A DNA stretch of 64,000 bases from Micromonospora parastrephiae (GTDB lineage Bacteria; Actinomycetota; Actinomycetes; Mycobacteriales; Micromonosporaceae), in the NCBI RefSeq assembly GCF_016802865.1, contig NZ_JAEVHM010000004.1:1-64000 (forward strand), given 5' to 3'. Below are positions 1 through 64,000 of the stretch, one piece after another. Below the pieces are notes generated by a model, which was not told the origin of the DNA, did not search any database, and saw only the letters and a program-made list of their open reading frames with translations. The translations under genes were made by a program, and so were the position numbers. How positions within the stretch are numbered: position 1 is the stretch's first letter; the number at the start of each line of letters is the position of its first letter.

Positions 1-1426
1 GTGGTCGCCGCGACCGCACTGGCGCACCGTGGGCACGTCGGTCGCAGCGTGGAGCTGTACCGGTGGTCGGGCAGCGCCTCGTCGGTCGCGTTCGCCACCG
101 TCGGCGGGCTGGCCGGCGGCGATCTGAGCGCCGTCGACGAGGCGCCGGGAGACGACCCGGCCGGCGAGCCGCCCACGTTGCGGGCGAGCGCGGCCCGGTT
201 GATGGCCGACGGGGTACGCGAGAGCGTCACCGGCCCACCGACCGCCGCTCTCTCCGCGCTGGTGCAGGCCGCCGCCCTGTTGGAGCCGGACGGCCGGGCG
301 GCGCTGCTGCCGGACAGCCCGGCGGCGCTGGCGGCCCTGACCGCGGTGCACTGCGGTGAGTTGGAGATCGCCGAGCGGGTGCTGCACCGGGCCCTGGCGG
401 CCGGGGTCGCGGCCCGCTGATGACCCGCCGGCACCGACTGTTGCAGGCCTGGATCCTGATGGTCCGTGGTCAGACGGCCGCCGCCGCCGACCGCCTCGCG
501 GCCACCACGCCGACGGGCGGCCGCTGGAGTCCCGCGATCTGCTCTTCGCCGCCGCGTTGCGCATGGGTATCGCCCGGCGCAACAGCGACCTCGGATCGCT
601 CAAGAGTGGCTGGGGGCAGGCGTTGGAGGCGGTGGTGCGGCACCCGGTGGACCTGTTCACGCTGCTGCCGCTGGGTGAACTCGCCATCGCGGGCGCCCGC
701 CTGGGTGATCTGGCCCGCCTGGAGCCGTACCTGCGGGAGGGCCGTTCCCTGCTCAACCGGCTGGGCGACCCACCACTGTGGAGTGTCCCGCTGCACTGGA
801 GCGGACTGCACGCCGCGATCCTGACCGACGAGCCGGCCGTCGCCGAAGACCGGGTCGCCGCCCTGCTCGCCGCCGCCGGTCACAGCCGGTACGCGGCAGT
901 GGTCGCGGCGGCCGCCGAGAGCTGGGTGGAGGTGCTGCGGGGCGCGGTCGACCCGGTGCGGGTGGAGGCCGCCGCCCGAGGGCTGCACGACACCGGCCTG
1001 TGGTGGGACGGCGCCCGACTCGCCGGGCAGGCCGCGATCCGTACCGCGGACCGCAGGGCCATGACCACGCTGCTGGAATGCGCGCGAGCGTTGCAGGGCC
1101 GCCCGGCCGGCGTCGACGGCGGGCACCGGCCGACGGCCGGCGAGGGCACCGCGCAGGTCACCGACGCCATCGCCGGCCCCGCCCAGCCGGGGCTCAGCGA
1201 CCGCGAGTACGAGGTGGCCGAACTGGTGCTGGCGGGGCTGACCTACCGGGAAATCGGCGATCGGCTCTTCATCTCGGCGAAGACCGTCGAGCACCACGTC
1301 GCCCGGATGCGCAACCGACTCAACTGCGCCAACCGCGCGGAGCTGCTCGCGCTGCTGCGTACCGTCGTCGCCGACCGGGCCAGCAACACGGCCGGGCAGC
1401 CGTGGCCGCGGCGGTCGGCCCGATGA
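1..1426 (+). CDS. LuxR-family transcriptional regulator, C-terminal part (cut by window start; two frame breaks)
   Basis: The C-terminal half of a large LuxR-type regulator of the LAL/MalT-like kind; the ATPase part lies before the window. Alpha-helical repeat-like sequence fills most of it, and a LuxR helix-turn-helix lies near 1190-1370 (LSDREYEVAELVLAGLTYRE, then KTVEHHV). The reading frame changes twice by one missing base, near 402 (frame 1 to 3) and near 510 (frame 3 to 2), while plausible repeat sequence continues on both sides, so base-call errors or a very recent pseudogene are equally possible. Its stop overlaps the start of the next gene as ATGA, which suggests one transcript with the sensor kinase operon. 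Target genes unknown. Confidence 0.75.
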
Positions 1427-3364
1427 CCCAACCAGGAATCCGGGCCAGACTCGTCGCGTTGGCGGCCGTGCTGATCACGCTCTGGTCGTACGCGGCCTAT
1501 CTGACCGGTCAGGACACGGCCGACCTGCTGCGGGTACGCGCCCTGGCGGAGACGCTCGGCCAGCCCATCGACCGGCTGGTCCTGGGCTTGCAGACCGAGC
1601 GCCGGCTGACCGTCGAGACGATCGCCGGGGCCGGGTCGGCGGATACCGCGCTGGTGGGGGCACGCGAGGGGACCGACCGCGCGGCGGCCGAGGTTCGGGT
1701 CTTCACCGAGGGCCACGACCTTCGGCTGCTCACCGCCGACGCCGTCCGGGACCGGGCCGACGAGTTGGTCCGGCGGCTGAACGGGCTGGGCACCATCCGT
1801 TCCCAGGTGGACGCCGGGCAGCTCGACCGCGCCCGGGTTGTCGACGGGTACGACCAGCTCGTCGACGTCGCCTTCGCCGTGTACGGCCCGGAGTGGGGCG
1901 CCTACGAGAGTGACCTGGCCGCCGACACCCGCACGGTGATCGCGCTGGCGCGCGCCCGCGAACTGCTCGCCCGGGAGGACACCCTGGTCAGCGCCGCGCT
2001 CGCCGGCGCCCGGTTCGATCTCGCCGAGCGGCGTCGACTGACCACGCTGGTGAGCAACCAGCGCTACGCGCGCGGCGAGGCGGTCGCGGCTCTGCCGGGC
2101 GAGCGGCAGCGGCTCGCCGCGGGCCCCCCCTTCACGGACCTGCTCGCCCTGGAGGACGCGCTGTCGCGTACGGACACCGCCAACACCGTGGGCGGGATCA
2201 CCCAGGAGGGTTGGCGGAAGGCGGTCGACGGCGTCCTCGGCGCCCTGCACGAGCTGGTGACGGCCGCGGCGCGGGACAGCGTGCAGCGGGCCACGCCGGG
2301 TGCCGCCGGGCTCGTGGTCCGCACCGGCGCCGTGCTGGGCCTCGGGCTCATCGCGGTGCTCGCGGTCCTGCTGAGCTGGGCCGGCCTGCTCCGGCGGCTG
2401 ACCCGAGGGGCTGGCCCACTCCCCCGCCGACCCGTCGGCGCCGCCCCAGGCGCCGCCGCCGACCGCTGACGCGCCGCCCCCCGTCCCCGAGGCGCGGACC
2501 TCCGACGGTGACGCCGCCCGGGAACTGCTGCTGCGACTGACCCGACGCAACCAGGTCCTGCTGCGTGACCAGCTCAATCTGTTGGACGGTATGCAGCGGC
2601 GGGAACGGTCCGCCGAGGAGACCGACGAGCTGTTCCAGCTCGACCACCTCACCACGCGGGTCCGCCGCAACGTGGAGACGGTCATCACCCTGGGTGGCGC
2701 GACGCCGGCCCGCCGCTGGCGGCGACCTGTGCCGCTGCTCGACGTCGCGCGCGGCGCGGTCGCCGAGGTGGCCGACTACCACCGGGTCCTGATCGCGCCA
2801 CACTGGCCGTGGTCCCTCGCCGGCCCCGCCGTCACCGACGTCGTCCACCTGCTGGCCGAGCTGGTCGAGAACGCCCTCTCCCACTCACCGGCGGACACCA
2901 CCGTCCGTGTCGCCGGCGAGCAGTGGCCGCAGGGCTGCGCCGTCCTGGTCGTCGACGACGGCACGGGCCTCGACGCGAGCGCACTGGCCGACGCGAACCA
3001 CCTGCTCGGCAACCCTCCGCCGGGCAACCCACCCGCCGGCGCGGCGGGCCTGTACACGGTCGCGGTGCTGGCCGCCCGCTGCGGCGCGCACGTCTCGCTC
3101 CGTCGCAGCCAGCGCGGCGGTACGGCGGCGGTGGTTTTCCTTCCGGCCCGGCTGATCAGGACGACCGGCGCCGGCGAGGGGCCGGTCACGTCGCTCGCCG
3201 GCATCGGGTACCCGCCCGACCGGGACGGGGCCGACGCGGCCGACCAGAGCGGCCACCTGCCGATGCGGATCCGTCAACCCGGGCCGATGGGGCCCAACCA
3301 CGGCAGCGCCGGCCCCGACACCGTCGAGTTGCCGGTCGCGAGAGCAACAAGGAGACATCGATGA
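1423..3364 (+). CDS. Nitrate-sensor-like (NIT) membrane histidine kinase, conservon CvnA type (one frame break)
   Basis: A sensor kinase of about 647 residues once a frame break near 2400-2415 (one extra base beside a GGGG run) is bridged. A membrane helix lies at residues 10-27, an extracytoplasmic helical NIT-like region follows, a second helix lies near 296-323, then a Pro/Ala linker, an LDHL-type phosphoacceptor region (near 2638) and a HATPase domain with N-box ELVENALSHSP (near residue 478) and G-box VVDDGTGLD. The start at 1423 overlaps the LuxR stop and the stop overlaps the Roadblock start (ATGA), so the genes are translationally coupled. Actinobacterial conservons have this order: kinase, Roadblock, DUF742, then a GTPase. 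The signal is unknown. Confidence 0.82.
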
Positions 3365-3810
3365 CGCACGCAGTGGTCAGCGGAGACAGCCTGACCGGCG
3401 CCCTGGACCGGCTGGTCGACCGGGTACACGGCGCGGAGTTCGCCGTGGTGCTCTCCCCGGACGGTCTGCCGCTCGGCGGTTCCCGCCATGTGGGTGCGAA
3501 GCTGGCCGAGCAGATCTCCGGCGTGGTCGCCGGCCTGCTGGCGTTGGGACTGGCCGCCACCCGCACCTGCGACGCGGGCGGGCTGCGTCAGATCGTGGTG
3601 CAGATGTCGCGGGCGTTCCTGTTCGTCGCCACCATCCGCAACGGAACCATCCTCACCGTACGGATCGCCGGCGACGACGCACAGGTCGGCGACATGGCGT
3701 ACGAGGTGGCGCTCTTCGTCGGGCAGGCCGAACGGCACCTGCCGGTCAGCCTGGAACCGGCCTCCTCGGTACGGAACGGGGACGCTGGTGTTCACCAACG
3801 ACTCCGCTGA
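3361..3810 (+). CDS. Roadblock/LC7 domain protein (CvnB type)
   Basis: A 149-residue cytoplasmic protein with the Roadblock/LC7 fold typical of conservons: the segment AEFAVVLSPDGLPLGGSRH near the start, then the helix-rich middle and RIAGDDAQVGDMAYEVALF. Such proteins act as partners or GTPase-activating factors for the conservon GTPase and contact the kinase. The ATG overlaps the kinase stop, and a GGAG-like site (aaggagaca) lies just upstream at about 3349-3357. The 3' end overlaps the next gene by 23 bases. Confidence 0.9.
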   Translation: MTHAVVSGDSLTGALDRLVDRVHGAEFAVVLSPDGLPLGGSRHVGAKLAEQISGVVAGLLALGLAATRTCDAGGLRQIVVQMSRAFLFVATIRNGTILTVRIAGDDAQVGDMAYEVALFVGQAERHLPVSLEPASSVRNGDAGVHQRLR

Positions 3811-4167
3811 CGAGGCGTGGTACGACGACGACGCGGGCCCGGTGGCCCGGCCGTACACGATGACCGGCGGGCGCACCGCCCCCGAGCGCGGCCAGTTCGA
3901 TCTGATCTCGCTTGTCGTCGCCCGGCGGGCGGCCACATCGCGGACGCCGCTCTTCCCCGAACAGGCGAGGATCGTCGAGTTGTGTCACCATCAGTGTCGG
4001 TCGCCGAGGTGGGCGCCGAACTGGACCTGCCGTTGGGGACCGTCCGGGTGCTCCTCGGTGACCTGCTCGCGGCCGGCCTGATCGAGACGCACGAACCGCC
4101 GACGCTGTCGGAGCTGCCGTCCGCGGAGCTGCTCGAGTCGATACTCGTCGGGCTCCGCGCCCTGTGA
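3788..4167 (+). CDS. DUF742 winged-helix protein (CvnC type; one frame break)
   Basis: A protein of about 126 residues of the DUF742 family, found as the third gene of actinobacterial conservons. The N-terminal part reads RPYTMTGGRTAPERGQFDLI, the usual DUF742 opening, and the C-terminal part reads SVAEVGAELDLPLGTVRVLL, the helix-turn-helix-like core. These lie in different frames, joined by a one-base loss near 3975-3985. The GTG start at 3788 lies inside the Roadblock gene, giving the overlap normal for these operons. The DUF742 family is linked to transcription control, but its partner here is unknown. Confidence 0.8.
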
Positions 4168-4240
4168 GCGGTCGGCTGTCAGCGGCGACCGGACGGACCG
4201 CAGCCGCGCGTCCGGTGACGATCTGAGGGGGAGAAAGGCA

Positions 4241-4973
4241 GTGCCGGCAACACCGCCGCAGCCACGTCGTACCGTGGCGATCATTCTGCTGGACCGGGTC
4301 GTGGCCGTCGCCGCGGCCACACGGCGGTTGCTCACCGGTCGGGGCGACGTCTCCCGGGCCACCTGGGTCGCGCTGGTCTCGGCGCTCGGGGTGCTGGTCG
4401 CGACGACGGTCTCCGTCGTCGTGGTGCTGCGTACGCCGGAGAAGCTGGCGCCGGTGACCCTCAATCCGCCACCCTCGGTCGACCAGTCCGGGACACCGTC
4501 GGCCGGTACTCCCCGGGCACACGCCATTCCGGCGGCCACCAGCCCGCCCTCGGTGTCGTCGGGCGCTCCCACCCCGCCCCCGACCGCGGCCCCGTCCACC
4601 ACCGGGCCCTCCCCGTCGGCGTCGACGACGTCAACCGGCCCCGGCCGCCCTGGGCGCCGAGTTCGCCATCGCGGACGCCGCCCTGCTCAGCTACGGCGCC
4701 AGTGTGACGATCACCAACCCCGGCCAGGTGCCGGTGCCGCAGTGGACGCTGGCCGTCACCCTGCCCCGGGAGTCGCTGCGGGTCAGTCAGGTCGAGGGCG
4801 CGCGGGCCGTCCAGGACGGTGCCGTGTGGACGTTCGTGCCGGACGGCAGCGCCGGGCAGGTGCCCGGTGGCGCGTCGGTGCGGGTGACGTTCCGGGTGAA
4901 CGGCGCGCCGGTCGGCGCCGCCCCCACGGCGTGCACCATCGACGGGACGACCTGCACCGGCATGCCGGACTGA
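4241..4973 (+). CDS. Membrane-anchored protein with Pro/Thr linker and CBM2-like domain (one frame break)
   Basis: GTG start at 4241 follows a strong purine-rich site (aggggga, 4227-4233). A short cytoplasmic part is followed by one membrane helix (residues about 47-66, ending in VVVVLRTPEKL), a Pro/Ser/Thr-rich extracellular linker, and a domain of about 100 residues resembling cellulose-binding family 2: VTITNPGQVPVPQWTLAV near its start and PTACTIDGTTCTG at the end. The linker and the domain are in different frames; one extra base in the ggccccggcc stretch near 4635-4645 explains it. It occupies the place where a conservon normally has its GTPase. A role in sensing wall or plant polysaccharide is inference. 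Confidence 0.65.
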
Positions 4974-5055
4974 GCGCGGTTTCTCCACCTGGCGTTCCGG
5001 CGGCGGCCATGATCGCTTGAGGATGAGTTCGGACACACTTCGTACGGTTCCGGCC

Positions 5056-6972
5056 ATGACTGTCCTACCCGCCTCATCGTCTCTCGGCCGCGCCTGGACG
5101 AGGTCCGTCGCTCCGCGTACCCGGGTTGCCGCCGCCCTCGCCGCGTTCGCCGTCATCGGTGGCACCGTCGCGGTCGCCGTCGGGACCTCGTCGCCGGCCA
5201 CCGCCGGACCGGGCACCGTCGTCGTGTCGGAGAACTTCTCGGCCGGGTCGCTTCCCGCTGGCTGGCGCGCCGTGGACGGAACCTGGAAGGTCGAGAACGG
5301 CCGGCTCCACGGGACCTCGGCCGGCTCGGGAGAGAACAACAAGATCACTTTTGGTCGGCACCTGAACGACTTCCGACTCGAGGCGACGATGCGCTTCGAG
5401 ACGGTGTCCGCCGCCACCCGCTGGGCCTCGCTCGGCATCGACGTGCCCGCCGACGGCGCCACCCCGTGGTGGATCGCCACCATGCGCAGCGGCACCACCG
5501 CCGCCAACGGTCTCGAGTTCGCCCAGCGCACCACGGCCAACGCCTGGGTCGTGACCAACACCGCCTCCGCCCCGTACGCCGCCGGGACGGGTCGGGACGT
5601 CCGCGTCGCGGTCGAGGTGCACGGCAACCAGGCCCGCTGGATCTTCGACGGCCGGGAGGTGATGCGCACCAGTAGCCTCCAGCGCTCCGCGAACGGCGTT
5701 CAGGCGCTGTTCGTCAACGGCTCCACCGTCTCGTACGACGACGTCGTCGTCACCGAGCTGCCGGCGAACGGCTACATCCGCCCCGAGGGCAGCCCGCTCA
5801 CCGTGATCGCGCACCGTGGCGCGTCCGCCGTCGCGCCGGAGAACACGCTCGTCGCGCAGGAGATCGCCCGTCGTGGCGGCGCCGACTGGATCGAGAACGA
5901 CGTCCAGCCGAGCAGGGACGGCATCCCGTTCATCCTGCACGACGGCACCGTCGATCGGACCACCGACGGGACGGGCAACATCCGCGACCTGACCGCCGCG
6001 CAGATCAAAACGCTCGACGCCGGTTCCTGGTTCGGCCCGCACTACGTCGGTGAGCGGGTGCCCACTCTGGCCGAGCAGCTCGCCGACCTGCGCACCCGGG
6101 GCGGCAACCTGCTGCTGGAGATCAAGGGCAAGCACACCAGGGACGAGGTCGCCACGATCATCCAGGTGATCCGCGACGAGCAGATGATGGGCCGGGTCTT
6201 CGTCCAGAGCTTCGAGGTCGACGCCCTCAGGTACACCTTCGAGCTCGCCCCGGAGCTGCCGTTGGGCCTGCTGCGCAGCAGCCTCGACGCCGACCCGGTG
6301 GCCATCGCGAGGGAGCTGCACCTGACCGCGTACAACCCGGACGGCAACGCGCTGCTGGCCAAGCCGGAGGTCGTCGCCCCGCTGCACGCCGCCGGCGTCG
6401 CGGTCATGGCCTGGACGATGGACTCCGCCGGCCTGTGGCAGCGGTTGGAGCGGATCGGCACCGACGGGGTCATCACCAACCGGGCGTCCGAGCTGGTCGG
6501 GTGGAATTCCGCCCTCATGCAGCGGGCGTCCGCCGAACCGACCGTGGAGATCACCTCGCCGGCCAACGGGGCGCGGCTCGACCGGGCGCAGTCCCCGGTG
6601 ATCGCGGTCGCCGCCACCGACGCGGAGACCGTCACCGTCACGCTCGACGGCAGGACCTCGGCCTCCGGGCGCAGGCTCGACCTGGCCACGTTGATCGCCG
6701 GCAAGCACACGATCCGCGCCGAGGCCACCGGCCCCGACGGCACCGCGACCGCGACCAGCACGTTCACGGTGACGGTCACCCAGGCCGGTCTCGGCTACCT
6801 GATCCTCACCTCGGGGGCCGACCCGGGCGCGATCACCATGATGGCCACCCGGCTGGCCCACGCACAGTACGCCGAGCTGGCCACCTACGCCGACCGGCAG
6901 GCCGGCAAGCTGGTCCCGGCGGAGGTCGCCAGCGTCATCGCCGCCGACGCGCGGACTCTCGCGCTGAAGTAG
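5056..6972 (+). CDS. Secreted glycerophosphodiester phosphodiesterase with LamG-like and C-terminal FIMAH-like domains
   Basis: An exported enzyme of 638 residues that should hydrolyse glycerophosphodiesters to glycerol-3-phosphate and an alcohol. Residues 1-50 form a signal peptide (ending near SSPATAG); residues about 55-245 are a concanavalin-like beta-sandwich (ENFSAGSLPAGWRAVDG); the GDPD barrel starts at AHRGASAVAPENT (near residue 252), with ENDVQPSRDG and the catalytic LHDGTVDRTTDG; an Ig-like domain (VEITSPANGARL) and a helical FIMAH-like tail follow. Start choice: ATG 5056 directly precedes the signal peptide; an upstream in-frame ATG at 5023 would add 11 residues. No clear ribosome site. 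Monocistronic, closed by a strong hairpin. Confidence 0.88.
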   Translation: MTVLPASSSLGRAWTRSVAPRTRVAAALAAFAVIGGTVAVAVGTSSPATAGPGTVVVSENFSAGSLPAGWRAVDGTWKVENGRLHGTSAGSGENNKITFGRHLNDFRLEATMRFETVSAATRWASLGIDVPADGATPWWIATMRSGTTAANGLEFAQRTTANAWVVTNTASAPYAAGTGRDVRVAVEVHGNQARWIFDGREVMRTSSLQRSANGVQALFVNGSTVSYDDVVVTELPANGYIRPEGSPLTVIAHRGASAVAPENTLVAQEIARRGGADWIENDVQPSRDGIPFILHDGTVDRTTDGTGNIRDLTAAQIKTLDAGSWFGPHYVGERVPTLAEQLADLRTRGGNLLLEIKGKHTRDEVATIIQVIRDEQMMGRVFVQSFEVDALRYTFELAPELPLGLLRSSLDADPVAIARELHLTAYNPDGNALLAKPEVVAPLHAAGVAVMAWTMDSAGLWQRLERIGTDGVITNRASELVGWNSALMQRASAEPTVEITSPANGARLDRAQSPVIAVAATDAETVTVTLDGRTSASGRRLDLATLIAGKHTIRAEATGPDGTATATSTFTVTVTQAGLGYLILTSGADPGAITMMATRLAHAQYAELATYADRQAGKLVPAEVASVIAADARTLALK

Positions 6973-6975
6973 TCC

Positions 6976-7010
6976 GACGGGTGGCCCCGCTCTCCGCGGG
7001 GCCACCCGTC
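6976..7010. terminator. Perfect 15-bp inverted repeat, bidirectional terminator
   Basis: Left arm gacgggtggccccgc (6976-6990), loop tctcc, right arm 6996-7010 fully complementary. It sits between the convergent glycerophosphodiesterase gene and the membrane-protein gene on the other strand and can serve both. No T-run follows, as is usual in actinobacteria. Confidence 0.85.
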
Positions 7011-7015
7011 TGTCC

Positions 7016-7612
7016 TCAGCGGACGGCCATGGACGGTTTTTCGTGCGCCGCCTCACGTCGCAGAGTCGGCAGCACCGGCGCGAACGCCGCCAGCATGAGC
7101 AGGCCACCGACCGGGAGCAGGTCGAGGGTTACCACCGGCAGCACGATGCCGGCGAGCAGCAGCGGGACGCTCCACCACGGCAGCTGACGTTTCGCGGCGA
7201 GCATCCCGGTGAGGACGAGCAACCCGAGGAAGAACAACTGGGGTACGACGTCGTAGAAGGCCACCTCGACGCCGGGGATGTCCTTGAAGTCCCGGCCGAG
7301 CGCCGACATCTCCGCCCGGTCGGCGGCCAGCAGCCCCTCCACGATGTCCGCGCCGAACTGCACCATCGACGCGCCGAGCCCGACCAGCGTCAGCGCCACC
7401 ACCCCGGTGCGCCACCCGCTGCGGGGCAGCAGACGGGACAGCGCGAGGACGGCCGGCACGAAGAACACCATGCCCGCGAGGCCGGCCAGGTGCGCGGCCT
7501 GCCAGTCGAGCCCGGGGCCGTACACGTCGTCGGATCTCCCCCACAGCCGTACGAGTCCGTAGGCCACGATGCCGACCGGCCCGGCGACCACATAGAGCGC
7601 AGCGTGTTTCAT
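7016..7612 (-). CDS. Multi-pass membrane protein of unknown function
   Basis: An integral membrane protein of about 198 residues with five to six hydrophobic helices (for example VVAGPVGIVAYGLV, AAHLAGLAGMVFFVPAVLAL, PQLFFLGLLVLTGMLAA, LLLAGIVLPVVTLDLLPVGG). No catalytic motif is seen. The ATG at 7612 (MKHAALYVVAG) starts just before the first helix; in-frame ATGs at 7621 and 7624 are alternatives. Function not recognised; it resembles the small DUF998-like or DoxX-like membrane proteins in general shape only. Confidence 0.7.
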   Translation of the reverse strand: MKHAALYVVAGPVGIVAYGLVRLWGRSDDVYGPGLDWQAAHLAGLAGMVFFVPAVLALSRLLPRSGWRTGVVALTLVGLGASMVQFGADIVEGLLAADRAEMSALGRDFKDIPGVEVAFYDVVPQLFFLGLLVLTGMLAAKRQLPWWSVPLLLAGIVLPVVTLDLLPVGGLLMLAAFAPVLPTLRREAAHEKPSMAVR

Positions 7613-7755
7613 GCTCGCCATCATCTGGCCGCCGACGCCTAGCAGACCTCCGGGCGCTGCCCGGGTCTGTCCCCTGATCCCGTTGTCAGGTCTTCCACCG
7701 AGCAACCCCGAGTCCCCTCCCCAGGAGCTCCGGTGACGACGGACACACGCGTCTC

Positions 7756-7817
7756 CTTGATCAGGTGATGAGAAGTAGGTGCCAAAGGCTTCTCGGACTT
7801 CTCATCACTTGATCGAG
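7756..7817. repeat. Long imperfect palindrome A
   Basis: Arms cttgatcaggtgatgagaag (7756-7775) and 7798-7817 match at 18 of 20 positions when one is reversed. The core TCCTTGATCA..TGATG recurs in palindrome B at 8590-8660, so the two elements border the mini-GntR region. Confidence 0.7.
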
Positions 7818-7886
7818 GCGCGAGCAGAGCGGCCCAACGGGGTCAGGGGAAGTCGCAGTTCGCGTGGTGGATGGATCGGGGACTGC

Positions 7887-8144
7887 TCACTTCTGCAACA
7901 TGATCGATGCGACATCCGCGACGACACACAACGACCAGTCAAGCTGACGACAGTTGTTCCGACCCTCGCACTCCAGGCATCCGCCCACTCGCCATGGCCG
8001 GTCGAGAGCCCGAGTCCAGTGAGCATCAAGAGTCCTCATCGCGGCGAACAGCTCATCTGCCCTACTTACCGGTTCATCGATCGGCACGGCGGCGCCCTTC
8101 CCGCAATCACGACGTAGACCCCACCTGGGGGGCGCCGAGCCCAT
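7887..8144 (-). CDS. Possible small Cys-containing protein, unrecognised
   Basis: An open frame of up to 85 codons on the minus strand. The segment from VPIDEPVSRADELFAAMRTL to GGCLECEGRNNCRQLDW looks protein-like, with four cysteines (CLEC and two more) that could bind a metal, as in small actinobacterial proteins found beside regulators. Start site and expression are uncertain and codon bias is weaker than in neighbouring genes. It runs divergently from the mini-GntR gene. Could be spurious. Confidence 0.25.
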   Translation of the reverse strand: MGSAPPRWGLRRDCGKGAAVPIDEPVSRADELFAAMRTLDAHWTRALDRPWRVGGCLECEGRNNCRQLDWSLCVVADVASIMLQK

Positions 8145-8189
8145 GCGTCGCGCTCCCCAGGTGGGTGAACGGCCGAGAACCCGGGAGTT

Positions 8190-8318
8190 TGCCGAAACCA
8201 GGGAACCCGACCCGGGAAAAACCTATTCCAACTTGTAGGAGTAGGTCAAGGCAGCATTGTGAAACTTGTTGGAACAGGTCGGCTCGTGATCGAATCGGAG
8301 TGCCGAAACCAGGGAACC
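8190..8318 (+). repeat. 18-base direct repeat pair before the mini-GntR gene
   Basis: The sequence tgccgaaaccagggaacc occurs exactly at 8190-8207 and 8301-8318, with 93 bases between. The second copy lies immediately upstream of the GntR ribosome site. The interval contains the two operator-like repeats. It may be a duplication footprint or a regulatory element. Confidence 0.7.
8230..8280 (+). promoter_or_regulatory. Paired operator-like direct repeats, 33 bases apart
   Basis: Copies aacttgtaggagtaggtc (8230-8247) and aacttgttggaacaggtc (8263-8280) agree at 15 of 18 positions, with starts 33 bases apart (about three helical turns). They lie 54-104 bases before the mini-GntR start and are a likely site for autoregulation by its winged helix. 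Confidence 0.5.
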
Positions 8319-8333
8319 TACGGAGATCGACTC

Positions 8334-8561
8334 ATGCCGACCGAGCGAGTGGACTACCGGCGCATCGCCAACGAGATCGCAGGAAGAATCAAGTCCGGAG
8401 AGCTCGCGCCGGGTGAGAAGCTACCGTCGACCCGTGAGCTGGCCGAGCAGTACGGAGTTCACATCTCCACCATCAACCGGGTTATGACGATCCTCAAGGA
8501 CCGCGAGTTGGTCGAGGGCCATCCGGGCAAAGGTGTGTACGTCGCGGAAGTCGAGAGCTGA
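8334..8561 (+). CDS. Mini-GntR winged-helix regulator (DNA-binding domain only)
   Basis: A 75-residue protein that is almost only a GntR winged helix: YRRIANEIAGRIKSGELAPG, LPSTRELAEQYGVHISTINR as the recognition part, and GKGVYVAEVES as the wing. There is no effector-binding domain, so it cannot sense a ligand in the usual GntR way; such minimal regulators occur singly in actinobacteria and resemble the KorSA-like repressors of integrative plasmids. ATG 8334 is preceded by ggag at 8322-8325. Upstream paired repeats suggest self-control. The GC content of the gene is lower than that of its neighbours. Confidence 0.85.
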   Translation: MPTERVDYRRIANEIAGRIKSGELAPGEKLPSTRELAEQYGVHISTINRVMTILKDRELVEGHPGKGVYVAEVES

Positions 8562-8589
8562 ACCCGCTGCGCCCGTGTTCCTGCGCCGC

Positions 8590-8660
8590 CTCCTTGATCA
8601 CTTGATGCTGAAGAGTCGAATCGGCTCGTCGACAACTGCTCAGCATCAAATGATCAAGGA
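8590..8660. terminator. Long palindrome B between mini-GntR and nrdB
   Basis: Arms 8590-8611 (ctccttgatcacttgatgct...) and 8639-8660 pair at about 20 of 22 positions around a 27-base loop. It stands between convergent genes and can terminate both. Its core resembles palindrome A at 7756-7817. Confidence 0.75.
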
Positions 8661-8669
8661 GTTGCGGCT

Positions 8670-9707
8670 CTAGAAGTCGTCGTCGAAGGCGACCGTGCCG
8701 GTGACCCCGACCTGGTACGCCGACACCCGCCGCTCGAAGAAGTTCGACAGCTCCTGCACGTCCTGCAACTCCATGAAGGCGAACGGGTTGGCCGACCCGT
8801 AGTGCGCGGCGATGCCGAGCTGGGCGAGACGCCGGTCGGCGACGTGCTGGAGGTACTCCCGCATGTCGGTCAGCGTCAGGCCGGGCACGCCCTGGCCCAC
8901 CAGGTCCTCGGCGAACTGGACCTCGCACTCGACGGCCTCGGTGAGCATCTCGCGGACCTGGTCGGCGAGGTCGTCGTCGAACAGGTCGGGTTCCTCGGCG
9001 CGGACGGTGTCGACGACGTCGAACGCGAAGGCCATGTGCATGGACTCGTCGCGGAACACCCAGTTGGTGCCCGACGCCAGACCGTGCAGCAGGCCCCGGG
9101 AGCGCAGGAAGTAGACGTAGGCGAACGCGCCGTAGAAGAACAACCCCTCGATGCAGGCGGCGAAGCAGATCAGGTTGAGCAGGAACGTCCGCCGGTCCTC
9201 ACGGGTCCGCAGCTCGCGCAGATCGTGCAGGGAGTCGATCCAACGGAAGCAGAACTCGGCCTTGCGGCGGATGGAGGGGATGTTTTCGATGGCCGCGAAG
9301 GCGGCGAACCGCTCGGTCTCGTCGGGCACGTACGTGTCGAGCAGGTTGAGGTAGAACTGGACGTGCACCGCCTCCTCGAACAGCTGCCGGGACAGGTAGA
9401 GGCGACCCTCGGGGCTGTTGACGTGCTGGTAGAGGTTGAGCACGAGGTTGTTGGCGACGATGGTGTCGCCGGTGGCGAAGAACGCCACCAGGCGGCTGAC
9501 GAGGTGCCGCTCGGCCGGTGAGAGCTTGTCCAGGTCGGCGAGGTCGGCGTGCAGGTCGACCTCCTCGACGGTCCAGGTGTTGCGGATGGCATCGCGGAAC
9601 CGGTCGAAGAAGTGCGGGTAGCGCATCGGGCGCAGGGTGAGGTCCATCCCGGGGTCGAGCAGCATGTGCGTGGTCCTGGTGTCGGAGGTGGCGTCGGCGG
9701 CGGTCAC
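8670..9707 (-). CDS. nrdB: Class I ribonucleotide reductase, small (radical) subunit
   Basis: The R2 subunit of 345 residues that houses the di-iron/tyrosyl radical cofactor and pairs with NrdA to make deoxyribonucleotides. Iron and radical residues are visible: FEEAVHVQFY holds Glu, His and, four residues after the His, the radical Tyr; RDESMHMAFAFDVV holds the later Glu and His. The C-terminal acidic tail (VAFDDDF) is the peptide that docks on NrdA. The GTG start at 9707 overlaps the nrdA stop as GTGA, so both come from one coupled mRNA under the upstream riboswitch. Confidence 0.93.
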   Translation of the reverse strand: MTAADATSDTRTTHMLLDPGMDLTLRPMRYPHFFDRFRDAIRNTWTVEEVDLHADLADLDKLSPAERHLVSRLVAFFATGDTIVANNLVLNLYQHVNSPEGRLYLSRQLFEEAVHVQFYLNLLDTYVPDETERFAAFAAIENIPSIRRKAEFCFRWIDSLHDLRELRTREDRRTFLLNLICFAACIEGLFFYGAFAYVYFLRSRGLLHGLASGTNWVFRDESMHMAFAFDVVDTVRAEEPDLFDDDLADQVREMLTEAVECEVQFAEDLVGQGVPGLTLTDMREYLQHVADRRLAQLGIAAHYGSANPFAFMELQDVQELSNFFERRVSAYQVGVTGTVAFDDDF

Positions 9708-12079
9708 TGGCAGGCCTCGCACGACTCGGGGTTCTCCAGCGAGCAGGCCAGCGCCTCGGCGTCGGCCGTGGGCGGCGCGACGACGGCCACCGTCGCCTGC
9801 TGGATCCGGGTCGCGGGGCGGGATCGCAGGTAGTACGTGGTCTTCAGGCCGGCCTTCCAGGCGTACAGGTACATCGAGGAGAGCTTGCCGATGGTGGGCG
9901 AGGCGAGGAACAGGTTCAGCGACTGGGACTGGTCGATGAACGGCGCGCGGGCGGCGGCGAGGTCGATCAGCGCCCGCTGCGGCAACTCCCAGGCGGTGCG
10001 GAACACCTCCCGCACGCCGGCCGGCAGCTCGGCGATGTCCTGCACCGAGCCCTCGGCGCGCCTGATCGCCGAGCGGACCCGGTCGGTCCACAGGCCGCGG
10101 GCCTTCAGCTCACCGACCAGGGCGGTGTTGACCTGGAGGAACTCCCCGGACAGGGTCTCGCGCTTGAACAGATTGGACACCTGCGGTTCGACGCACTCGT
10201 AGCAGCCGGCGATCGACGCGATGGTCGCGGTCGGGGCGACCGCCACCAGCAGCGAGTTGCGCAGCCCGTACGCCTCGACCCGCTGGCGCAGCGCGGCCCA
10301 ACGCGCGGTCTGCGTACCCTCGACGCCCCACAGGTCGGGCTGCAACTGCCCGCGCGCGGCGCGGGTCTGCCCGTACGCCGGGTGCGCGCCGAAGCGGCGT
10401 GCCAGGTCGGCGGAGGTCTCCAGCGCGGTCAGGTACAGCTCCTCGCTGACCCGGGTGGACAGCTCCCGCGCTCGCGGCGAGTCGAACGGCAGCCGCAGCG
10501 CGAAGAACACGTCCTGCAAACCCATCAGCCCGAGCCCGACGGGCCGCCAGCGGGGGTTGCTCGCCGCCGCCTGCGGGGTCGGGTAGTAGTTGATGTCGAT
10601 GACCCGGTCGAGGAACGTCACGGCGGTGCGGACCGTGGCGCGCAGCCGCTCCCAGTCGAGATCGCCGTCGGTGAGGTGGGCGGCGAGGTTCACCGAGCCG
10701 AGGTTGCACACGGCGGTCTCGGCGTCGCTGGACACCTCGATGATCTCGGTGCACAGGTTGGACAGGTGCACCACGTTGCCCGGCTCGGCGGTCTGGTTGC
10801 ACAGCCGGTTGGCGGCATCCTTGAAGGTCATCCACCCGTTGCCGGTCTGGGCGAGGGTGCGCATCATCTTCCCGTACAGCTCCCGGGCCGGCACCTGCCG
10901 CACGTAGCGGCCCTGCGCCTCGGCGGCCCGGTACGCGGCGTCGAACCGCTCTCCCCACAGGTCGGGCAGTTCCGGCACCTCGTGCGGGTCGAACAGCGAC
11001 CACACCTCGTCGGCCTCGACCCGGCGCATGAACTCGTCCGGGATCCAGTTGGCCAGGTTGAGGTTGTGGGTACGCCGGGCGTCCTCGCCGGTGTTGTCCC
11101 GCAGTTGCAGGAACTCCTCGATGTCCGGGTGCCACGGCTCCAGGTAGACGCACGCCGCGCCCTTGCGCCGGCCGCCCTGGTTGACCGCGGCGACGCTCGC
11201 GTCGAGCGTCCGCAGCCACGGCACGATCCCGTTGGACTGCCCGTTCGTGCCGCGGATCAGGGCGCCACGGGACCGGACCCGGGAGTACGCGATGCCGATG
11301 CCGCCGGCGAACTTGGACAGGTTCGCGACCTGGGCGTACCGCTGGTAGATCGAGTCCAACTCGTCGCGCGGCGAGTCGACCAGGTAGCAGGAGGACATCT
11401 GGGTGTGCCGGGTGCCGGAGTTGAACAGCGTCGGCGAGCTGGGCAGGTAGGCCAGGCTGGACATCAGCCGGTAGAAGCCGATCGCCTGGTCGGGTGTGGC
11501 GGACAGGCCGCAGGCGACCCGCAGCAGCCAGTACTGCGGGGTCTCCAGCACCAGCCGGGTGCTCGGGTGGCGCAGCAGGTACCGGTCGTACACCGTGCGC
11601 AGCCCGAAGTACTCGAAGCGCCGGTCGCCGCGCGGGTCGACGGATTCGTCGAGCGTCGTGGCGTGCGCGGCGACGAACGCGGCGGTGTCGTCGCCGATCA
11701 GCCCCTCGGCGTGGCCGATCCGGATCGCCGCGCTGAACGAGGTGACGCGCTGTCGGCGGACCTCCTTGTCGACGTGGACGGCCAGCAGGCGGGCGGCCAG
11801 GCGCGAGTACTGCGGCTCCTCGCCAATCATCTCGGCGGCGGTCTGGATGGACAGCCGGTCCAGCTCGGCCGTGGTCGCGCCGTCGTAGAGGCCGCTGATC
11901 GTGCGGGTGGCGACCCGCATCGGGTCCACGTCGGTCAGGTCGTCGGACCACCGCTCGACCGCCCGGACGATTTTGTTGACGTCCACCGGTTCGGTGGCGC
12001 CGTCGCGTTTGCGGACCCGCATCTGGGTTCGGCGGGGGGCCGTGTCGGTGGCGGCCGGGACTACCTCGGTGACTGTCAC
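9704..12079 (-). CDS. nrdA: Class I ribonucleotide reductase, large (catalytic) subunit
   Basis: A 791-residue R1 subunit. An ATP-cone starts near residue 15 (MRVRKRDGATEPVDVNKIV). Catalytic residues are present: SSCYLV (first redox Cys), HLSNLCTEI (Asn, thiyl Cys, Glu), AVCNLGSVNL (second redox Cys), SMYLYAWKAGLKTTYYLRSR (radical-transfer tyrosines) and the C-terminal shuttle SCEACQ. GTG 12079 is chosen because aggag lies six bases upstream; GTG 12082 is the alternative. The open frame continues upstream through the riboswitch to 12367 but that part is RNA leader. Control by cobalamin implies another, B12-dependent reductase (NrdJ) elsewhere in the genome. Confidence 0.93.
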   Translation of the reverse strand: MTVTEVVPAATDTAPRRTQMRVRKRDGATEPVDVNKIVRAVERWSDDLTDVDPMRVATRTISGLYDGATTAELDRLSIQTAAEMIGEEPQYSRLAARLLAVHVDKEVRRQRVTSFSAAIRIGHAEGLIGDDTAAFVAAHATTLDESVDPRGDRRFEYFGLRTVYDRYLLRHPSTRLVLETPQYWLLRVACGLSATPDQAIGFYRLMSSLAYLPSSPTLFNSGTRHTQMSSCYLVDSPRDELDSIYQRYAQVANLSKFAGGIGIAYSRVRSRGALIRGTNGQSNGIVPWLRTLDASVAAVNQGGRRKGAACVYLEPWHPDIEEFLQLRDNTGEDARRTHNLNLANWIPDEFMRRVEADEVWSLFDPHEVPELPDLWGERFDAAYRAAEAQGRYVRQVPARELYGKMMRTLAQTGNGWMTFKDAANRLCNQTAEPGNVVHLSNLCTEIIEVSSDAETAVCNLGSVNLAAHLTDGDLDWERLRATVRTAVTFLDRVIDINYYPTPQAAASNPRWRPVGLGLMGLQDVFFALRLPFDSPRARELSTRVSEELYLTALETSADLARRFGAHPAYGQTRAARGQLQPDLWGVEGTQTARWAALRQRVEAYGLRNSLLVAVAPTATIASIAGCYECVEPQVSNLFKRETLSGEFLQVNTALVGELKARGLWTDRVRSAIRRAEGSVQDIAELPAGVREVFRTAWELPQRALIDLAAARAPFIDQSQSLNLFLASPTIGKLSSMYLYAWKAGLKTTYYLRSRPATRIQQATVAVVAPPTADAEALACSLENPESCEACQ

Positions 12080-12228
12080 CACTCGCTCCTCGGAGTTCGA
12101 GACCTGTGGTCCGGACACGAGGAGACAGACACCGGCGGACGCCACGCCGGCACGACGCGGGTCAGGTGGCGTCGGCCGTCCCACGCGGCCTCGGACCGCC
12201 GTCCACCCGGTGTGGGTGTACGGCGCGC

Positions 12229-12411
12229 TGGCAGGTCTTCGGACTCGCGGGCACGACCGGTTGCCCCGGTCTCCTACTGGCCGTCGCTTCCCAGACCGTT
12301 TGGCGGCCCAGTGCTGATGACGGCGGTCGTTCCCACTCACCGCTGCGGGACAGTCCCGGATTCCCACCGGGTTCCCTCTTGCCTCGGCCGCTCCGGATGA
12401 GCGGCGAACCA
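12229..12411 (-). ncRNA. Cobalamin riboswitch upstream of nrdAB
   Basis: On the minus strand the leader contains the conserved cobalamin-aptamer core: gggaacccggtgggaatccg, then gggactgtcccgcagcggtg, and the closing B12-box side with gaagacctgcc near 12230-12242. About 150 bases separate it from the nrdA start, enough for an expression platform. In Streptomyces the same riboswitch represses nrdAB when B12 allows the NrdJ enzyme to work; the same logic is inferred here. Confidence 0.92.
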
Positions 12412-12421
12412 GCTGCGCTCG

Positions 12422-12437
12422 ACACCATATATAGGGA
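12422..12437. promoter_or_regulatory. NrdR-box-like site overlapping the nrdAB promoter
   Basis: acaccatatataggga matches the NrdR-box consensus (acaCwAtATaTwGtgt) at 13 of 16 positions. It overlaps the only TATATAT-type -10 candidate before the riboswitch. NrdR normally binds two boxes; a second clear one was not found within 60 bases. Confidence 0.6.
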
Positions 12438-12503
12438 CGCCGTGGTTGTCACACCCCACATCTCGGTGTCGGGCGTGTCGGTGACGGCCGTCACGGCCGA
12501 CGT

Positions 12504-13730
12504 TCAGCTGCCGACGGCGACCGGCTCGGGGGTGCGCGTGCGGCGCTCGACGGTGAAGCTGACACCGGCCAGGCCCAACCCGAGAACTGCCAGGAGCACA
12601 CCGACCCAGGCTGGCGCGAGGTAGCCGAACCCGGTGGCGATGGCGACGCTACCCAGGGCGGCGCCGAGACTGTTCGCGATGTTCATCGCCGACTGGTTCA
12701 CGGCCGCGCCCATCAGTTGGGCGCCCGGGGCGACCGTGATGAGGCGCGCCTGCAGGACCGGCCCGAGGTAGAGACTCGTCGCGCCGACCAGGAACGCCCC
12801 CACGAACAGGCCGACGCGGTTCGACGCGACGAGACCGAACACGGCGATGCTCACGATCATCGCGACGAAGCCGACGATCATGCTGCGGCGCAGATCCCGG
12901 TCGGCGAGCCAACCGCCCAGGCCGTTGCCGACGGTCATGCCGAGACCCACGGCGACAAGCGCCCACGGCACCGTCGCGGCGGAGAGGCCGGTGACGTCGG
13001 TGGTGACCGGCGCGATGTAGGTGTCGACCGCGAAGAAGCCGGCGAACCCGACCGCTCCGGTGGCCGCGACAAGCCACACCTGCCGGGTCCGCAGGGCCCG
13101 CAACTCGGCGGCCGGCGAGCCCTCCACCGCCGCGGCGACCTCCGGGACGACCGCCAGCACCGCCAGCAGGGTGAGCAGGAAAACCCCGGCGATGACCAGG
13201 TACGCGGTACGCCAGCCGGCCGCCTGCCCGAGCCGGGTGATCAGGGGTACGCCGACCACGTTGCTCACGGTCAGTCCGCTGAGCACGGCGGCGAAGCCAC
13301 GGGCCTCGTTGCCGGGACCCAGCAGGGTCGCCGCGAGCAGACCGGCCGCCCCGAAGTACGCGCCGTGCGGCAGCGCCGCGACGAACCGGGCGACCAGCAC
13401 CAGGTCGAAGGTCGGTGCGGTCGCCGACGCGACGGTGCCGACGGCGAAGAGGACGAGCAGCCCGAGCACCAGCTTCTTGCGGGGCAGGCGCGCGCTCAGC
13501 GCGGCGATCAGGGGAGCGCCCACGACCACCCCGAGCGCGTACGCGGTGATCATCCAGCCGGCCCGGGCCACCGCGTCGGACGGCGACTGGGCGTACTGCT
13601 GCGGGAGCAGTCCCCGCGCGATGTCGGGTAGCAGGCCCATCGCCACGAACTCGGTCAGGCCGACCGCCACACCGCCCAGGGCCAGGGCGGCCACCGCCGC
13701 GAGACGTCGATTTCTGCTCAGTCCATCCAC
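12504..13730 (-). CDS. MFS transporter, DHA1 drug/sugar efflux type
   Basis: A 408-residue, 12-helix major facilitator protein. The first helix reads ALALGGVAVGLTEFVAMGLL, typical of AraJ/CmlR-like DHA1 carriers; the loop 2-3 motif region reads SARLPRKKLVLGLL, and motif C-like glycines occur in the fifth helix region (GLTVSNVVGVPLITRLGQAAGWR). Export of a drug or sugar is likely, substrate unknown. It starts 41 bases from the divergent ROK regulator, with a palindrome between, so the ROK protein probably controls it. Confidence 0.85.
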   Translation of the reverse strand: MDGLSRNRRLAAVAALALGGVAVGLTEFVAMGLLPDIARGLLPQQYAQSPSDAVARAGWMITAYALGVVVGAPLIAALSARLPRKKLVLGLLVLFAVGTVASATAPTFDLVLVARFVAALPHGAYFGAAGLLAATLLGPGNEARGFAAVLSGLTVSNVVGVPLITRLGQAAGWRTAYLVIAGVFLLTLLAVLAVVPEVAAAVEGSPAAELRALRTRQVWLVAATGAVGFAGFFAVDTYIAPVTTDVTGLSAATVPWALVAVGLGMTVGNGLGGWLADRDLRRSMIVGFVAMIVSIAVFGLVASNRVGLFVGAFLVGATSLYLGPVLQARLITVAPGAQLMGAAVNQSAMNIANSLGAALGSVAIATGFGYLAPAWVGVLLAVLGLGLAGVSFTVERRTRTPEPVAVGS

Positions 13731-13739
13731 CGAAAGAAT

Positions 13740-13759
13740 TTAGCAACAGCGTTGCGTAA
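13740..13759. promoter_or_regulatory. Palindromic operator between MFS and ROK genes
   Basis: ttagcaacagcgttgcgtaa is an interrupted palindrome (CAAC/GTTG core) filling the 41-base gap between the divergent starts. Its place suggests binding by the ROK regulator to control both genes. Confidence 0.55.
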
Positions 13760-13771
13760 TAGGGTGTCGAG

Positions 13772-14872
13772 ATGACGCGCACCACAGCCGACGTGACGTT
13801 CCTGCGCGACTACAACCAGGCGCTGGTCATGGCGGTGGGGCGTACCGTGCCGACGTTCGAGCGGTCGACCATCGTCTCCGACACCGGCCTGACCCCGCAG
13901 GCGGTCTCCAAGGTCATCGCCCGCCTGACCGCCGACGGCCTGATCCGATCCGCCGGCGTCCGCCGCCCGCGCATCGGTAAGCCCGCGGTCGTCTACGAGC
14001 TGGTCCCCGACAGCCGGTACGCCATCGGCGCCCACGTCGCCCGGCGCACGCTACGACTGGTGCTGGTCGACCTGGCCGGCGCGGTGCACCACTCGGCGGT
14101 CCACCCGCTGCCCGGCGACTTCACCCCGGAGCAGTTGCTGCACACCCTGCACGCCGGCGTCGGCGCGATCACCGCGGGCAGGGATCTGCGGGGCCGACTC
14201 ACCGGCGTCGGCATCGGCATGATCGGTCCGCTGGACCACGAACACGGTATGGTCCGCGACGCACACGGTCTGCGGCACTGGCACGACGTGGCGCTGCGCG
14301 AGATCGCCGAGGCGCACCTGGGCCTGCCGGTCCACCTCGACAAGGACGTCACCGCGGGGGTCACGGCCGAGGCGTGGCGACACGGCGGGACCTTCGGCGA
14401 CGCGGTCCTCATCATGGTCGAGTCCGGCATCGGCGGCGGCTTCTGGCTCGGCGGCACGGCCCACCGGGGCGCACACACCAACGCCGGCGAGTTCGGCCAC
14501 ACCGTCGTGGAACTCGACGGGCCGCTCTGCGTCTGCGGACGCCACGGATGCCTGGAGATCGTGCACAACCGGGCCGCCGAGGCGGGAGACATCGCACGGG
14601 CGGCCCGCGTACTGGCCGTCGGCGTCGTCAACCTGCTCCAGACCCTCGACCTCGCCCACGTGGTGCTGGCGGGCGCCGACCTCCTGCGACACCCACGGCC
14701 CTACCTCGCGGCGGTCGAGCAGGCCGTCCACACCGACGTGCCACGCGCGGACTGGCTCACCACCGACGTCACCCTGTCCAGCCTGGGCGCGGACGTGATC
14801 GCCGCCGGCGCCGCCATGCAGGTCCTCGACAAGCAGTACGGCGTTCCGGGTCTCGCCCCGCGCCAGGGTTGA
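13772..14872 (+). CDS. ROK-family transcriptional regulator
   Basis: A 366-residue protein with an N-terminal winged helix (STIVSDTGLTPQAVSKVIAR, residues about 31-50) and a ROK sugar-kinase-like fold. The ROK zinc motif is CVCGRHGCLE, and the phosphate-loop region reads VESGIGGGFWLGG. Regulatory ROK proteins sense sugars or sugar phosphates and repress transport or catabolic genes. No separate kinase role is claimed; the sequence HLDKDVTAG differs from the usual kinase DND motif. It is divergent from the MFS gene, which is its most likely target. A hairpin terminator follows. Confidence 0.88.
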   Translation: MTRTTADVTFLRDYNQALVMAVGRTVPTFERSTIVSDTGLTPQAVSKVIARLTADGLIRSAGVRRPRIGKPAVVYELVPDSRYAIGAHVARRTLRLVLVDLAGAVHHSAVHPLPGDFTPEQLLHTLHAGVGAITAGRDLRGRLTGVGIGMIGPLDHEHGMVRDAHGLRHWHDVALREIAEAHLGLPVHLDKDVTAGVTAEAWRHGGTFGDAVLIMVESGIGGGFWLGGTAHRGAHTNAGEFGHTVVELDGPLCVCGRHGCLEIVHNRAAEAGDIARAARVLAVGVVNLLQTLDLAHVVLAGADLLRHPRPYLAAVEQAVHTDVPRADWLTTDVTLSSLGADVIAAGAAMQVLDKQYGVPGLAPRQG

Positions 14873-14888
14873 CGATCGGCCGGACGAG

Positions 14889-14926
14889 ACCGGCACCCCG
14901 ACCTTCGGCGGAGGCGGGGTGCCGGT
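14889..14926. terminator. Bidirectional hairpin terminator after ROK and GH95 genes
   Basis: accggcaccccg (14889-14900) pairs perfectly with 14915-14926 around a 14-base loop. It stands between the ends of two convergent genes. Confidence 0.8.
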
Positions 14927-14959
14927 CAGCTCACCGGTGCGGTGCGACCATGCTCGGGA

Positions 14960-17900
14960 CTATCCGCCGATCGCCACCGCGAAGACGTGCATCGTCGGGA
15001 CGCCCGCCGCCGGCGCCGCGCTGATGTTGGGCAGCTCGACCCGGGAGACCGGCTTGTCCTCAAGCGGCACGCCGACGAAGTAGATCGTCGCCGGGGTGTC
15101 GACCCGCTGGTTGCCGGGCCGGTTCTGGTACGCCGCCACGATCGCGGCGTCCCCGCCGGGCTGGGGCGCGCCGTACCAGTCCGGGGTGCTCAGCGTGAAC
15201 GCCTGCCGCGTCCCGTCGGTGTACACGACGGTGCCCGGCCCCGACACGGCGCCGTAGGTGCCGGTGGCGAGGAAGCCCAGCGTCCGTCCGGTGCCGGAGA
15301 CCGTGATGACCTGCCCCTTGGCGACCGCGTTGTCGGCGCTGCCGGCGGTGACCTGGGGCCAGCGGAAGTCCACCCCGCCGTGCGAGACGGTGCCGCCCGG
15401 AGTGGCGCCCGCCTGCGCCAACGCCTGCGCGGAGATGCTGGCACCCGCACCGTCGAAGTTGCCGGCGTCGGTGTGGGCGTCGTCGGTGACGCCGACGTTG
15501 TCGAAGCTCTCCTCCAGTGTGGCCTGCCGGCCGTCCCACACCCGCACCCGGGCGGCCCCGGACGCTGTCCAGTCGCGACCGCTGACCACGGCGGTCACAG
15601 CCACGACACCGGCCACGGCGTCCTCGGGGGCCCGGACGGCGAACTCGACCGTCGCCTGCGAGTTGGGCCGCACGGGCTTCAGCGCGATCTGGGCCGGCGT
15701 GGCGGTCCAGCCGGCGGGCAGGGCCAGGGAGACCTTCCCCTGCGTCAACGGCAGCTCGATGGCCCGGACGGTCACCGTGACCGTCGCCGACTGGCCGGAG
15801 GTCACCTCGCCCGGCGCGGCGACGAGGACCTTCTGCAGGGCGCTCACCCGGTAGCGGTGACCGGCCTGCACGGTCAGCTCGACGACATCGGACTCGACCT
15901 TGCGGGTGGGAACACGCCCGCCCCTGGTGAGGTCGGTGATCCGGAACCGTCCCGCGAGCATCCGACCGCGCAGACGTACGGTGCCGTTGCGGTCGGGTGT
16001 GATGCGGTACTCGTCCGCCTGTTCCTCGCTCCAGGCCGCGTCCACCGTGTAGCCGCCGCGACCCCGCAGCCCCTCAACCCGGCCGGTCGGCCAGGAGGTG
16101 GGCAGCGCCGGCAGCAGGTGCAACTCACCGTTGTGGCTCTGCAGCAGCATCTCGGCGATGCCGGACGTGGCGCCGAAGTTGCCGTCGATCTGGAACGGCG
16201 GGTGCAGGTCGAACATGTTCGGCGCGAGCCGCGCGGGGGTCACCAGGTCCTCGACCAGATCGTGCGCGCGGTCGCCCTCCTCCAACCGCGCCCAGAAGTT
16301 GATTTTCCAGGCCAACGACCAGCCCGTGCCGTCGTCACCGCGCAGCTCCAGCGTCCGACGGGCCGCCTGGTACAACTCCGGGGTGTCGCGCTTGGTGATC
16401 TGGTTGCTGGGGTGCAGCCCGTAGAGGTGCGAGACGTGCCGGTGGTTGCGCTCGGTCTCCACCCAGTCGTAGAGCCACTCCTGGATGTTGCCGCGCGAGC
16501 CGATCTTCATGGGCGCCAGCCGTTCACGCGCCGCCCGGACCTCGGCCCGGAACGCCGTGTCCACGCCGAGCGCCCCGGCCGCGCGGTCGCACCCGTCGAA
16601 CAGGTCCCGCAGGATCTGGTTGTCCATGGTGGGGCCGGCGGCGACGCTGGCGTCCGGGTGGTGCGACAACTCCGGCGAGTTCGACGGGTTGGTCACCAGG
16701 TAGCCGAGATTCGGCTCCACCACGAGGGTGTCCAGGAAGAATCGGGCGGCGCCCTTCATCGCCGGGTAGTTCCGGCGCAGGAAGTGGATGTCACCGGTGA
16801 ACAGGTAGTGGTCCCAGATCATCGTGGCCAGCCAGGCGCCACCGGTCTGCCACATGCCCCAGAAGGCGCCGTCGACGACCGACGTGGCCCGCCACGCGTC
16901 GGTGTTGTGGTGGGTCACCCAACCGTCTGCGCCGTACTGCACCCGGGCGGTGCGGGCGCCGGTCACGGCGAGGTCCCGGACCATGTCGAAGACCGGTCCG
17001 TAGCACTCGGAGAGGTTCGTCGAGTCCGCCGGCCAGTAGTTCATCGGCAGGTTGGCGTTGATGGTGTACTTCGAGTCCCATGACGGGGTCATCGAGTCGT
17101 TCCAGATGCCCTGGAGGTTGGCCGGCTGGGTTCCCGGGCGGGATGAGGAGATCAGCAGGTACCGGCCGAACTGGAACAGCAATGCGGCGAACTGCGGGTC
17201 GGTCACGCCCGAGTGCTGCGCGATCCGCACGTCGGTCGGCTGGTCGGCCGCCGCGGTCCGCCCGAGGTCGATCGTCGTACGGCCGAACAGCTTCTGGTAG
17301 TCGGCCACGTGCCGACGACGCAGCCTGTCGTAGGCGGTACGCCCGACCGCGTTGAGGTGCCGCCAGGCGATGCCCTGATAGTCACCGCTGACGTCCTGGT
17401 AGTCGACGTAGCTGGAGCCGATGGAGATCAGCACCGTCACGCTGGTGGCGGCGGTCACCTGCACCGTGCCGGCGGAGCTGGTGACGCTGCCGCCGTCGGC
17501 GACGACGCGGGCCAGGGCGAGGAAACGCACCGAGCCGGCGATCCCCTCCTGGTCGCCGGAGACGCCGTCCAGCGCCACCGTCGCGCCGTCCGGGCTGGAG
17601 ACCGTCGTCCGTTGCGGACTGTCGAACGCGGCGGAGAAGCTGATCGACCCGGGCCGGTCGGCGGTCAGCCGGACGGCGATCACCTGGTCCGGAGCGCTCG
17701 CCAGCACCTCGCGGCGGTACCGCACCCCGTTCGCCACGTACGTCACCGAGGTGGTGGCGGTGGTGAGGTCCAGCGACCGGTGGTATTCCGACACCGCGCC
17801 GGTGTCCGGGACGGTGAGCCGCAGGTTGCCGACCGGTTGGTACGCCAACTCCCCCGCGGGCCTGCCGAGCATCGTCTGGTTGATCAGGTCCTGCGCCTGG

Positions 17901-18256
17901 ATCCACTGGTTCTCGAAGACCAGCCGCCGGATCTCCGGCAACGCCTCAGCGCCCCGAGGGTTGCTGGGGTCGTACGGGCCGCCGGCCCAGACGGTGTCCT
18001 CGTTGAGTTGCAGACGCTCCTGGCTGACGTTGCCGAACACCATGGCGCCGAGGCGGCCGTTGCCGATCGGAAGGGCACGGAGCCAGTCCGCGCCGGCGGC
18101 CTCGTCGTACCAGAGGGCCATGTCGTTGGCGGCCTTGACCTCCTCGGGCGGCGTCGGCGCGGCTCGTGCCGACGCCGTCCACGGCATCGGCAGCAGCAAC
18201 GAACCGGCTCCGACTGATCCGATCTTGAGCATCTGCCGTCGCGTCGGATGTGGCAT
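14960..18256 (-). CDS. Exported GH95 alpha-L-fucosidase with NEW3 and C-terminal beta-sandwich domains
   Basis: A 1,098-residue secreted glycosidase. TRRQMLKIGSVG and the following hydrophobic stretch form a Tat signal. The GH95 catalytic region spans about residues 45-760: WDSKYTINANLPMNYW (about 391-406) carries the asparagine pair, NPSNSPE (about 518-524) the catalytic glutamate, and DGNFGATSGIAEML (about 687-700) the aspartate. A NEW3-type domain (about 830-905) and a final beta-sandwich ending in MHVFAVAIGG follow; the latter recurs in the GH92 enzyme at 33.8-34.3 kb. It should release terminal alpha-1,2-fucose. It is divergent from the fuconate dehydratase gene, which ties it to fucose use. 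Confidence 0.93.
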   Translation of the reverse strand: MPHPTRRQMLKIGSVGAGSLLLPMPWTASARAAPTPPEEVKAANDMALWYDEAAGADWLRALPIGNGRLGAMVFGNVSQERLQLNEDTVWAGGPYDPSNPRGAEALPEIRRLVFENQWIQAQDLINQTMLGRPAGELAYQPVGNLRLTVPDTGAVSEYHRSLDLTTATTSVTYVANGVRYRREVLASAPDQVIAVRLTADRPGSISFSAAFDSPQRTTVSSPDGATVALDGVSGDQEGIAGSVRFLALARVVADGGSVTSSAGTVQVTAATSVTVLISIGSSYVDYQDVSGDYQGIAWRHLNAVGRTAYDRLRRRHVADYQKLFGRTTIDLGRTAAADQPTDVRIAQHSGVTDPQFAALLFQFGRYLLISSSRPGTQPANLQGIWNDSMTPSWDSKYTINANLPMNYWPADSTNLSECYGPVFDMVRDLAVTGARTARVQYGADGWVTHHNTDAWRATSVVDGAFWGMWQTGGAWLATMIWDHYLFTGDIHFLRRNYPAMKGAARFFLDTLVVEPNLGYLVTNPSNSPELSHHPDASVAAGPTMDNQILRDLFDGCDRAAGALGVDTAFRAEVRAARERLAPMKIGSRGNIQEWLYDWVETERNHRHVSHLYGLHPSNQITKRDTPELYQAARRTLELRGDDGTGWSLAWKINFWARLEEGDRAHDLVEDLVTPARLAPNMFDLHPPFQIDGNFGATSGIAEMLLQSHNGELHLLPALPTSWPTGRVEGLRGRGGYTVDAAWSEEQADEYRITPDRNGTVRLRGRMLAGRFRITDLTRGGRVPTRKVESDVVELTVQAGHRYRVSALQKVLVAAPGEVTSGQSATVTVTVRAIELPLTQGKVSLALPAGWTATPAQIALKPVRPNSQATVEFAVRAPEDAVAGVVAVTAVVSGRDWTASGAARVRVWDGRQATLEESFDNVGVTDDAHTDAGNFDGAGASISAQALAQAGATPGGTVSHGGVDFRWPQVTAGSADNAVAKGQVITVSGTGRTLGFLATGTYGAVSGPGTVVYTDGTRQAFTLSTPDWYGAPQPGGDAAIVAAYQNRPGNQRVDTPATIYFVGVPLEDKPVSRVELPNISAAPAAGVPTMHVFAVAIGG

Positions 18257-18394
18257 CTCGTTTCCTCCAAGCGGGAGGTCGTCCGTGCGGGCGGCCGAGG
18301 CTCACCGGCGCAACGACGAATTCGGCACCGGCGGGAGGGTGGGTGGGTGAGACGGCGCGGCCAGCAGTACGACGAGGCTCTGGGTGGTGCCGGC

Positions 18395-18424
18395 AATCTA
18401 CAAAGATTTGATGTATCGAGTCAA
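18395..18424 (-). promoter_or_regulatory. Promoter for the GH95 fucosidase gene
   Basis: On the minus strand -35 TTGACT (18424-18419) and -10 TAGATT (18400-18395) are 18 bases apart. Transcription would start near 18388, leaving a leader of about 130 bases. Confidence 0.6.
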
Positions 18425-18802
18425 TGGATGTAACGAAGACCGCTCACACTTCGCCGGTACCACGATTATCCGACGTGAACATCTAATCTTCGCCGCCGTG
18501 GACCGGCTCATCCCGCCGGCGTCCGGGCCAAGCCGGGGCGGCGGCGCCCGCGTCCCGGTCGCACCGAAGCCACCGAGCGGCCCGGCCATCCAGATCGTCC
18601 ACAACGGATCGGATAGATCCCCCACCGTGCGGGGAAGCCTCGTCGAACAGCGATCTGATCCGGTGAGGACCGCAGGTTGGGGTCGTCGGGGCAGTCGCAC
18701 GAGGCTCCGGCATGCGAGGCGCCGGGTGGGAGGGCACTCTCGGCGACCGACGCCGAGGCGGGGAAACGTCGGATGTCTCGGGTCATCCGTCGATCGTCGT
18801 CG

Positions 18803-18832
18803 TTGACGGGCCGGATCGACCATCCGTATACT
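18803..18832 (+). promoter_or_regulatory. Promoter for the fuconate dehydratase-GntR operon
   Basis: -35 TTGACG (18803-18808) and -10 TATACT (18827-18832) with an 18-base spacer. The predicted start near 18839 lies at gatcatccgatc, a partly symmetrical sequence that could be the GntR operator. Confidence 0.65.
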
Positions 18833-18875
18833 CCGTGTGATCATCCGATCTTTCCCCGAGCCGGGCGAGGAGCGC

Positions 18876-20270
18876 ATGCCGCAGATCACTGCCGTCACCG
18901 TCGAGGACGTTCGCTTCCCCACCTCCCTGACCGCTGACGGGTCCGACGCCATGAACAAGGACGGTGACTACTCGGCGGCCTACGTCGTCCTGCACACCGA
19001 TGGCGTCGACAGCACCGGTGCGCCGCTCGCCGGTCACGGGCTGACCTTCACCATCGGCCGAGGCAACGACATCGTCGTCGCGGCGGCGGTTCACCAGGCC
19101 CATCGTCTGATCGGCCTGGACGTGGCGACGATGGCGGCGGACATGGGAGCGGTCTACCGCCTGCTCACCTCCGACTCGCAGCTGCGGTGGCTCGGTCCGG
19201 AGAAGGGAGTCGTCCACCTGTCCCTCGCGGCCGTGTTGAACGCTTCGTGGGACCTGGTGGCCCGGATCGCCGACAAGCCGCTGTGGCGGCTGCTCGTCGA
19301 CATGTCCCCCGAGCAGCTTGTCGACATCGCGGACCTGCGCTACCTGTCCGACGCGCTGACCCGGGACGAGGCACTGGCCATCCTGCGCGCCAAGGAGAGC
19401 ACGAAGGCCGATCGCCTCGCCGAGCTGGACCGGACCGGCTATCCCGCCTACACCACCTCGGCCGGCTGGCTCGGCTACGGCGACGACAAGCTGCGCCGGC
19501 TGTGCCAGGAGGCGGTGGACACCGGCTACGGGTACGTGAAGCTCAAGGTGGGCGCCAACCTCGACGACGACATCCGCCGATGCGCGATCGCCCGGGAGAT
19601 CCTCGGCCCGCACCGCAACCTGATGATCGACGCCAACCAGGTGTGGGACGTCGGCCAGGCCATCGAGTGGGTCAAGGCTCTCGCCCAGTTCAACCCGCTC
19701 TGGATCGAGGAGCCCACCAGCCCCGACGACATCCTCGGCCACGCAGCCGTCCGTCGCGCCGTCGCGCCCATCGGGGTCGCCACCGGCGAGCACTGCCACA
19801 ACCGGGTGATGTTCAAGCAGCTCTTCCAGGCCGGGGCCATCGACTTCTGCCAGTTGGACACGGGCCGGCTGGCCAGCATCAACGAGATCGTCGCCGTGCT
19901 GCTCCTCGCCGCGAAGTTCGGCGTCCCCGTGTGCCCACACGCGGGCGGCGTCGGTCTGTGCGAGATGGTCCAACACGTGTCGGTGCTCGACTACGTCGCG
20001 ATCTCGGGGGATCTCACCGACCGTGTCACCGAGTTCGTCGACCACCTGCACGAGCACTTCACCGACCCGTGCGTCATCCGCGACACCGGCTCGGGCAGCG
20101 GTTACGTCCTGCCCAGCCAGCCCGGCTACTCCACCCGGATGCGTCCCGAGTCGGTCGCGGACTACCGGTTTCCCGACGGCCACTACTGGGCGGCGCCGGA
20201 CCCGACTACCGTGTCACCTCCGGAGCCGTACGCAATCGCGGGTGGGACGGCCACCCCCGCCGGCCGCTAG
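18876..20270 (+). CDS. L-fuconate dehydratase (enolase superfamily)
   Basis: A 464-residue enzyme that removes water from L-fuconate to give 2-keto-3-deoxy-L-fuconate. Active-site landmarks of the fuconate dehydratase family are in place: YVKLKVG (Lys pair near 222 and 224), MIDANQVW (Asp/Asn metal ligands near 252), [10 protein letters not shown] (Glu), ATGEHCHN (Glu) and [12 protein letters not shown] (His). The conserved N-terminal FPTS and DYSAAYVVL segments fit too. ATG 18876 has gaggag eight bases upstream; in-frame upstream codons lack a site. The GntR gene follows after eight bases. D-arabinonate or related sugar acids are possible alternative substrates. Confidence 0.9.
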
Positions 20271-20278
20271 GGGGTGTC

Positions 20279-21001
20279 GTGTCTCGCACCGACGAAGTGG
20301 TGAACGGCATCAAGCGGATGATCCTGGAAGGGACGTTCAAGCCCGGGGACCGCCTGCCCATCGAGAAGGACCTCGCCGAGTCGCTCGGCGTCTCGCGGGG
20401 ATCGCTGCGTGAGGGAATGTCGGCCCTGTCGATCCTCGGTATCGTCAACATCCGACAGGGTGACGGCACCTACGTGACGAACCTCGACGCGCCGCAGTTG
20501 CTGGCGCCGATGGGCTTCGTCGTGGACTTCCAGGGCCAGGGCGACCCCCGGCACATCCACACCGTCCGACGCCTGCTCGAGTGCGAGGCCGCCCGGCTGG
20601 CGGCGACCAGGATCACCGACGAGGCCCTCGCCCAGGCGGGGGAACTGCTCGACGAGGCGGCCCGGATCGCCGGTCAGTCGCCGCAGGACCACGAACGGAT
20701 CATGGAGATCGACATTGCCTTCCACCGGATCATCGCGGTGCACGCCGACAATCCGGTGCTCGTCGGTCTGATCGAGGCGTTCGCCGGGCGCACCCTCCGG
20801 GGGCGGCTCTGGCGGAGTCTGCACGAGGAGGGCGCGGACCGGCGTACCCACGACGAGCACGCGGCGATCCTGAAGGCGCTCGTGGCACGCGACCCCGAAC
20901 GGGCCCGCATCCGGATGGCCAACCACCTGATCGGGGTGGAGGAGTCGTTGTACGGGTTGCCCGACGACGGTGACGCGAACGCCGAGGCCGGCGGGTCGTG
21001 A
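20279..21001 (+). CDS. GntR/FadR-type regulator of the fucose regulon
   Basis: A 240-residue regulator. The N-terminal winged helix reads LPIEKDLAESLGVSRGSLRE (about residues 23-42) with wing GDGTYVTN; the C-terminal all-helical FCD domain contains the metal/ligand pattern with DIAFHRIIAVHA and HDEHAAILKAL. FCD regulators bind carboxylic sugar acids, so fuconate or 2-keto-3-deoxyfuconate is a plausible inducer (inference). GTG 20279 follows agggggt. It is co-transcribed with the dehydratase and converges on the importer operon. Confidence 0.88.
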   Translation: MSRTDEVVNGIKRMILEGTFKPGDRLPIEKDLAESLGVSRGSLREGMSALSILGIVNIRQGDGTYVTNLDAPQLLAPMGFVVDFQGQGDPRHIHTVRRLLECEAARLAATRITDEALAQAGELLDEAARIAGQSPQDHERIMEIDIAFHRIIAVHADNPVLVGLIEAFAGRTLRGRLWRSLHEEGADRRTHDEHAAILKALVARDPERARIRMANHLIGVEESLYGLPDDGDANAEAGGS

Positions 21002-21011
21002 GCGCCCGCCG

Positions 21012-21974
21012 TCACGGCTGCACGTCGAGCAGCCCCTCGTCGTACAGCGCCGTCCAGAGCTGATCCGGAACGTCGACGTCCGAGCGGCGCAGGGTCTCGG
21101 TCACCTGGGCCTCGTCGCGCATGCCGACCACGGTCGAGACCACGGCCGGATGTCGACGGACGAACGCCAACGCCGCCTGGGGCAGGGTGACGCCGTACCT
21201 CTGGCACACCCGCGCTATCCGCCGGGCCTGCTCGATCACCTCTGCCGGCGCCTGCTGATAGTCGTAGACGGCGTCGGACGGCGGTGTGTCCCGGGCCAGC
21301 AGCCCGGAGTTGTAGACCCCCGCGACCACCACACCGACGCGGCGGGCCCGCGCCGCGGGCAGCAGGTCGACCAACGCGCCCTGCTCCAGCAGGGTGAACC
21401 GGTTGGCGCACATCACCACGTCCACGTCGGTCTCCGCCACGAAGCGGGCCAGCATCGCGGACTGGTTCATGCCGGCCCCGATCGCGCCGATCACCCCCTG
21501 CTCACGTAGGTCCACCAACGCCGGCACCGCCTCGTGCGCGGCCTGCTCCCAGTGCTCGTCCGGGTCATGCAGATACACGATGTCGATCCGGTCCAGGCCG
21601 GTGCGCCGAAGGCTCGCCTCCAACGACCGGCGTACGCCGTCGCGGCTGAAGTCCCAGACCCGCCGGTGGTCGGCGGGCACCTCGAACCCTTCCGGATCCC
21701 GCAGATGCGCGGTGTCGGGCGACGGCACCAGCAGCCGACCGACCTTCGTCGACACCACGTACTCGTCGCGCGGGCGGGAGCGCAGCGCCGCCCCCAGGCG
21801 CCGCTCGGACAGGCCGAGCCCGTAGTGCGGCGCCGTGTCGAAGTACCGGATGCCGCCGTCCCACGCGGCGTCGACCGCGGCGGCGAAGTCCTCGTCCGAC
21901 GTCACCCGGTAGAGGTTGCCGCCCTGCGAGGCACCGAAGCCCAGTGCGCTGAGGTGCGGCGGGCGGCCCGTCAT
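21012..21974 (-). CDS. Aldo/keto reductase, L-fucose dehydrogenase-like
   Basis: A 320-residue aldo/keto reductase of the D-threo-aldose/L-fucose 1-dehydrogenase group. Catalytic tetrad: Asp and Tyr in FDTAPHYGLGLSER, Lys in VVSTKVGRLL, His in IVYLHDPDEH. Opening motif LGFGASQGGNLY fits this group. It should oxidise L-fucose (or D-arabinose) to the lactone with NAD(P)+. ATG 21974 overlaps the SDR stop (ATGA), the last gene of the six-gene importer operon. Confidence 0.87.
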   Translation of the reverse strand: MTGRPPHLSALGFGASQGGNLYRVTSDEDFAAAVDAAWDGGIRYFDTAPHYGLGLSERRLGAALRSRPRDEYVVSTKVGRLLVPSPDTAHLRDPEGFEVPADHRRVWDFSRDGVRRSLEASLRRTGLDRIDIVYLHDPDEHWEQAAHEAVPALVDLREQGVIGAIGAGMNQSAMLARFVAETDVDVVMCANRFTLLEQGALVDLLPAARARRVGVVVAGVYNSGLLARDTPPSDAVYDYQQAPAEVIEQARRIARVCQRYGVTLPQAALAFVRRHPAVVSTVVGMRDEAQVTETLRRSDVDVPDQLWTALYDEGLLDVQP

Positions 21975-22732
21975 CGGCCGAGCCAGCCGCCGTCGACGGC
22001 CAGGACGGTGCCGTGCACGTAGTCCGAGGCCGGGGCGGCCAGGAACACGATGGCGCCCGCGAGGTCGTCGGCGCTTCCCCAGCGACCGGCCGGGATCCGG
22101 GAGAGGATCGCCTCGTTGCGCTGGGGGTCGTCGCGCAACGCCTGGGTGTTGTCGGTGGCGACGTAGCCGGGCGCGATCGCGTTGACGTTCACCCCACGCC
22201 CCGCCCACTCGTTGGCCAGTGCCCGGGTCAGCCCGGCCAGTCCCGACTTGGCCGCCGCGTAGCCGGGGACGTTGACACCGCCCTGGAAGCTGAGCAACGA
22301 GGCCGTAAAAATAATCTTGCCGTGGCCCCGGTCGACCATCTGCCGACCGATCTCCCGGCTCAACACGAACTGGCTGGACAGATTCACCTCCAGCACCCGG
22401 TCCCACATCTCGTCGGGGTGCTCCACGGCAGGCGCGCGGGCGATCGTGCCGCCGTTGTTGACCAGGATGTCCACCGGGCCCGAAGCGGTGACCTCCTCGG
22501 CCAACCGGTACACCGCCGCGCGATCACCGAGGTCCGTTCGGATACCCACGAACCGGCGACCAGCCGCGCGTACCCGCCGCTCGACCTCGCTGCCGTGCGG
22601 TTCGAGCTGGGCGGAGACGCCGATGATGTCCGCACCGGCCCGCGCCAGCGCCTCCGCCATCGCCAAGCCGATCCCTCGCCGGGCGCCCGTCACCATGGCC
22701 GTCCGTCCCGACAGGTCGAACAGGTCACTCAC
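21971..22732 (-). CDS. SDR dehydrogenase, likely 2-keto-3-deoxy-L-fuconate dehydrogenase
   Basis: A classical SDR of 253 residues. Cofactor motif TGARRGIGLAMAEAL, NNGG structural motif, catalytic Ser in ASLLSFQGG, then YAAAKSG (Tyr and Lys). The C-terminal VDGGWLGR is normal. Related enzymes in oxidative fucose routes oxidise the C4 hydroxyl of 2-keto-3-deoxy-L-fuconate; gluconate- or KduD-type activity is the alternative. The GTG start overlaps the upstream stop as GTGA and its own stop overlaps the next start. Confidence 0.85.
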   Translation of the reverse strand: MSDLFDLSGRTAMVTGARRGIGLAMAEALARAGADIIGVSAQLEPHGSEVERRVRAAGRRFVGIRTDLGDRAAVYRLAEEVTASGPVDILVNNGGTIARAPAVEHPDEMWDRVLEVNLSSQFVLSREIGRQMVDRGHGKIIFTASLLSFQGGVNVPGYAAAKSGLAGLTRALANEWAGRGVNVNAIAPGYVATDNTQALRDDPQRNEAILSRIPAGRWGSADDLAGAIVFLAAPASDYVHGTVLAVDGGWLGR

Positions 22733-23757
22733 CGGGCACCGTCCCGCCAGTCCAGCAGCACCTTCATCACACCGCCACCGCCCTCCAGGGCCGTGAACGC
22801 GTCGGTGACACCCGCCACGGGCATCACCCGCGAGATCAGCTCCTCGGCCGGAATGACGTCCGCGGCGACGAGCCGGATCGCCTCGACCACGTCCTCGCGC
22901 TGGTACAGCCGCGCGCCCAGCAACTCCAGCTCACGCCAGAAGAACCGGTGCAGGTTCACCGGACGCGGCTGCGGGTGGATCGCCACCATCACCAGCCGGC
23001 CCCGGGTGGTCAGCACATCGACCGCCGTGGCGACCCCGGCGGCGGAGCCGGACACCTCGAACGCGACGTCCGCGCCCGCGCCGTCGGTCCGGTCGTTCAC
23101 CCACGCCACCACGTCGACCTCCCCCGGGTCGAGGGCCTCGATCCCGATGCGCCCGGCCACCGAGCGGCGGAAGGCATCCGGCTCCACCAGCACCACCCGG
23201 GCGCCGGCCTGCTTGGCGACCGCGGCGATCAGCACACCCACCGGGCCTCCGCCCACGACCACGACCTGCTCGCCGGCTGCCACCCGCCCGCGCCGTACGT
23301 CGTGGACGGCTACCGCCACCGGCTCGACGAGGGCGGCCCGGTCCAGTGCAAGGCCGTCGGGGAGCGCGAGCACCAGATCCGCCGGGACCGTCCACGACGA
23401 CTGCATGGCGCCGGGCGAGTCGATGCCGAGGAAGTTCATGGCATGGCAGATGTGCGAGTCGCCGCGACGGCACGCCGCACACCGCCCGCAGGAACGGGTC
23501 GGCATGACGGTGACCGGCTGACCCACCGACCAGCCGCGTACTCCCGCACCCACCGCCGCGATCCGGCCGGACATCTCGTGGCCGAGCACCGCCGACGCGC
23601 CCACCCGGGCGTCCATGTCGCCGTGGAAGATGTGCAGGTCCGTACCGCAGATGCCGGTGTACGACACGGCGATCCGTACCTGCCCGGGGCCCGGGGGCTC
23701 GGGGGCGCGGTCCACGATCGCGAGATCGCGCGCGCCCCGGTAGACGACCGCCGTCAC
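22729..23757 (-). CDS. Zinc-dependent medium-chain dehydrogenase (sorbitol/threonine dehydrogenase-like)
   Basis: A 342-residue MDR enzyme. Catalytic zinc site GICGTDLHIFHGD and GHEMSG; structural zinc site CGRCAACRRGDSHIC; NAD(P)-binding GGGPVGVLIA. It may oxidise a sugar, a sugar acid or lactaldehyde formed from fucose; the sequence alone does not decide. GTG 23757 overlaps the ATPase stop (GTGA). It is the third gene from the end of the importer operon and duplicates dehydrogenase capacity already given by the SDR and aldo/keto reductase. Confidence 0.85.
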   Translation of the reverse strand: MTAVVYRGARDLAIVDRAPEPPGPGQVRIAVSYTGICGTDLHIFHGDMDARVGASAVLGHEMSGRIAAVGAGVRGWSVGQPVTVMPTRSCGRCAACRRGDSHICHAMNFLGIDSPGAMQSSWTVPADLVLALPDGLALDRAALVEPVAVAVHDVRRGRVAAGEQVVVVGGGPVGVLIAAVAKQAGARVVLVEPDAFRRSVAGRIGIEALDPGEVDVVAWVNDRTDGAGADVAFEVSGSAAGVATAVDVLTTRGRLVMVAIHPQPRPVNLHRFFWRELELLGARLYQREDVVEAIRLVAADVIPAEELISRVMPVAGVTDAFTALEGGGGVMKVLLDWRDGAR

Positions 23758-24572
23758 CGGTCCTCCCGTTCCGTGCCGGTGCTTCCGGTCATCGCCGCGA
23801 CCAGGTCGTCGGTGGTGACCTCGTCGGCGCGCAGGCGGGCGGCCCGCCGCCCCAGGCGCAGCACCTCGACCCGGTCGGCGATCTCCAGCACCTGCGGCAT
23901 GTTGTGACTCACCAGCACGACCGACATGCCGGCGTCGCGGGCCCGCCGGACGACGTCGAGCACCCGTCCGGTCTGCACGACTCCGAGCGCCGCGGTGGGC
24001 TCGTCGAGGATGACCACGTTGGTCGCCCAGATGATCGCCCGCGCCACCGCCACGCACTGCCGCTGCCCACCGGACAACATCGCGATCGGGGTGGTGACCC
24101 GGGGAATCCGCACACCCAGTTCGTCCAGGGCCGCCGCGGCACCCTGCCGCATGGCCCGCTTGTCGAGCAGACCGAGCCGGCCGAGCGGCCCGGAGCGCAG
24201 GATCTCCCGCCCCAGGTACAGGTTGGCCGCCACGCTGAGGTCGTCGGCGACGGCGAGATCCTGGTAGACGGTCTCCACTCCCGCACGCCGGGCATCGACC
24301 GGGGTCGAGAACTGGACGGGACGACCACCCACCCGGATCTCACCCTCGTCGGGCGGGTGCACTCCGGACAGCGTCTTGATCAGCGTGCTCTTTCCGGCGC
24401 CGTTGTCGCCGATCAGCGCGACGACCTCGCCCCGGTGGACCGTGAAGTCGGCGCCGCGCAGCGCCTCGACGTGCCCGAACCGCTTGACGATGCCGCGGGC
24501 TTCGAGGACCGGCGGTTCCTCGGCGGACGGCCGTTCGTCGACGTCGGCGATGGACGTTGGAGTCGTGCCCAT
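23754..24572 (-). CDS. Sugar ABC transporter ATP-binding protein, single-domain (FrcA type)
   Basis: A 272-residue ATPase with Walker A IGDNGAGKSTLIK, Q-loop YQDLAV, signature MLSGGQRQ, Walker B VVILDEPT and switch His SHN. It has one nucleotide-binding domain, unlike two-domain RbsA/XylG ATPases, so it should act as a homodimer. Its ATG overlaps the binding-protein stop (TGATG). Together with the permease and binding protein it forms a CUT2-type pentose/deoxyhexose importer, predicted for L-fucose from context. Confidence 0.9.
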   Translation of the reverse strand: MGTTPTSIADVDERPSAEEPPVLEARGIVKRFGHVEALRGADFTVHRGEVVALIGDNGAGKSTLIKTLSGVHPPDEGEIRVGGRPVQFSTPVDARRAGVETVYQDLAVADDLSVAANLYLGREILRSGPLGRLGLLDKRAMRQGAAAALDELGVRIPRVTTPIAMLSGGQRQCVAVARAIIWATNVVILDEPTAALGVVQTGRVLDVVRRARDAGMSVVLVSHNMPQVLEIADRVEVLRLGRRAARLRADEVTTDDLVAAMTGSTGTEREDR

Positions 24573-25624
24573 CACTGCACCGGGGGGTTGGCGCAGCTGG
24601 GCTCGAGCACCGCCTTGATCTCCGCCGAGTCGATGTTCTCCTTGGTGACGAACGTGACGCCGGTGTCGGCCGACGCCAGTGGCGCCTTGTCCCGGAGGTG
24701 CTTGACCATCTTGTCGACGCCGAAGTAGCCCATCTTGAAGGGGTTCTGCACGACCAGCGCCGAGATCTGGCCGTTGCGCAGCCCGGCGACCTCGTCGGGA
24801 GCGGCGTCCCAACCGATGATGACCACCTTGCCGGACTTGCCCGCGGCCTGGATCGCCTGCGCGGCGCCGAGCACGCTCGGCTCGTTGGCCGCGAAGATGC
24901 CGGCGAGGTTGGGGTTGGCGGTGAGGATGTTCTCGGTGACGCGCCGTGCCTCGTTGACGTCACTGCGGCTGGGTTGCTGGCCGACCAGCTTCAGGTTGGG
25001 GAACTGGGCGAGGCCGGACTTGAAGCCGTCGACCCGCTCGGTGTTGGTCTGCGATCCGGGCTGGAACTCGACAAGCGCCACGTCGTGGTTGCCGGGGCCG
25101 AGTTCGGTGGCGAGCAGCTTCGCCGCCTCGACGGCCGACGCCCGGTTGTCGGTGGCGAACAGGGGCACGCCCGACGGCTGCGGGCTGGTGCCGGAGTCGA
25201 TCATCGCGACCGGGATGTCGGCGCCGAGTGCCTGGTCGGTGGCCGGCGCCAACGCGCGCGAGTCGGTGGCCGCGTAGACGATGCCGTCGACCTTCTTGGT
25301 GACGAAGTTCTGGATCAGGTTGACCTGGCCCTCGACATCGGTCTCGGTCGTCACACCGTCCCACTGGACCGTGACGTTGCCCGCGCGCTGCGCGGCGCAT
25401 TCGGCGCCCGCCTTCACGGTGTTCCAGTAGTCGGCCCCGACGGCCTTCGGCACCACGGCGAGCTTCAGCGGCCCGGCCGCGTCCTTGGTCGCGCCGTCCC
25501 CTCCGTCGCGGACCTCGACCCCGCCGCACGCGCTGAGCAGAGCGGTCGCGGCGGCGGCAGCCAGGACGGCTCGTGTGCGCAGGAGGCGGCCTCGCGCCGG
25601 CCGGCTGGTGGTGGTGTGTGCCAT
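24572..25624 (-). CDS. Sugar-binding lipoprotein of the CUT2 ABC importer
   Basis: A 350-residue lipoprotein; lipobox LLSAC lies near residue 27 after an Arg-rich N-terminus. The body is a periplasmic-binding/LacI-sensor fold (KLAVVPKAVGADYWNTVKAG, VDGIVYAATDS, GIFAANEPSVLGAAQA, VIIGWDAAPDE). ATG 25624 is preceded by aggaagga; the upstream in-frame start at 25663 lacks one. Ligand predicted to be fucose by neighbourhood. Confidence 0.9.
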   Translation of the reverse strand: MAHTTTSRPARGRLLRTRAVLAAAAATALLSACGGVEVRDGGDGATKDAAGPLKLAVVPKAVGADYWNTVKAGAECAAQRAGNVTVQWDGVTTETDVEGQVNLIQNFVTKKVDGIVYAATDSRALAPATDQALGADIPVAMIDSGTSPQPSGVPLFATDNRASAVEAAKLLATELGPGNHDVALVEFQPGSQTNTERVDGFKSGLAQFPNLKLVGQQPSRSDVNEARRVTENILTANPNLAGIFAANEPSVLGAAQAIQAAGKSGKVVIIGWDAAPDEVAGLRNGQISALVVQNPFKMGYFGVDKMVKHLRDKAPLASADTGVTFVTKENIDSAEIKAVLEPSCANPPVQ

Positions 25625-25664
25625 GGTGTGTGTCCTTCCTCGTTCGGACTCTCGAAATGGCATG

Positions 25665-26672
25665 TCAACCCCGTGATTCCAGCCGCCGGCGGCGGTACTG
25701 GTCGAAGTAGACGGCGGCCCAGATGATCAGGCCGACGATCACCTGCTGGTAGTGGATGCTGATGTCGAGCAGGACCGCGCCGTTGCGCACCAGGGCGATG
25801 AGGAACGCGCCGATGATGGTCCCGACGATCCGGCCCTGCCCGCCGAACAGGCTGGCGCCGCCGATGACCGCGGCGGCGATGACGTCGAGCTCCAGTGAGA
25901 TGCCGTAGTTGGGCTGACCGGAGTTGACGCGGGAGGCGGCGATCATGCCACCGAGCCCGACCAGCACTCCGGCCAGCACGTACACCCCGGTCAGGTGCCG
26001 CCCCACCCGGATGCCCGAGCGGCGGGCCGCCTCCAGGTTGGAGCCCATCGCGTAGGTGTACTGACCGAAGCGGGTCTGGGAGAGCAGGAAGGCGACCCCG
26101 ACGGCCACCAGGGCGGTGATCACCACGGCGAACGGGATGCCGAGGATCTCGCCGTTGCCCAGCAGTTGAAAGGAGCGGGGCAGGCCGTAGACGCCGACCG
26201 CGCCGGTGATGATGAAGACGAGGCCGCGGCCCACCGACATCGTCCCCAGCGTCGCGATGAACGGCGGAATCCGGGCCGCGGTGATCAGCAGTCCGTTCAG
26301 CAGCCCGGCCAGCGCGCCGACGCCGAGCGCGACCGCCGTCGCCGCCCAGAGCGGGAAGCCCAGGTCACGGACGACCATCGCGCCGACGACGCCGGCGAGG
26401 GCGGCGACCGACCCCACGGACAGGTCGATGCCCTTCGTGATGATGACCATCGTCTGCGCCGCGGCGATGATGGCGATCACCGCCGTCTGCGCGCCGATGT
26501 TGAACAGGTTGTCCGCCGTCAGGAAGTACGGACTGGCGAAGCTCAACGCGATGAACAGGACGACGAGCGCGGTGGCGGCGGTGAACTCCGAGACGGCGTG
26601 GGAGATCCGTTCCCGGAACCAGTCGCTGAGTTCGCCGCGCTGCGTGCCGGCGGTTGTCTCGACGGTACTCAT
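25665..26672 (-). CDS. Sugar ABC transporter permease (RbsC/FrcC type)
   Basis: A 335-residue permease with about ten membrane helices and the family motif GRGLVFIITGA plus GGASLFGGQGRIVGTIIGAF near the C-terminus. First gene of a six-gene minus-strand operon (permease, binding protein, ATPase, MDR, SDR, AKR). ATG 26672 begins MSTVETT; a longer form from 26693 is less likely. The 545 bases upstream carry its promoter and operator candidates. Confidence 0.9.
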   Translation of the reverse strand: MSTVETTAGTQRGELSDWFRERISHAVSEFTAATALVVLFIALSFASPYFLTADNLFNIGAQTAVIAIIAAAQTMVIITKGIDLSVGSVAALAGVVGAMVVRDLGFPLWAATAVALGVGALAGLLNGLLITAARIPPFIATLGTMSVGRGLVFIITGAVGVYGLPRSFQLLGNGEILGIPFAVVITALVAVGVAFLLSQTRFGQYTYAMGSNLEAARRSGIRVGRHLTGVYVLAGVLVGLGGMIAASRVNSGQPNYGISLELDVIAAAVIGGASLFGGQGRIVGTIIGAFLIALVRNGAVLLDISIHYQQVIVGLIIWAAVYFDQYRRRRLESRG

Positions 26673-27217
26673 CGTCGGACCTGACCTCCCCAACCGTGGC
26701 GCCGGACCCGACGGATCACCGCCGGCGAGCGGAGCACCTGTGAGAACCGAGCCTCCTCGGAAGGGAGTGCACGAGCAGGGCTCGCATCACCCGTCGAGAT
26801 AGGTCGGATGTTTCCCTCGATCAGGCGTTACCATGCCATGCATTCACGTATGTTGCCAAGGTCTTACCGCCATGTTTTGCCATCGTTTTCCGAGCAATGA
26901 CCCGCATACGTCTGACCAAACCGGCACAACCTGCAATGGCGCGGACGCGGCCGCCGCCACCGAGCAGCAACGAGCGATCCAGCGGGGATCCACACCGGAA
27001 CGACCGTGCGGCGCGGGGACGTGACGAGCCGCGCGCGCCCGCCGCCACGGGCCGACCGTCGCCCCCGCCGGAGCATGTTATCGATACCACTCGATGTCTA
27101 GACGCGACGTCGAGGACACGCCGTCCGGTGTCCGTCAACCCGGAAGGCGGGACCCACCGGGGTCACGAGTCCGAGCGGCGCGGTCTCCCGACCCGTCGGG
27201 CCGGGAGATCCGCCGTG
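26673..27217. other. Intergenic control region of the fucose importer operon
   Basis: 545 bases with no gene. On the minus strand TTGGCA (26863-26858) and CATGGT, 18 bases apart, could be a weak promoter about 160 bases before the permease. A CATCCGA motif (26804-26810, minus strand) resembles those before the dehydratase. A LacI-type palindrome lies at 27076-27089. Confidence 0.45.
27076..27089. promoter_or_regulatory. LacI-type palindromic operator, copy 1
   Basis: tgttatcgatacca is one base from the perfect palindrome TGTTATCGATAACA and is close to the second copy at 28170-28183. It lies between the amidohydrolase gene and the importer operon. Confidence 0.5.
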
Positions 27218-28096
27218 TCACGACGCCGGCAGCCGGTACGCGCGGCGGGCGGTCTGTCGCCAGATCGCCGCCCGCTCGTCGTCGCGGAGCGGGCCCAGCA
27301 GGTCGGCGAGGGCCTCGACCCACCGGAGGTACGAGCTGGCGAGCAGGCACACCGGCCAGTCCGAGCCGAACATCAGCCGGTCCGGTCCGAACACGTCGAG
27401 CGCGTGCTCGACGGCGGGCCGTAGATCGGCCGTCGTCCAGGACGTCGCGTCCACCTCGGTCACCAGGCCGGAGAGCTTCGCCACCGTGTTGGGCTCGGCG
27501 GCGAGCGCGCGCAGGTCGCGGGACCAGGCGCCGAGGTCGGCGTGCCCCAGCGCGGGCTTGCCGAGATGATCCAGGACGAACCGCGTCTGGGGCAGGTCCC
27601 GGACGAGCCGGGTGGCCGCCGGCAACTGATGGGCGCGTACCAGCAGGTCGAAGGCGAGGTCGGCGGCGCCCACCGCCGCGATGCCCCGCCGGACGTCCGG
27701 GCGGTCGAGGTACGTCGGGTCGGGTTCGGACTGGACGAGGTGGCGGATCCCGACCAGTCGCTGTCCGCCCCGGCCCGCCCGGAGTCGGTCGAGACGGTCG
27801 GCGACGTCGTCGGCGGTGAGGTCGACCCAGCCGACGACCCCGGCGATGAGGGGGTCGTCGGCCGCGATGCCCAACAACTCGGGCGTCTCCGTCCGGGCCG
27901 CGACGGACTGCACGACGACGGTCTGGGTGACTCCGGCGGCGCGCGCCACCGGGGCGAGGTCCACCGGGGTGAAGTCGGCATCGATCGCGGCCATGGTGCG
28001 CGGATCGATCCAGGGCTGCGGGTGCCGCGCCCGGACCCAGAGGTGGTGGTGCGCGTCGACGATGCCCGGTCGCTCGACCGGATCGTCGGGTGTCAT
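27218..28096 (-). CDS. Amidohydrolase-2 family lactonase, probable L-fuconolactone hydrolase
   Basis: A 292-residue TIM-barrel hydrolase of the amidohydrolase-related family: N-terminal metal motif VDAHHHLW, middle GIRHLVQSEPD, FVLDHLGKPAL and C-terminal LMFGSDWPVC. Members in fucose and rhamnose routes open the sugar lactone made by the first dehydrogenase. It supplies the step between the aldo/keto reductase and fuconate dehydratase. Transcribed alone on the minus strand from its own promoter and operator (28170-28204). Confidence 0.88.
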   Translation of the reverse strand: MTPDDPVERPGIVDAHHHLWVRARHPQPWIDPRTMAAIDADFTPVDLAPVARAAGVTQTVVVQSVAARTETPELLGIAADDPLIAGVVGWVDLTADDVADRLDRLRAGRGGQRLVGIRHLVQSEPDPTYLDRPDVRRGIAAVGAADLAFDLLVRAHQLPAATRLVRDLPQTRFVLDHLGKPALGHADLGAWSRDLRALAAEPNTVAKLSGLVTEVDATSWTTADLRPAVEHALDVFGPDRLMFGSDWPVCLLASSYLRWVEALADLLGPLRDDERAAIWRQTARRAYRLPAS

Positions 28097-28169
28097 CGGC
28101 CACGTCCTGCTGCGCTCACGTTCAACCCAGACCCCGCTCGCTCGGTGCTTCGGTCGACAGCTTCGACCA

Positions 28170-28204
28170 TGTTAGCGATAACAGGCATCCCTTCAAGCAT
28201 CATA
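28170..28204 (-). promoter_or_regulatory. Promoter and LacI-type operator of the lactonase gene
   Basis: On the minus strand -10 TATGAT (28204-28199) is clear, with a weak TCGAAC -35 17 bases upstream. tgttagcgataaca (28170-28183) is a near-perfect 14-base palindrome placed just after the expected start point, the usual place for repression. An additional inverted repeat, CATCGA...TCGATG (28212-28229), lies upstream. Confidence 0.6.
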
Positions 28205-28341
28205 TCTTTTACATCGATATTGTTCGATGACTTCCGTGTCGTGACGGCGGCCCTGGCGAAGCTCGCCGTCCACATCACTCGTACCGATCCGGCGGTTCGC
28301 CGGGCGACCACCGTGATCGGCTCTGTCAGGAGGCTCGGGAC

Positions 28342-28553
28342 GTGGAAATGGCCCCTGGACAGGCGCTGGCGGGCGGAGCGGTTGGCGTGACGGGCGCGGT
28401 GCTGCCGCTGTGCCGGTTCGCCGGCGGCTCGATCCCCGCCGCACCGTCGGATGCGCGCGCCGCCAGCGATCTGGAGCTTTGGTATGACGAATCGGCCCGG
28501 CCCCGGACGGCTGCGTGTTGTCGATCGGCAACGGCCGACTGCTCGCGGGGCCG
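28342..28553 (+). pseudogene. Remnant of a second GH95 fucosidase N-terminus
   Basis: From about 28342 the frame reads a hydrophobic, signal-like segment, then ASDLELWYDESAR, matching ANDMALWYDEAAG near the start of the GH95 enzyme at 18.1 kb. After a frame change the sequence gives LSIGNGRLLAGPG, matching LPIGNGRLGAMVF at the next position of that enzyme. Similarity then stops, where the cobalamin riboswitch begins. This is a decayed and truncated paralogue of about 70 codons. Confidence 0.6.
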
Positions 28554-28562
28554 GGTTGACCG

Positions 28563-28715
28563 CCCGAGGCGGCACCGATACCGTCGACCCACTATCTGCG
28601 GCGACGCGAGGGAAGCCGGTGAAAATCCGGCGCGGTCGCGCCACTGTGAGCGGTCCTCCAGCGTCAACGGAGGCCCGCGAGCCAGGACGCTCGGTCGTCC
28701 GCAGCCTTGCGATGG
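28563..28715 (+). ncRNA. Cobalamin riboswitch upstream of cbtBA
   Basis: Core elements are gagggaagccggtgaaaatc, then cggcgcggtcgcgccactgt, and a B12-box-like gagccaggacgctcggtcg (28679-28697). It ends about 35 bases before cbtB, whose ribosome site gggagg (28731-28736) can be sequestered or freed. Cobalamin is expected to turn the cobalt uptake genes off. Confidence 0.93.
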
Positions 28716-28748
28716 GGACGCGTCATCCCCGGGGAGGTTCGTGTACGC

Positions 28749-28952
28749 ATGTCGAGTTCCACGTCCAGCCAGCCGTTGGTGCACCCCGCTGGCACCGCTC
28801 GTCTCCTGTGGATGGTTTTGACGACCGTCGCCGTGCTCGCCCTGCTGGCCTACCTCGTCGCCTTCGACCAGGGCGCCGTCTCGCGGAGCGGCACGTACCT
28901 GCACGAGCTGATGCACGATGGGCGGCACCTGCTGGGTGTTCCGTGCCACTGA
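28749..28952 (+). CDS. cbtB: CbtB-family cobalt transporter small subunit
   Basis: A 67-residue protein with one membrane helix (LLWMVLTTVAVLALLAYLVA) and the histidine-rich C-terminus HELMHDGRHLLGVPCH that marks CbtB; the His/Cys cluster is the probable cobalt site. ATG 28749 follows ggggagg. Directly downstream of a cobalamin riboswitch, as CbtAB genes usually are. Confidence 0.92.
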   Translation: MSSSTSSQPLVHPAGTARLLWMVLTTVAVLALLAYLVAFDQGAVSRSGTYLHELMHDGRHLLGVPCH

Positions 28953-29710
28953 ACACCACCACCGCTCCCCCGTTCGTCACCGTTCTCGTCCGCGGCCTGC
29001 TCGCCGGGCTGGTAGCCGGCCTGCTCGCGGGGGCGTTCGCGTACGTCGCCGGCGAACCCCACGTCGAGGCGGCCATCGCGATCGAGGAGGCGGCGGCGCA
29101 CACCGAGCCCGCGGCCGGCGTGCACCAGCACGAGGACGCCCCGGTCAGCCGAAACGGGCAGCGCGGCGGCCTGTTCCTGGCCACCGGCCTGTTCGGCGCC
29201 GCGATGGGTGGCCTGCTGGCCACCGCGTACGTCCTGCTGGCACGCCGGCGACGCACCTACGACGACGGTCGGTCGGGGCTGCTGCTGGCCGGCGCGGCGC
29301 TGCTCGGCGCGGTGATCGTGCCGTTCCTCAAGTATCCGGCGAACCCACCGGCGGTCGGCGACCCGGCGACCATCAACCAGCGCACGGTCACCTACCTGCT
29401 GATGGTTGTGCTCGGCCTGGTGGCGGTCTGGGCCGGCTCGTTGGGCTACCGGGCGGTCGGTGCCGAGGCACCGTGGTGGCTGCGCGTCGCCGCGGCCGTC
29501 GGCGGCTTCCTGCTGGTCACGGCGGTGTCCTACGTGGTGATGCCGTCCTTCCAGGAGGTTCCGGCCGACTTCCCCGCGACCCTGCTGTGGGACTTCCGGC
29601 TGGCCTCGCTCGGCACCCAGGTGGTGCTCTGGACCGGGATCGGCCTGCTGTTCGCGGCCCTGATGCAGCAGGGTCGCCGCCGGGCCGCGGGCGTGGCGCC
29701 GACCACGTGA
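28943..29710 (+). CDS. cbtA: CbtA-family cobalt transporter membrane subunit
   Basis: A 255-residue protein with five to six membrane helices. The first loop carries the conserved acidic/His stretch EEAAAHTEPAAGVHQHE, typical of CbtA, and later VPFLKYPANPPAVGDP and MPSFQEVPADFPATLLWDFR are family hallmarks. GTG 28943 starts inside cbtB (10-base overlap). Works with CbtB in cobalt uptake for B12 synthesis. Confidence 0.92.
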   Translation: MPLNTTTAPPFVTVLVRGLLAGLVAGLLAGAFAYVAGEPHVEAAIAIEEAAAHTEPAAGVHQHEDAPVSRNGQRGGLFLATGLFGAAMGGLLATAYVLLARRRRTYDDGRSGLLLAGAALLGAVIVPFLKYPANPPAVGDPATINQRTVTYLLMVVLGLVAVWAGSLGYRAVGAEAPWWLRVAAAVGGFLLVTAVSYVVMPSFQEVPADFPATLLWDFRLASLGTQVVLWTGIGLLFAALMQQGRRRAAGVAPTT

Positions 29711-30306
29711 CTGCCACCAGCCTGCGGCTGGTCGCACACGGTCACACCACCGCCCTGCGGCGGGCCCGCTTCGGTGGGCAGGACGACGGCCTGGACGACG
29801 GCGGCCTGCGGGCCGCTCTCACCCTGGCCCCCGCCGTGCAGGATCGGCGAGGACACCTGGGTGCCACCGATGTCTGCGTGTCCAGTCCGGCTGCCGCGGC
29901 CATCCAGACCGCCGACGCGCTCGGGCTGGCGCCCAGCGTCGAGGCGGCGTTGGCCGACTGCGACTACGGCGACTGGACCGGGCGGTCACTCCAGGAGGTC
30001 GCCGCGGACGAGCCGCAGGCGCTGCACGAGTGGCTGTCCAGTCCGGACGCCGCGCCTCATAACGGCGAGTCCGTCGCCGCCGTGCGGGACCGGGTCGGTC
30101 ACTGGTTGGACGGGCAGCGCGGACGCGGACGGCGGATCACCGCCGTCACCCACCCACTCGTCATCCGGGTCGCGGTCGTGCACGCCCTGGGGCTGCCGGT
30201 GGCGACGTACCGACAGGTCGACGTCGAGCCGTTGGCGATCGTCCGGCTCACCGGCCACGGCTCACGCTGGCAGCTACGACTGGCGGCACCGAGGGTGCCC
30301 ACCTGA
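29707..30306 (+). CDS. Histidine phosphatase-fold protein with altered RHG motif, cobalamin-linked
   Basis: A 199-residue member of the phosphoglycerate-mutase/histidine phosphatase fold. The nucleophile region reads LRLVAHGHTTALRRARF: the His is kept but the usual Arg of RHG is Ala. ADCDYGDWTG and VTHPLVIRVAVVHALGLP (second His) are present. In this operon an alpha-ribazole-phosphate phosphatase (CobC-like) role is likely, but loss of the phosphate-binding Arg makes activity uncertain. GTG 29707 overlaps the cbtA stop (GTGA), so it shares riboswitch control. Confidence 0.85.
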   Translation: MTATSLRLVAHGHTTALRRARFGGQDDGLDDGGLRAALTLAPAVQDRRGHLGATDVCVSSPAAAAIQTADALGLAPSVEAALADCDYGDWTGRSLQEVAADEPQALHEWLSSPDAAPHNGESVAAVRDRVGHWLDGQRGRGRRITAVTHPLVIRVAVVHALGLPVATYRQVDVEPLAIVRLTGHGSRWQLRLAAPRVPT

Positions 30307-30335
30307 TCGTCGGCCCCCTTGAGCAGGTACGGCGA

Positions 30336-30371
30336 CCGGCCGTGGCCACCATCGCGGATGGCCACGGCCGG
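30336..30371. terminator. Hairpin terminator after the cobalt operon
   Basis: ccggccgtggcca (30336-30348) pairs perfectly with 30359-30371 around ten bases. It lies between convergent genes and can serve both. Confidence 0.85.
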
Positions 30372-30390
30372 CGCCGGATGCGGGCAGCGG

Positions 30391-31905
30391 TCAGCGGTGG
30401 TCCTCGTGGTGCCGGTGGGGCAGGTGCAGCTCGACGGGCTCGGGCGGCAGGTCGTCGACACCGGCGGCAACAGCCTGCTCGTGGCGGCGGCGTGCCGAGG
30501 GCAGGGCGAGCGCGGCGAGGACGGCCAGGACGGCGACACCCGCGCAGACCCAGAAGCCGGCGGTGAACGCCTCGTCGGTGGGCAGACCCTGCGGGGTGCT
30601 GTGCGACGAGATGACGGCCGCGACGACCGCCGCGCCGATGCTGCTGCCGATGGTCCGTGCGATGGTGTTCACACCGCTGGCCTCACCGGTCTGCCCGGCC
30701 GGCACGCTCTCGATGATCGCGTTGGACATCGCCGCGAACGCCAGGCCGATACCGGCGCCGGTGAGCACCCCGGAGAGCAGCATCTGCCAGGCCGCGCCGT
30801 GGGCGAGGGCGGGCAGCACGAACGCGACGACGACCGCGACCGCGCCCAGGAACATCGGAAGCTTGGGACCGAAGCGACGGTCCAGCAGACCCGCGAGGGG
30901 CCCGAAGACCACCATCATCACCACGGTGGGCAGCAGGAACAGGCCCGCCTGGGACACCGACTTGCCGAACCCGTACCCGGTGGCGGAGGGGAGCTGGAGC
31001 AGGGTCGGAACGAGCACGAACGTCCCGAACATCGCGAAGCCGAGGATCAGGGCGACGAGATCCGTGGCCCAGACACCGCGGATCCAGATCAGGCGCATGT
31101 CGATGAGCGGCTCGCGTACCCGAAGCTCGACCAGGACGAACACGACCAGCGCGACCACGCCGAGCGCGAACAGGCCGATCGTCTTCGGTCCGGTCCAGCC
31201 CCAGCCCTGCCCCTTGCTCACGGCCAGCAGCAGGGAGACCAGCGACACCGACAGGATCGCGGCACCGAGCACGTCGAGCCGTCCGGGCGTGCGCACCCGC
31301 GACTCGGGCATTCCGAAGATGGTTCCGAGCAGCGCGACGACGACGAGGACCAGCGGCAGCCAGAACAGCCAGTGCCACGACAGGTGCTCCACGATCGGAC
31401 CGGCCGCGACGATGCCGACGCCGGCGCCGACACCGAAGATCGCCGACAGCAGGCCGACGGTGACGCCGACCTTCTCCCGGGGTAGTTCGTCACGGACGAT
31501 GCCGATCGACAGGGGCAGGATCGCTCCGGCGGCGCCCTGTAGCGCCCGCGCGACGATCAGCACGGTCAGGTTGGGAGCCAGTGCGGCGAGCAGGGTGCCC
31601 GCGGCGAGGGCGGCGAGGACGCCGATGAGGACCCGGCGTTTGCCGACCATGTCACCGAGACGGCCGAGGATGGGCGTGAGGACCGAGGCGGCCAACAGGT
31701 ACGCCGTGAGCACCCAGCTGATGTCGCTGGTGGAGACGCTCAGATCCCTTCCGATGGTCGAGAGCGCGGGTGCCACCAGTGACTGGAGCACCGCGAACGC
31801 CAGGCCGCCGAACGACAGGTACAGCACCAGGAGGCTGCTGTTGGCGCGCGGGGCGGCGCTCGCCGTGGAGCCGACGCGGGCCGACTCCTGGAGGGTGTGG
31901 GTCAT
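30391..31905 (-). CDS. MFS transporter, DHA2 (14-helix) multidrug efflux type
   Basis: A 504-residue EmrB/QacA-type exporter. Motif A reads GRLGDMVGKRRVLIG, motif C region GVGAGVGIVAAGPIVEHLSWH, and 14 hydrophobic segments can be counted. The C-terminal tail is His-rich (HLPHRHHEDHR). Substrate unknown, probably a toxic organic compound. It is divergent from a TetR gene, and three matching operators lie in the gap; the promoter TTGACA (31974-31969) to TACTAG (31950-31945) is overlapped by them. Confidence 0.9.
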   Translation of the reverse strand: MTHTLQESARVGSTASAAPRANSSLLVLYLSFGGLAFAVLQSLVAPALSTIGRDLSVSTSDISWVLTAYLLAASVLTPILGRLGDMVGKRRVLIGVLAALAAGTLLAALAPNLTVLIVARALQGAAGAILPLSIGIVRDELPREKVGVTVGLLSAIFGVGAGVGIVAAGPIVEHLSWHWLFWLPLVLVVVALLGTIFGMPESRVRTPGRLDVLGAAILSVSLVSLLLAVSKGQGWGWTGPKTIGLFALGVVALVVFVLVELRVREPLIDMRLIWIRGVWATDLVALILGFAMFGTFVLVPTLLQLPSATGYGFGKSVSQAGLFLLPTVVMMVVFGPLAGLLDRRFGPKLPMFLGAVAVVVAFVLPALAHGAAWQMLLSGVLTGAGIGLAFAAMSNAIIESVPAGQTGEASGVNTIARTIGSSIGAAVVAAVISSHSTPQGLPTDEAFTAGFWVCAGVAVLAVLAALALPSARRRHEQAVAAGVDDLPPEPVELHLPHRHHEDHR

Positions 31906-31925
31906 GAAGATCCCCGAGGCTAGAT

Positions 31926-32040
31926 GTAAACGTTTGCTGACTTACTAGTATCCGCAGGCCGCGGGTTATGTCAACAGTTGTTTACGTCATGTCGGCGCGC
32001 AGCGGCGCTTGCGTTCAACCGTAAGTCAACATATGTTTAC
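31926..32040. promoter_or_regulatory. Three TetR-type operators covering divergent promoters
   Basis: GTCAACAnnTGTTTAC occurs at 31970-31985 and 32025-32040 and, inverted with two changes, at 31926-31941. The first two lie over the MFS -35 and the TetR -10 (TTGCGT 32009-32014, TATGTT 32032-32037); the third lies just after the MFS -10. This is strong evidence for self-repression and repression of the pump. Confidence 0.75.
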
Positions 32041-32192
32041 TTACGGACAGGCGGTGATTCACGGACGGATGCTGCGGGGAGCGATATACCTCAGAGGTAT
32101 AGATATGACTCCCAGGTATATCGACCACGAGCGGCACCGCCGCGACCTTCCGGGGCACTCACCGCCAGCCCCGGAGCGAGAGAGGATGCGTC

Positions 32193-32834
32193 GTGGCAGC
32201 AGAACCGCCCGTCCCCGCGACCGGTAACGCCGCAGCACGGGAGGACGAGCCGGCCCGCCGTCGGCGCAGGGACGCGGGCGAGACCCGGCATCTCCTGCTC
32301 GACGCCGCTCGCCGACGCTTCGCCCGGGACGGGTACGCGGCCACCACGGTCCGTGACATCGCCGACGACGCGGGCGTCAACGTCGCGCTCATCAGCCGCT
32401 ACTTCTCGTCGAAGGAAGGGCTGTTCGAAGCGTGCCTGCGGGCGGCGGGCGACGAGCTGCGCCGAACGACCGGCCAGACACCCGCCGACCAGGTGCCCGA
32501 GGCCATCGCCCGGCACATCGCCGACCTCGGCACGGCCGGGCTGTCGAGCCAACTGGCGCTGCTGCTGCGCTCGTCCGGTGACGCCGGCGCCGACGACATC
32601 CGCCGTGGCGTTCTGCACCGCGCCAGCGAACAACTGGCATCGGCCCGTGGGTGGCGCCCGGACGAACCGGGCAGCGACCAGATCCTCCTGCGCGCCCAGA
32701 TGGCGGTCGCCGCCGGCATCGGAGTCGCGGTGCTGCGGTCGTCGATCCGGCTGGAACCGCTGAGTTCCGCCACCGAACAGGACCTGGTCGAGCCGTTGCG
32801 CGGCCTGGTCAACGCGCTGCTGCCCCCACACTGA
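32193..32834 (+). CDS. TetR-family repressor of the adjacent efflux pump
   Basis: A 213-residue regulator with an Arg-rich N-terminal extension and a TetR helix-turn-helix (TVRDIADDAGVNVALISRYF, residues about 52-71, then SSKEGLFEACL). The ligand domain is unlike well-known members. GTG 32193 has agagagg upstream. It is divergent from the DHA2 exporter and most likely binds the three palindromes between them. Confidence 0.9.
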   Translation: MAAEPPVPATGNAAAREDEPARRRRRDAGETRHLLLDAARRRFARDGYAATTVRDIADDAGVNVALISRYFSSKEGLFEACLRAAGDELRRTTGQTPADQVPEAIARHIADLGTAGLSSQLALLLRSSGDAGADDIRRGVLHRASEQLASARGWRPDEPGSDQILLRAQMAVAAGIGVAVLRSSIRLEPLSSATEQDLVEPLRGLVNALLPPH

Positions 32835-32850
32835 GCGGCTGCCCGCGTCG

Positions 32851-32875
32851 GGCGGGCCGTGGTTCACGGCCCGCC
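32851..32875. terminator. Bidirectional hairpin terminator
   Basis: ggcgggccgtg, loop gtt, and its exact complement to 32875, with gcgtc/gacgc extending the stem. It lies between convergent tetR and the GH92 gene. Confidence 0.85.
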
Positions 32876-32899
32876 AGACGCGGCAGCACTACCTCCGGC

Positions 32900-35800
32900 T
32901 CACTTCGAGCCGGTGACGGTGAACGGTCGGGACACCTTCGTGGCCGACGTGGCGCCCGCCAGCGTCACACTCGTCGCACCCGCCTTCGCCGCACCCGGGA
33001 CACTGACCGTCGCGCCGGCGATCACACCGTCCCCGTTCGCACGGACGGTGGTGGCCGCCAGGCCGGCGCCGAAGGTGACCGTGATCGCCTCGTTCGGCGC
33101 GAACCCGGAACCGTCGACCGTGATCGCCGCGCCGCGCGGGCCCGACGTACTCAACAGCGCCACCCGCGGCTGGTAGGTCGGTGCCTGCGCCTCCCCGGTC
33201 ACCTGGACGGTCGCCGTCGCCGGTGTCCGCGAGGACGCGCCGGTGGCGGTGACGGCGTAACGGCCCGGCAACGCGTCACCGGACGTCGGGACCGAGGCTC
33301 GTACCGTCCCCGTCGCGGACGCGACCACCTTCGTGCTCCGCGCCGGATCGGTGCCGACGCTGACGGTCACCTGTTCACCGGCGGCGAACCCGCTGCCGGC
33401 GACGGTGATCGCGTCCCCGGTGCCGACCGTTGCGGACGCGGCCAGCGCGATCGCCGGCTGGGCACCGCCCCGCGCCACGGTCACGGTGAAGCTCCCGGTG
33501 CTGCTCGACCGCGTGTCCCACGCCGTGACGTGCACCGTGTAGGTGCCCTCCCGCGCGTAGGTGTGCTGCCCGGTCATGACGCCGGACGCACCGATCGTCA
33601 CGTCGTCCGGAACCGTGCCGTCACCCCACTGGACGCGGGCGCGGTAGCCCGTGCCGCCGGGAACGCCGCCGGTCACCGAACCGAGTTTCGCCGCGAGGGC
33701 CTGCCCGGCGGTGGCGGTCTGGTTGTTCGGCGCGACGGTCGCCAGCGCGGCGGCCGGGGTGCCGTCGTCGGCGACGGCGAACACGTGGATCCGGCCCGCC
33801 GAGCGCGGGTCGCCGGTCTGCGTCGGCAGGGTCACCGAGACCAGCGTCTTGCCCGCCGGGATCTCGTACGGGGCGGTGGCGAACAGGAACGGCTGGGCGC
33901 CGTCCCGACTCGTGCCGCTGAGCCGGTACGCCGATCTGGCGACGACGACGTTGCCGTACGACGGGGTGCCGTTGGCGTTGCCGCCCAACGTCCAGTCACT
34001 CATCTGGATCGGGATGCTGGCGGTGCTGCCGTCGCTGAACGTCGCCGTGCCGGTGGTGCTCTGGTTGCCCTGCGTACCGGCGCCGATGAACGAGATGTTC
34101 CTGGCGTCGGCCGGCAGGTCGAGAACCACCGTCGCACCGTTGCCGGTGGCGTTGTCCGGCTGCCCCGCCGGGATCACCGGCAGCGTGAACCGCAACGCCG
34201 TGCCCGGCACCTGCTGCCGCTGCCCCTGGGTGACACCGGCCGCCGACAGGGCGGCCCGCGAGTACGCCCACGACTTGGCGTCGCAGTCCGCCGCGAGGAC
34301 CCCCTCGTCGCCGACACACATGGTGTCGAACGCGGCGGTGAGGCCGGAACTCGGGGCGTACGCCACCTCGACGCCGACCGTCGCGGAACTCTGGCTGGTG
34401 CCGTCGGTCACCGTGACGCTCGCCTGGTGGTAGCCCGGCGTGGCGTAGGTGTGCGAACCGCCGATGCTGTAGACGGCCCGCGAGCTCGGCGTGACGGTCG
34501 CGGCGGTGACCGGCGTGCCGTCACCCCAGTCGATGGTGGCCTGGTAGCCGCTGGCGGTGCCACCGGTGACCGTGGCCAGCGGCACCGAGACGGGTACGCC
34601 GGACGTCGCGCGCACACCGCCCGCCGCGCTCACCGTGATGTCGCCGCCGGACAGGTCGAGGTCTCCGCCGGCCAGCAGCTCGATCTCGGCGAGGTTCGTC
34701 TGCGCGGCGCCGACGGTCTTCGTCACGGCGAGCCGGAACTGCGTGAATCGTCCCGGCCGGTCGATGGTGAACGGACGGGTCTGGTTACGCCACCGGAACA
34801 CCTGGTCCTTGCGGGAGTCGAGGGTGCTCCAGGTGATGCCGTCGTTGGAGCCCTCCAGGCGCCAGTTCGCGGGATCGCCGGCACCGGCTCCGGAGGTGAC
34901 GGTGTAGTAGGTCGGCTTCTGCCTACCGGCACGGAACGCCCAGCTGATCTGCGGCGTCGCGGAGGTGAAGGTCAGCTGGGTGGTCGACGAGTCGTCGAAC
35001 AGCTTCGACGCGTCCTGCCCACCGGTCGCGGTCGCGGTGCCGAGACCGGGGCCGGTGGTGTCCTGCAACGGCTTCGGCGCGTCGTCGCCCTTGGTCAGCG
35101 ACGGCGGCGCGTCGTTCTTCCCGCTGCCCCAGGACGACGGGTCGGGGCCCATCTGGAAGTCGACGGTGCCGCCCCGGGCGAGTGTGGACACGTCCAGCGA
35201 CACGCTGCGCTGCTTCTTGCCGTTGACCGTCACGCCCTGCACGTACACGTTCCTCGTGCTGTTGTTCGGCGCGTTGACCACGATGTCACCGGTCGTGCGG
35301 TGGACGGTCATCCTGGTGAACTGCGGCGAGCCGATGGCCCACTGCGACGAGCCGGCCTGCAACGGGTAGATGCCCAGCGAGCTGAGCACGTACCACGACG
35401 ACATCTCGCCGTTGTCCTCGTCGCCCAGGTAGCCCTGGCCGATCTCGCTGCCGACGTAGAGGCGCCGCAGGATCTCGCGGACCGTCGACTGCGTCTTGGC
35501 CGGGGCGCCGGCGACGTCGTACATGTACGGGATGTGGTGCGACGGCTGGTTGCTCATGCCGAGCTGACCCATCCGCACGGCCCGCGCCTCGAGCATCTCG
35601 TGGATGACGCTGCCGTACCCACCGGGACGGTCGGCGTTCTCCGGGGTGGAGAAGAACGTGTCGAGCTTGTCCCGCAGCGCCTTCTGACCGCCGTGCAGGT
35701 TGGCCAGGCCCTGGCCGTCCTGCTGCGCGGTGAAGGCGAAGTTCCACCCGTTGGTCTCGGTGTAGACGCCACCCCAGTCCAGCGGGTCACCGGCGAGGAA

Positions 35801-38511
35801 CGTGCCGGCGGCGTCGCGGCCCTGGAAGAGCTTCGTCTTCGGGTCGAACAGGTGCACGTAGTTGCGGGCACGCTCCAGGAAGTAGCGCGACTCCTCCCTG
35901 AGCCGGTCGCGCTCCGACTTCGGCGTGGCCGGATCCTTGGCCAGGGCCGCGGCCATGTTGCCGATGCCGTAGTCGTTGATGTACCCCTCCAGCGCCCACG
36001 ACACCGACTCTCCGGTGGAGGTCGGCGTGTAGCCGAGGAACAGCGAGGTCTCGATGCCCTTGCGGCCGACCGCGCCGCGTCCGGACGCCACGGTCGCGTC
36101 CTTGACCGCCGCGTCGTACGCCGCGAGCGGGTCGGGCAGCTTGACCCCGGTGAGGTACGCCTGGGCGAGGGCCACGTTCGCGCTGGTGCCGGTCATCAGG
36201 TCGGCGTAGCCGGGTGACGACCACCGGGCGATCCAGCCACCGTCGCGGTAGTGCTGGACGAAGCCGTCGGAGATGCGGGCCGCCACGTCCGGGTAGAGCA
36301 GCGCGTAGGCGGGCCAGACGGTCCGGTAGGTGTCCCAGAAACCGTTGTTGACGTAGATCTGCCCGTCGACGATCTTCGCGCCGGTCCGGGTGGCGGTGGA
36401 CGTGCCGGTCGGCGCCGACACCGGGCTCGCGTACTGCCAGCGCGGCGCGGCGGCGGTGCCGGTGTTCTCCGACTGCGAGTTCGGGTACAGGTTCAGCCGG
36501 TACAGGTTGGAGTACATCGTCACCAGCTGCGCCTCGGTGGCGCCGCGTACCTCGACCCGGCCGAGCCGGTCCTTCCACGCCGCCGTGGCGGCGGCCTCGA
36601 CCTGCTCGAAGCTCTTGCCGGTGACCTCCAGGTCACGGTTGCGGTGCGCCTGGTCGACGGAGAGGAACGAGGTGGCGATCCGCATCGTCACCTGACGCCC
36701 GGTGGAGACGTCGAAGGTGGCCGACGTCGCGGACGACGACGTCGCGCCCGGTCGAACGCGCCGGACACGAACATGCGGCTGCGACCGGCCGACAGGCCGC
36801 CGCCGTTGTCGACCCAGCCGGTGAACGTGCCGTCCGCGCCGATGGTGAACGTGCCGTTGTAGAACACGAGACTGCCGGTCGGCTGGCCGGTCGGGAAGGT
36901 GAACCGCATGATCCCGGCGTGGTCGGTGGGCACCATCTCCGCGGTCAGACCGTTGCGCAGCGCGACCCGGTACAGGTCCGGTCGCGCGGTCTCGTCGTCG
37001 TGGCTGAACGCGAGAGCCCGGCTGGAGGGCGGCCCGGTGAGGGAACCGTCGCCGGCGACCGGCATCACCGACATCTGGTTACGGTCACCCATCCACGGGC
37101 TGGGCTCGTGGGAGATCGCGAGGCCCTGCAGCATGGGCAGGTTCTCCGCGTTGTTGGCGCGGTGGTACTGGTACTCCCACGAGTCGGACGTGGCGTCGGT
37201 GACCGGCGTGAAGAAGTTGAAGCCGTTGGGCACCGCGGTGATCGGCAGGTTGTTGCCGCGCGAGAATCCGCCGGTGGAGTTGGTGCCGCGCCGGGTGTCG
37301 ACGTAGTTGGTCAGCCGCGCACCGTCGATCGACGCCGGCGAGGCGGTCACCGCGACGTCGTCGAGCCACCCCTGGAAGCGGGTGTCCCCGGCGGCCTGCG
37401 GGTTGTCGTACGCGAGCAGGATGCGGTCGATCGTCTTGCCGCGCGCGACCGTGCCCAGGTCGGCCTGCACCGCGTTCCACTGGTCGGCGTAGAGCACCTT
37501 CGAGGCACCCTGCCCTCCGGCCGTGAGCGGGTAGCCGTGCTGGTCGACGGGCGAGAGCCGGCTCAGGTAGCTGCCGTCGGTGAAGTGCAGGTCGACGGCG
37601 GCGTAGGTGGACGGATAGCGCGCGTCCCCGTTGGTGTACTCGGGGAAGATCTTGTACGACAGTCGGGTCTTCGGCCCGACCGGGATGTCGACGTCGAACA
37701 GCCGGTTGGTGGCGTACGAGCGGCCGTCGCCCTCCGCGCCACCCGAGTACCGCAGCGCGGCCAGCCCGGTGAACCCGACGCCCGGCTTCGTGGTGTAGCC
37801 GCCGTCGGGGCCGGCGCCGGTCTCGCTGACCATCGGGGTGGCCGGCGGCCGGACGTCGGAGCCGTCGCTGATGTTCCAGTCGGCGAGCTGCACGAGCGAG
37901 TCACCGGAGTTGGCGGTGACGTTCAGGCGGTAGTAGCCGTACGCGGTGGTGTTGGTGAGGCTGTAGACCTTGGTGGCGAAGCGTCCGCCGAAGGTCTGGC
38001 CGGTCCGCTTGTCGAGGTCGGTCCACGTGCTGCCGTCGTTCGACCCCTGCACGACGAAGTCGCGGGGATCGCGGCTCGGGGCGTCGTTCGCCGAGGTCAG
38101 CGAGTACCGCCGCACGGTCGCGGGCTCGGCAAGCCGGTAGGTCACCCAACCGGTCGGTTCGAACGCCAACCACTTGGTCGACGAGTCGTCGTCCTTGAGG
38201 TTGGCGGCGATCTCGTTCGGTGGGTGATCCTTGCTCGCGGTCACCGCGCCGACCTGGTCTAGCAGGCTGCCGGGCAACGTGGTGGGGGTTCCGCTCAGGT
38301 TGGCCTGGACCGGCTTTCCGTTCGCGCCGACCTCCACAGTGCTCGTGGCGGGTCGCGGGTCGGCCGCCTCGAACGAGGAGCCGAAGGTGCCGGGCGGCGG
38401 GGTGTTGGGCGCGGCGCTGGCCAGGGGGGCTGCGACGAGTAGTCCCACTGGCAGCAGGAGCGCGGTTGTCGCGGCGACCAGTCGGGGAGACAGGGAACGC
38501 GCAGGGGGCAT
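32900..38511 (-). CDS. Giant secreted GH92 alpha-mannosidase with F5/8C, PKD/Ig-like modules (one frame break)
   Basis: About 1,870 residues once a one-base loss near 36745 (beside gcgcgacg) is bridged; ATSSSATSATFDVSTGRQVT restores continuity. Order: signal peptide (to ASAAP), F5/8 type C-like module (ALTSAND-type block near residues 90-215), a jelly-roll region, the GH92 N-terminal sandwich (YVDTRRGTNSTGGFSRGNNL) and catalytic barrel with NNGFWDTYRTVWPAYALL and GDEDNGEMSSWYVLSSLGIY, then a second sugar-binding sandwich, a PKD-like domain, a beta-sandwich shared with the GH95 enzyme, and IPT/Ig-like repeats. GH92 enzymes are calcium-dependent exo-alpha-mannosidases. ATG 38511 follows aaggaga. 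Confidence 0.88.
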
Positions 38512-39020
38512 GCGCTCTCCTTAGGAGTTGGCCTGACATCGTTGTCATGGAACTCGTCACGATGAGGGCGGAAGCAGTGGACTGCCGCTGATAGTTCCCG
38601 GCGGAGCCCGGCGATGTCAACGGGTCGATGACCGCACCCGCTCAACCGACCGACACGGACCCTCCACGATGGGCGATCTGGACAGCGCTGTGGCGGCACC
38701 TGATCGCGGGATCGAAAGTTTCGACGGTCTTCCGGATCATCTGATGTCTGACCGGACAAGAACATGATCGAACACGTCAGGCGCAGCGGTTCGACCGGCG
38801 ATGAACGCCCGGTTGCACGATTCGAGGTTCGGCGTTGGCGCTTCCGGAGCACTTCCGGAACTTGTTGACGTCCCAGAATTCTCGCTGTAATACTCCGATT
38901 CATTCAGGTCGATGCGATGAGCTTCGTCGGGTATCGGTCGACCTTCCCAGTCACACCCAGATGTCCGCGCCGCGCCGTCGTATGTCCACGCGCGTCCGGG
39001 CTTGGCCGAAGGGGCACCAG
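38512..39020. other. Divergent promoter region between GH92 and deacetylase
   Basis: 509 bases without a gene. Contains the deacetylase promoter (38865-38893). Nothing else was identified. Confidence 0.5.
38865..38893 (+). promoter_or_regulatory. Promoter of the polysaccharide deacetylase gene
   Basis: -35 TTGACG (38865-38870), 17-base spacer, -10 TAATAC (38888-38893). Start expected near 38900, giving a leader of about 120 bases. Confidence 0.65.
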
Positions 39021-40037
39021 ATGAGCACAGTCTCCGATGGCACGGTCGCAGGGCCGAGGCGGCTACGCGCCATCCTCGCCATCCTCGCCACCGCCGTCGC
39101 GACCTGCGGCGTCGTCGTCGCCGCCACCGCCACCCCGTCCAGCGCCGCCACCTGCAACGGCTACGTCGGGTTGACCTTCGACGACGGACCGACCGGCAGC
39201 ACCAGCGCGCTGCTGAGCGTGCTGCGCAACAACGGCGCGCGGGCCACGATGTTCAACGTCGGGCAGAACGTGCAGAACAACCGGTCGGCGGCGCAGGCGC
39301 AGGTGGCCGCCGGCATGTGGGTCGGCAACCACAGCTGGAACCACGCGCACATGACCTCGATGAGCCAGGCCCAGATGCAGTCCGACCTGTCCCAGACGAG
39401 CTCGGCGATCCAGTCGGCCACCGGCAGCCGGCCGCAGTTGTTCCGCCCGCCGTACGGGGAGACCAACGGCACTCTCCAGTCCGTCGCCTCGTCGCTCGGC
39501 ATGCGCCAGGTGATCTGGGACGTGGACTCCCAGGACTGGAACGGCGCCAGCGTCAGCCAGATCGTGTCCAACGCCAGCCGCCTCCAGAGCGGTCAGGTCA
39601 TCCTCATGCACGACGGGATCCAGAACACCCGCGACGCGATCCCGCAGATCATGGCCAACCTGACCAGCCGCAACCTGTGCCCGGGCATGATCTCGCCGTC
39701 CACCGGGCGGGCGGTCGCGCCGGACGGCACCACCCCGCCGACCGGTGGCACCCCACCCCCCGCCGGCAGCTGCACCGCGACGGCGACGACCACCAACGTC
39801 TGGGGTGACCGGTACAACACCTCGGTGACGGTCAGCGGCGCCACCACCTGGACCGTGGTCGTGGCGATCACCGCACCGCAGACGGTCGCCACCACCTGGA
39901 ACGGCACCGCCTCCTCAGACGGCAGCGGCACCCTGACCATGCGGTCCAACGGCAGCGGCAACACCTTCGGCTTCACCACGATGTTCAACGGCAACAGCAG
40001 CGCCCGAGCGCAGATCCGCTCCTGTACCTCCGGCTGA
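39021..40037 (+). CDS. Secreted NodB-type polysaccharide deacetylase with CBM2-like domain
   Basis: A 338-residue carbohydrate esterase family 4 enzyme. Signal peptide to about residue 42 (ATPSSAA); NodB motifs LTFDDGP (Asp pair near 52), HSWNHAH (metal His), RPPYGE, WDVDSQDW and ILMHDG. A Pro/Thr linker precedes a short C-terminal domain (SCTATATTTNVWGDRYNTSV) like CBM2. It should deacetylate xylan, chitin or peptidoglycan; the binding domain favours xylan or chitin. ATG 39021 follows gaagggg. Ends in a strong hairpin. Confidence 0.9.
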   Translation: MSTVSDGTVAGPRRLRAILAILATAVATCGVVVAATATPSSAATCNGYVGLTFDDGPTGSTSALLSVLRNNGARATMFNVGQNVQNNRSAAQAQVAAGMWVGNHSWNHAHMTSMSQAQMQSDLSQTSSAIQSATGSRPQLFRPPYGETNGTLQSVASSLGMRQVIWDVDSQDWNGASVSQIVSNASRLQSGQVILMHDGIQNTRDAIPQIMANLTSRNLCPGMISPSTGRAVAPDGTTPPTGGTPPPAGSCTATATTTNVWGDRYNTSVTVSGATTWTVVVAITAPQTVATTWNGTASSDGSGTLTMRSNGSGNTFGFTTMFNGNSSARAQIRSCTSG

Positions 40038-40053
40038 CCGCCGGCGGCTCCAA

Positions 40054-40093
40054 TGGCCGTGCGTGGCGATTCGGCGGTCGCCACGCACGGCCA
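40054..40093. terminator. 16-bp perfect hairpin terminator
   Basis: tggccgtgcgtggcga (40054-40069) pairs with 40078-40093 around an eight-base loop, 17 bases after the deacetylase stop. Confidence 0.88.
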
Positions 40094-40228
40094 CCCCCGT
40101 ACCGCCCCCATGCAGCCGACGTGCCGACGCGCGGGATGCAGCACGGCCCCGCAAGTGCGTACAGTTCCGGGTCGGACGTGGGCGGGCCGGCTGGATCCGG
40201 CGTGGGGAACGGGACGAGACGAAGGCGC

Positions 40229-41689
40229 ATGACGGCGGACAGCATTACCGAAAACGGTCAGGACGGGATCGACCGGAGCCGACTGGAGACCTGCCTCAGC
40301 GTCTTCGAGGCCCTGGAGTCCCTGCCGCCCGACCACCCGGACGTGGTGCGGGTGCAGCGCGCCACCGCGAAGCTGTACAAGGTGATCAAGCAGCGGCGGC
40401 GTGAGGAACGGCGGGACGCCATCCTGGCGGCCGACCGCGCGGTGACGGAGGCCACCGCCACCGGCGCTCCGGGCCGGATCGACGACGAGACCCAGGGCAT
40501 CCCGCTCGCCTCGCCCACCACCGGCACCACCGCCGGCTTCCTGCACAACCCGCGCGGCTGCTACATCTGCAAGCAGCGCTACCGCGAGGTCGACGCCTTC
40601 TACCACCAGCTCTGCCCGTCCTGCGCCGCGCTCAACCGGGAGCGCCGCGACGCCCGCACCGACCTGACCGGTCGGCGCGCCCTGCTCACCGGCGGCCGGG
40701 CGAAGATCGGCATGTACATCGCGCTGCGGCTCCTGCGCGACGGCGCGCACACGACAGTGACCACACGGTTCCCGCACGACGCGGTACGCAGGTTCGCCGC
40801 GATGCCGGACAGCGCCGACTGGCTGCACCGGCTACGGATCGTCGGGATCGACCTGCGCGACCCCGCCCAGGTGATCGCCCTCGCCGATTCGGTCAGCAGC
40901 CAGGGACCACTCGACATCCTGATCAACAACGCGGCGCAGACGGTTCGCCGCTCCCCCGGGGCGTATGCGCAGCTCGTCGCCGCGGAGGCCGCGGCCCTGC
41001 CGGACGGTCCGCTGCCGGAGCTGATCACGTTCGCCAAGCCGGACGGCCACGGCGGTCCGGCGGGCAGCCTGACCGCGGGGCCGCAGTCGACCGCGCTCAC
41101 CCCGCACGCGCTCACCGCCCTGGCGTTGACCAGCGGCTCCGCCTCACCGGAACGGATCGCCGCGTCCACCGCCATCGACGCCGGCGGCCTGGTGCCCGAC
41201 CTCGACTCGGTGAACAGCTGGGTCCAGCGGGTGCACGAGGTCGACCCGGTCGAGTTGCTCGAGGTGCAGCTGTGCAACGTGACCGCGCCGTTCGTGCTGG
41301 TCAGCCGCCTGCGTCCGGCGATGGCCGCGGCGCAGGCCCGCCGCAAGTACATCGTGAACGTCTCGGCGATGGAGGGCCAGTTCGGCCGCGGCTACAAGGG
41401 GCCGGGGCATCCGCACACCAACATGGCCAAGGCCGCGCTGAACATGCTGACCCGGACCAGCGCCCAGGAGATGCTGACCGACGGCATCCTGATGACCAGC
41501 GTCGACACCGGCTGGATCACCGACGAGCGGCCGCACCCGACGAAGATGCGACTGGCCGACGAAGGTTTCCACGCCCCCCTCGACCTGGTCGACGGCGCGG
41601 CCCGGGTGTACGACCCGATCGTGCGCGGCGAGCAGGGCGAAGACCTGTACGGCTGCTTCCTGAAGGACTACGCGCCCTGCGCCTGGTGA
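40229..41689 (+). CDS. Unusual SDR-fold protein with N-terminal helical and zinc-finger region
   Basis: A 486-residue protein. Residues 1-100 are helical and charged, residues about 111-132 form a CYIC...CPSC zinc-ribbon-like motif, and an SDR Rossmann domain follows: LLTGGRAKIGMYIALRLL (cofactor), DILINNAAQT, VNVSAMEGQFGRG (Ser region) and HTNMAKAALNML. The usual catalytic Tyr of YxxxK is Thr (TNMAK), while Lys remains. A long insert (about 245-360) separates NNA from the Ser. The substrate is unknown; it may be a binding rather than oxidising protein. Start at ATG 40229 preceded by gagacgaagg. The HbpS-like gene follows after 34 bases. Confidence 0.75.
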   Translation: MTADSITENGQDGIDRSRLETCLSVFEALESLPPDHPDVVRVQRATAKLYKVIKQRRREERRDAILAADRAVTEATATGAPGRIDDETQGIPLASPTTGTTAGFLHNPRGCYICKQRYREVDAFYHQLCPSCAALNRERRDARTDLTGRRALLTGGRAKIGMYIALRLLRDGAHTTVTTRFPHDAVRRFAAMPDSADWLHRLRIVGIDLRDPAQVIALADSVSSQGPLDILINNAAQTVRRSPGAYAQLVAAEAAALPDGPLPELITFAKPDGHGGPAGSLTAGPQSTALTPHALTALALTSGSASPERIAASTAIDAGGLVPDLDSVNSWVQRVHEVDPVELLEVQLCNVTAPFVLVSRLRPAMAAAQARRKYIVNVSAMEGQFGRGYKGPGHPHTNMAKAALNMLTRTSAQEMLTDGILMTSVDTGWITDERPHPTKMRLADEGFHAPLDLVDGAARVYDPIVRGEQGEDLYGCFLKDYAPCAW

Positions 41690-41723
41690 ACGACGTCCCA
41701 CCCGCTCGACGAGGAGAAGGTAC

Positions 41724-42194
41724 ATGTCATCTGACCAGTGGCCGACGCTGGACGAGTTGCTGCGCGAGGAGAGCGAGCTGGAGCTCGCGGGCCTGACCGA
41801 GACGGACGCGTACGACCTGGGGGTGCTGGCTGTCACCGCCGCCGCGGAGCAGCGGCTTCCGATCTCCGTGGGTGTGTGGCGGACCGGCCGCCAGCTGTTC
41901 CACTGCGGCCTGCCGGGCTCGACGGCGGACAACGACGGGTGGTTGCGTCGCAAGGGGCGCGTGGTGACGCGGTTCGAGCACTCCTCGCTGTACATGGCTC
42001 GGCTCTGCCAGGACAAGCACACGACGCTCACCGAGAAGTTCGGCCTGCCGGCCTCGCGGTACGCCGCGGCCGGGGGCGCGGTGCCACTGCGTGTTCGTGG
42101 CACCGGCGTCGTGGGCTGGTTCGGCGTCTCCGGGCTCCCCCAGCTGGACGATCACCGCTTCGTCGTCGACATCCTCCGCAAGCTTCCGCGCTAG
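41724..42194 (+). CDS. HbpS/GlcG-like heme-degrading domain protein (UPF0303 type)
   Basis: A 156-residue cytoplasmic protein with the UPF0303/heme-degrading fold: ISVGVWRTGRQLFHCGLPGS, WLRRKGRVVTRFEHSS, RYAAAGGAVPLRVRGTGVVG and the end DDHRFVVDILRKLP. Family members bind heme or flavin-like cofactors or help redox sensing. ATG 41724 has gaggagaagg upstream. Likely co-transcribed with the zinc-finger SDR. Confidence 0.85.
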   Translation: MSSDQWPTLDELLREESELELAGLTETDAYDLGVLAVTAAAEQRLPISVGVWRTGRQLFHCGLPGSTADNDGWLRRKGRVVTRFEHSSLYMARLCQDKHTTLTEKFGLPASRYAAAGGAVPLRVRGTGVVGWFGVSGLPQLDDHRFVVDILRKLPR

Positions 42195-42220
42195 CCGAAC
42201 GCCCGGCCCACCGCGGTCGA

Positions 42221-42248
42221 GCCCGCCGCCGAAGCGTCAGCGGCGGGC
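42221..42248. terminator. Hairpin between convergent genes
   Basis: gcccgccgc (42221-42229) and gcggcgggc (42240-42248). The right side overlaps the last codons of the FAD oxidoreductase gene on the other strand. Confidence 0.6.
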
Positions 42249-43616
42249 ACGCCGGTTGGCCCGCAGGGCGGCCAGAAGCAGGCCGGGCGTGGCCAGTGAA
42301 CGTGGATGCTCCCGCATGGAGACGACGTCGTTGAACCGCCGGGCGACCTCGACGTCGGAGACCGTCGCCGCGACGATCTGCCTGCTGGCCCAGCTGGAGA
42401 GCCGGTAGCCGCGCGGGTACGGCCCGTCGACGTGGGGCAGCGCCAGGTCCGCCGAGGTCGATATCGACCAGGCGGCGTCCACCACGACCTTCTGCAGATC
42501 GAGGTACGCGCGGGCGGGCACGCTGAGGTCCGGCTTGGACCTCAGGTACGTCGACAGGCACGCCGCGTGCAGGGCCGCCGCCGTCATGCCCTGCCCGTAC
42601 ACGGGGTTGAACGACGCGACGGCGTCACCGACGCTGACGAGCCCGGCGGGGAACCGCCGCACCGCGTGGAAGTCCCGTCGCCGGCTGTCGGCGTGAGCGT
42701 AGGTCCGGACGTCGCCGAGCATCTCGTTGCCGGCGAGATCGCCGAACTCCGGGGGGAACTGCTCGCGCAGCCGGCGGACGAAGTCGTCGGCGGTACGGCC
42801 CGGGCGGTGGTCCCCGTACCCGGCCATCATGGCCATCCACCGACCGTCCTCGATGGCGAAGAACGCGGCGCCGGCCACGTCCGGCGACATCTTCGGGCTG
42901 AGCAGCGCCATGACGACCGTCAGGGCGGGGTTCGCCTCGGTGCGCCGGAACAGCGCGGTCGCGTAGTTCAGGTGCACCGTCATCCGCCGTGTGGTGGGCC
43001 GCTCCCAGCCGGCGTGCTCCAGCCAGTCCGACAGCCTGCTCGAACGCCCCATGGCGTCCACCACGAGGTCGGCGCTCTCGGCGCCCGGCAGTCCGTCGAC
43101 GTCGCAGCGGACCCCGGTGACGGCGGCCCCGTCGAACACGAGGCCGGTGGCCCGGGCGGCCACCGTCTTGACGTTGGGTAGCCGGAGCACCTGCTGGCGG
43201 ATCAGGCCCTCCAGCAGCGGCCGGCTGCCCGCCAGGCTGTCGGCGTCGTCGGGCACGACAACCTTCAACCGGCCGTCGAGGTAGGTCCGCCTGGCGGGGG
43301 GTGGGGCCCCGACCGCCCCCTGGGCCACGGCCTCTTCGCGAAAGCCCGGGAACAGCCGTTCGAGTTGGAGGAAGCCACCGGGCAGCAGCGCGTGCAACTG
43401 CGTCCCCTGCGGCACACCGGGCCGCTCGCCGGTCACCTGCGGGTCGTCCCGCTCGATGATGACCACGCTGTCCGCGTAGTCGGACAGCACCCGGGCGGCC
43501 AGCAGCCCGGCGACGCTGCCGCCGACCACGACGGCCTTGCCCAGGACCGGGGACGCCTGCTCGGGAGGTCGCACGGCGTTCAGCGCGGTGAAGACCTGAG
43601 CCGGAGAGAGGGACAT
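42237..43616 (-). CDS. FAD-dependent oxidoreductase (monooxygenase/halogenase-like fold)
   Basis: A 459-residue flavoprotein. FAD-binding AVVVGGSVAGLLAARVL (near residue 29), ERD at the end of the second strand, and FPAGLVSVGDAVASFNPVYG with GQGMTAAALHA near 370. No lysine/tryptophan WxWxIP halogenase motif was seen, so oxygenase or dehydrogenase activity is more likely. Similar genes in actinobacteria often carry the vague label FAD-dependent oxidoreductase. ATG 43616 (MSLSPAQVF). No biosynthetic cluster surrounds it. Confidence 0.82.
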   Translation of the reverse strand: MSLSPAQVFTALNAVRPPEQASPVLGKAVVVGGSVAGLLAARVLSDYADSVVIIERDDPQVTGERPGVPQGTQLHALLPGGFLQLERLFPGFREEAVAQGAVGAPPPARRTYLDGRLKVVVPDDADSLAGSRPLLEGLIRQQVLRLPNVKTVAARATGLVFDGAAVTGVRCDVDGLPGAESADLVVDAMGRSSRLSDWLEHAGWERPTTRRMTVHLNYATALFRRTEANPALTVVMALLSPKMSPDVAGAAFFAIEDGRWMAMMAGYGDHRPGRTADDFVRRLREQFPPEFGDLAGNEMLGDVRTYAHADSRRRDFHAVRRFPAGLVSVGDAVASFNPVYGQGMTAAALHAACLSTYLRSKPDLSVPARAYLDLQKVVVDAAWSISTSADLALPHVDGPYPRGYRLSSWASRQIVAATVSDVEVARRFNDVVSMREHPRSLATPGLLLAALRANRRARR

Positions 43617-44019
43617 CGTGCTCTCCAAGAGATACGAGGCGTGGTGGCCTCCCCGTGCCCGTCGGCGGACGTTACGCGGACGGGGATGGACGGCCGTTCG
43701 TCGAATGCCCGACGATCGTTGCACACACGCCGGACGTCGCCCGGATGGCTCCACGCGGTTGTCGGATACCGGCCAGGACGCTGGACGAGGTCGACATTCG
43801 GATGAGCGGGGCTGGCACCCCAACTGGAGCTGGGCGAACCCTGACCCGGTACGCGCCGCGGTCGGCGACCTGCTCGCCACGTCGGTCGACTGACGGCAGC
43901 GCACATCCGCCGGTGTCGAAGTCCCCGGGCCGGCTGGAAGGTGTGGACCGCCGCGCCGCACCCTGACAAGATACTTGCGCTATCAGTGCATATACTTCGT
44001 CGATCGAGGTGGAGGCCCG
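43617..44019. other. Divergent intergenic region, no gene seen
   Basis: 403 bases between the FAD oxidoreductase and lipase genes. Short frames exist but none looks like protein. The 50 bases before the lipase (gatacttgcgctatcagtgc then atatactt) are AT-richer and probably hold its promoter, with tatact as -10. Confidence 0.45.
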
Positions 44020-45348
44020 ATGCACACGTCTCGCCGGAGACTGCTCTGCCTGGCGGCCGGGGTCGCGCTCGCCGCCGGCCTGTCCGTCGTCGCCGTTCCG
44101 CCCCCCGCCGAAGCCGCCGACACACCGTCGTACCGCCCAGTGATCTTCGTGCACGGCAGCGCCGGGTCGGCGGCTCAGTTCCAGACCCAGGCCAAGCGCC
44201 TCGCCAGCAACGGCTACCCGATCGACATCATCGAGGCCCACGAGTACGACTCACCCACCATCGCCACGATCCTGCCCCAGGTGTACGCGGGGCTCGACGC
44301 GCGGATCTCGCGCCTGTTGGCCGCGACCGGCGCGGACAAGGTCGACCTGCTCGCGCACTCTCTGGGCACCTTCGTCATGCAGGGCTACCTCACCAGCTCG
44401 CCGGCCCGCGCGGCCCGGGTCGCGCACTACGTCAACCTGGACGGCCGCACGGCGGCGGCACCGCCGGGCGGCGTGCCAACGCTCGCGATCTGGGGCGAGG
44501 GCGACCCGGCCCGGGCCGTCGTGGGCGCGAGCAACGTGTACTTCCCGAACCAGTCCCACACGCAGACCGTGTCGTCGCATGAGTCCTTCAGCGAGATCTT
44601 CCAGTTCTTCCAGGGTCGCGCTCCCGGGACAACGCGCATCGTGCCTCAACTGTTCGGCACCGCGCGGGTCTCCGGCCGCGCGGTGCTCTTCCCGAGCAAC
44701 GTCGGCGTTACCGACGCGACGCTTGAGGTCTACCCGGTCAGCGCCCTGACGGGCGGTCGGCTGTCGACCCGGCCGACACATCGGGTGGCCCTGAGCGGCG
44801 ACGGGTCGTTCGGACCGTTCCCGGTACTCGCCACCGCTCGCTACGAGCTAGCGATCGTGCGCGCCGGCGCGGCGACGCACCACTTCTACTTCCAGCCGTT
44901 CCTGCGCTCGGACTCCTTCGTGCGGCTGGCCACCAGCCAACCGGGCGAGGGCCTCGGCGCACTGGTCGACACCAGCGACCGGCACACGGCTCTGACGATC
45001 CAGCGTCAGAAGGAGTGGTGGGGCGACCAGGGCGACGCCGGCGACAATGTGTGGATCAACGGGCGGGACGTCCTGAACCCGGCCAACACGCCGCGCGCGA
45101 AGAGGACGATCGCCATCTTCGCGTTCGACGACAACAGCGACCGCGTCACCGACCTGTCCGCCCCGCTGCCGGAGTTCTTCAGCCAGACCTTCATCACGGG
45201 CATGGACGTGTTCATCCCGGCCACGCCGGCACACCTCGGCCTCGTACAGATCGCCGTGGGCCAGCGCGGCGGTGGTTACGACCTGGTCAACGTGCCCAAC
45301 TGGAAGTCGAGCGCGCACCGCGTGACAGTGAACATCGACGATTTCTGA
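44020..45348 (+). CDS. Secreted lipase-like alpha/beta hydrolase
   Basis: A 442-residue exported protein. Signal peptide to AEAADTP (about residue 34); oxyanion-hole region FVHGSAGSA; nucleophile elbow AHSLGTF (Ser near residue 113); LAIWGEGDPARAV, with a catalytic-Asp candidate; Ser-His segment NQSHTQTV. Residues about 215-442 are an extra beta-rich domain with IDDF at the end, seen in fungal-like lipases and in actinobacterial secreted esterases. ATG 44020 follows ggagg. Substrate unknown. Confidence 0.85.
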   Translation: MHTSRRRLLCLAAGVALAAGLSVVAVPPPAEAADTPSYRPVIFVHGSAGSAAQFQTQAKRLASNGYPIDIIEAHEYDSPTIATILPQVYAGLDARISRLLAATGADKVDLLAHSLGTFVMQGYLTSSPARAARVAHYVNLDGRTAAAPPGGVPTLAIWGEGDPARAVVGASNVYFPNQSHTQTVSSHESFSEIFQFFQGRAPGTTRIVPQLFGTARVSGRAVLFPSNVGVTDATLEVYPVSALTGGRLSTRPTHRVALSGDGSFGPFPVLATARYELAIVRAGAATHHFYFQPFLRSDSFVRLATSQPGEGLGALVDTSDRHTALTIQRQKEWWGDQGDAGDNVWINGRDVLNPANTPRAKRTIAIFAFDDNSDRVTDLSAPLPEFFSQTFITGMDVFIPATPAHLGLVQIAVGQRGGGYDLVNVPNWKSSAHRVTVNIDDF

Positions 45349-45460
45349 CCCCCGACGACGACGCCTGGGAGGACGACGCGTTCGCGGCACGCGTGCGCAA
45401 CTACCTCGACCACGGCGTGAAGTGCGACTCGGCCGGGAACTTCCAGAACGTGCAGGCAGG

Positions 45461-45503
45461 ACAGGACTCGCCCCACCCGGGAAGGACCGGGCGGGGCGAG
45501 TCT
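45461..45503. terminator. Bidirectional hairpin terminator
   Basis: gactcgccccacccgg (45465-45480) and ccgggcggggcgagtc (45487-45502) pair with one mismatch. It lies between convergent lipase and phosphodiester glycosidase genes. Confidence 0.8.
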
Positions 45504-45518
45504 GTGTTCGGTCGCGGA

Positions 45519-46772
45519 TCAGTGGCGGCCGACGAAGATCCCGATGCCGTTGGCGACCGCGCGCTCCGTACCGTCGGAGGGGTTGTTGCGGGCGGTGGCC
45601 GCGGCCTGGCCCGGCTCGCGCACCGCGACCGTGCTCGACCCGCCGCCGTCCAGGTTCACCGCGTCGTCCGCGCCGAGCGTGACCATCAGATCGGCCAGCT
45701 CGGCGATCGTGAAGCCGGCGCTGGCCGGGGCGCGGCCCGCCAGCGCGACGAGGTACACCGTCCCGCCGTCGGCGCTGACACCGGCCGAGCTGCGCACCGC
45801 GGCGGTCCTGGTGTCCAGGCCGGCCAGCGGCTCGCCGTCGCGCAGGATCGGCGCGCCGCCGACTGCGAAGTCCAGCTTCGGATGGCCGGCGGAGACCATC
45901 TTCTCCCGCACCGTCACGCGGTCGCCGACCGCGAAATCGTCGAGCGCGTCCGCGCCACCCTCGCGCCCGACCAGCACCTGGGTGTCGGCGGGGATCGCGC
46001 CCGCGCCGGGGATCTGGCCGACCGAGGTCACCACGCCGCCGCGTACGGTCACCTCGTACGTGTGGGTGCTGCACGGGTCACTGCGGCTCGTGTCGCTGCC
46101 GCAGGTCGACCGGACCCGGGAGGCGGCGCCCCACTCGGAGGTGAACAGGCCGACGCCGTCGACCGGAAGCGCGTACTGGTTGAGGCCGCTGAGGGCGACC
46201 GTGCCCCTGCGGCTGCGCACCTCGCCGTCCAGGCTCAGGGTGTCCACCCGCGCCTTGCCGTTCACGCCCACGCCGAACACGTCCCGGGTCGACGTGCCGG
46301 GAGCGAGCCCGGGGCCGAAACGCTGCGCGTTCGGCACCGCGAACTTCAGCTCGTCGCCGTCGGCGATCTCCGGACCCGAGGAGGAGTACGTCGGCGTGAC
46401 GCCGGTGTGGGTCTCACTGTTGTTGAAGAAGTCCCCGTTCACGCCGGCGATGGCGCCCTGCTCGTTCGTCATCGCCGAGACGACCTGTCGCTGCGCGACG
46501 GCGTCGGGGCGCAGCAGATCGAGGGAGACCTTGTTCCCGCGCAGGTCGGCCGTGAGCAGGTAGCCGACGGTGACGCCGCGTGGCGTGTTCACCTCGAACG
46601 AGCCGTACGTGACGCCCGGGGCGAGCTGCTCGGTCGAGGTGACGGTGATCGGGGTGGCCGCCGTGGAGGTGGACGCGGCGGCGTGGGCGGCGCCGGTCGG
46701 CGTCGCGAGAGTGCTCAGCCCCGCGGCGAGCAGCAGCGCCAGACTCGGGCGTACGAGGTTCGATGGCCTCAT
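45519..46772 (-). CDS. Secreted phosphodiester glycosidase (NAGPA-domain) protein
   Basis: A 417-residue exported protein. Signal peptide to AHAA (about residue 31). The NAGPA fold is marked by AIAGVNGDFFN, LDFAVGGAPILRDGEPL, and DDAVNLDGGGSSTVAV (about residue 367). Family members remove alpha-GlcNAc or similar sugars from phosphodiesters; a role in trimming wall teichoic or sugar-phosphate polymers is inferred. ATG 46772 follows gaaaggagc. A single gene between terminators. Confidence 0.87.
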   Translation of the reverse strand: MRPSNLVRPSLALLLAAGLSTLATPTGAAHAAASTSTAATPITVTSTEQLAPGVTYGSFEVNTPRGVTVGYLLTADLRGNKVSLDLLRPDAVAQRQVVSAMTNEQGAIAGVNGDFFNNSETHTGVTPTYSSSGPEIADGDELKFAVPNAQRFGPGLAPGTSTRDVFGVGVNGKARVDTLSLDGEVRSRRGTVALSGLNQYALPVDGVGLFTSEWGAASRVRSTCGSDTSRSDPCSTHTYEVTVRGGVVTSVGQIPGAGAIPADTQVLVGREGGADALDDFAVGDRVTVREKMVSAGHPKLDFAVGGAPILRDGEPLAGLDTRTAAVRSSAGVSADGGTVYLVALAGRAPASAGFTIAELADLMVTLGADDAVNLDGGGSSTVAVREPGQAAATARNNPSDGTERAVANGIGIFVGRH

Positions 46773-46969
46773 TGCCGCTCCTTTCTTGGTGCGATCCGGG
46801 CCTGCGCCGGGATGTTCGAGCCGGACCGGCGGGTGGCCGGCCCGGGATGGGTCTTCCCGGCCAGCCGATCAGGCGGGGGTGAACACCTGTGACGTTCGAC
46901 GTGAACCCTCCACACCTTCTTGATCAACTCACGTTCCCGGAGTGCGGTCGGCCCGGCAACGCGCGTCGG

Positions 46970-46993
46970 GCCGGACGCCCGATGGCGTCCGGC
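46970..46993. terminator. Hairpin downstream of the laccase operon
   Basis: gccggacgcc (46970-46979), loop cgat, ggcgtccggc (46984-46993). It lies 25 bases after the corrected end of the last operon gene. Confidence 0.75.
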
Positions 46994-47017
46994 CGACGTG
47001 ATCAGGCGTTCGAGCGG

Positions 47018-47994
47018 TCAGAGCCGGGCGTCGCCCGCCGCGGTGGCCTCCTGCACCGCCGAGGTACGACGAACCTCCGCCCGCTCGTCGCCAGCGTCCT
47101 CCCGGTCGCGCCGGCGACCCGGGCCGCCCGGTTGGCGGTCGCCGCCGCCTGGTCACCGGTCACGCCACCGCGGATCCGGTTGTTCGCGGCCACCTGGGCG
47201 GCCGGGTCGTTGCCCGTCGCGGTCAACGAACCGTTGATGACGTTGTCGTCGACGGTGACGCCGCCGGTGGTGCTGGTGACGCTGACGTCCGCGCCCCAGT
47301 AGCTGCCGGAGGCGCAACTGTCGAGAGCGCCGTTCGGGCCCAGCTGCACGCCGCCCAGGTTGCCCGCGAACGTGGCCCGACCGCGGACCGCGCTGCCGCA
47401 GACGACACTGCCGGTGGCGCTGTTGAGCACCGACACGGTGCCGTCGACGAACGAGTCGTGCACGTCGGTGTAGTAGGTGCCGGTGCTGCTGAGGTTGCGT
47501 TCGACCTGCGTGCCGCGGTCGAGTCGGACCTCACCGGCGCCGACGGTGACGTGCCCGGCGATCGTCGACGCCTCGGCGAACAGGAAGCTGTCGATGGTCG
47601 CGGAGCCCTTCGGCCGTACGGTCACGGTGCCGGTACGGGCGTCCTTGAGGAAGACGCCGTACCCGCCGGCGGCCAGCACCACCTGGCCGTCGACGGTCGT
47701 GTCGGTGGCGTCGAGGTAGCCGTCGGCGGCGACGCGTACCTCGCCGCTGACGCGCCCACCGGTCACGACGAGATTGCCGCCGGCGGCGACGGTGACGTTG
47801 CCGGTGATCGTGGTGCCGGTCAGCGCGCAGGACTCGCCGGCCGGCACGTACAGGTCGTTGGGCACGGTCACCGCACCGCCGGTGCCGATGCAGTGGGTGA
47901 CCAGGTCGGCGTGGGCGGTGGGCGCCACGGCCAGCACCGAGGCGGCGACGACGGCGCTCACGGTGGCCAGCTTGGCGACGGTACGTCCGGGCAT
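47018..47994 (-). CDS. Secreted repetitive beta-helix-like protein (frame break near C-terminus)
   Basis: About 325 residues. Signal peptide to ADLVTHC (about residue 30), then short repeated units rich in Gly, Thr and Val (TITGNVTVAAGGNLVVTGG, VSGEVRVAADGYL, VDGQVVLAAGGYG, IAGHVTVGAGEVRL), as in a right-handed beta-helix or polymer-forming bactofilin-like protein. A one-base loss near 47100 shifts the frame; correction gives the charged tail EDAGDERAEVRRTSAVQEAT, ending at 47018. ATG 47994 begins MPGRTVAKLA. It lies 32 bases after the cupredoxin gene, so it is probably the operon's last gene. Function unknown. Confidence 0.7.
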
Positions 47995-48026
47995 CGTTGT
48001 ACTCCCTGTCGATGAGATTCGAGGAC

Positions 48027-49553
48027 TCATGCGCCGACGTCCGATCGGGCCGCGGCCCGGACGATGGCGCCCTGCTGCCGCCGGTTGAGCGTTCCGCCGG
48101 TCACCAGTGCGGCGGTGACCGTCTCGACGTGCCGGACGAAGTCGGCGTGGCCGGGGTAGTCGGCGTTTTCGTCGATCAAATCGTTGATGGTGCAGCCGTC
48201 ACCGGCGTCGACGTTGTCGACCCCGGTGTCGTCACCGCCGATGATCACCGTGGCCCGGGTGTCGGAGGCGGGGCAGGCGTCGGTGCCGTCGGCCACCACG
48301 GTGAACGTCGTGGACTGCTCGGCGGAGGCGTTCCCGGCGGCGTCGGTCGCCCGGTACCGCAGGGTGTGTGCGCCCGGGGCGCGGACGGCGACCGGGGCCG
48401 CGTACGCGGTCCAGCCGCCGGTGTCGAGCGCGTACTCGACCGAAGCCACACCCGAGCCGTCGTCGGTGGCGGTGACGGTCACGGTCGCGGCGCCGACGTA
48501 TCCGCCGTCGTCGTTCCGGTCGCCGGTGACCGTGGCGGACACCGTGGGCGGGGTGTCGTCCTCCTCCGTCGGGGCGACGACGGTGAAGTGAGCCATCTGC
48601 TCGGTCGAGGTGTTACCGGCGACGTCCGTCGCCCGGTAGTGCAGCATGTGCGTCCCGACCCCGGTCACCACGATCGGGTTCGCGTACGCGGTGAAGGCGG
48701 CCCCGTCCAGCGCGTACTCGATGGTGGCGACGCCGGACCCGGTGTCGGTGGCGGTCAGCGTGGCGGTCGCCGTACCGATGTAGTTGCCGTCGCCGTCGCG
48801 GTCACCGGCCAGCGCGGCCTTCACCACCGGCGCGGTGGTGTCCTCCTCCCCCGGCTCGACGATCCGGAACGTCACCGAGCCGACCGCGCTGGTGTTGCCG
48901 GCCTGGTCGGTGGCACGGAACTGCACCGAGTGGTCGCCGACCGCGCTCACCTGCACCGGCTGTGTGTACGGCTGGAAGCTGGTGTCGTCGATCTGGTACT
49001 CGACGGTGTCCACACCCGAGTCGGCGTCGGTGGCCGTGACGGTCACCGTGGCCGCACCGACGTAGTTTCCGTCCTGGTCGCGGTCACCCGACACGGCGGC
49101 GGCGACCGTCGGCGCCGTGGTGTCGCCACCTCCCCCGCCGTCGGTGACCACCAGCTCGCCGACCATCTGGCTGTGACCGGGCATCGTGCAGAAGTAGCGG
49201 TACCGGCCCGGGGTCAGCGTCACGGTCGCCTGGTGGCGGCCGTCGTTGGCGTCGAACGGACTGGCCAGGATGTTGAGGGTGACGTCGTGGTTGTAGCCCT
49301 CGGTGCTGGTGTCGAAGGTCAGCGTGTGCGGCATCCCGGAGGTGTTGCCGGTGGCCGTGCTGTTCTCCCAGATGATCGTCGCCGCGCCGGCCACCGCCTG
49401 GGTGGGCGCGGACTTGTAGCGGGTGATGTCGTCGTCGGCGGTCCAGGTCAGCACCTGGTCCTCGACGAGCGGGGCGGCGGTGGCGGGCGTCGCGGCCAAC
49501 GGGATCACCGTGAGCAGCAGCGCCGACAGCGCAGCCGTGAGTCGTCGGATCAT
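48027..49553 (-). CDS. Secreted cupredoxin with three Ig/OmpL47-like repeats and C-terminal CTINDLID module
   Basis: A 508-residue exported protein. Signal peptide to ATPATAAP; a plastocyanin-like copper domain at about 30-140 with ligands in MPHTLTF (His) and YFCTMPGHSQMVG (Cys, His, Met); three near-identical repeats of about 90 residues (each with TVTATDxxSGVxxxEY and RATDxAGNTS); and a final module of about 82 residues (CPASDTR...GCTINDLID...FVRHV) shared with the next protein upstream. It should carry electrons or copper outside the cell, probably with the laccase or sugar dehydrogenase of the same operon. ATG 49553 lies nine bases from the upstream gene's stop. Confidence 0.87.
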   Translation of the reverse strand: MIRRLTAALSALLLTVIPLAATPATAAPLVEDQVLTWTADDDITRYKSAPTQAVAGAATIIWENSTATGNTSGMPHTLTFDTSTEGYNHDVTLNILASPFDANDGRHQATVTLTPGRYRYFCTMPGHSQMVGELVVTDGGGGGDTTAPTVAAAVSGDRDQDGNYVGAATVTVTATDADSGVDTVEYQIDDTSFQPYTQPVQVSAVGDHSVQFRATDQAGNTSAVGSVTFRIVEPGEEDTTAPVVKAALAGDRDGDGNYIGTATATLTATDTGSGVATIEYALDGAAFTAYANPIVVTGVGTHMLHYRATDVAGNTSTEQMAHFTVVAPTEEDDTPPTVSATVTGDRNDDGGYVGAATVTVTATDDGSGVASVEYALDTGGWTAYAAPVAVRAPGAHTLRYRATDAAGNASAEQSTTFTVVADGTDACPASDTRATVIIGGDDTGVDNVDAGDGCTINDLIDENADYPGHADFVRHVETVTAALVTGGTLNRRQQGAIVRAAARSDVGA

Positions 49554-49561
49554 CGTTTCTC

Positions 49562-52500
49562 CTAGAGTTCCCGCACGCGGATGTTGCGGAACTCGGTCAG
49601 GTCGTTGTCGCCGTGGTTCTGCAAACCGATGAAGCCGCTGAGGAACTGCCGCAGGTCGGTCGGCGGGTCGCCGGCCCGGGAGGACTGCTTGCCCGGCGTG
49701 TTGTCGAACTCGTTGATTACCACGCCGTTGCGGATCATCGTGTAGTGCTGACCGACCACGCGGATCTCGTAGTCGTTCCACTCGTTCTTCGGGGTCACGC
49801 CGGCCTGGGCGAGCGGCACCGGATCGAAGTTGTAGACCGAGCCGGTCTTCTGCGGCTCTCCGGTCTCGCCGTCGTAGATCTGGATCTCGTGTCCGCAGTA
49901 GATCGCCATCCAGGCGGCCGAGGTCCGGGCCGATCCGACCGTGCCGCAGCTGCCCGGTGGCCGCTGCTCCAGTGGGGTTCGCAGGTCCGGGAATCGGATG
50001 AAGACGCCGGTGTTGGCCCGGCCGGTGCCCGGCGCGATGTCCCGGAACTGCAGCTTCAGCGAGAAGTCGGCCAGCTCCTTGGTGTGCCAGAGCATGCCCA
50101 TGCCACCGCTGGAGCGCAGCGATCCGTCCGGCTGGATGCTGAACGAACCCGACGGCGCCTGCTGCCAACCGCGCAGCGACTCGGCCGTGCCGTCGAAGAG
50201 CGGCTCGTACCCGGTGCGCCCGTCGCGGCCGATGTCGGACGCGGCGGCCAGGCGGGTGAGCGTGCCCGATTCGCGGGCGCTGAGCAGTTCGTCGTCCTGC
50301 AACGCGCGGGTCACCGCGGTCACGTGCCGGACGAAGGCGTTGTGGTCGGCCCAGGTGCTCTCGTCGTCGATCAGGTCGTTGATCGTGCAGCCCTGCCCCA
50401 CCGTACGGCTGGGCACCCCGGTGTCCGTGTCGCCGAGCCACACCGTGTCCCGGGCGTCCGGCACCGCGCAGCCCACCGTGACCGTGGTCTGCACCGTCGC
50501 CGTCTCACCGTCGGCGTACGTGACGGTCAGCTTCGCGGTGTAGGTCCCGACCCGGGCGTACGTGTGCCGGGGGTCTGCCTCGGTCGACGTGGCGCCGTCG
50601 CCGAACTCCCACCGGTGGCTGACGCCGCCGGACCGGGAGCCGGTGAAGGCGATGGTCAACGGCTTGTTCTGCACGGCCACCGAGGCCGCGGCCGGCGCCG
50701 GGGTGGGCGCGCCACCGGTGTAGGTGATCCGGATCAGCTTCTGGTTGGGGTGCAGGCTGAAGAACCCGCCTCCGTAGTCCAGCAGGTAGAGCGCGCCGTC
50801 CGGGCCGAACTTGGCGTCCATCCAGCTCTGCAGCCGGGTGTCGCCGTTGCCGCCGGGGATGATGGCCCGCAGCGACTCGGCGTACACCGGAGGTGCGGCC
50901 TGCGGCACGCCGGCCGGGTCGACGGTGACCGCGACCCGGTTGGCCGGGTTCGACTGGTCGCCGATGAGCCACTTGCCGTCCCAGTGTTCCGGCCACGCCA
51001 CGCCGCTGGTGGTGTCGACGAGTTCGCGGTGGTAGGTCGGGCCGGACATGATGGCCTGCCCGCCGCCGCGCAGGTACGGCTGCGTGTAGGTGGCGTCCGC
51101 CGCGACGTAGGTCGGGAGGCCGCTGCCGTCGGTCCGCTTCGGGAACACCGGACCACCGCCGCTCGGCGAGTACCAGATCATGTTGTCCCGGGCCGCCGGG
51201 ATGTCCACCAGGCCGGTGTTGCGCGGTGACTCGTTCTTCAGGTTGTCGCAGTCGTACCAGCCGGTCAGCACCTTGGCGTCGGTGTTGCTGCGGTCCCGGT
51301 ACGGCTGCCGGTTGCCCATGCAGTACGGCCAGCCCTGGTTACCCGCCGAGGTGATGATGGTGGCGGTTTCGTACTTGGCCGGGCCCAGGGTGGGGCTGGG
51401 CGCCGACGCGTCCGGGCCGACCCAGCCGGCGGTCAGCCACTGGTGCACCGGGTCGATCTGGAGTCGGGCGATGTTGCGCACGCCCATCACGTAGATCTCC
51501 GGCCGGGTCTTCTCGGTGCCCGGTGGGAACAGGTTGCCCTCCGGGATGGTGTACGTGCCGTCCGACTCCGGGTGGATCCGAATGATCTTGCCGGCGAGGT
51601 CGTTGGTGTTGCCCGACGTACGCCGTGCGTCCTGGAACGAGATCCCCTGGTACTCCTGGGTCCAGTTGTTGCCGGAGTAGCCCTCCGACCCCTCGGAGGA
51701 GTTGTTGTCGCCGGAGCCGACGTAGAGGTTGCCCTTGGCGTCGAACGCCATGCCGCCGCCGGCATGGCAGCAACTGTGGATCTGCACCGGGAACTGCAGC
51801 AGATCCTTGCGGGTCGCCTGGTCGATGGTCTGCGTCGCGCGGTCGTAGGTGAACCGGGAGATGGTGCGCTGCCCGACGCGCTTCACCCGGTCGATCGACT
51901 CGTGCGGCATCCAGTAGACGTAGAGCCAGCCGTTGTCGGCGAACGCGGGGTCGGGCACGATGCCGAGCAGGCCCTCCTCGTTCTTCACCAGCTCGGATCC
52001 GCTGCCCCGGTTGCCCATCACCTTGAGGGTGGTGAGGAGCTTGACCTGCTTGCTGCGCGGATCCCACGAGTGGATGGTGCCGCAGCCGAGGCCGACGTTC
52101 GGGTCGTTCCAGTCCGCGATCGGGCCACTCGGGCAGGCCGCCTTGCCGACGTAGAACACCGTGCCGTCCGGCGCGATGGTGAGCCCGTGCGGCTCCCCGA
52201 TCTGGTCCAGCTGCCCGGTCTGGTTGGCCGCGGTGAGCCGCTCCACCTTGTAGTTCGCGGCGATCGTCGCCTGGCAGTCCCCGCGTACCCGGCCGGTGGT
52301 CCAGTTGAGAGCTCCGGCCAGGTGCGTGCGGAACGCCTCCTCGCCGTAGCTGCCCTCGGTGTGGCCCATGCCGGTGTAGAACGACCGGCCGCCGTCGTAG
52401 TCCCGACACCAGGACACCGGGTGGAAGGGACCGTTGGCGGCGCCCCGGGTCGTAGTGCCGCTCCTCGACCTGGGCGAGGGTGTGCACGGTGCCGATCGGG

Positions 52501-53522
52501 TTCGGGTCCCAGTTCTCCCAGCGGTCCGAGCGGGTGACCGTCAGCGGCAGCGACGCCGTGGCCGGGTGTTTCCGGTCCAGGATGTCGACCACCGCGCGGT
52601 TCACGGCGGGCGGCGGCGGGGCGGTGGTGTTACCGGTGAACAGGCGCAGATCGGCGAGCTGGACCAGCGGTTCGCCGCTGTTGGCGGTGATGTTCAACCG
52701 GTAGCGGGTGAACTCCTGCGGCGTGGCGATGTCGAACCGGCGGGTCTGGAACCGGTCCGGGAAGCTCTGGCCGGTGCGTCGGTCCAGATCGGACCAGTTC
52801 TGCCCGTCCGTGGAGCCCTGCAGGGTCCAGTCCTTCGGGTCGCGCCCGGCGGAGTCGTTGGCCGACGTCAGCGCGTACCCGGTGATCCGCTTGGCGGCGG
52901 CCAGTTCGTACGCCACCCACGCCGTCGGGGTGCGGACCAGCCACTTGGTGTTGGCGTCGCCGTCGGTCAACTTCTCCTTCGTCTCGTTCGGCGCGTTCTC
53001 GCCGCTGGCGGTCACCCGGGCCACCGGTTCGGCCACCGGGATGGCACCCGCCGGGCGGGTGCCGATGAGGCCGGTGAACCAGGTGGAGTCGACCTGGGCG
53101 CGGGCGGCGTCGGCGATGCCGACGAAACCGCCGCCGGCCTTCATGTAGCTCTGCAGCGCCGACTCCTGGTCGCGGTTGAGCGCGGCGCCCGTCGCGGAAA
53201 GAAACACGACGCTGCGGTACGCCGACAGCCCGGCCGTGGTGAACACACCCGGGTCCGTGGTGGTCGTGACATCGATGTCATGACTGGCACCAAGCTGCCG
53301 GATGGTGTCCGCGGCGCGCGAAACCGGGTCCTGCTGCTCGGCCACCGGCCCGTGGAACACCAGGACCGCGGTCTTCGTCTGCTGTGTCGCCGGTGGTGCC
53401 GCGGCTGCGGTACGCGGCGCGGCTCCCGCCGCCGTTGCCGTTGCCGGGATCAGTGTCGCGATGGCCGCTACCGCGGCGAGGGCTCGTCGTACTTTTCTGG
53501 TCATCCCCGTCCCCACTTTCAT
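49562..53522 (-). CDS. Secreted ThuA / F5-8C / sorbosone-dehydrogenase / PKD / DUF1080 megaprotein (one frame break)
   Basis: About 1,320 residues after removing one extra base in the CCCC run at 52443-52446. Order: signal peptide; ThuA-like domain interrupted by an F5/8C module (ALTSANDSAGRDPKDW); a PQQ-type glucose/sorbosone dehydrogenase propeller (GEPHGLTIAPDGTVFYVG, GNLYVGSGDNN); a PKD domain (WEFGDGATST); the CTINDLID module (50228-50471); and a DUF1080 3-ketodisaccharide hydrolase domain (YEPLFDGTAESLRGW). Together these suggest binding, oxidation and cleavage of a glycan. Start ATG 53522 overlaps the laccase stop (TGATG); ATG 53504 with gggg is an alternative. Confidence 0.85.
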
Positions 53523-54526
53523 CAGCTTCCGTGCGTGTGGGTGTGGCCTTGGAACCGGTGGATCGCCTCTTCGGCGCCCGGTGGCATGCTGCCGTCGGCG
53601 TTGCGGACCAGGAAGATCCCGGCCATGCCGCCGTCGGAGTGGGTCTGCACGTGGCAGTGGTACATCCACGCCCCGGGTCCGACGCCTTCTCCGGCCAGCA
53701 CCTGAAAACCGAACGAACTGCCCGGATTGAGGTCCTTGTTGTCGACGACCAGGCTCGGGTCGCTCGGCCCTTCCAGCATCCCGGTGCGGTTGTCCGCCCA
53801 GCGGTGCGCGTGCAGGTGGAAGGTGTGGAAGAGGTTGCCGTGCCCGATGGCGATCCACTCCACCCGCTGGCCCAGGTTCGCCTCGAACATGGGCGTGTCC
53901 GGTGCCATCCGATTGTTGATCATCATGTCGTGGAACACGGCCGTGAACTGCTTCTCCGGCAGGATGTCGCCGCGGCGCCGCACGATCAACGCCCCGTACA
54001 GGCCCTTCGCGACACCGGCGGTGCCGTGGTCGGTGCCCATGGCGTGATCGTGGTAGTGCCAGTAGCCGGCACTGCCCGGCATGAACCGCCGGCCCGCCGC
54101 GGCGAACATCTCCCGGGAGCGCCAGACGTAGGTGCGCGTCTCGCCGGGATTGTTGAACGAGGCGTTGAGCGGGCTGCCGTCTGATTCGGTGCTGTAGTCC
54201 ACCCCGTGCGGATGGATGGACAACCGTTGGTTGGTGGTGTTGACCAGGGTGATCTCCAGGGTGTCACCCTCGTACATCTCCAGCACGGGCCCCGGCACGG
54301 TGGCCTGGCCGGGTGCCAGGCCGTACCCGAACAGGTTGCCGGGCAACTGCTCGGCGTAGATGGTGACCTTCTTCGTGACGCCGGTGGCGGCCCGGGCCGG
54401 GCTGCCTCCGAACGCGGTGTCGAACGCGGGGCTGGACGCGCCCAGCGCTCCGGCGGCGAGCGCGCCGGTGGTGATCAGGGATCGACGGGACAGATGGCGG
54501 TGAGAGCCAACGGCGTGATCGTCCAT
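53522..54526 (-). CDS. Two-domain multicopper oxidase (small laccase type)
   Basis: A 334-residue oxidase. Tat signal RRSLITTGALAAG; copper ligands in SIHPHGVDY, GYWHYHDHAMG, FHTFHLHAHRW and MYHCHVQTHSDGGM. Two cupredoxin domains and the length match trimeric small laccases of actinobacteria. It oxidises phenols or metal ions with oxygen outside the cell. First gene of a minus-strand operon with the ThuA megaprotein (TGATG overlap), cupredoxin and repeat protein. ATG 54526 (MDDHAVGSH). Confidence 0.92.
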   Translation of the reverse strand: MDDHAVGSHRHLSRRSLITTGALAAGALGASSPAFDTAFGGSPARAATGVTKKVTIYAEQLPGNLFGYGLAPGQATVPGPVLEMYEGDTLEITLVNTTNQRLSIHPHGVDYSTESDGSPLNASFNNPGETRTYVWRSREMFAAAGRRFMPGSAGYWHYHDHAMGTDHGTAGVAKGLYGALIVRRRGDILPEKQFTAVFHDMMINNRMAPDTPMFEANLGQRVEWIAIGHGNLFHTFHLHAHRWADNRTGMLEGPSDPSLVVDNKDLNPGSSFGFQVLAGEGVGPGAWMYHCHVQTHSDGGMAGIFLVRNADGSMPPGAEEAIHRFQGHTHTHGS

Positions 54527-54844
54527 GGGTCTCCGTTCCCGACCGGGCGAAGACGCGACGAAGGGCAGGGTGCATCGACCGCCGAGCACGGGGCGGAGGC
54601 ACGACTGAGGGTGAGGCTCGTCGCGGGCTTTGCTCGGAAGACTCAGAACTTTCGGTGGATGACAGCAACTTATGTAATCCATCGACGAAAGTACAGGTCT
54701 GATTGCAAAAAGATTACCTGGACATCACGACGCACTTCGATCGATCATGAACCGGCCCCGACAACCCGCAGGTCACCGCCCTCGTCAGCACACGGCCGTC
54801 CGCCCGTCGGCACCTGCCGGCGGACGGCGTGATCAAGCGGTCTG
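54527..54844. other. Intergenic region upstream of the laccase operon
   Basis: 318 bases, clearly AT-richer at 54640-54730. Contains an inverted repeat ACTTTCG (54648-54654) / CGAAAGT (54686-54692), possibly a regulator site, and the amino-acid ABC terminator (54795-54828). No gene seen. Confidence 0.5.
54795..54828. terminator. Hairpin terminator after the amino-acid ABC operon
   Basis: gccgtccgcc (54795-54804) and ggcggacggc (54819-54828) are fully complementary around a 14-base loop. Confidence 0.8.
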
Positions 54845-55693
54845 TCAGATGGTGTGGCGGCCGTCGGCCGGTAGGCCGGGGGCCTCGGGCGGCTCGGGAG
54901 CCTGGTCGGGCTGACCGAGCTGCGCGACACGGGTCGGGTCGAGGACCCGGGAGAGGAACGCACGGGTCCGTTCGTGCCTGGGCGCGCCGAGCACCTCCTG
55001 CGGCGGCCCCTGCTCGACCACCACCCCGCCGTCCATGAACACCACCCGGTCCGCGACGTCACGGGCGAACGCCATCTCGTGGGTGACCACCATCATCGTC
55101 ATGCCGTCCTCGGCCAGCTTGCGCATGACGGTGAGCACGTCGCCGACCAGTTCCGGGTCGAGCGCGGAGGTCGGCTCGTCGAAGAGCATCAGCTTCGGCT
55201 CCATCGACAGCGATCGGGCGATCGCCGCCCGCTGCTGCTGCCCACCGGAGAGCTGCGCCGGGAACACGTCGGCCTTGTCGGTCAGCCCGACACGCTCCAG
55301 GTTGTCCCGGGCGATCCGCTCGGCCTCGGCGCGACCGCGCCGCAGCACCCGGCGCTGGGCGATGGTGAGGTTGTTCAGCACGGTCAGGTGCGGAAACAGG
55401 TTGAACGACTGGAAGACCATGCCGATGCCACGGCGCACGGCGTCGACCTCGACGTCCGGGTCGGTCATCTCGACGCCGTTCACCCAGATCCGGCCGGCGG
55501 TCGGCTCCTCCAGCAGGTCGACGCAGCGCAGCAGGGTCGACTTACCCGAGCCGGACGGCCCGATGACGCAGACCACCTCGCCCTGACCGACCTCGAAGTC
55601 GATGCCCTTGAGCACTTCGAGCGGCCCGAAGGACTTGTGCAGGTCGCGGATCTCGACGGCGGGGCGGGGTGGCGTGGTCGTCATGCGGGTCAC
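54845..55693 (-). CDS. Polar amino-acid ABC transporter ATPase
   Basis: A 282-residue GlnQ-like ATPase: Walker [15 protein letters not shown]-loop [12 protein letters not shown], signature QLSGGQQQR, Walker [13 protein letters not shown], switch VTHEMAFA. A Pro-rich tail follows residue 255. GTG 55693 overlaps the permease stop (GTGA); ATG 55684 three codons later is an alternative. Last gene of the importer operon. Confidence 0.93.
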
Positions 55694-56484
55694 CGGGCCT
55701 TGGCGTAGCGGAGTTCGAGGCGTCGTACCACCTGGGACAGGGGCAGGGTGATCACCAGGTAGGCGAGGCCGGCCACCAGCAGCGGGGTGGCGTTCACCCG
55801 GTCGTTCAGCATGTCCCGACCGAACTTGGTGACCTCGATGGTCTGCGCCGTCACGCCCAGCACGTAGGCCAGCGACGAGTCCTTGGTGAGCAGGATCAGC
55901 TCGTTCGTCAGCGGCGGAATGACGATCCGGAACGCCTGGGGGATGACGATCGTGCGCATGGCGGTGAAGTGCGACATGCCGAGTGTGCGCGCCGCCTCCA
56001 TCTGCCCCTTGGGAACGGCCTGGATGCCGGCCCGGATGGTCTCCGCCATGTACGCCGCGGCGGTCAGCCCGAGACCGATCGCGATGGAGCCGAACACGCC
56101 GCCCGGAATCTCACGCTCCGGGAAGGCGATCGGAATGCCGTACCCGACGAGGAAGAGCACCAGCAGCGCGGGCAGACCGCGGAACAACTCGATGTACGCC
56201 GTCGCCACCCAGCGGTACGGCGCCACCCGGGACAGCCGCATCAGCGCGAGGACGGTGCCGAACACCAGACCGAAAGCGAACGCGCCCAGCGTGTACAGGA
56301 TGGTGTTGCGCAGCGCGACGGTGATGATCGTCGGGAACATCGACTTGATGATGTCGACGCGGAAGAACGCGTCCTTCAACCTGTCCCAGTCGGCGGCGAA
56401 CAGCACCCCGGCGATGATGGCGATGAACACCAGGTACTGGATACCGAGGGACAGCCGTTCCCGCTGACGGCGTCGCAGCTTCAC
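55690..56484 (-). CDS. Polar amino-acid ABC transporter permease
   Basis: A 264-residue His/Glu/Gln/Arg-type permease with five helices and the EAA loop [20 protein letters not shown]. The motif [16 protein letters not shown] is diagnostic of the family. GTG 56484. Only one permease gene is present, so it should act as a homodimer. Confidence 0.92.
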
Positions 56485-56517
56485 GTTCGGTCGTTGCCTT
56501 CCCGGAGGTTGCTGACA

Positions 56518-56546
56518 GCAAGGGCGCGCGAGACGCGCGCCCTTGC
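56518..56546 (-). terminator. Intra-operon hairpin between binding protein and permease genes
   Basis: gcaagggcgcgcg (56518-56530), loop aga, cgcgcgcccttgc (56534-56546): a perfect 13-bp stem just after the binding-protein gene. It probably reduces or stabilises transcripts so that binding protein exceeds membrane subunits. Confidence 0.75.
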
Positions 56547-56560
56547 CTACGGAGCCTGGA

Positions 56561-57379
56561 TCAGGCGCTCGGCCGCTTGCCGATCCACTTCTCGTAGATC
56601 GTGTCGTACGTGCCGTCCTGCTTGGCCTTGGCCAGCGCCTCGTTGATCTTCTTGAGCAGCTCCGGGTTGCCGTCCTTCTTCACCGAGAAGCCGTACTGCT
56701 CGCCGGTGCCGAACTCGGCGGCCACCTCGAACCCACCCGGGTTCTTCTTGAGGTACTCGGTCCAGACCGGCAGGTCGTTGATGCCGGCCTCGACCTGACC
56801 GTTGGCGACGGCCTGCTGCAGGGCGGCGAGGTCCTCGAACTCGACGAGCTGCAGGCCCTTCTCCTTCTCGAACTTCTTGGCGTAGTCGCGGCCGGTGGTG
56901 GCCGCCTGGACGCCGAGCTTCCTGCCCCGAAGGTCGTCGAGCGCCTTGTACGACTTACCGGTCTTCACCAGCATCGCCTGGGTCGCGTCGAAGTAAGGAT
57001 CGGAGAAGTTCATCACCTTCTGCCGTTCCTCGGTGATCGTCATGCCGGCCGCGGCGGCGTCGCACTTGCCGGTGTTGAGGTCCTGACCGGACTTGATCCC
57101 CTCGAACGGGGTGTCGATGATCGTCTGCTCGACGCCCAGCTCCTTGGCCACCAGGTCCATCACGTCGACGTCGAAGCCGGTCACCTTGCCGCTGGCGTCC
57201 TTGGACTGGAACGGCGGGTACGGCAGGTGGGTGCAGACGGTGAGCTTGCCCGCCTCGACCAGCTTCACGCCGTTCGCCTGGACCTCGCTGTCATCCTTCT
57301 TGGCGCATCCCGCGGTCACCGCCAGGGCGGCGATGGTCACGAGGAGGCCGGCCTGGCGGGCTGCGCTCTGGAACCTCAC
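56561..57379 (-). CDS. Polar amino-acid-binding lipoprotein
   Basis: A 272-residue substrate-binding lipoprotein: signal with lipobox VTAGC, mature domain VCTHLPYPPFQ, GFDVDVMDLVAKELG, AAAAGMTITEERQKVMNFSD. This is the SBP_bac_3 fold; ligand likely glutamine, glutamate, arginine or similar. GTG 57379. Promoter region 57380-57633 has no gene. Confidence 0.92.
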   Translation of the reverse strand: MRFQSAARQAGLLVTIAALAVTAGCAKKDDSEVQANGVKLVEAGKLTVCTHLPYPPFQSKDASGKVTGFDVDVMDLVAKELGVEQTIIDTPFEGIKSGQDLNTGKCDAAAAGMTITEERQKVMNFSDPYFDATQAMLVKTGKSYKALDDLRGRKLGVQAATTGRDYAKKFEKEKGLQLVEFEDLAALQQAVANGQVEAGINDLPVWTEYLKKNPGGFEVAAEFGTGEQYGFSVKKDGNPELLKKINEALAKAKQDGTYDTIYEKWIGKRPSA

Positions 57380-57633
57380 GGCTGTGTCCCTCCGGTGCGG
57401 CTCCCCCTGTGGCGGGCAGCCAGGTTGGTGCGAAGACGGTGTGACAGGCGACGGTACCTGATTGGGCGGGCGGCACCCAGATCACACCAGGCCCGGTTGG
57501 GCGGGTACATCGCCCGCCCAGCCGGTGAATCCGACAGCCGGGCGGCAACCGGGCGGCCAACGGAGGCTGTGCCGGTGTCGACGGGATGGTTAACCTGTCT
57601 GCATGCGCGAGTCGGTGTCCGGGAGCGGTCCCG

Positions 57634-57984
57634 ATGGCTGACGCCGAGGATGTCCGGAATCTGGCCCGGTCGTTACCGGACGTCGTCGAGATCGACAGCG
57701 AGGGCTTCGACTTCCGGGTCGCCGACAAGGGCTTCGTCTGGTCCTACCCCGAGCGCCGGCCCGGGGAGCGCCGCCGCATCCGCACCGACGTCGCGGTGCT
57801 CTATGTGGGCGACGAGGCGGAGAAGCAGGCGCTGCTGCTCGGAGAGCCCGAGTTGTTCTTCACCACGTCCGCGTACGACGGACTGCCCCTGGTCATGCTG
57901 TGGCTGGAGCGGGTGGACGTGCGGCGTCTGACGGAGCTGATCACCGACGCGTGGCGGATGCGCGTCCCCGCCCACTGCCAGTAG
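57634..57984 (+). CDS. MmcQ/YjbR-family DNA-binding-like protein
   Basis: A 116-residue small protein with the YjbR fold: VRNLARSLPDVVE, FDFRVADKGFVWSYP, ALLLGEPELFFTTSAYDGLP, and the end LTELITDAWRMRVPAHC. Family proteins are annotated as DNA-binding but function is unproven. ATG 57634 follows gggagcgg. Confidence 0.9.
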   Translation: MADAEDVRNLARSLPDVVEIDSEGFDFRVADKGFVWSYPERRPGERRRIRTDVAVLYVGDEAEKQALLLGEPELFFTTSAYDGLPLVMLWLERVDVRRLTELITDAWRMRVPAHCQ

Positions 57985-58192
57985 CCATCTCACCACGGAG
58001 GGTGCCGTCGTCAATCCCGTCGCGTGTTATGTCGGACGGGGACCAAAACTTTTGTGGAGTTCCTACAACTGAGCGCCGGTTGGTTCGGCGATTGCGCCAT
58101 GGCGCAGCCCGCCGACAGCCGGAAAAGTGATCACTGCCGGGAGTCGTCCACTCGCGGCGCGCAGGTCATGGTCTACCAAAGGGGTCAGTCGG

Positions 58193-61100
58193 GTGTTCAA
58201 CCGTATCGCCATCGTCAACCGAGGTGAGGCCGCGATGCGGCTCATCCACGCGGTCCGCGAGCTGGCTGCGGAGACCGGCGTTCCGCTCGAAACCGTCGCC
58301 CTCTACACCGACGTCGACCGCACCGCCACCTTCGTGCGCGAGGCGGACATCGCCTACGACCTCGGTCCGGCGTCCGCCCGCCCGTACCTCAATCTCGCCA
58401 CGCTGGAGCGCGCCCTGGTCGAGACCGGGGCCGACGCCGCGTGGGTCGGCTGGGGTTTCGTCGCCGAGGACCCGGCGTTCGCCGAGCTGTGCGAGAAGAT
58501 CGGCGTCACCTTCGTCGGGCCGAGCCCGGAGGCCATGCGCCAACTCGGCGACAAGATCGGCTCCAAGCTCATCGCCGAGAAGGTCGGCGTGCCGGTCGCG
58601 CCGTGGAGTCGCGGCGCCGTGGAGACCCTGGACGCCGCGCGGGCCGCGGCGGCCGAGATCGGCTACCCGCTGATGCTGAAGGCGACCGCGGGCGGTGGCG
58701 GACGCGGCATTCGCGTGATCACCAGCGAGGCCGACCTGGACGACGCGTACGAGCGCACCAGCCAGGAGGCGGCGCGGGCCTTCGGCAGCGGCGTCGTCTT
58801 CCTGGAGCGGCTGGTCACCGGCGCGCGACACGTCGAGGTCCAGGTGATCGCCGACGGGCAGGGCACCGCGTGGGCGCTCGGTGTCCGGGACTGCTCGGTG
58901 CAGCGCCGCAACCAGAAGGTCATCGAGGAGTCGGCGTCGCCGGTGCTCGACCGGGCGCAGGCAGCCGAGCTGAAGGCGTCGGCCGAGCGGCTCGCCGTGG
59001 CGGTCGGCTACCGGGGCGCGGCCACCGTCGAGTTCCTGTACCACCCCGGCGACCGGCTGTTCGCGTTCCTCGAGGTCAACACGCGCCTCCAGGTCGAGCA
59101 CCCGATCACCGAGCTGACCACCGGGTTCGACCTGGTCAAGGCGCAACTGCACGTCGCCTCCGGCGGGCGCCTCGACGGCGCGCCCCCGGCGGAGCGTGGC
59201 CACGCCATCGAGGCCCGGCTGAACGCCGAGGATCCCGACCGCGACTTCGCGCCGTCGCCCGGCCGCATCGCACGGCTCGACCTGCCCAGCGGCCCCGGCA
59301 TCCGGGTGGACACCGGCGTCAGCGAGGGCGACACCATCCCCGCCGACTTTGACTCCATGATCGCGAAGATCATCGCGTACGGCCGTGACCGCGACGAGGC
59401 GCTGGGCAGGCTGCGACGGGCCATGGCGAACACCACCGTGATCATCGAGGGCGGGGCGACGAACAAGAGCTTCGTCCTCGACCTGCTCGACCAGCCCGAG
59501 GTGATCGACGCCAGCGCGGACACCGGCTGGATCGACCGTGTCCGCGGCGAGGGTCGACTCGTCGCGCACCGGCACAGCGCTGTCGCGCTGGCGGCCGCCG
59601 CCATCGAGGCGTACGAGGAGGAGGAGCACGTCGAGCGCCAGCGGCTGTTGTCGACGGCCTCCGGTGGGCGCCCGCAGGTGCAGCACGCCAGCGGTCGACC
59701 GCTGGACCTCAAGCTGCGCGGCGCCGACTACCGCACCCGCGTGGCGCGGGTCGACGCGCACCGGTTCCGCGTGGGCATCGAGTCCGGTGGCCTGGTGCGC
59801 ACCGCCGACGTCGAACTCGACCGCTTCGACCGGCACACCGGTCAGATCGTCGTCAACGGCATCCGGTACCGCCTGCTCACCGGCACGTACGGGCCGACGC
59901 ACCTGGTCGAGGTGGACGGTGTCACGCACCGGGTCAGCCGCGACGAGGGTGGCGTCCTGCGCTCCCCCATGCCGGCGCTGGTCGTCGCCACGCCCCTGGA
60001 GATCGGCGACGAGGTCGAGGCGGGCGCGCCGGTGCTCGTGCTGGAGGCCATGAAGATGGAGACGGTGCTGCGGGCGCCGTTCAAGGCGCGGCTCAAGGAG
60101 TGCGCAGTCTCCGTGGGCAGCCAGGTGGAGGCCGGTGCGCCGCTGCTGCGCCTGGAGCCCCTCGCCGACGACGCCGCCGACAGCGCGGACGCCACGGCCA
60201 CCGCCTCGGTCGAACTGGACCTGCCCGCCTCCGCCGAGCAGCTGTCGGCCGACGAGCGCAGCCGCCGTGGTCAGGAGGACCTGCGCGGGCTGCTGCTCGG
60301 CTTCGACGTCGACCCGCACGACGACCGTCGGGTGCTCGACGACTACCTCACCGCGCGCGCGCGGCCACCGAGGACGGTCACCGGCCGCTCGCCGCCGAAC
60401 TCGACCTCCTCAACGTGTTCGCCGACCTCGCCGAACTGAGCCGCAACCGGCCGACCGGCGAGGACGGCGGCGCACACGTGTACAGCGCCCGCGAGTACTT
60501 CCACACCTACCTGCAGAGCCTCGACGTCGAGCGGGCCGGCCTGCCGGACGCCTTCCAGGCCAAGCTCGGCAAGGCGCTCGGCCACTACGGCGTCACCGAC
60601 CTCGACCGCTCCCCCGACCTCGAAGCCGCCGTGTTCCGGATCTTCCTGGCTCAGCAGCGCGCGTCCGCCGACGCCGCCGTCGTCGCGACGCTGCTGCGCG
60701 CCTGGCTGCCGGAGTCCCCGCCGGACGAGACGCTGCGCGAGCCCGCCGGCCTCGCGCTGGAACGGCTGATCTCCGCCACGCAGGTACGCTTCCCCGCCCT
60801 CGCCGACCTCGCCCGCGGCGTGGTGTTCGCCTGGTTCGCCCAGCCGCTGCTGCGCCGCAACCGCGCCCGCGTCTATGCCCAGGTCCGCGCGCACCTGCGG
60901 CACCTGGACGCGCACCCGGACTCGCCCGATCGCGCCGAGCGCGTCGCCGAGATGGTGCGCAGCACCGAACCGCTGGTCCGACTGCTCGGCCAGCGCCTCG
61001 TCCGCGACCACCTCGACAACACGGTCATGCTGGAGGTGCTCACCCGTCGGTACTACGGCAACAAGGCGCTCACCAGCGTGCGCACCCGCGAGGTCGCGGG

Positions 61101-63650
61101 CTGCTCGTTCGTGGTCGCCGAACGCGCGGACTCCAGTGTGGTCTCGGCCGCGGTGAGCTTCGACGCGTTGGACGGCGCCCTGCGCGGGCTCGCCGACCTG
61201 GCCACCGGCGAGGACTCCGTCGACGCCGACATCTACCTCGCTGGGAGAACCAGCCGGAGGACTTTGACGAGATGGCCGCCGCGCTGCACGACGTCATCAC
61301 CGCGCACCCGCTGCCGCCCCAGGTCCGACGGCTCACCGCCACCGTCGCGGGTCGCGGTGGGGCGGTGATGCACCACCACTTCACGTTCCGACCGTCCGGC
61401 ACCACGATGACCGAGGACCGGCTGATCCGCGGCCTGCACCCGTACATCGCCCAGCGGATGCAACTGGAGCGGCTGCACAAGTTCGACCTGACCCGGCTGC
61501 CGTCGTCGGACGAGGAGGTCTACCTCTTCCAGTGCGTGGCGCGGGAGAACCCGGCCGACGAACGACTCGTCGCGTTCGCCCAGGTACGGGACCTGACCGA
61601 GCTGCGCGAGCAGGACGGCCGGCTGGTGGCGCTGCCGACGACCGAGGACGCCATCGCGGCCTGCCTCGACTCGATCCGCCGCGCCCAGTCCCGCCGACCG
61701 TCGAAGACGCGCTTCAACACCAACCGGATCGTGGTCTACGTCTGGCCGCCGAGCGAGCTCACCCGCGAGGAGATGGAGATGATCGCCGGGCGGGTGCGCC
61801 CGACGACCGTGGGCGCCGGGCTGGAGGAGATCCTGTTCATCGCCCGCCAGCGCGACCGCCGCACCGGCGAGCTGACCAAGATCGCCGTACGGATCTCCTT
61901 CGACGCCACCGGCGGCGCGGAGCTGGTTGTCGGCGAACCGCCGGCGGAGCCGGTCGAACCGCTCGACGAGTACCGGCTGAAGGTCCTGCGGGCGAGCAGC
62001 CGCAACACCGTGTACCCGTACGAGCTGACCGGCCGGCTCGGCGACTTCGTCGAGCACGACCTCGACGACGACCACACCCTGGTGCCGGTGGACCGGCCCA
62101 AGGGGCGCAACCGCGCCGCGATCGTCGCCGGGGTGGTCACCGCCCCGACCACGCGGCACCCGCAGGGCGTCACCCGGGTGGTGCTGCTCGGCGACCCGAC
62201 GAAGTCGCTGGGCGCCCTGTCGGAGCCGGAGTGCCGGCGGGTGATCGCCGCCCTGGACCTGGCGGAGCGGCTGCGCGTGCCGCTGGAGTGGTGGGCGTTG
62301 TCGGCCGGTGCCCGGATCTCCATGACCTCCGGCACGGAGAACATGGACTGGGTCGCCGCGGCCCTCAAGCGGATCGTCGAGTTCACCCAGGCCGGCGGTG
62401 AGATCAACATCGTCGTCGCGGGCATCAACGTCGGCGCGCAGCCGTACTGGAACGCCGAGGCGACGATGCTGATGCACACCAAGGGCGTCCTGGTGATGAC
62501 ACCGGACTCGGCGATGGTGCTCACCGGCAAGCAGTCGCTCGACTTCTCCGGCGGCGTGTCCGCCGAGGACAACTTCGGCATCGGCGGCTACGACCGGGTG
62601 ATGGGGCCGAACGGGCAGGCGCAGTACTGGGCGCCGAACCTGACCGCCGCGCGGGACGTGTTGATGTCGCACTACGACCACACGTACGTCGCGCCCGGCG
62701 AGGACGCCCCACGGCGCGCGACGACCACCGATCCACTGGACCGCGACATCTCCACCTTCCCGCACGACGTGGCGGGCAGCGCCTTCGCCACCGTCGGCGA
62801 GATCTTCTCCGCCGAGGCCAATCCGGACCGCAAGAAGCCGTTCGACATCCGTACCGTGATGCGGGCCCTCTCCGACCAGGACCACCCGGTGCTGGAACGC
62901 TGGGCGGGCATGGCCGACGCGGACACCGCCGTCGTGCAGGACGTCCACCTCGGCGGCATTCCGGTCTGTCTGCTCGGCATCGAGTCCCGCTCGGTGCCAC
63001 GGCACGGGTTCCCGCCCACCGACGGCCCGGACACCTACACGGCGGGCACGCTGTTCCCCCGGTCGTCGAAGAAGGCCGCGCGGGCGATCAACGCGGCCAG
63101 CGGCAACCGGCCGCTGGTCGTGCTGGCGAACCTGTCCGGCTTCGACGGCTCACCAGAGTCGATGCGCAAGCTCCAGCTGGAGTACGGCGCCGAGATCGGC
63201 CGGGCGATCGTGAACTTCCGCGGGCCCATCGTCTTCTGCGTGATCTCGCGCTATCACGGTGGAGCGTTCGTGGTGTTCTCCAAGGCGCTGAACCCGAACA
63301 TGACCGTGCTGGCGCTGGAGGGCTCGTTCGCCTCGGTGCTTGGCGGCGCGCCCGCCGCCGCTGTGGTGTTCTCCGCCGACGTCAACGCCCGCACCGCGGC
63401 CGACCCCCGGGTACGCGACCTGGAGGCGCGCGTCGCCGCCGCGGCCGGCACCGGACGGGCCGCGTTGACCGCGGAACTCGACGAGCTGCGCTCCTCGGTG
63501 CGCGCGGAGAAGCTCGGCGAGGTGGCCACGGAGTTCGACCGCGTGCACAACATCCAGCGCGCCGTCGAGGTCGGCTCGGTGGACGCCGTCATCCGCGCCG
63601 CCGAACTGCGTCCGCGCATCATCGAGGCCATCGAGACCCGCCTGGGATAG
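58193..63650 (+). CDS. Single-chain acyl-CoA carboxylase: biotin carboxylase, carrier, central and carboxyltransferase domains (two frame breaks)
   Basis: About 1,818 residues after bridging frame breaks near 60350 (GC-repeat) and 61245. Order: biotin carboxylase with IVNRGEAAMRL and ATP-grasp GGGGRGIRV; biotin-carrier domain with EAMKMET (60046-60066); a central helical region (60400-61300: ELDLLNVFADLAEL, HVYSAREYFHTYL); and a carboxyltransferase with SGARISM and SRYHGGAFVVFSKALNP. All parts needed for acetyl- or propionyl-CoA carboxylation are on one chain, arranged as in eukaryotic acetyl-CoA carboxylase; most actinobacterial enzymes use separate AccA/PccB subunits. GTG 58193 (MFNRIAIVNRG) follows aaagggg. 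Confidence 0.88.
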
Positions 63651-63660
63651 CGCGTGCCCA

Positions 63661-63702
63661 CCCCTCCGGCGGCCAGCCGCATCGTGCTGGCCGCCGGAGG
63701 GG
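63661..63702. terminator. 17-bp perfect hairpin terminator
   Basis: cccctccggcggccagc (63661-63677) pairs exactly with 63686-63702, 11 bases after the carboxylase stop; convergent gene on the other side. Confidence 0.9.
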
Positions 63703-63710
63703 CAGCACCG

Positions 63711-63955
63711 TCAACTCCCGCTGACCGCACCGCGTACCGCGACCGCGATGGCGAGCCAGACGAGGTACGCGACGACACCGACGCCGACCATGACCAACGC
63801 CTTGCCGACGGACGGGAGCCGGGTCCGGGCGACGGCCAGGTTCACCGCGAGGCCGGCACTCCGCCGACGGTGACGGCAGGATGGCCCCAGAAGGCGTTGG
63901 TGGTGACGACGACGGGGCCGGCCACGCCGGGGACGGTGATCGGTTCTGATTTCAC
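63711..63955 (-). pseudogene. Collapsed small membrane-protein gene
   Basis: From a GTG at 63955 the minus strand reads KSEPITVPGVAGPVVVTTNA and FWGHPAVTVGGVPA, then breaks frame. Another frame resumes at once with LAVNLAVARTRLPSVGKALV and a membrane helix (MVGVGVVAYLVWLAIAVAV) ending at 63711. The two parts look like the N- and C-termini of one longer protein with the middle removed, so this is an internal deletion with frame loss. Exact intact length is unknown. Confidence 0.5.
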
Positions 63956-64000
63956 CGGCGTGATCGTAGAGCCACACCGACGAGCCCACGGCCCGCTCGG

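Follow-up and report, generated by a model that had tools for sequence, protein, structure and literature searches.

The locus analysed here raises the question of what a small laccase does when it is encoded beside a multidomain, sugar-active protein and a cupredoxin. The literature on SLAC-type laccases goes back to about 2004. According to excerpts of a 2026 paper, what two-domain multicopper oxidases do physiologically is poorly understood (PMC13151041). In the window, by which we mean the whole stretch of 64,000 nucleotides of Micromonospora parastrephiae that was analysed, a preliminary description had placed four minus-strand genes at this locus, and all four are present as described: the laccase gene (53522-54526) is joined by TGATG to the downstream gene, which starts at 53522, and gaps of 8 and 32 bases lead to the cupredoxin gene (48027-49553) and then to the fourth gene (ATG at 47994). 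Pfam returned the expected domains as well, namely Cu-oxidase_2/3 for the laccase, ThuA interrupted by F5_F8_type_C and then GSDH, PKD and PF06439 for the downstream protein (ThuA-GSDH hereafter), and Copper-bind and Ig-like domains for the cupredoxin protein. Export signals of the locus proteins were judged by eye.

Pfam, a structure-sequence match and a ligand alignment identify the product of 53522..54526 as a two-domain (small) laccase with a Tat-type signal. It is close to solved two-domain laccases (3t9w, E 2.8e-133; 3cg8, E 6.9e-107) and resembles the SLAC-like enzymes S. coelicolor SCO6712, PDB 3t9w and Catenuloplanes japonicus CjSL in sequence, ligands and signal. Scored by alignment for the T1, T2 and T3 copper ligands, the window laccase has 12 of 12, and the set is complete in 71 of the 77 loci with a laccase match among the best 80 of 225 loci related to this one; loci without a match (3 for the laccase, 5 for the cupredoxin) were left out of the scoring. 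The published CjSL primers match exactly at one of our loci (L087), within a laccase/ThuA-GSDH/cupredoxin cluster. This neighbourhood is not described in the excerpted text of the SLAC-like laccase papers, and among the open-licence papers listed by literature searches, no title or opening of an abstract describes the gene set.

The ThuA-GSDH gene (49562..53522, minus strand) encodes, from its N-terminus, the first half of a ThuA domain (53010..53366), an inserted F5/8 type C domain (52677..53015), the C-terminal part of ThuA (52298..52435), a GSDH-type beta-propeller (50711..52270, model residues 58-577), a PKD domain (50474..50695), an unnamed module with the motif GCTINDLI (50222..50470) and a PF06439 domain (49571..50212) with the fold of 3-keto-glycoside hydrolases or eliminase-hydratases. 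It had been described as a single-frame megaprotein, which does not hold in this assembly, where the gene is split over two frames; the switch falls at about 52441-52443, where comparison with five relatives shows a small indel. Because the gene is one open frame in related genomes, and because the fourth gene and a carboxylase-like gene (58091-61466) are likewise spread over two or three frames when compared with relatives, sequencing error is the likeliest cause of the split, and for the same reasons we disfavour programmed frameshifting.

The cupredoxin protein (48027..49553, minus strand) combines a cupredoxin domain (49143..49457; type-1 copper ligands H76, C122, H127 and M130) with three Ig-like (OmpL47-type) repeats and a C-terminal module, and the His-Cys-His-Met ligands are complete in 75 of 75 cupredoxins from the best 80 of 225 loci. 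Sequence comparison revealed that this module (48033..48275) is a second copy of the one in ThuA-GSDH, a feature of approximately 80 residues with two invariant cysteines that had previously been missed. No recurring Pfam family covers its 36 members, and a Foldseek search with the cupredoxin model gave a list filled by repeat-protein matches, so that the module gained no identity from it. The fourth gene (47002..48030, minus strand) encodes an exported protein without a Pfam family, described earlier as helix-like, whose C-terminus is frame-shifted against relatives. A second possible start, ATG 48030, overlaps the cupredoxin stop, and in many relatives the open reading frame starts on that stop.

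The concern that the genes might be scattered in related genomes is answered by the loci themselves: laccase, ThuA-GSDH and cupredoxin occur together across many genera. By tblastn, used for all locus counts as the gene caller missed several laccases, the laccase was found in 77 and the cupredoxin in 75 of 80 loci, which are the best of 225 and hence biased to close relatives. The idea of a four-gene unit is thereby narrowed to a core of three; because the fourth gene is carried by only 37 of these 80 best loci, we regard it as an accessory outside the core. Among 345 genomes of the class, 46 have the laccase and 45 of these also have the ThuA-GSDH gene, one genome (G075) has the laccase only and none has the ThuA-GSDH gene only (Fisher p 7e-56, a value that ignores shared ancestry). 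Within the genus, both genes occur in the same 15 of 37 genomes. In each of the 45 genomes with both, the two genes are within 2.1 kb of each other, 27 pairs being on opposite strands and 18 on the same strand; because order and strand vary, the linkage is more than a frozen operon. Laccase, ThuA-GSDH and cupredoxin are thus a conserved unit in Actinomycetes, and the conservation of this core far exceeds chance, with counts uncorrected for shared ancestry. Exceptions occur in both directions. Three loci (L144, L146 and L151) carry tandem laccases and a cupredoxin but no ThuA-GSDH gene in the stretch covered, so that laccase and cupredoxin can manage without it at these loci, and at one locus (L121) the ThuA-GSDH gene stands with no laccase or cupredoxin nearby. 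LacI regulators were seen near the laccase in three of eight loci of one genus (g43) and in an S. fungicidicus record, where the regulator gene is grouped with those for a laccase, a ThuA-GSDH protein and an Ig-PF06439 protein.

What the system might act on is suggested by PF06439, the domain that had been recorded as DUF1080 and is now named "3-keto-disaccharide hydrolase". The window domain scores 120.4 bits against a curated Pfam cut-off of 26.8, and its fold matches are 3-keto-glycoside eliminase/hydratases or hydratases (8v31, 9fbe, 8rr2 and 8tda). Its placement shifts between the two proteins: it is part of the GSDH protein in Micromonospora, part of the cupredoxin protein in seven of the eight g43 loci read, and part of both in some. 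The clade with PF06439 on the cupredoxin protein is probably Streptomyces. The swapped form does not extend to all of Streptomyces, since at seven loci of that genus (L101, L103, L104, L106, L111, L114 and L132) a divergent cupredoxin accompanies the long ThuA-GSDH-PF06439 form. In addition, 14 of 115 loci, a set that includes 7 duplicates, have a PF01261 TIM barrel gene that shares the strand of the laccase and is 1-219 bp away from it, and a twin-arginine signal is readable in 13 of the 14 proteins; the Pfam assignment was run on five of the 14. TIM-barrel matches were found in 23 of the 115 loci and only those within 220 bp on the laccase strand were counted, four matches (L117, L144, L146 and L151) being left out as cross-hits that a mis-called seed probably produced and the remaining five as farther away or on the opposite strand. 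The barrel was not found in most of the 115 loci, including the window cluster. According to excerpts of the respective papers, PF06439 proteins are proposed to act with LacABC on 3-ketolactose (PMC9007349), and a 3-keto-glycoside eliminase and a hydratase, the latter proposed, are found among TIM-fold putative sugar phosphate isomerases (PMC10628242). PF06439 and the laccase-adjacent TIM barrel point to 3-keto-glycoside chemistry, and it is from these domain families that a C3 specificity of sugar oxidation is inferred.

By fold, the propeller model matches PQQ sugar dehydrogenases best (3a9g, Z 32.5, rmsd 3.1, 332 aligned), and Hedgehog-interacting protein, which is not known to be an enzyme, is also among the matches (Z 28.0). 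On the sGDH numbering, sequence alignment places H226, R322-N323 and G353-P354 at the catalytic His, the Arg-Asn pair and the Gly-Pro calcium loop, and in 36 of 36 propellers aligned there is no variation at the positions matching His, Arg-Asn, Glu and Gly-Pro. Since register is lost beyond the GNxGWP motif in the global profile alignment, the last-blade Arg-x-Arg, presumably a PQQ contact, was compared by motif. It is absent wherever the stretch is readable, and an MD motif stands there in 77 of the best 80 of 225 loci (unmatched in L091, L092 and L110), where 3das has RLR in a register set by motif. The comparison set comprised L158, L159, L161-L163, L168, L169, further paralogs, several of them without a motif match, and 3das, with the PF07995 proteins L160 and L164-L166 left out. 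An HSCCH motif, in which a vicinal cysteine pair and an extra histidine adjoin the catalytic His, is present in 80 of the best 80 of 225 loci, and among the propellers compared the extra histidine occurs only in laccase-linked members. PqqC gave no match in 41 of 45 cluster genomes and is present in 4, in a search with six positives over cut-off; PqqE, searched for without a positive control, gave nothing over cut-off in 101 genus genomes, with weak sub-cut-off matches in all 101 and in 14 controls. Synthesis of PQQ by the same cell is unsupported by the PqqC counts. Of the earlier reading as a quinoprotein-type dehydrogenase, the His, Arg-Asn and Gly-Pro residues thus stand, whereas Arg-x-Arg is missing and PqqC is rare, and use of PQQ by the propeller is unproven. 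The cluster propeller shares fold, His, Arg-Asn and Gly loop with the PQQ aldose dehydrogenases (3das, 3a9g, 2ism, sGDH) and fungal AA12, but differs from them by xMD in place of Arg-x-Arg, by CCH at the active-site His, and by its length of about 520 residues with long inserts.

We propose, with a probability of roughly 0.45, that the proteins of the locus form a secreted system for the oxidative cleavage of glycosides. The GSDH propeller would dehydrogenate a glycoside, with C3 of the sugar as the most likely site, and the PF06439 domain would cleave the resulting 3-keto-glycoside by elimination and hydration, possibly assisted by ThuA and, in some lineages, by the exported PF01261 barrel. 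Electrons would pass to the cupredoxin and on to the laccase, which would reduce O2 to water; the F5/8C, PKD and Ig domains and the shared module may serve to bind substrate or to keep the two proteins in contact. A sugar-to-oxygen copper electron chain had already been suggested, and it still seems the best reading. The possible 3-keto-glycoside link, read from PF06439, ThuA and the TIM barrel, is the element added here.

A rather unlikely alternative is that the substrates are aromatic glycosides, from which ThuA-GSDH-PF06439 frees a phenolic aglycone of plant or lignin-carbohydrate origin that the laccase then oxidises or polymerises, the cupredoxin either taking up electrons from the dehydrogenase or donating copper. 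According to excerpted texts, SLAC oxidises 12 of 23 substrates tested, including caffeic acid, quercetin and kaempferol (PMC3918160), and a SilA-negative mutant of S. ipomoeae solubilises less straw lignin (PMC5675413). Protocatechuate dioxygenase (pca) genes lie approximately 6.6 kb beyond the S. fungicidicus cluster, but in this one record only, and nothing in this explanation calls for a cupredoxin beside the laccase in the three loci that lack ThuA-GSDH in the stretch covered. Those same laccase-cupredoxin pairs would fit a role in copper handling, that is, storage, oxidation or delivery of copper at the cell surface, with the sugar-active protein as a neighbour that answers a related trigger; the excerpted text of PMC13151041 suggests that another two-domain oxidase may function in copper binding or metal homeostasis. 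We give this explanation little credence in view of the near-perfect co-occurrence with the ThuA-GSDH gene and the fusion of PF06439 to the cupredoxin in g43. It is also improbable that the propeller is a non-enzymatic scaffold that binds carbohydrate or a partner, as Hedgehog-interacting protein does, leaving the reactions to ThuA/PF06439 and the copper proteins. The missing Arg-x-Arg, the few cluster genomes with PqqC and the fold match to that protein favour a scaffold, but the catalytic positions are invariant, and the fungal CcSDH is PQQ-dependent even though several of its PQQ-binding residues are likewise missing, according to excerpts of PMC4133262.

The glycoside-cleaving system proposed here would have relatives among described pathways. 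In the lactose 3-dehydrogenase pathway, as given in excerpts of PMC9007349, exported sugar oxidation is likewise followed by proposed cleavage by PF06439 (DUF1080); the dehydrogenase there is LacABC, whereas here a GSDH propeller is fused to or stands beside PF06439, with cupredoxin and laccase adjoining. The GlycDH-OGE-HYD operon of A. tumefaciens also couples oxidation to TIM-barrel elimination and hydration, as the TIM-barrel gene next to the laccase in some of our loci may do, but GlycDH is a flavoenzyme of another kind and copper proteins are not named for that operon in the excerpts of PMC10628242. In a wider and doubtful extension, actinobacterial small laccases in general could be the terminal oxidases of a copper-only extracellular chain that drains C3 glycoside oxidation, with a propeller that possibly works PQQ-free through its HSCCH site.

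The strong linkage points to two likely partners of small laccases and to a class of candidate substrates. If the proposal is true, it would add a copper-based, O2-reducing branch to the recently described 3-keto-glycoside pathways. Its gene neighbourhood in soil actinobacteria suggests that the laccase may dispose of electrons drawn from glycosides.

The four minus-strand genes of the preliminary description were found at 47002-54526, including the TGATG joint between the laccase and ThuA-GSDH genes; the low coordinate first given, 47018, corresponds to the stop codon in the frame that relatives use. Gene 1 (53522-54526, minus strand) encodes a small two-domain laccase whose best PDB matches are 3t9w (E 2.8e-133), 9ix9, 8aip and 4m3h, with 3cg8, which we take to be the S. 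coelicolor enzyme, at E 6.9e-107. Aligned to the copper-ligand positions that we assume for the S. coelicolor-type small laccase (SLAC), it has 12 of the 12 expected ligands. According to Pfam, gene 2, which starts at 53522 via TGATG, encodes ThuA with an inserted F5/8C domain, GSDH, PKD and PF06439 (the '3-keto-disaccharide hydrolase' family), gene 3 encodes a cupredoxin with three Ig-like repeats, and gene 4 matches no family. A module of ~80 residues (GCTINDLI; window 50222-50470 and 48033-48275), common to the ThuA-GSDH and cupredoxin proteins, has two invariant cysteines and strands followed by two helices, and belongs to no Pfam family. Directly downstream of the cluster, 45519-46772 encodes a secreted protein that contains the sequence DGGGSSTVAVR, presumably typical of phosphodiester glycosidases.

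Gene 2 had been described as one megaprotein; in the window it spans two frames that switch near 52441-52443, where five relatives aligned across the spot revealed a small indel. Because its orthologs are single open frames of 1326-1569 codons (15 loci in 14 other genomes of the genus), and because the fourth gene and a carboxylase-like gene of the biotin-dependent type (58091-61466; three frames compared with Micromonospora sp. ALFpr18c, L053) also shift relative to relatives, a sequencing or assembly error appears likelier than decay. Taken together, the shifts in the three genes point to an assembly prone to indels in this region.

Searching named genomes at the protein level yielded 225 related stretches, the best 80 of which, from Micromonospora, Actinoplanes and allies, Saccharothrix, Amycolatopsis, Prauserella, Saccharomonospora, Streptomyces, Nonomuraea, Microbispora, Georgenia and others, were examined. 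Within these stretches the ThuA-GSDH gene is accompanied by the laccase in 77/80 and by the cupredoxin in 75/80, and the fourth gene is present in 37/80. Three stretches (L118, L127, L129) start near a contig end; L121 lacks both laccase and cupredoxin, and L097 the cupredoxin. Both the full-length ThuA-GSDH gene (>1500 bits) and the laccase (>200 bits) are confined to the same 15 of 37 genomes of the genus, and 15 of the 16 laccase copies lie beside the ThuA-GSDH gene; the sixteenth (genome G014) is on a separate short contig, adjoining a cupredoxin-type gene that the contig end truncates to its Ig-module part. Among 345 genomes drawn from the class, 46 carry the laccase (E up to 1e-40); 45 of these 46, and no others, also carry a ThuA-GSDH gene at E up to 1e-200, such co-occurrence counts being inflated by kinship of the genomes. 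All 45 pairs are ≤2.1 kb apart; the two genes lie on opposite strands in 27 of them and share a strand in 18. The 8 of 56 laccase matches away from a ThuA-GSDH gene comprise five second copies and three in G075, the sole laccase genome without that gene. Gene order and strand change between genomes, which shows that the linkage has survived rearrangement. We regard the claim of clustering as strong.

Of eight loci read in one genus (g43), seven have a short ThuA-GSDH protein (827-859 aa), and the adjoining cupredoxin protein bears both PF06439 and the module; in the remaining locus, L135, that cupredoxin gene is missing. This genus is probably Streptomyces, because the named S. fungicidicus record shows the same order, an 809-aa ThuA-GSDH gene and then an Ig-PF06439 gene, in which Pfam scored no cupredoxin. 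The long form occurs in other named Streptomyces loci. Micromonospora of a first clade carry PF06439 on the GSDH protein; in a second clade it is on both the GSDH and cupredoxin proteins. Because PF06439 swaps between proteins, these arrangements argue that cupredoxin, PF06439 and GSDH would act together. Three loci (L144, L146, L151) have tandem two-domain laccases with an adjacent cupredoxin gene on the opposite strand; the stretch, which in L146 begins at a contig end, contains no ThuA-GSDH gene. These loci argue for laccase and cupredoxin as the closest pair. Neighbours in L144 include ROK, Rrf2, DNA-glycosylase and endonuclease/phosphatase-type genes.

The C-terminal piece of gene 2 was modelled with a mean pLDDT of 74.6, low round the active site. 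Its propeller is best matched by PQQ sugar dehydrogenases (3a9g, Z 32.5, rmsd 3.1, 332 aligned) and matches the soluble glucose dehydrogenase reference (sGDH) at a Foldseek E of 9.4e-17. Residues E155, H226, R322-N323 and G353-P354 (numbering of this piece), invariant in 36 sequences, align with the corresponding residues (Glu, His, Arg-Asn, Gly) in enzymes of the 3das/2ism type, an equivalence for which we assume the sGDH ligand numbering. Judged by the residues expected for PQQ and calcium binding, the picture is mixed: Glu, His, Arg-Asn and Gly-Pro are kept, and the RLR of 3das is replaced by xMD where the stretch was found (MD in 77 of the best 80 of 225 loci). HSCCH at the active-site His (residues 222-226, window 51764-51778) occurs in 80 of these 80. 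The paralogs read mostly CCHxGG without the first His, and L023 is without CC; the first His was found solely in laccase-linked members. The fungal CcSDH is reported to bind PQQ without several of the usual residues (PMC4133262). PqqC was above cut-off in 6 of 345 genomes, including 4 of the 45 with the cluster, and PqqE in 0 of 101 genomes of the genus in a search that had no positive control. PQQ, if used, would in most cases need an external source.

The PF06439 fold matches solved 3-keto-glycoside eliminase/hydratases (8v31, 9fbe, 8rr2, 8tda), and PF06439 proteins have been reported or proposed to hydrolyse 3-ketotrehalose and 3-ketolactose (PMC9007349). At 14 of 115 loci, where named in Micromonospora, Planosporangium and Amycolatopsis, the laccase has a PF01261-type TIM-barrel gene 1-219 bp away on its own strand; the family was checked with Pfam in five of the 14 and in L078, and 13 of the 14 show a readable twin-arginine signal. 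In L078, ThuA-PF06439, TIM-barrel and GSDH genes are immediately upstream of the laccase. In A. tumefaciens, putative sugar phosphate isomerases are reported to be a 3-keto-glycoside eliminase, which has a TIM fold, and a hydratase, whose role is proposed (PMC10628242); we infer that the laccase-side TIM barrels may belong to the same family.

In L087, positions 6926 and 7946 match the primers with which the C. japonicus laccase was cloned, so this neighbourhood contains a characterised laccase. S. fungicidicus is annotated with a LacI regulator, multicopper oxidase, ThuA protein and 'family 16 glycoside hydrolase', in that order; its cluster (L188) is on plasmid p1 (927 kb record), ~6.6 kb from protocatechuate dioxygenase genes. 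In six laccases (L116, L125, L129, L130, L104, L117) one aligned copper-ligand His is replaced, by Trp in four, Gln in one and Tyr in one, which may reflect alignment slips or altered sites. The papers searched, in the portions available, make no mention of the ThuA-GSDH/cupredoxin neighbourhood.

We infer, on good grounds, that the products would form the electron chain first proposed. We class the cluster with extracellular 3-keto-glycoside metabolism, of which it would be a new form, and it is the first concrete lead known to us on the natural role of SLAC-type laccases.
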